A stretch of 10,379 bases of DNA from SAR116 cluster bacterium (GTDB lineage Bacteria; Pseudomonadota; Alphaproteobacteria; Puniceispirillales; Marisalimonadaceae), in contig NZIY01000016.1 of the NCBI GenBank assembly GCA_002691795.1, positions 17,822 to 28,200 of the forward strand. The letters run 5' to 3'. The notes beneath the pieces are model-generated. The model searched no databases. It was not told the DNA's origin and worked only from the letters and a program-made list of their open reading frames with translations. This document shows, one piece after another, positions 1-10,379 of the stretch (positions are counted from its first letter, which is position 1; the number at the start of each line of letters is the position of its first letter). A program made the translations under genes and the position numbers.

Positions 1-570
1 AATGTTTCAGAATTAATTGTCATTGCTCCTGACAATTTTGGTTTATTTTCTAAAATTTCTGGTATCCTCTCATCAAGTAATATTAATATCATATCAGCAA
101 AAATTATTACTAGATCAGATGGTTACGCAATTGATTTTTTTGTCATAAATAATCAAATGGAGTTAGCAATTGAGGATAAAAATATTCAACAAAAAATATT
201 TAAAAAATTAAAAGATGGGTTAGAAGGTGTGTATAATTATGAAGGTGAATTAAAGAAAAGGCTCAATGAAGCTCCCTCAAAAATAAAAAAAATTAGTGCT
301 CCTGTAAGAGTCTACATTGACAATGAAACAAGTGATGATCATACAATAATAGAAGTAAATTGTAAAAATACACCAGGAATTTTATTTCAAATCACGAAGT
401 GTATTTCATATTTAAATTTGCATATTTATAATGCCTCTATTTCGACATATGGAACAAGAATCACAGATATATTCTATGTAAAAGATTTTTTTGGTCAAAA
501 AATTGTTGATCAACATAAAATTAACAATATTAAGAATCAAATATATAAAGTTTTAAATGAAAGTTCTTAG
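1..570 (+). CDS. glnD: GlnD, [protein-PII] uridylyltransferase/uridylyl-removing enzyme, C-terminal part (5' end outside window)
   Basis: GlnD uridylylates PII signal proteins when glutamine is low and removes UMP when it is high; its C-terminal ACT domains sense glutamine. Only the last 189 residues are present. The frame is open from base 1, so this is the end of a longer gene and the internal ATG at 157 is not the start. Two ACT domains are visible. The first is at about residues 4-75, with an APDNFGLFSKI segment matching the usual APDxPGLFSRI. The second is at about 113-185, with TIIEVNCKNTPGILF, then LNLHIYNASISTYG and DIFYVKDFFG, a very GlnD-like ending. The catalytic nucleotidyltransferase and HD domains lie upstream and cannot be judged. 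murJ starts 19 bases after the stop on the same strand, an order common in alphaproteobacteria. Confidence 0.9.
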   Translation, partial: NVSELIVIAPDNFGLFSKISGILSSSNINIISAKIITRSDGYAIDFFVINNQMELAIEDKNIQQKIFKKLKDGLEGVYNYEGELKKRLNEAPSKIKKISAPVRVYIDNETSDDHTIIEVNCKNTPGILFQITKCISYLNLHIYNASISTYGTRITDIFYVKDFFGQKIVDQHKINNIKNQIYKVLNESS

Positions 571-589
571 GTAAGACAGATTATTTTAA

Positions 590-2182
590 ATGTTAAATTT
601 TTTTATAAAGGGATTTAGGGTCAGTGCTTTGCTTACAATTGTAAGTAGAGTATCAGGTTTTGTAAGAGATATTTTTCTAGCTTATTTTTTAGGTGCGGGC
701 ATACAATCAGATATTTTTTTAATCTCATCTAAGTTACCCAATTTATTTAGGAGAATAACAGCTGAAGGAGCAATGACTTCATCTTTCTTACCTATATATT
801 CACAATTATTACATATGCAAAAAAATGATAAGGATAATGCACAAAAATTTTCTGCAATAATTTGTTTTATTCTCCTTTTTTTATTATTTATAATTGTAAC
901 AATTTTTGAAATTTTTATGCCAGAAATTATTTCCGTTATTGCTCCTGGAATTATTAAAAATTCAATGATATTTGATCAAGTTGTTATAATTTCGAGGTTC
1001 ACTATTATCTTTTTGCCATTTATTTCTTTAACAGCATTATTTGGTGCAATGTTGAACGCTTCAGGAAGGTTTTTTTATTTTGCTTTTACACCTATTATTT
1101 TTAACTTAATAATTATTTTAGCATGTTTTTTTATAACAGAAAATTTTAAAATAAAGTCTTTGCCTCTAGCTATTGCAATGCCAATTGCAGGATTCGTTCA
1201 ACTATGCTTTATTTTTTATTTTGCCAAAAAATTTAAATTAATTAATAAAGCTTTTTTCAAGTTATCTAACTTTACAAAAAATAGTTTTTTAAATTTTAAA
1301 ACATATATCTCGAAAGCTTTTAAGAGATTTCTGCCAGCAGTTTTCACAGGCGGAATTTTCCAAATTAATATTTTAGTTGATACAATATTAGCTACCTTGG
1401 TAGGCTTTGGGGCTGTATCTTTTTTATATTATGCAGATAGAATCATTCAATTGCCTTTAGGCATCATTGGTGTTTCTTTAGGAACGGCTTTAGTATCCTC
1501 AGTTTCTCATCCTAAAGTAATTAATAATGATAACAGAATTTCAGACCAATTAATTCGAGCTATTAAAATATCAATATATTTTTCAGTTCCATCAATGCTT
1601 TCTTTGATATTTTTTTCAGAATTTATAATAAGTGGTTTGTTTGAAAGAGGTAGCTTTCAAATAGAATCTGTCAAGTCCGTTGCTTTAGCACTGAGCATGT
1701 ATTCATTAGGTTTACCATTTATAATGATTATAAAGTGTTTACAATCGGTATTTATAGCTCTTGGTCAATTAAAAAAAATCCTATTTATTTCTATTATTCA
1801 GTTAAGTTTGAACATTGTACTTTCAATTATCTTAATGAAATACTTAGCGCATGCTGGCATTGCATTAGCTACAACAATATCAAATTTTTTTGCGTTTATA
1901 ATTTATATAATTTATACAATAAAAAAGAAAAAACTTAAAATGAAAACATTAGATAAAAATAAATTAGATGGCTTAGATAACATTGTTTTATACATTCTAA
2001 AAATTTTATTTATATCTTTTATTATGATTTTTATTTTATATCAATTTCTTTACCAAACAAATTTCAGTTCAGGTTTTATTTATCTTTCTTTATTTACAAT
2101 TTTAGGAGTTTTGTTTTATATAATTATAACATATATTACAAAAACAATACCAACTGAATTATTTTCAAAAAAGAATTTATGA
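590..2182 (+). CDS. murJ: MurJ (MviN), lipid II flippase
   Basis: An inner-membrane MOP-superfamily protein that moves lipid-linked peptidoglycan precursor (lipid II) from the cytoplasmic to the periplasmic face. The product has 530 residues, within the usual range, and is hydrophobic along almost its whole length, consistent with about 14 membrane helices. The N-terminus carries the family signature: SRVSGFVRD at 19-27, then a GAG-x-x-SD segment, then [12 protein letters not shown] at 50-61. R20, R26, D41, R54 and E59 line up with the central-cavity residues known to matter in E. coli MurJ (there two numbers lower). The YYADR segment with the following [11 protein letters not shown] (around residues 280-300) is also typical. 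The ATG at 590 has no clear Shine-Dalgarno sequence. The stop overlaps the trpS start (ATGA, 2179-2182), so the two are probably translated in a coupled way. Confidence 0.95.
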
Positions 2183-3216
2183 AAATTGACTTAAAATCTA
2201 AGCAGCCCAGAAGAAGAATTTTTTCTGGAATCCAACCTACTGGAAACCTTCATATTGGAAACTATTTAGGTGCTATAAAAAATTGGACCAAATTGCAAGA
2301 AGAAGACGATTGTATATATTCAATTGTAGATTTACATGCTATGACAGTACCAAGCAATGTTTTAGAAATTAAGCATTCAACATTAGAGGTTACAGCAGCA
2401 GTTATAGCATCGGGAATAGACCAAAAAAAATCAATATTATTTAATCAGTCAAGTGTGCCTCAACATTCTGAATTAGCTTGGATATTTAACTGTATATCAA
2501 AAATTGGATGGCTTAATAGAATGACACAATTCAAAGAAAAAGCGGGGAAAAAAAGAGATAATGCTACTGTAGGCTTATTTAGCTACCCTGTACTTATGGC
2601 AGCAGACATTTTACTTTATAGAGCTACACACGTTCCAGTTGGAGAGGATCAAAAACAGCATTTAGAATTAACAAGAGATATTGCACAGACATTCAATACT
2701 ATGTTTCACAACCAAATTGATAAAAAATTTTTCTCTTTACCAGAACCTATAATTTTAGGTCCAGCAAAAAGAATTATGAGCTTAAGAGATGGTATGAAAA
2801 AAATGAGTAAATCAGATATTTCTGATGCTTCTAGGATTAACTTAATGGATGAAAAAGATGTAATATCTTCAAAAGTTAAAAAAGCAAAGACAGACCCCTA
2901 TCCTATACCAGATAATATAAATGATTTAGAAGGAAGACATGAAGCTATAAATCTAATTAATATTTATGCTTCTTTTTCAAATAAAAATGTTGAAGATATT
3001 TTAATTGAATTTTCAGGGAAAGGATTTTCTTATTTAAAGAATAATTTATCTGATTTAATTATAAATGAAATTAGTCCGCTTACCAGAGAAATGAGACATT
3101 TAATGAATAATAAAGATGAAATAATCAAAATACTAATTGATGGATCAAATAAAGCTCAAGAAATTGCGGATGTAGTTTTAAAAGATATAAAGAAAATTAT
3201 AGGTCTTAATTTTTGA
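2179..3216 (+). CDS. trpS: Tryptophanyl-tRNA synthetase
   Basis: A cytoplasmic class Ic aminoacyl-tRNA synthetase that joins tryptophan to tRNA-Trp using ATP. The 345-residue length fits the bacterial enzyme. The Rossmann fold begins with [21 protein letters not shown] at residues 25-28 is the HIGH motif. The second signature, KMSKS, is exact at residues 208-212. Between them are the expected [12 protein letters not shown] and [14 protein letters not shown] segments, which help bind tryptophan and ATP. A C-terminal helical anticodon-binding part follows, including the [14 protein letters not shown] helix near the end. The start codon overlaps the murJ stop by four bases. murJ-trpS adjacency is common in alphaproteobacteria. 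No leader peptide or other Trp-responsive control is visible upstream, which is coding sequence. Confidence 0.97.
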
Positions 3217-3239
3217 CATTGAAAAATTTGTTATAAAAT
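3213..3239 (+). promoter_or_regulatory. Possible sigma70-type promoter for nfuA
   Basis: A perfect TTGACA (3213-3218) overlaps the trpS stop codon. It is followed after 15 bases by TAAAAT (3234-3239), one mismatch from the -10 consensus. Transcription would begin around 3246, leaving a leader of about 10 bases before the nfuA ATG at 3255 and no Shine-Dalgarno sequence. The spacer is shorter than the ideal 17, and TATAAT-like strings are frequent in such AT-rich DNA, so only the -35 box carries weight. Confidence 0.3.
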
Positions 3240-3254
3240 TATATAAATAATAAT

Positions 3255-3809
3255 ATGTTTATACAAACAGAAGAAACACCAAATCCAAATACACTTAAAT
3301 TCATACCCGGAATTCAAGTTATGTCTGAAGGAACAATTGAGTTCAGTGATAAAGATAATGCTTTAAAATCTAATTTGGCTAGCTTAATTTTTTCAATAGA
3401 TGGTATATCTAGAGTTTTCTTTTCATCCGATTTTATTTCAGTTACGAAAACAGAAAATTTAGATTGGGAAGTTTTAAAACCAATGATTTTAACCTCTATT
3501 ATGGATCATTATGCTAGTGGTAAAGAAATAATAGAAAAAAATGAGGTTAGCGATAATCTTCCCAAAGAAGAAGATACTGAAGTTGTTAAACAAATTAAAG
3601 AATTAATTGATCAAAGAGTAAGACCAGCTGTTGCTATGGACGGGGGCGATATATCTTTTTGTTCTTTTGAGGATGGTGTTGTAACACTTCAGATGAAAGG
3701 TGCCTGTGCAGGCTGTCCTTCTAGCACTGCAACCTTAAAAATGGGAATTGAAAATATGTTAAGGCATTATATTCCAGAAGTTGTAGAAGTTAAAGCTGCA
3801 GAATTGTGA
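3255..3809 (+). CDS. nfuA: NfuA/NFU1-type iron-sulfur cluster carrier
   Basis: Carries [4Fe-4S] clusters to client enzymes. It belongs to the alphaproteobacterial/mitochondrial NFU1 type, not the longer E. coli NfuA with a degenerate A-type domain. The 184 residues hold an Nfu N-terminal domain (about 1-88), starting with the diagnostic TEETPNPNTLKFIPG, and a linker rich in Glu. A NifU-like C-terminal domain (about 105-175) includes RPAVAMDGGDISF and the cluster-binding CAGC motif, C151 and C154. Both ligand cysteines are present. The ATG at 3255 has no Shine-Dalgarno sequence but is fixed by the N-terminal domain match. The gene sits 38 bases after trpS and its stop overlaps the next start (GTGA). 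MiaB further downstream is an Fe-S enzyme that needs cluster delivery in general, although a direct link is not shown. Confidence 0.95.
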   Translation: MFIQTEETPNPNTLKFIPGIQVMSEGTIEFSDKDNALKSNLASLIFSIDGISRVFFSSDFISVTKTENLDWEVLKPMILTSIMDHYASGKEIIEKNEVSDNLPKEEDTEVVKQIKELIDQRVRPAVAMDGGDISFCSFEDGVVTLQMKGACAGCPSSTATLKMGIENMLRHYIPEVVEVKAAEL

Positions 3810-4789
3810 GAATAAAAAATTATACTTTTTTAACAACAATAGCTTTTTTTTTATCCCTATTAGGATTAATTGGACCTGGTTTTTGGAATATAAAGTCTCC
3901 TAACCTGATTAAATTTAATAATAATATTTTTACGCGTGCTTCTGTCGATATCAGATTTAATCCAAATGAATTAAAGTTAGATAACAAATTTAATAATTCA
4001 AAACTAACTTCAAAAAAATTTTTTGGAAAAGAAATTGCAATTGCTTGGTCTCAAAATTTTCTCGATCAAATAAAAATTAATAATAAAGTGTCCAGAGTCT
4101 TCTTTACTCAGTTACCAAGTGATTTAAATTCTTATAAAGTTGAAAATAAGAAAAAAATTTTTGTCAGTATAATGTTACCTTTATTATTAAAAGGAAGTGA
4201 GCTTGTATATAATGAAAGAATTAATGTTATCAATTATCTTAATAGTAAAAATTTTGATAAATTGAGTGAATTTTGTGTGAAATACAGAGTAAAGAAAATT
4301 AAATGTGAAAATTTAAGTTTAATTCAAAGGCAAAAATTTGAAGCTTTCAAAAGGATAATTTTAAATAGAGTAAATACTTTTCCTGTTTCTATGATGTTAG
4401 CACAGGCAATTGTGGAAAGTGGATGGGGTGTTTCTAGATTTGCACAACAAGGGAATGCTTTGTTCGGCCAATGGACTTGGAATAAAAAAAAAGGTATTTC
4501 ACCTAAGGGTAGATATAATCCAGATTTTGCAGTAATGAGCTTTAAAAATCTTCAAGATTCTGTAAATGCTTATATCTTAAATTTAAACACTCATCCAGCT
4601 TATACAAAAATGAGAAACTATAGGAAAATAATTAATGATCCAAAAAAATTCAAAGGAAAAAAATTTTCTAAATATCTAGATAAATATGCTGAAATTGGTT
4701 TTAAGTATGTCAAAAAAATAAATGTTATGATTGATAAAAACAATTTAGAAAAATATAATTTGATAATTTTGAATGAAGAAAAATTGTAA
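3806..4789 (+). CDS. Bax-like protein with glucosaminidase (GH73-type) domain, membrane-anchored
   Basis: Probable peptidoglycan hydrolase acting on beta-N-acetylglucosaminyl bonds in the periplasm. It begins with GTG at 3806, overlapping the nfuA stop as GTGA; the next in-frame Met is over 100 residues in. The GTG start gives an N-terminal hydrophobic segment (about residues 8-26), a signal anchor or signal peptide. A region of about 150 residues without an obvious family follows. The C-terminal half (about 178-310) matches E. coli Bax: MLAQAIVESGWGVSRF with the likely catalytic Glu at 204, then GNALFGQW, then a NLNTHPAY segment characteristic of Bax-type proteins. Bax in E. coli is itself poorly characterised, so the exact bond and role are inferred. 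The gene converges on the deacetylase gene, with only five bases between the stops; the two may act on the same envelope polymer. Confidence 0.85.
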   Translation: MRIKNYTFLTTIAFFLSLLGLIGPGFWNIKSPNLIKFNNNIFTRASVDIRFNPNELKLDNKFNNSKLTSKKFFGKEIAIAWSQNFLDQIKINNKVSRVFFTQLPSDLNSYKVENKKKIFVSIMLPLLLKGSELVYNERINVINYLNSKNFDKLSEFCVKYRVKKIKCENLSLIQRQKFEAFKRIILNRVNTFPVSMMLAQAIVESGWGVSRFAQQGNALFGQWTWNKKKGISPKGRYNPDFAVMSFKNLQDSVNAYILNLNTHPAYTKMRNYRKIINDPKKFKGKKFSKYLDKYAEIGFKYVKKINVMIDKNNLEKYNLIILNEEKL

Positions 4790-4791
4790 AT

Positions 4792-4805
4792 TAACTATTT
4801 AGTTA
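4792..4805. terminator. Small palindrome between convergent stops, possible weak bidirectional terminator
   Basis: TAACTA-TT-TAGTTA is a perfect inverted repeat lying across the five-base gap and the stop codon of the minus-strand gene. It can form at most five or six base pairs, almost all A-T, and is not followed by a clear run of T on either strand. Its position between two converging genes is right for a terminator, but its stability is poor. Confidence 0.2.
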
Positions 4806-5847
4806 CAAATTGCTTACCAAACCATCGCCATCTATTTTCTGTGGCTGCCATAGTACAATTAATTCTCCCTCTTGTTTTTGGAAAATTTTCTTCTAATCTC
4901 ACTTCAATTCGATATTTTCCTACTCTTGTGGTATTTGTTTTAATCCCATTACTTGCAAAACATCTTACAGGTTTTGTTGGTTTAATTTGACGATCAATTG
5001 TAAAGCCAAAATTTGGAGGGTTATTCTTCAAAAAATTGTTTTGTGGGTTTATGTCCTTCACTATTATGGGTAGAGCATTTATAGCTAGCTTTAACCTTTG
5101 TAAATCACCATAATTTTCATTCATCGCAAATCTTGGTAATTCAAAAATTCCAGCAGATTTATGTGCAACACCAGAGTGTTGACCAAATGCAGCATCAAAT
5201 CCTGAGCCTTTAACAATTTCTATAGTTTTATTATCATACTCACCATATGGGTATGCAATTAACTTTGGTTTATAGCCTAATTCTTCTACTAAGCGTTTGT
5301 TAGAATATTCAATTTCATATAAGATTTTTTTACTTTCTAATCTATGTAAATGAGGGTGTGATTTTGTTTGACTTCCTATTAAAACACCATGATCAACTAA
5401 TTCTCGAATTTGATCCCAACTCATATAATTAGAAAAATTATTATCAATAACATCAGTTGATATAAATAAAGTAAAAGGTAAATTAAGTTTTTTTAAAATT
5501 GGCCATGCTTTTGTATATACTGACAAATATGCATCATCAATGGTAATAGAGACTGATCTGTCTTTTAAAAATGTCTCCTGTTTAACTCCATTAATTGCTT
5601 TGTCAAGTCTGATAACGTTATATTTTTTTTTAATTAATTCGTTTGTATGAATAACAAACTGATTAATTGTAGTATTAGTTGATGGATATTTACTTTCACC
5701 AAATCTATGGTACATCAAAATATTAACATGATTGAATTTTTTTAAAATTTTATCTTCAGAAAAAGATATATTTGAATTAAAGAAGTAAATAATTATAAAA
5801 TGTAGTATAAACAGGAGTTTTAAATTTAATTTAATTTTATTAATCAT
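4795..5847 (-). CDS. Secreted polysaccharide deacetylase (NodB/PgaB-like fold)
   Basis: Carbohydrate esterase family 4-like protein expected to remove acetyl groups from an N-acetylated envelope glycan. It has 350 residues. Residues 1-30 form a signal peptide: basic start, long hydrophobic core, likely cleavage before EDK. ILMYHRFGE (43-51) is the typical opening strand. Motif 1 is SITIDDAY, with D104 and D105. Motif 2 is GSQTKSHPHL (158-167), with H164. Motif 3 is AYPYGEY (198-204). The ligand normally supplied by the first His of motif 2 is Gln here (Q160), so metal binding may be altered. A C-terminal extension of about 80 residues contains two cysteines (C296, C331), possibly a disulfide, and an NRWRWFGKQF ending. 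It is the only minus-strand gene in the window, and its ATG shares two bases with the tsaB ATG. The substrate is not identifiable. Confidence 0.85.
   Translation of the reverse strand: MINKIKLNLKLLFILHFIIIYFFNSNISFSEDKILKKFNHVNILMYHRFGESKYPSTNTTINQFVIHTNELIKKKYNVIRLDKAINGVKQETFLKDRSVSITIDDAYLSVYTKAWPILKKLNLPFTLFISTDVIDNNFSNYMSWDQIRELVDHGVLIGSQTKSHPHLHRLESKKILYEIEYSNKRLVEELGYKPKLIAYPYGEYDNKTIEIVKGSGFDAAFGQHSGVAHKSAGIFELPRFAMNENYGDLQRLKLAINALPIIVKDINPQNNFLKNNPPNFGFTIDRQIKPTKPVRCFASNGIKTNTTRVGKYRIEVRLEENFPKTRGRINCTMAATENRWRWFGKQFVTK
5772..5799 (+). promoter_or_regulatory. Possible promoter for tsaB, inside the 5' end of the deacetylase gene
   Basis: TTGAAT (5772-5777), a 16-base spacer, then TATAAA (5794-5799). 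This gives four of six matches at -35 and five of six at -10. A start near 5806 would give a leader of about 40 bases to the tsaB ATG at 5846. An AGGAG at 5813-5817 lies in that leader but about 28 bases from the ATG, too far to act as its ribosome binding site. A promoter is needed around here because the neighbour upstream runs in the opposite direction. Confidence 0.3.
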
Positions 5848-6559
5848 GCAAAATATGTATAAAAATTCATTAATTGTTTATGGGTATTCTCAAACCTTAT
5901 CGTTAGCAATATTTCATAAATTAAAAATAGTTAAAGTCAAGAGTTTTAATGTTTCAACACATGATAATGTTGATCTATTTTTTAATGAAATTTCTACTTT
6001 TTTATTCTCTCATTTTACATTTAATTCTGTATATTATAGTTTGGGTCCAGGTGGATTTACTATTATAAGAAGGTTACTTTCTTATATAAAAGCACTAACT
6101 TTCAACAAGAACATAAGCCAAAAATTTATAGGCTTTAATAATTTATTTGTTCTTGCCTATTATTTAAACAACAAGATTAAAATAAAAGAAAAAGATTACA
6201 TACTTTCAATTTTAAATCATTCAAATGACAACTTTATGCAATTATATCAAAAAAAATTGAAGTCATCTTTTTCTCTTCATACATTATCAGAAATAAAAAA
6301 TATTAATTTAAATATGATTGATACTTTTTTAGAGAAATTTGATCTGAATTCTAATAATGTTTATTTAGTATATATGAATTCACACTCTAATAATTTATCA
6401 ATCCCAATAAAGTACATTGTTGAAGAGTCAAACATGATTGAAGTTATAGTTAAAATATCACAATTAATTGAAAACACAAATTTAGATATATCTAAGTACA
6501 ATAGTTTTTTTAGCAATTATCCAAGGCCTTTATATGGAAAGTTACCATCTACGAACTGA
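5846..6559 (+). CDS. tsaB: TsaB, tRNA threonylcarbamoyladenosine (t6A) biosynthesis protein, divergent
   Basis: TsaB is the non-catalytic partner of TsaD in making t6A at position 37 of ANN-decoding tRNAs. Identity rests on three points. SLGPGGFTIIRRL (66-77) matches the GTGPGSFTGLR segment of the family. The C-terminal YPRPLYGKLPSTN matches the usual end of TsaB (PLYLR-x-P). It directly precedes rimI, as in many bacteria. The 237 residues are a normal length. The N-terminal segment is unusual: where most TsaB proteins have an I-D-T-S string, this one has VYGYSQTLSLAIF (11-23), keeping only the Ser and the hydrophobic pattern. The middle is very divergent and Lys/Asn-rich. The start at 5846 overlaps the start of the opposite-strand deacetylase; a second ATG at 5855 (codon 4) is also possible. 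It overlaps rimI by 26 bases. Confidence 0.82.
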   Translation: MQNMYKNSLIVYGYSQTLSLAIFHKLKIVKVKSFNVSTHDNVDLFFNEISTFLFSHFTFNSVYYSLGPGGFTIIRRLLSYIKALTFNKNISQKFIGFNNLFVLAYYLNNKIKIKEKDYILSILNHSNDNFMQLYQKKLKSSFSLHTLSEIKNINLNMIDTFLEKFDLNSNNVYLVYMNSHSNNLSIPIKYIVEESNMIEVIVKISQLIENTNLDISKYNSFFSNYPRPLYGKLPSTN

Positions 6560-6980
6560 TTTATATCAAATAACAGCAGTTTCTATTAATGATTTAAAAA
6601 TAATAAATGAGATAGAAAATCAATTAAGTTTAAATTTGACAACGCTAAATTTTTTTAAAAGAGTTTCATTAAATAATAATTTTAAATTTTTAAAGCTACA
6701 AGTTAATCTTAATATTATAGGTTTTATTTTATTTTCATTTAATAAAAAGGATTGTGACATTATTTCGATAGGTGTTTGTAAGAACTTTCAAAAACAAGGA
6801 TATGGTAAAAAATTAATTGAATATTTAAAAAACAAAATTTGCCTAGATATTTTTGTAGAAGTTTCGAAGAACAATAAAAACGCATTAATTTTTTATAAAA
6901 AACTAAAATTTATCGAAATTGGTTTAAGAAAAAAATATTATAAAAAAAATAATACAGATGCAATATTATTAAAATTATAG
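6534..6980 (+). CDS. rimI: RimI-like GNAT N-acetyltransferase (ribosomal protein S18 alanine type)
   Basis: A cytoplasmic GNAT enzyme. RimI acetylates the N-terminal alanine of ribosomal protein S18 with acetyl-CoA, and may have other targets. The product has 148 residues. The acetyl-CoA pyrophosphate loop is QKQGYGKKLI (86-95), the Q/R-x-x-G-x-G/A motif. The C-terminal part follows RimI closely: FVEVSKNNKNALIFY (107-121), then LKFIEIGLRKKYY and DAILLKL at the end, where RimI usually has R-x-x-YY and DA-I-M. The ATG at 6534 lies inside tsaB, giving a 26-base overlap in another frame; coupling is likely. No later in-frame ATG precedes the fold core. The tsaB-rimI pairing supports the assignment over a generic acetyltransferase. 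Confidence 0.87.
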   Translation: MESYHLRTDLYQITAVSINDLKIINEIENQLSLNLTTLNFFKRVSLNNNFKFLKLQVNLNIIGFILFSFNKKDCDIISIGVCKNFQKQGYGKKLIEYLKNKICLDIFVEVSKNNKNALIFYKKLKFIEIGLRKKYYKKNNTDAILLKL

Positions 6981-7034
6981 TTTTTATAATAAATTTAATA
7001 TTTATGTAATATTGCTCATTTAAGATTCTGTCGA

Positions 7035-7145
7035 ATGGTTAGTAAAGATTATTTTATTGATAAAAAATTTGAAACCATTGATTTTTGTGTTGTAGTATTA
7101 ACTGATAAAATAGTTAATCGTTATTATTCTAAATTTTTACATTAA
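7035..7145 (+). CDS. Possible small ORF of 36 codons in the rimI-plsC gap
   Basis: An ATG-started frame, MVSKDYFIDKK... to a TAA at 7143-7145, fills most of the 181-base gap between rimI and plsC. I recognise no family. The peptide is mixed, with a short hydrophobic stretch (FCVVVL), and has no clear signal peptide. There is no Shine-Dalgarno sequence upstream. The frame is open back to 6999 but with no earlier ATG. In many alphaproteobacteria this slot holds fur; I see no Fur histidine or cysteine motif here. In DNA this AT-rich a 36-codon frame is only slightly longer than expected by chance, so it may be noncoding spacer. Confidence 0.2.
   Translation: MVSKDYFIDKKFETIDFCVVVLTDKIVNRYYSKFLH
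7097..7118. repeat. Inverted repeat in the rimI-plsC gap
   Basis: ATTAACT (7097-7103) and AGTTAAT (7112-7118) are perfect complements separated by eight bases. They could form a seven-pair hairpin with one G-C pair, or serve as a dyad for a regulator. It lies about 45 bases upstream of the plsC start. Thermodynamically it is weak, with no following T-run, so a terminator is unlikely; chance is a real alternative. Confidence 0.2.
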
Positions 7146-7161
7146 TTAAAATGAGAATATT

Positions 7162-7968
7162 TTGTCAAAACTTAGTTTTTTAAAAATAAATTTTATAGAT
7201 AAAGCTGCTTTTGGTTTTAAATTATTTTGTTTTATTTTTTTAACTTTAAAGTTAATTTTTTTAAAAGTTCTGGTTCAAATGGTTTCAAAAAAGTTGGCTA
7301 TAAAACTAGTACAACTTTTTCATAAATTAGTTCTATGGTTTATAAATATAGATGTTGAAGTAACAGGGGAAGATTACAGTCATAAAGTTGCAACTCTATA
7401 TGTATCTAATCATTTATCATATATTGATATACCAATCTTAGGCTCTCTAATAAATGCTAAATTTATTGCAAAAGCTGAAATATCTAGTTGGCCCTTTATA
7501 GGATTTTTATCAAGAATTGGAAATACAATATTTATTAATCGTAATCTAAAATTTTTAAAAAAAAATAAAACTATCATCTTTGAACAAATGTCTAAGGGTG
7601 AAAATTTAATATTATTTCCTGAAGGAACTACTTCAGATGGAATCAGAGTTCTTAATTTTAAGTCCAGCTTATTTTCATCTTTGGAAAACAGAAATATTAT
7701 GATTCAGCCAATTGTCATTTATTATAAAAGCGTAAATGGAATACCTCTTAATAGGTGGTTAAAGCCAATAATTGCTTGGTATGGAGATATGGATTTAAAG
7801 CCACATTTAATAAATATTTTCAAACTAATTTCAATAAAAGCTAAAGTTATTTTTTTGCCACCAATAAATGGGAAAAATTTTAACGATAGAAAAGATATGA
7901 CATATATATTGCATCATGCTATTGATAATTTTTATTCAAATGAGTTAAATAAAACTTTATTAAAATAA
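7162..7968 (+). CDS. plsC: PlsC, 1-acyl-sn-glycerol-3-phosphate acyltransferase
   Basis: Membrane-associated enzyme that adds the second acyl chain to lysophosphatidic acid, giving phosphatidic acid for phospholipid synthesis. It has 268 residues, with an N-terminal hydrophobic region (about 16-40). Motif I is NHLSYID, with catalytic H84 and D89 (HX4D). Motif II is FINRN (124-128). Motif III is FPEGT (152-156), which binds the glycerol phosphate. A QPIVI segment (172-176) is motif IV. The start is TTG at 7162, the only reasonable one, because an ATG at 7151 is in another frame and stops after ten codons. A weak GAG at 7153-7155 could help ribosome binding. The gene lies in the slot before miaB as in other alphaproteobacteria. 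Some relatives act as ornithine-lipid acyltransferases (OlsA), and sequence alone does not exclude that. Confidence 0.88.
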   Translation: MSKLSFLKINFIDKAAFGFKLFCFIFLTLKLIFLKVLVQMVSKKLAIKLVQLFHKLVLWFINIDVEVTGEDYSHKVATLYVSNHLSYIDIPILGSLINAKFIAKAEISSWPFIGFLSRIGNTIFINRNLKFLKKNKTIIFEQMSKGENLILFPEGTTSDGIRVLNFKSSLFSSLENRNIMIQPIVIYYKSVNGIPLNRWLKPIIAWYGDMDLKPHLINIFKLISIKAKVIFLPPINGKNFNDRKDMTYILHHAIDNFYSNELNKTLLK

Positions 7969-7976
7969 TTTATATT

Positions 7977-9332
7977 ATGAAAAAATTATTTATCAAAACA
8001 TATGGTTGTCAAATGAACTTTTATGATAGTGATCATATGTCAAATTTGTTAAAGGATAGTGGGTATACAGTTTCTGAAGAGGTTAAGGAAGCTGACTTAG
8101 TAATTTTAAATACGTGTCATATTAGAGATAAAGCAGCAGAAAAAGTATATTCTGATTTAGGCCGAATAAAAAAAGTGTATGAAAATAATCATTTAAGGAA
8201 ACCTATAATAGCTGTTACGGGTTGCGTTGCACAAGCCGAGGGAAAAGAAATAACTAAAAGATCACCGTGGGTTGATTTAGTAGTTGGACCTCAAGCTTAT
8301 ACAGATTTACCAAAATTGATTGAAAAAATAAAACAAAAACCTGACCATAAACAAATAAATCTAAAATTTCCTGAAGTTCCAAAATTTGATCTTCTTAACT
8401 TTAAATCAAAAAAGAGTAAAGTTTCTGATTTTATCACTATACAAGAAGGATGTGATAAATTTTGTTCTTTTTGCGTTGTTCCATTTACAAGAGGTCCTGA
8501 ATATTCAAGATCAAAAAAATCTATCTTGGAAGAGATTAAAATAATGGCGAAAAAAGGTGTAAAAGAGGTTGTATTGCTTGGACAAAATGTAAATGCATGG
8601 AAAGATTCATCAGATGAAAAAAAGCATTTCAGTCTTGGAAGTTTAATTCAAGAAATTGCAGATATTGATACAATACTATCCATAAGGTATACCACGTCAC
8701 ATCCTTTAGATATGGATTTAGACTTAATAAAGGCACATAAATATGTTGATAAATTAATGCCTTATTTACATTTACCAATTCAATCAGGATCTGACAAAAT
8801 ATTAAGAAAAATGAATAGAAGGCATACTACAAATCAATATTTAAAAATAATAGAATTAGTTAAAAGATACCGTGAAGATATAGCAATTTCGTCAGATTTT
8901 ATTATTGGGCATCCTGATGAAACTGAAGATGATCACAAGAAAACACTTGCAGTTATTGATGAAGTTAAATTTTCTAGTTCATATTCTTTTGTTTATTCTG
9001 AGAGACCTGGGACAAAATCTTCAGAATTAAATAACAACGTTGATGATAAAACTAAGAAAAAAAGACTTTATGAAATTCAAAAAAGATTAAGTTATTTTCA
9101 ATTAGATTTTAATAGAAAAATGGAAAATTTAATTTTCCCAATCTTAATTACAGATAAAAATAAAAATAACCAATTAGTGGGGAGATCACCATACAATCAA
9201 AGTGTTTACATAAATGAACATAATTTACCAACTAAATATAATAATGTAGAATTAATAGGTAAAATGATGAATATAAAAATTGAAGTAGCAAACCAAAATA
9301 GTCTTTTGGGTACATTAATAGATTATGCTTAA
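7977..9332 (+). CDS. miaB: MiaB, tRNA-2-methylthio-N6-dimethylallyladenosine synthase
   Basis: Radical-SAM methylthiotransferase that converts i6A37 to ms2i6A37 in tRNAs reading UNN codons. It needs two [4Fe-4S] clusters. Its 451 residues include an N-terminal methylthiotransferase domain with three cluster ligands: C11 in KTYGCQMN, C47 in NTCHIRDKA and C83 in TGCVAQ. The radical-SAM domain has EGCDKFCSFCVVP with C159, C163 and C166 (CX3CX2C). Conserved stretches follow, including LPIQSGSDKIL, RRHTTNQY and SDFIIGHPDET. A C-terminal TRAM domain begins at about 378. All six ligand cysteines are present. The family choice of MiaB over RimO or MtaB rests on the NTC-x-IR-x-KA string, the length, and phoH following. 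It begins eight bases after plsC without a Shine-Dalgarno sequence and overlaps the next start by eight bases. Confidence 0.96.
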   Translation: MKKLFIKTYGCQMNFYDSDHMSNLLKDSGYTVSEEVKEADLVILNTCHIRDKAAEKVYSDLGRIKKVYENNHLRKPIIAVTGCVAQAEGKEITKRSPWVDLVVGPQAYTDLPKLIEKIKQKPDHKQINLKFPEVPKFDLLNFKSKKSKVSDFITIQEGCDKFCSFCVVPFTRGPEYSRSKKSILEEIKIMAKKGVKEVVLLGQNVNAWKDSSDEKKHFSLGSLIQEIADIDTILSIRYTTSHPLDMDLDLIKAHKYVDKLMPYLHLPIQSGSDKILRKMNRRHTTNQYLKIIELVKRYREDIAISSDFIIGHPDETEDDHKKTLAVIDEVKFSSSYSFVYSERPGTKSSELNNNVDDKTKKKRLYEIQKRLSYFQLDFNRKMENLIFPILITDKNKNNQLVGRSPYNQSVYINEHNLPTKYNNVELIGKMMNIKIEVANQNSLLGTLIDYA

Positions 9333-9540
9333 AACTAACAATATTAAAAACAAATTGTCTAATTTTGAAGATATGAGACAAATTGAATTAACATTTAATT
9401 CAAATGAAGATTTAAATCTTTTGTTAGGAAAAAACTCTAAAAATTTAGAAAAGTTAAATGAAGCTCTTAATGTAAAAATAAACTTTTTTGGAAATAAGTT
9501 GATTATTATTGGTAAAAAAAAAAAATATAGAATTAACTGA
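9325..9540 (+). CDS. phoH: PhoH N-terminal domain, first part of a frameshifted phoH
   Basis: A 71-codon frame that overlaps the miaB stop by eight bases, exactly where phoH starts in alphaproteobacteria. Residues 18-63 (RQIELTFNSNED...LLGKNSKNLEKLNEAL...KLIIIG) match the N-terminal domain that PhoH proteins carry before the ATPase core: a strand, then a 'which is the hit' loop, then a short KH-like fold. After Gly63 the frame runs through a stretch of 12 A (9514-9525), reads four Lys, and ends at a TGA (9538-9540). Loss of one A, or gain of two, would join it to the ATPase frame and give a protein of about 331 residues, close to the family's normal length (E. coli YbeZ is about 346). I therefore read this as half of one gene, not a separate small protein. 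Confidence 0.75.
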   Translation: MLKTNNIKNKLSNFEDMRQIELTFNSNEDLNLLLGKNSKNLEKLNEALNVKINFFGNKLIIIGKKKKYRIN

Positions 9541-10321
9541 AAAATTATTTAAAAAAGTTTATGATATTCTCATATTAGATAAAGAAAATAACCAATATGT
9601 TGATTTTTCTATCTTTGAGTCTGAATACAGTATGTTAACTAACAATAATTCAGTTGATACTTCAACTAAGGTTGTAAATTCTGTTGAAACTTGGAAAAAA
9701 ACAATATATCCGAAAAGTGACGGTCAAAAAAAATATTTAAAAGCTATTGAAGATTATGATTTGATATTTGGATTAGGTCCTGCAGGCACAGGTAAATCTT
9801 ATTTAGCAGTTGCAAAGGCTGTAGAATTTTTAAAAAAAGGCAACATTGATAAAATAATACTTTCTAGGCCAGCAGTTGAAGCAGGAGAAAATCTAGGTTT
9901 TCTACCTGGTGATATGAAAGATAAAGTTGACCCATATTTAAGACCAATTTATGATGCTTTATATGAAATGATACCTTTTCAAGTTGTTGAAAAAAAAATT
10001 CAAGAAGGTACAATTGAAATTGCTCCTGTTGCTTTTATGAGAGGTAGAACATTTAAGAATTCATTTATAATAATTGATGAAGCTCAAAACACTTCTTCTA
10101 TACAAATGAAAATGATTTTGACAAGATTAGGTCATGGCTCTAAAATGGTTTTAAATGGTGATTTGTCTCAAATTGACATAAAATATATAAACGATTCTGG
10201 TTTAAGTGCTGCACAAAAAAAACTTTCTCATATAAAAAAAATAAAGTTTATCAATTTTAATAAAAAAGATATTGTAAGGCATAATCTTGTTTCTGAAATT
10301 ATAAAAGCTTATGGACATTAA
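9509..10321 (+). CDS. phoH: PhoH-family ATPase (YbeZ-like), core domain, second part of a frameshifted phoH
   Basis: PhoH/YbeZ proteins are P-loop NTPases tied to RNA metabolism and usually sit next to ybeY. The Walker A motif is GPAGTGKS (90-97 counted from the TTG at 9509). Family strings follow: LSRPAVEAGENLGFLPGDM (118-136), VDPYLRPIYDAL (140-151) and EIAPVAFMRGR (170-180). Walker B is IIIDEAQNT (187-195), then NGDLSQID and DIVRHNLV near the end. The ATPase core is complete. If translated alone from TTG at 9509 the product is 270 residues and lacks the usual N-terminal domain, which lies in the preceding frame (9325-9540). This frame only opens after a TGA at 9500-9502, so any crossing must occur within 9503-9540. 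The TTG has no clear ribosome binding site. The last 11 bases overlap ybeY. Confidence 0.9.
   Translation: MVKKKNIELTEKLFKKVYDILILDKENNQYVDFSIFESEYSMLTNNNSVDTSTKVVNSVETWKKTIYPKSDGQKKYLKAIEDYDLIFGLGPAGTGKSYLAVAKAVEFLKKGNIDKIILSRPAVEAGENLGFLPGDMKDKVDPYLRPIYDALYEMIPFQVVEKKIQEGTIEIAPVAFMRGRTFKNSFIIIDEAQNTSSIQMKMILTRLGHGSKMVLNGDLSQIDIKYINDSGLSAAQKKLSHIKKIKFINFNKKDIVRHNLVSEIIKAYGH
9514..9525 (+). repeat. Homopolymer of 12 A at the phoH frame junction
   Basis: Twelve consecutive adenines, the longest single-base run I see in the window; others reach about nine. It lies in the middle of the short interval where both phoH frames are open. Runs of this length are known to cause polymerase and reverse-transcriptase slippage and sequencing indels. 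Confidence 0.9.
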
Positions 10322-10379
10322 TATTTTTTTGCAAAATAAAAAAATGAAGTCTGAAAAAATAAGTATATATAGAAGCAAT
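10311..10379 (+). CDS. ybeY: YbeY endoribonuclease, N-terminal 23 codons (cut by window end)
   Basis: An ATG inside the end of phoH (11-base overlap) opens a frame that runs to the last base of the window. It begins MDINIFLQNKKMKSEK. YbeY proteins often begin with a short hydrophobic strand like this (I-x-I-x-L/V-Q). ybeY, a metal-dependent RNase-like protein involved in 16S rRNA 3' maturation and ribosome quality control, nearly always follows phoH. The catalytic HGxLHLxGyDH motif lies beyond the window, so the call depends mainly on position. Confidence 0.6.
   Translation, partial: MDINIFLQNKKMKSEKISIYRSN

What the first reader, a model, noticed from the sequence alone, without database searches (positions are those of the whole stretch)
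9325..10321. phoH is split into two frames exactly at a 12-A run
The N-terminal PhoH domain (9325-9513) and the ATPase core (from about 9524) are both well conserved but lie in different frames. The first frame stops at 9538-9540 and the second opens only after a TGA at 9500-9502, so the crossing must fall within 9503-9540. That interval contains a run of 12 A (9514-9525). With 11 or 14 A the two parts join as ...IIIG-KKK-NIELTEK..., giving about 331 residues, normal for PhoH. Three explanations are open: a sequencing or assembly indel; a recent inactivating frameshift; or a gene in which RNA polymerase slippage on poly(A) restores the frame, as described for AT-rich endosymbionts. A classic -1 ribosomal slip would not restore this frame, because a net loss of one base is needed.
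Basis: partly seen in the sequence, partly recalled or inferred. Interest (0 to 1): 0.7.

Follow-up and report, generated by a model that had tools for sequence, protein, structure and literature searches.

The report
phoH split at a poly-A run
A common bacterial gene (phoH) is cut in two in this draft genome because a long run of A's is out of register, but an uninterrupted copy of the same protein exists elsewhere, so this is most likely an assembly error or a passing mutation rather than a new way of reading a gene.

Summary
In detail: 12 A at 9514-9525 sit exactly where phoH changes frame. The genome is a 2.03 Mb, 82-contig, 85% complete draft of a SAR116-type alphaproteobacterium. The break is not conserved. 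The 8 congener phoH loci found (12 congeners searched) all read in one frame, with at most 7 A at the junction. A 331-aa database protein, on contigs of at most 15 kb (the window's contig is 79 kb), matches both pieces without an amino-acid difference. Among 115 A/T runs of 10 or more classified in this genome, three further genes are split the same way: folC, coaE and an EamA transporter. Nearly all congener copies found are intact. All four breaks are in A runs of 10-12 and displaced in the same sense. A conserved, slippage-rescued gene is therefore unlikely. Best reading: a homopolymer length error in a strain-composite draft; second, a genuine but transient replication-slippage allele. If the allele is real, RNA polymerase slippage is expected on it, but the commonest slip (one base inserted) would not restore this frame. 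Only reads or transcripts can separate error from allele.

The parts
9325..9540 (+). 5' piece of phoH (N-terminal, KH-like part), ATG 9325, stop TGA 9538-9540; overlaps the end of the miaB-like gene (7977-9332) by 8 bases
   Evidence: ORF list; residues 1-66 identical to the start of the 331-aa protein P0001
9514..9525 (+). run of 12 A, the only long homopolymer in the interval where the frame must change (9503-9540)
   Evidence: sequence; the only run of 12 on the 79-kb contig
9503..10321 (+). 3' piece of phoH (P-loop ATPase core), frame open from after TGA 9500-9502; first listed start TTG 9509
   Evidence: ORF list; PF02562 E=4.5e-90; the 268 residues from 9515 identical to the end of P0001

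Best explanation
The 12-A run is a homopolymer length error in a draft genome built from a mixed SAR116 population; the gene in the organism is an ordinary uninterrupted phoH of 331 residues. Shown: the split in this assembly, the same protein uninterrupted on other contigs, in-frame congeners, and three more genes split at long A runs in the same sense. Inferred: that the wrong run length arose in sequencing or assembly rather than in the cell.
For: P0001 (331 aa; 7 member sequences, 3 contigs, longest 15,262 bases, so not the 79,013-base contig C25) equals ORF1 for residues 1-66 and all 268 residues of ORF2. A second database protein, P0121 (70 aa, 2,177-base contig), follows the same sequence for 65 residues and then departs in another way at the same run, as if assemblers break there (inference). 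8 of 8 congener phoH loci found are in one frame; 4 of the 12 congeners gave no phoH. Further splits: folC at A11, coaE at A11, an EamA gene at A10, displaced in the same sense as phoH; congener copies open in 10 of 10 (folC), 8 of 9 (coaE; the ninth is a partial match, 91 aa open, one TAG) and 4 of 4 close orthologues (EamA). By the strict test (45 or more open codons, or the end of the fetched stretch, on both sides) splits are 1 of 47 at A10 and 3 of 14 at A11 or longer, Fisher p=0.035. Contig C25 carries 603 N, 564 of them single; of 567 inside compared genes 381 fall on third codon positions, so the draft seems to merge strains. Some A runs sit in identical flanks on two contigs, which also fits a composite.
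Against: The contig is otherwise clean: among 70 genes compared with three congener contigs only phoH shows a two-frame split, and most classifiable long A runs in the genome are in frame (57 of 61 in the A sense by the strict test). phoH lies in the contig's longest N-free stretch (10,379 bases), the fetched coaE and EamA stretches hold no N, and the folC break is about 320 bases from the nearest N, so strain merging is not visibly the cause. No reads were available. The run length in the DNA behind P0001 was not seen.
Confidence: 0.57

Rival explanations
1. A genuine, recent replication-slippage allele: some cells of the population carry 12 A and make a truncated or reduced-yield PhoH, while others carry the uninterrupted gene.
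For: No amino-acid difference from the uninterrupted P0001 outside the junction, as for a very young mutation. Breaks concentrate in the longest A runs. The draft samples a polymorphic population.
Against: Four genes broken in the same sense in one draft, among them folC and coaE (usually essential, recalled), is much for a free-living cell. In 327 kb of three congeners, 28 runs of 10 or more gave no split once two abutting-gene flags were dropped (18 in frame by the strict test); but 4 of 61 against 0 of 18 is not a significant contrast (p=0.57).
Confidence: 0.33
2. A gene read through its frame break by RNA polymerase slippage on poly(A), as in Buchnera and Blochmannia.
For: Runs of 9 A or T slip efficiently in bacteria, and 12-50% of transcripts are corrected in the endosymbiont cases (PMC5009743 passages). 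Blochmannia vafer has eight such genes (PMC3017870 passages). In Buchnera, deletion slips in homopolymers also rise steeply with run length (PMC5574713 passages). Four genes here share the pattern.
Against: Break and run not conserved: 8 of 8 congener loci in frame with at most 7 A; the 10 folC congeners have at most 6 A at the junction. Same-species uninterrupted copy. The frame needs a net loss of one base or gain of two, whereas slips in homopolymers were mostly one-base insertions in E. coli and Buchnera, and that study saw no error that restored a frame (PMC5574713 passages).
Confidence: 0.07
3. The downstream frame is its own gene: a shortened PhoH started at TTG 9509 or an internal start, without the KH-like part.
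For: The ATPase core is complete and a start codon exists at 9509.
Against: The start lies inside the upstream ORF just before the run. The 8 congener loci keep a full-length frame, and 108 of the 120 listed PhoH hits (of 7,818 found) are 318-347 aa long.
Confidence: 0.02
4. Programmed ribosomal frameshifting at the A run.
For: Poly-A is slippery for ribosomes (recalled).
Against: A -1 slip enters the third frame, which stops just after the run (sequence); no such arrangement in the congeners. Stimulatory elements were not tested.
Confidence: 0.01

Closest known systems
Poly(A) frameshifts with transcriptional slippage in Blochmannia and Buchnera (PMC3017870, PMC5009743, PMC5574713; passages seen)
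   Same: AT-rich genome, A run of 9-12 at the break, both parts of the gene otherwise intact, several housekeeping genes affected
   Different: Not conserved in the congeners seen; uninterrupted copy in the same species; SAR116 are free-living (recalled) and the genome is 2 Mb; the sense of the shift is not the one repaired by the commonest slip
Homopolymer length errors in draft genomes (recalled)
   Same: Concentrated in the longest homopolymers, one base out of register, uninterrupted copies on other contigs, draft with many single ambiguous bases
   Different: No other two-frame split among 70 genes of the contig, and the gene lies in an N-free stretch
PhoH/YbeZ family of P-loop ATPases (PF02562)
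   Same: Core domain at 4.5e-90; gene follows a miaB-like gene (MiaB name recalled from its UPF0004, radical SAM and TRAM domains)
   Different: Reading frame interrupted in this assembly

Membership tests
Gene rescued by poly(A) transcriptional slippage | Run of 9 or more A at the frame junction, both parts otherwise intact | tested here: met
   12 A; no other stop in either part; both parts identical to P0001 up to the junction
Gene rescued by poly(A) transcriptional slippage | Frame break and run conserved among strains or species | tested here: not met
   8 of 8 congener loci found in frame, at most 7 A; uninterrupted 331-aa copy
Gene rescued by poly(A) transcriptional slippage | Mixed A counts in mRNA and full-length protein | not testable with these tools
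   No RNA reads or proteomics available
Gene rescued by poly(A) transcriptional slippage | Frame restored by the prevailing slip (single-base insertion) | tested here: not met
   The frame relation needs a net loss of one or gain of two; prevailing slip from PMC5574713 passages. Not a strict requirement: deletion slips occur too
Homopolymer length error in an assembly | Other assemblies carry the uninterrupted gene | tested here: met
   At protein level: P0001 on contigs of at most 15,262 bases; DNA not seen
Homopolymer length error in an assembly | Raw reads disagree with the assembled run length | not testable with these tools
   No reads held
Homopolymer length error in an assembly | Breaks concentrate in the longest runs | tested here: met
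   1 of 47 at A10, 3 of 14 at A11 or longer, p=0.035; small numbers, and a real slippage allele would show the same
Programmed -1 ribosomal frameshift | A -1 slip enters the downstream frame | tested here: not met
   The downstream frame is the other one
PhoH family | PF02562 match over its cut-off | tested here: met
   301 bits against a cut-off of 27

The most novel reading that the evidence does not exclude
Frame-broken alleles in long A tracts of housekeeping genes (phoH, folC, coaE, an EamA transporter) really segregate in this SAR116 population and stay partly functional because RNA polymerase slippage yields some corrected transcripts: a free-living, large-population counterpart of what is described for insect endosymbionts.
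Probability: 0.06. Interest if true: 0.6.

Novelty: not a real feature. Interest (0 to 1): 0.15.

Why it matters
As it stands the finding is mainly a caution: long A runs are where this AT-rich marine draft breaks genes, and four such breaks sit in it. If the alleles were real and expressed through slippage, the phenomenon would extend from endosymbionts with small populations to abundant free-living plankton, where selection should remove it. That would be worth a read-level survey.

Tried and rejected
General frameshifting in the assembly: rejected for contig C25, where 70 genes compared with three congener contigs show one two-frame split, phoH. In the same comparison 14 other congener ORFs matched over 90% of their length or less without a second frame; four of these rows lie at contig ends, two are the remnant at window 7014-7142, and eight (three places) were not pursued. 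Conserved slippage: rejected on congeners and P0001. Chance coincidence of run and break: rejected by arithmetic. Flags dropped from the split counts: L148, G009 contig C3 at 5520, G006 contig C9 at 42607 and G009 contig C3 at 85849 (each an upstream gene ending at the run and a downstream ORF with its own ATG just before it), and L265 (flagged on the other strand only; the A sense shows a 333-codon frame ending just past the run). The looser test counted folC as in frame and flagged L148; the looser test could likewise have missed a folC-like split in the congeners, so the stricter test was repeated on them. Coverage: one search counts 122 runs of 10 or more; searches list 26 and 93; two listed places (on C81 and C82) were not fetched; 115 distinct runs were classified, 50 of them unclassifiable by the strict test and not checked one by one, so further splits near gene ends may have been missed. 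The third protein search (folC 3' piece) was badly chosen: full-length proteins lay outside its length range, so it says nothing on uninterrupted folC in the same species. Viral contigs: two PhoH relatives at 44% identity, not used. Paper searches: 'transcriptional slippage' with 'Pelagibacter', 0 papers; 'SAR116', 'frameshift', 'homopolymer', 2 papers, judged irrelevant from the listing; homopolymeric tracts in free-living bacteria, 2 papers, one already in hand; searches on Minimus2 drafts (one paper each) and on assembly indels (0 papers) gave nothing used.

Full report
What is there. In the window a 71-aa ORF (9325-9540) and an ORF of 270 aa (9509-10321, frame open from 9503) overlap in different frames around a run of 12 A at 9514-9525. 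The second is PhoH (PF02562, 4.5e-90). The first gives only a weak KH-type match below cut-off. The window is G000:C25:17822-28200, in a draft of 2,035,001 bases in 82 contigs, 84.9% complete. Five congener contigs have the same lengths as named records: SAR116 cluster bacterium AG-426-A06, Alphaproteobacteria bacterium MED-G100, and uncultured SAR116 isolates AG-895-J18, AH-287-A08 and AG-891-N20. The organism is therefore a SAR116-type alphaproteobacterium (inference).

Is the break conserved? Not in what could be seen. Of 12 congener genomes, 8 gave a phoH locus at 81-82% identity; all 8 have one open frame of 335-336 codons, with a longest A run of at most 7 near the junction. Of the other four drafts, three gave no match and one only two weak matches. 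The 20 loci fetched from the rest of the family and one from the order (L011-L031) are also single frames of 322-347 codons.

Is there an uninterrupted copy in the same species? At protein level, yes. The best database hit, P0001 (331 aa; 7 member sequences, 3 contigs, longest 15,262 bases), matches residues 1-66 of the upstream piece and all 268 residues of the downstream piece without a difference. The window's contig is 79,013 bases, so these are other contigs. P0002 (331 aa, 30 differences) is likewise uninterrupted with the same residues at the junction. A search with the 71-aa piece found one protein, P0121 (70 aa, 2,177-base contig), identical for 65 residues and then different in a way that run length alone does not explain. 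I read that as another assembly breaking at the run (inference). The DNA behind these proteins was not seen, and a frame-correcting gene caller cannot be wholly excluded.

Is the whole draft like this? On contig C25, ORFs of at least 120 aa from three congener contigs (306 ORFs, 212 with a hit) cover 70 distinct genes, and only phoH shows a two-frame split; 14 other partial matches show none. Across the genome, one search lists 93 runs of exactly 10 A/T and one search lists 26 of 11 or more; 115 distinct runs were classified. With 45 or more open codons, or the end of the fetched stretch, required on both sides, 46 A10 runs and 11 runs of A11 or longer pass in frame in the A sense, 2 pass in the T sense, 50 stay unclassified and 6 were flagged as splits. 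Two of the six were dropped (L148, abutting genes; L265, other strand only). The four kept are phoH (A12), folC (L155, A11; Mur ligase middle and C-terminal domains on the two pieces, the second below its cut-off; name recalled), coaE (L266/L137, A11; PF01121) and a transporter with EamA domains on both pieces (L258, A10). In all four the frame is displaced in the same sense. Splits are 1 of 47 at A10 and 3 of 14 at A11 or longer, p=0.035.

Congener orthologues of the other three: folC open in 10 of 10, with at most 6 A at the junction; coaE open in 8 of 9, the ninth being a partial match with one TAG; EamA open in 4 of 4 close orthologues, with 8 further weak matches set aside as other genes, one of them in G000 itself. 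As a control, 28 runs of 10 or more in 327 kb of three congeners were put to the same strict test: 18 in frame in the A sense, 1 in the T sense, 7 unclassified, 2 flagged. The two flags are the same pair of abutting genes in two genomes and were dropped. That leaves 0 of 18 against 4 of 61 in G000, p=0.57, so the control does not show G000 to be unusual.

What kind of assembly? C25 has 603 N, 564 of them isolated, and the window is exactly its longest N-free stretch. Of 567 N inside compared genes, 381 are at third codon positions, 130 at first and 56 at second. That is the pattern of synonymous variation between strains, so the draft is probably a composite (inference). Against the simplest story, the broken genes are not next to N's: phoH lies in the N-free window, the fetched coaE and EamA stretches hold none, and folC has the nearest N about 320 bases away. 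So if this is an error it probably arose in a primary contig, not in merging.

How would it work if real? Runs of 9 A or T slip efficiently in bacterial transcription, and frameshifted endosymbiont genes give 12-50% corrected transcripts (PMC5009743, passages). Blochmannia vafer has eight such genes and 153 poly-A tracts of 9 or more in coding regions (PMC3017870, passages). In E. coli and Buchnera, slips in homopolymers are mostly one-base insertions (in Buchnera 151 of 157 insertions but 16 of 57 deletions fell in homopolymers), and no restored frame was seen; in favour of rescue, Buchnera deletions in homopolymers also rise with run length (PMC5574713, passages). The four genes here would need a net loss of one base or gain of two. 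Some rescue would be possible, but this is not the arrangement that slippage serves best.

Verdict. I favour a run-length error (0.57) over a genuine transient allele (0.33), with functional slippage at 0.07. The tools cannot separate the first two; reads can.

Noticed in passing
L155 (G000:C55:2651-2662), 1456-2289 and 987-1529, minus strand: folC (Mur ligase middle and C-terminal domain matches; name recalled) is split between two frames at an A11 run; 10 of 10 congener copies are open with at most 6 A there.
   Followed up: yes
L266/L137 (G000:C12:323-334): coaE (PF01121) ends early at an A11 run; its C-terminal part continues in another frame, as the congener C-termini show.
   Followed up: yes
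L258 (G000:C72), 485-1018 and 975-1367: A transporter with EamA domains on both pieces is split at an A10 run; four close congener orthologues are open.
   Followed up: yes
window 7014-7142, + strand: A 43-residue remnant of the C-terminus of a 285-291 aa congener protein (56% identity; looks like an OlsB-type acyltransferase, recalled) lies between the GNAT gene and the acyltransferase gene; the rest of that protein is not in the window (tblastn). Probably a real gene loss.
   Followed up: partly
G000:C25 outside the window: 603 N in 79 kb, nearly all single, clustered and enriched at third codon positions: the draft looks like a strain composite. Some A runs have identical flanks on two contigs (L151/L162, L214/L260, L222/L262).
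   Followed up: partly
L124 (G000:C10:360-375) and L154 (G000:C54): The longest runs seen: 16 bases apparently ahead of a heme A synthase-like gene (name recalled) and 13 bases between divergent ORFs, possibly promoter-linked.
   Followed up: no
G004:C1:131747-132013 (L299): The coaE match in this congener is partial (91 aa open) with an in-frame TAG; not examined further.
   Followed up: no
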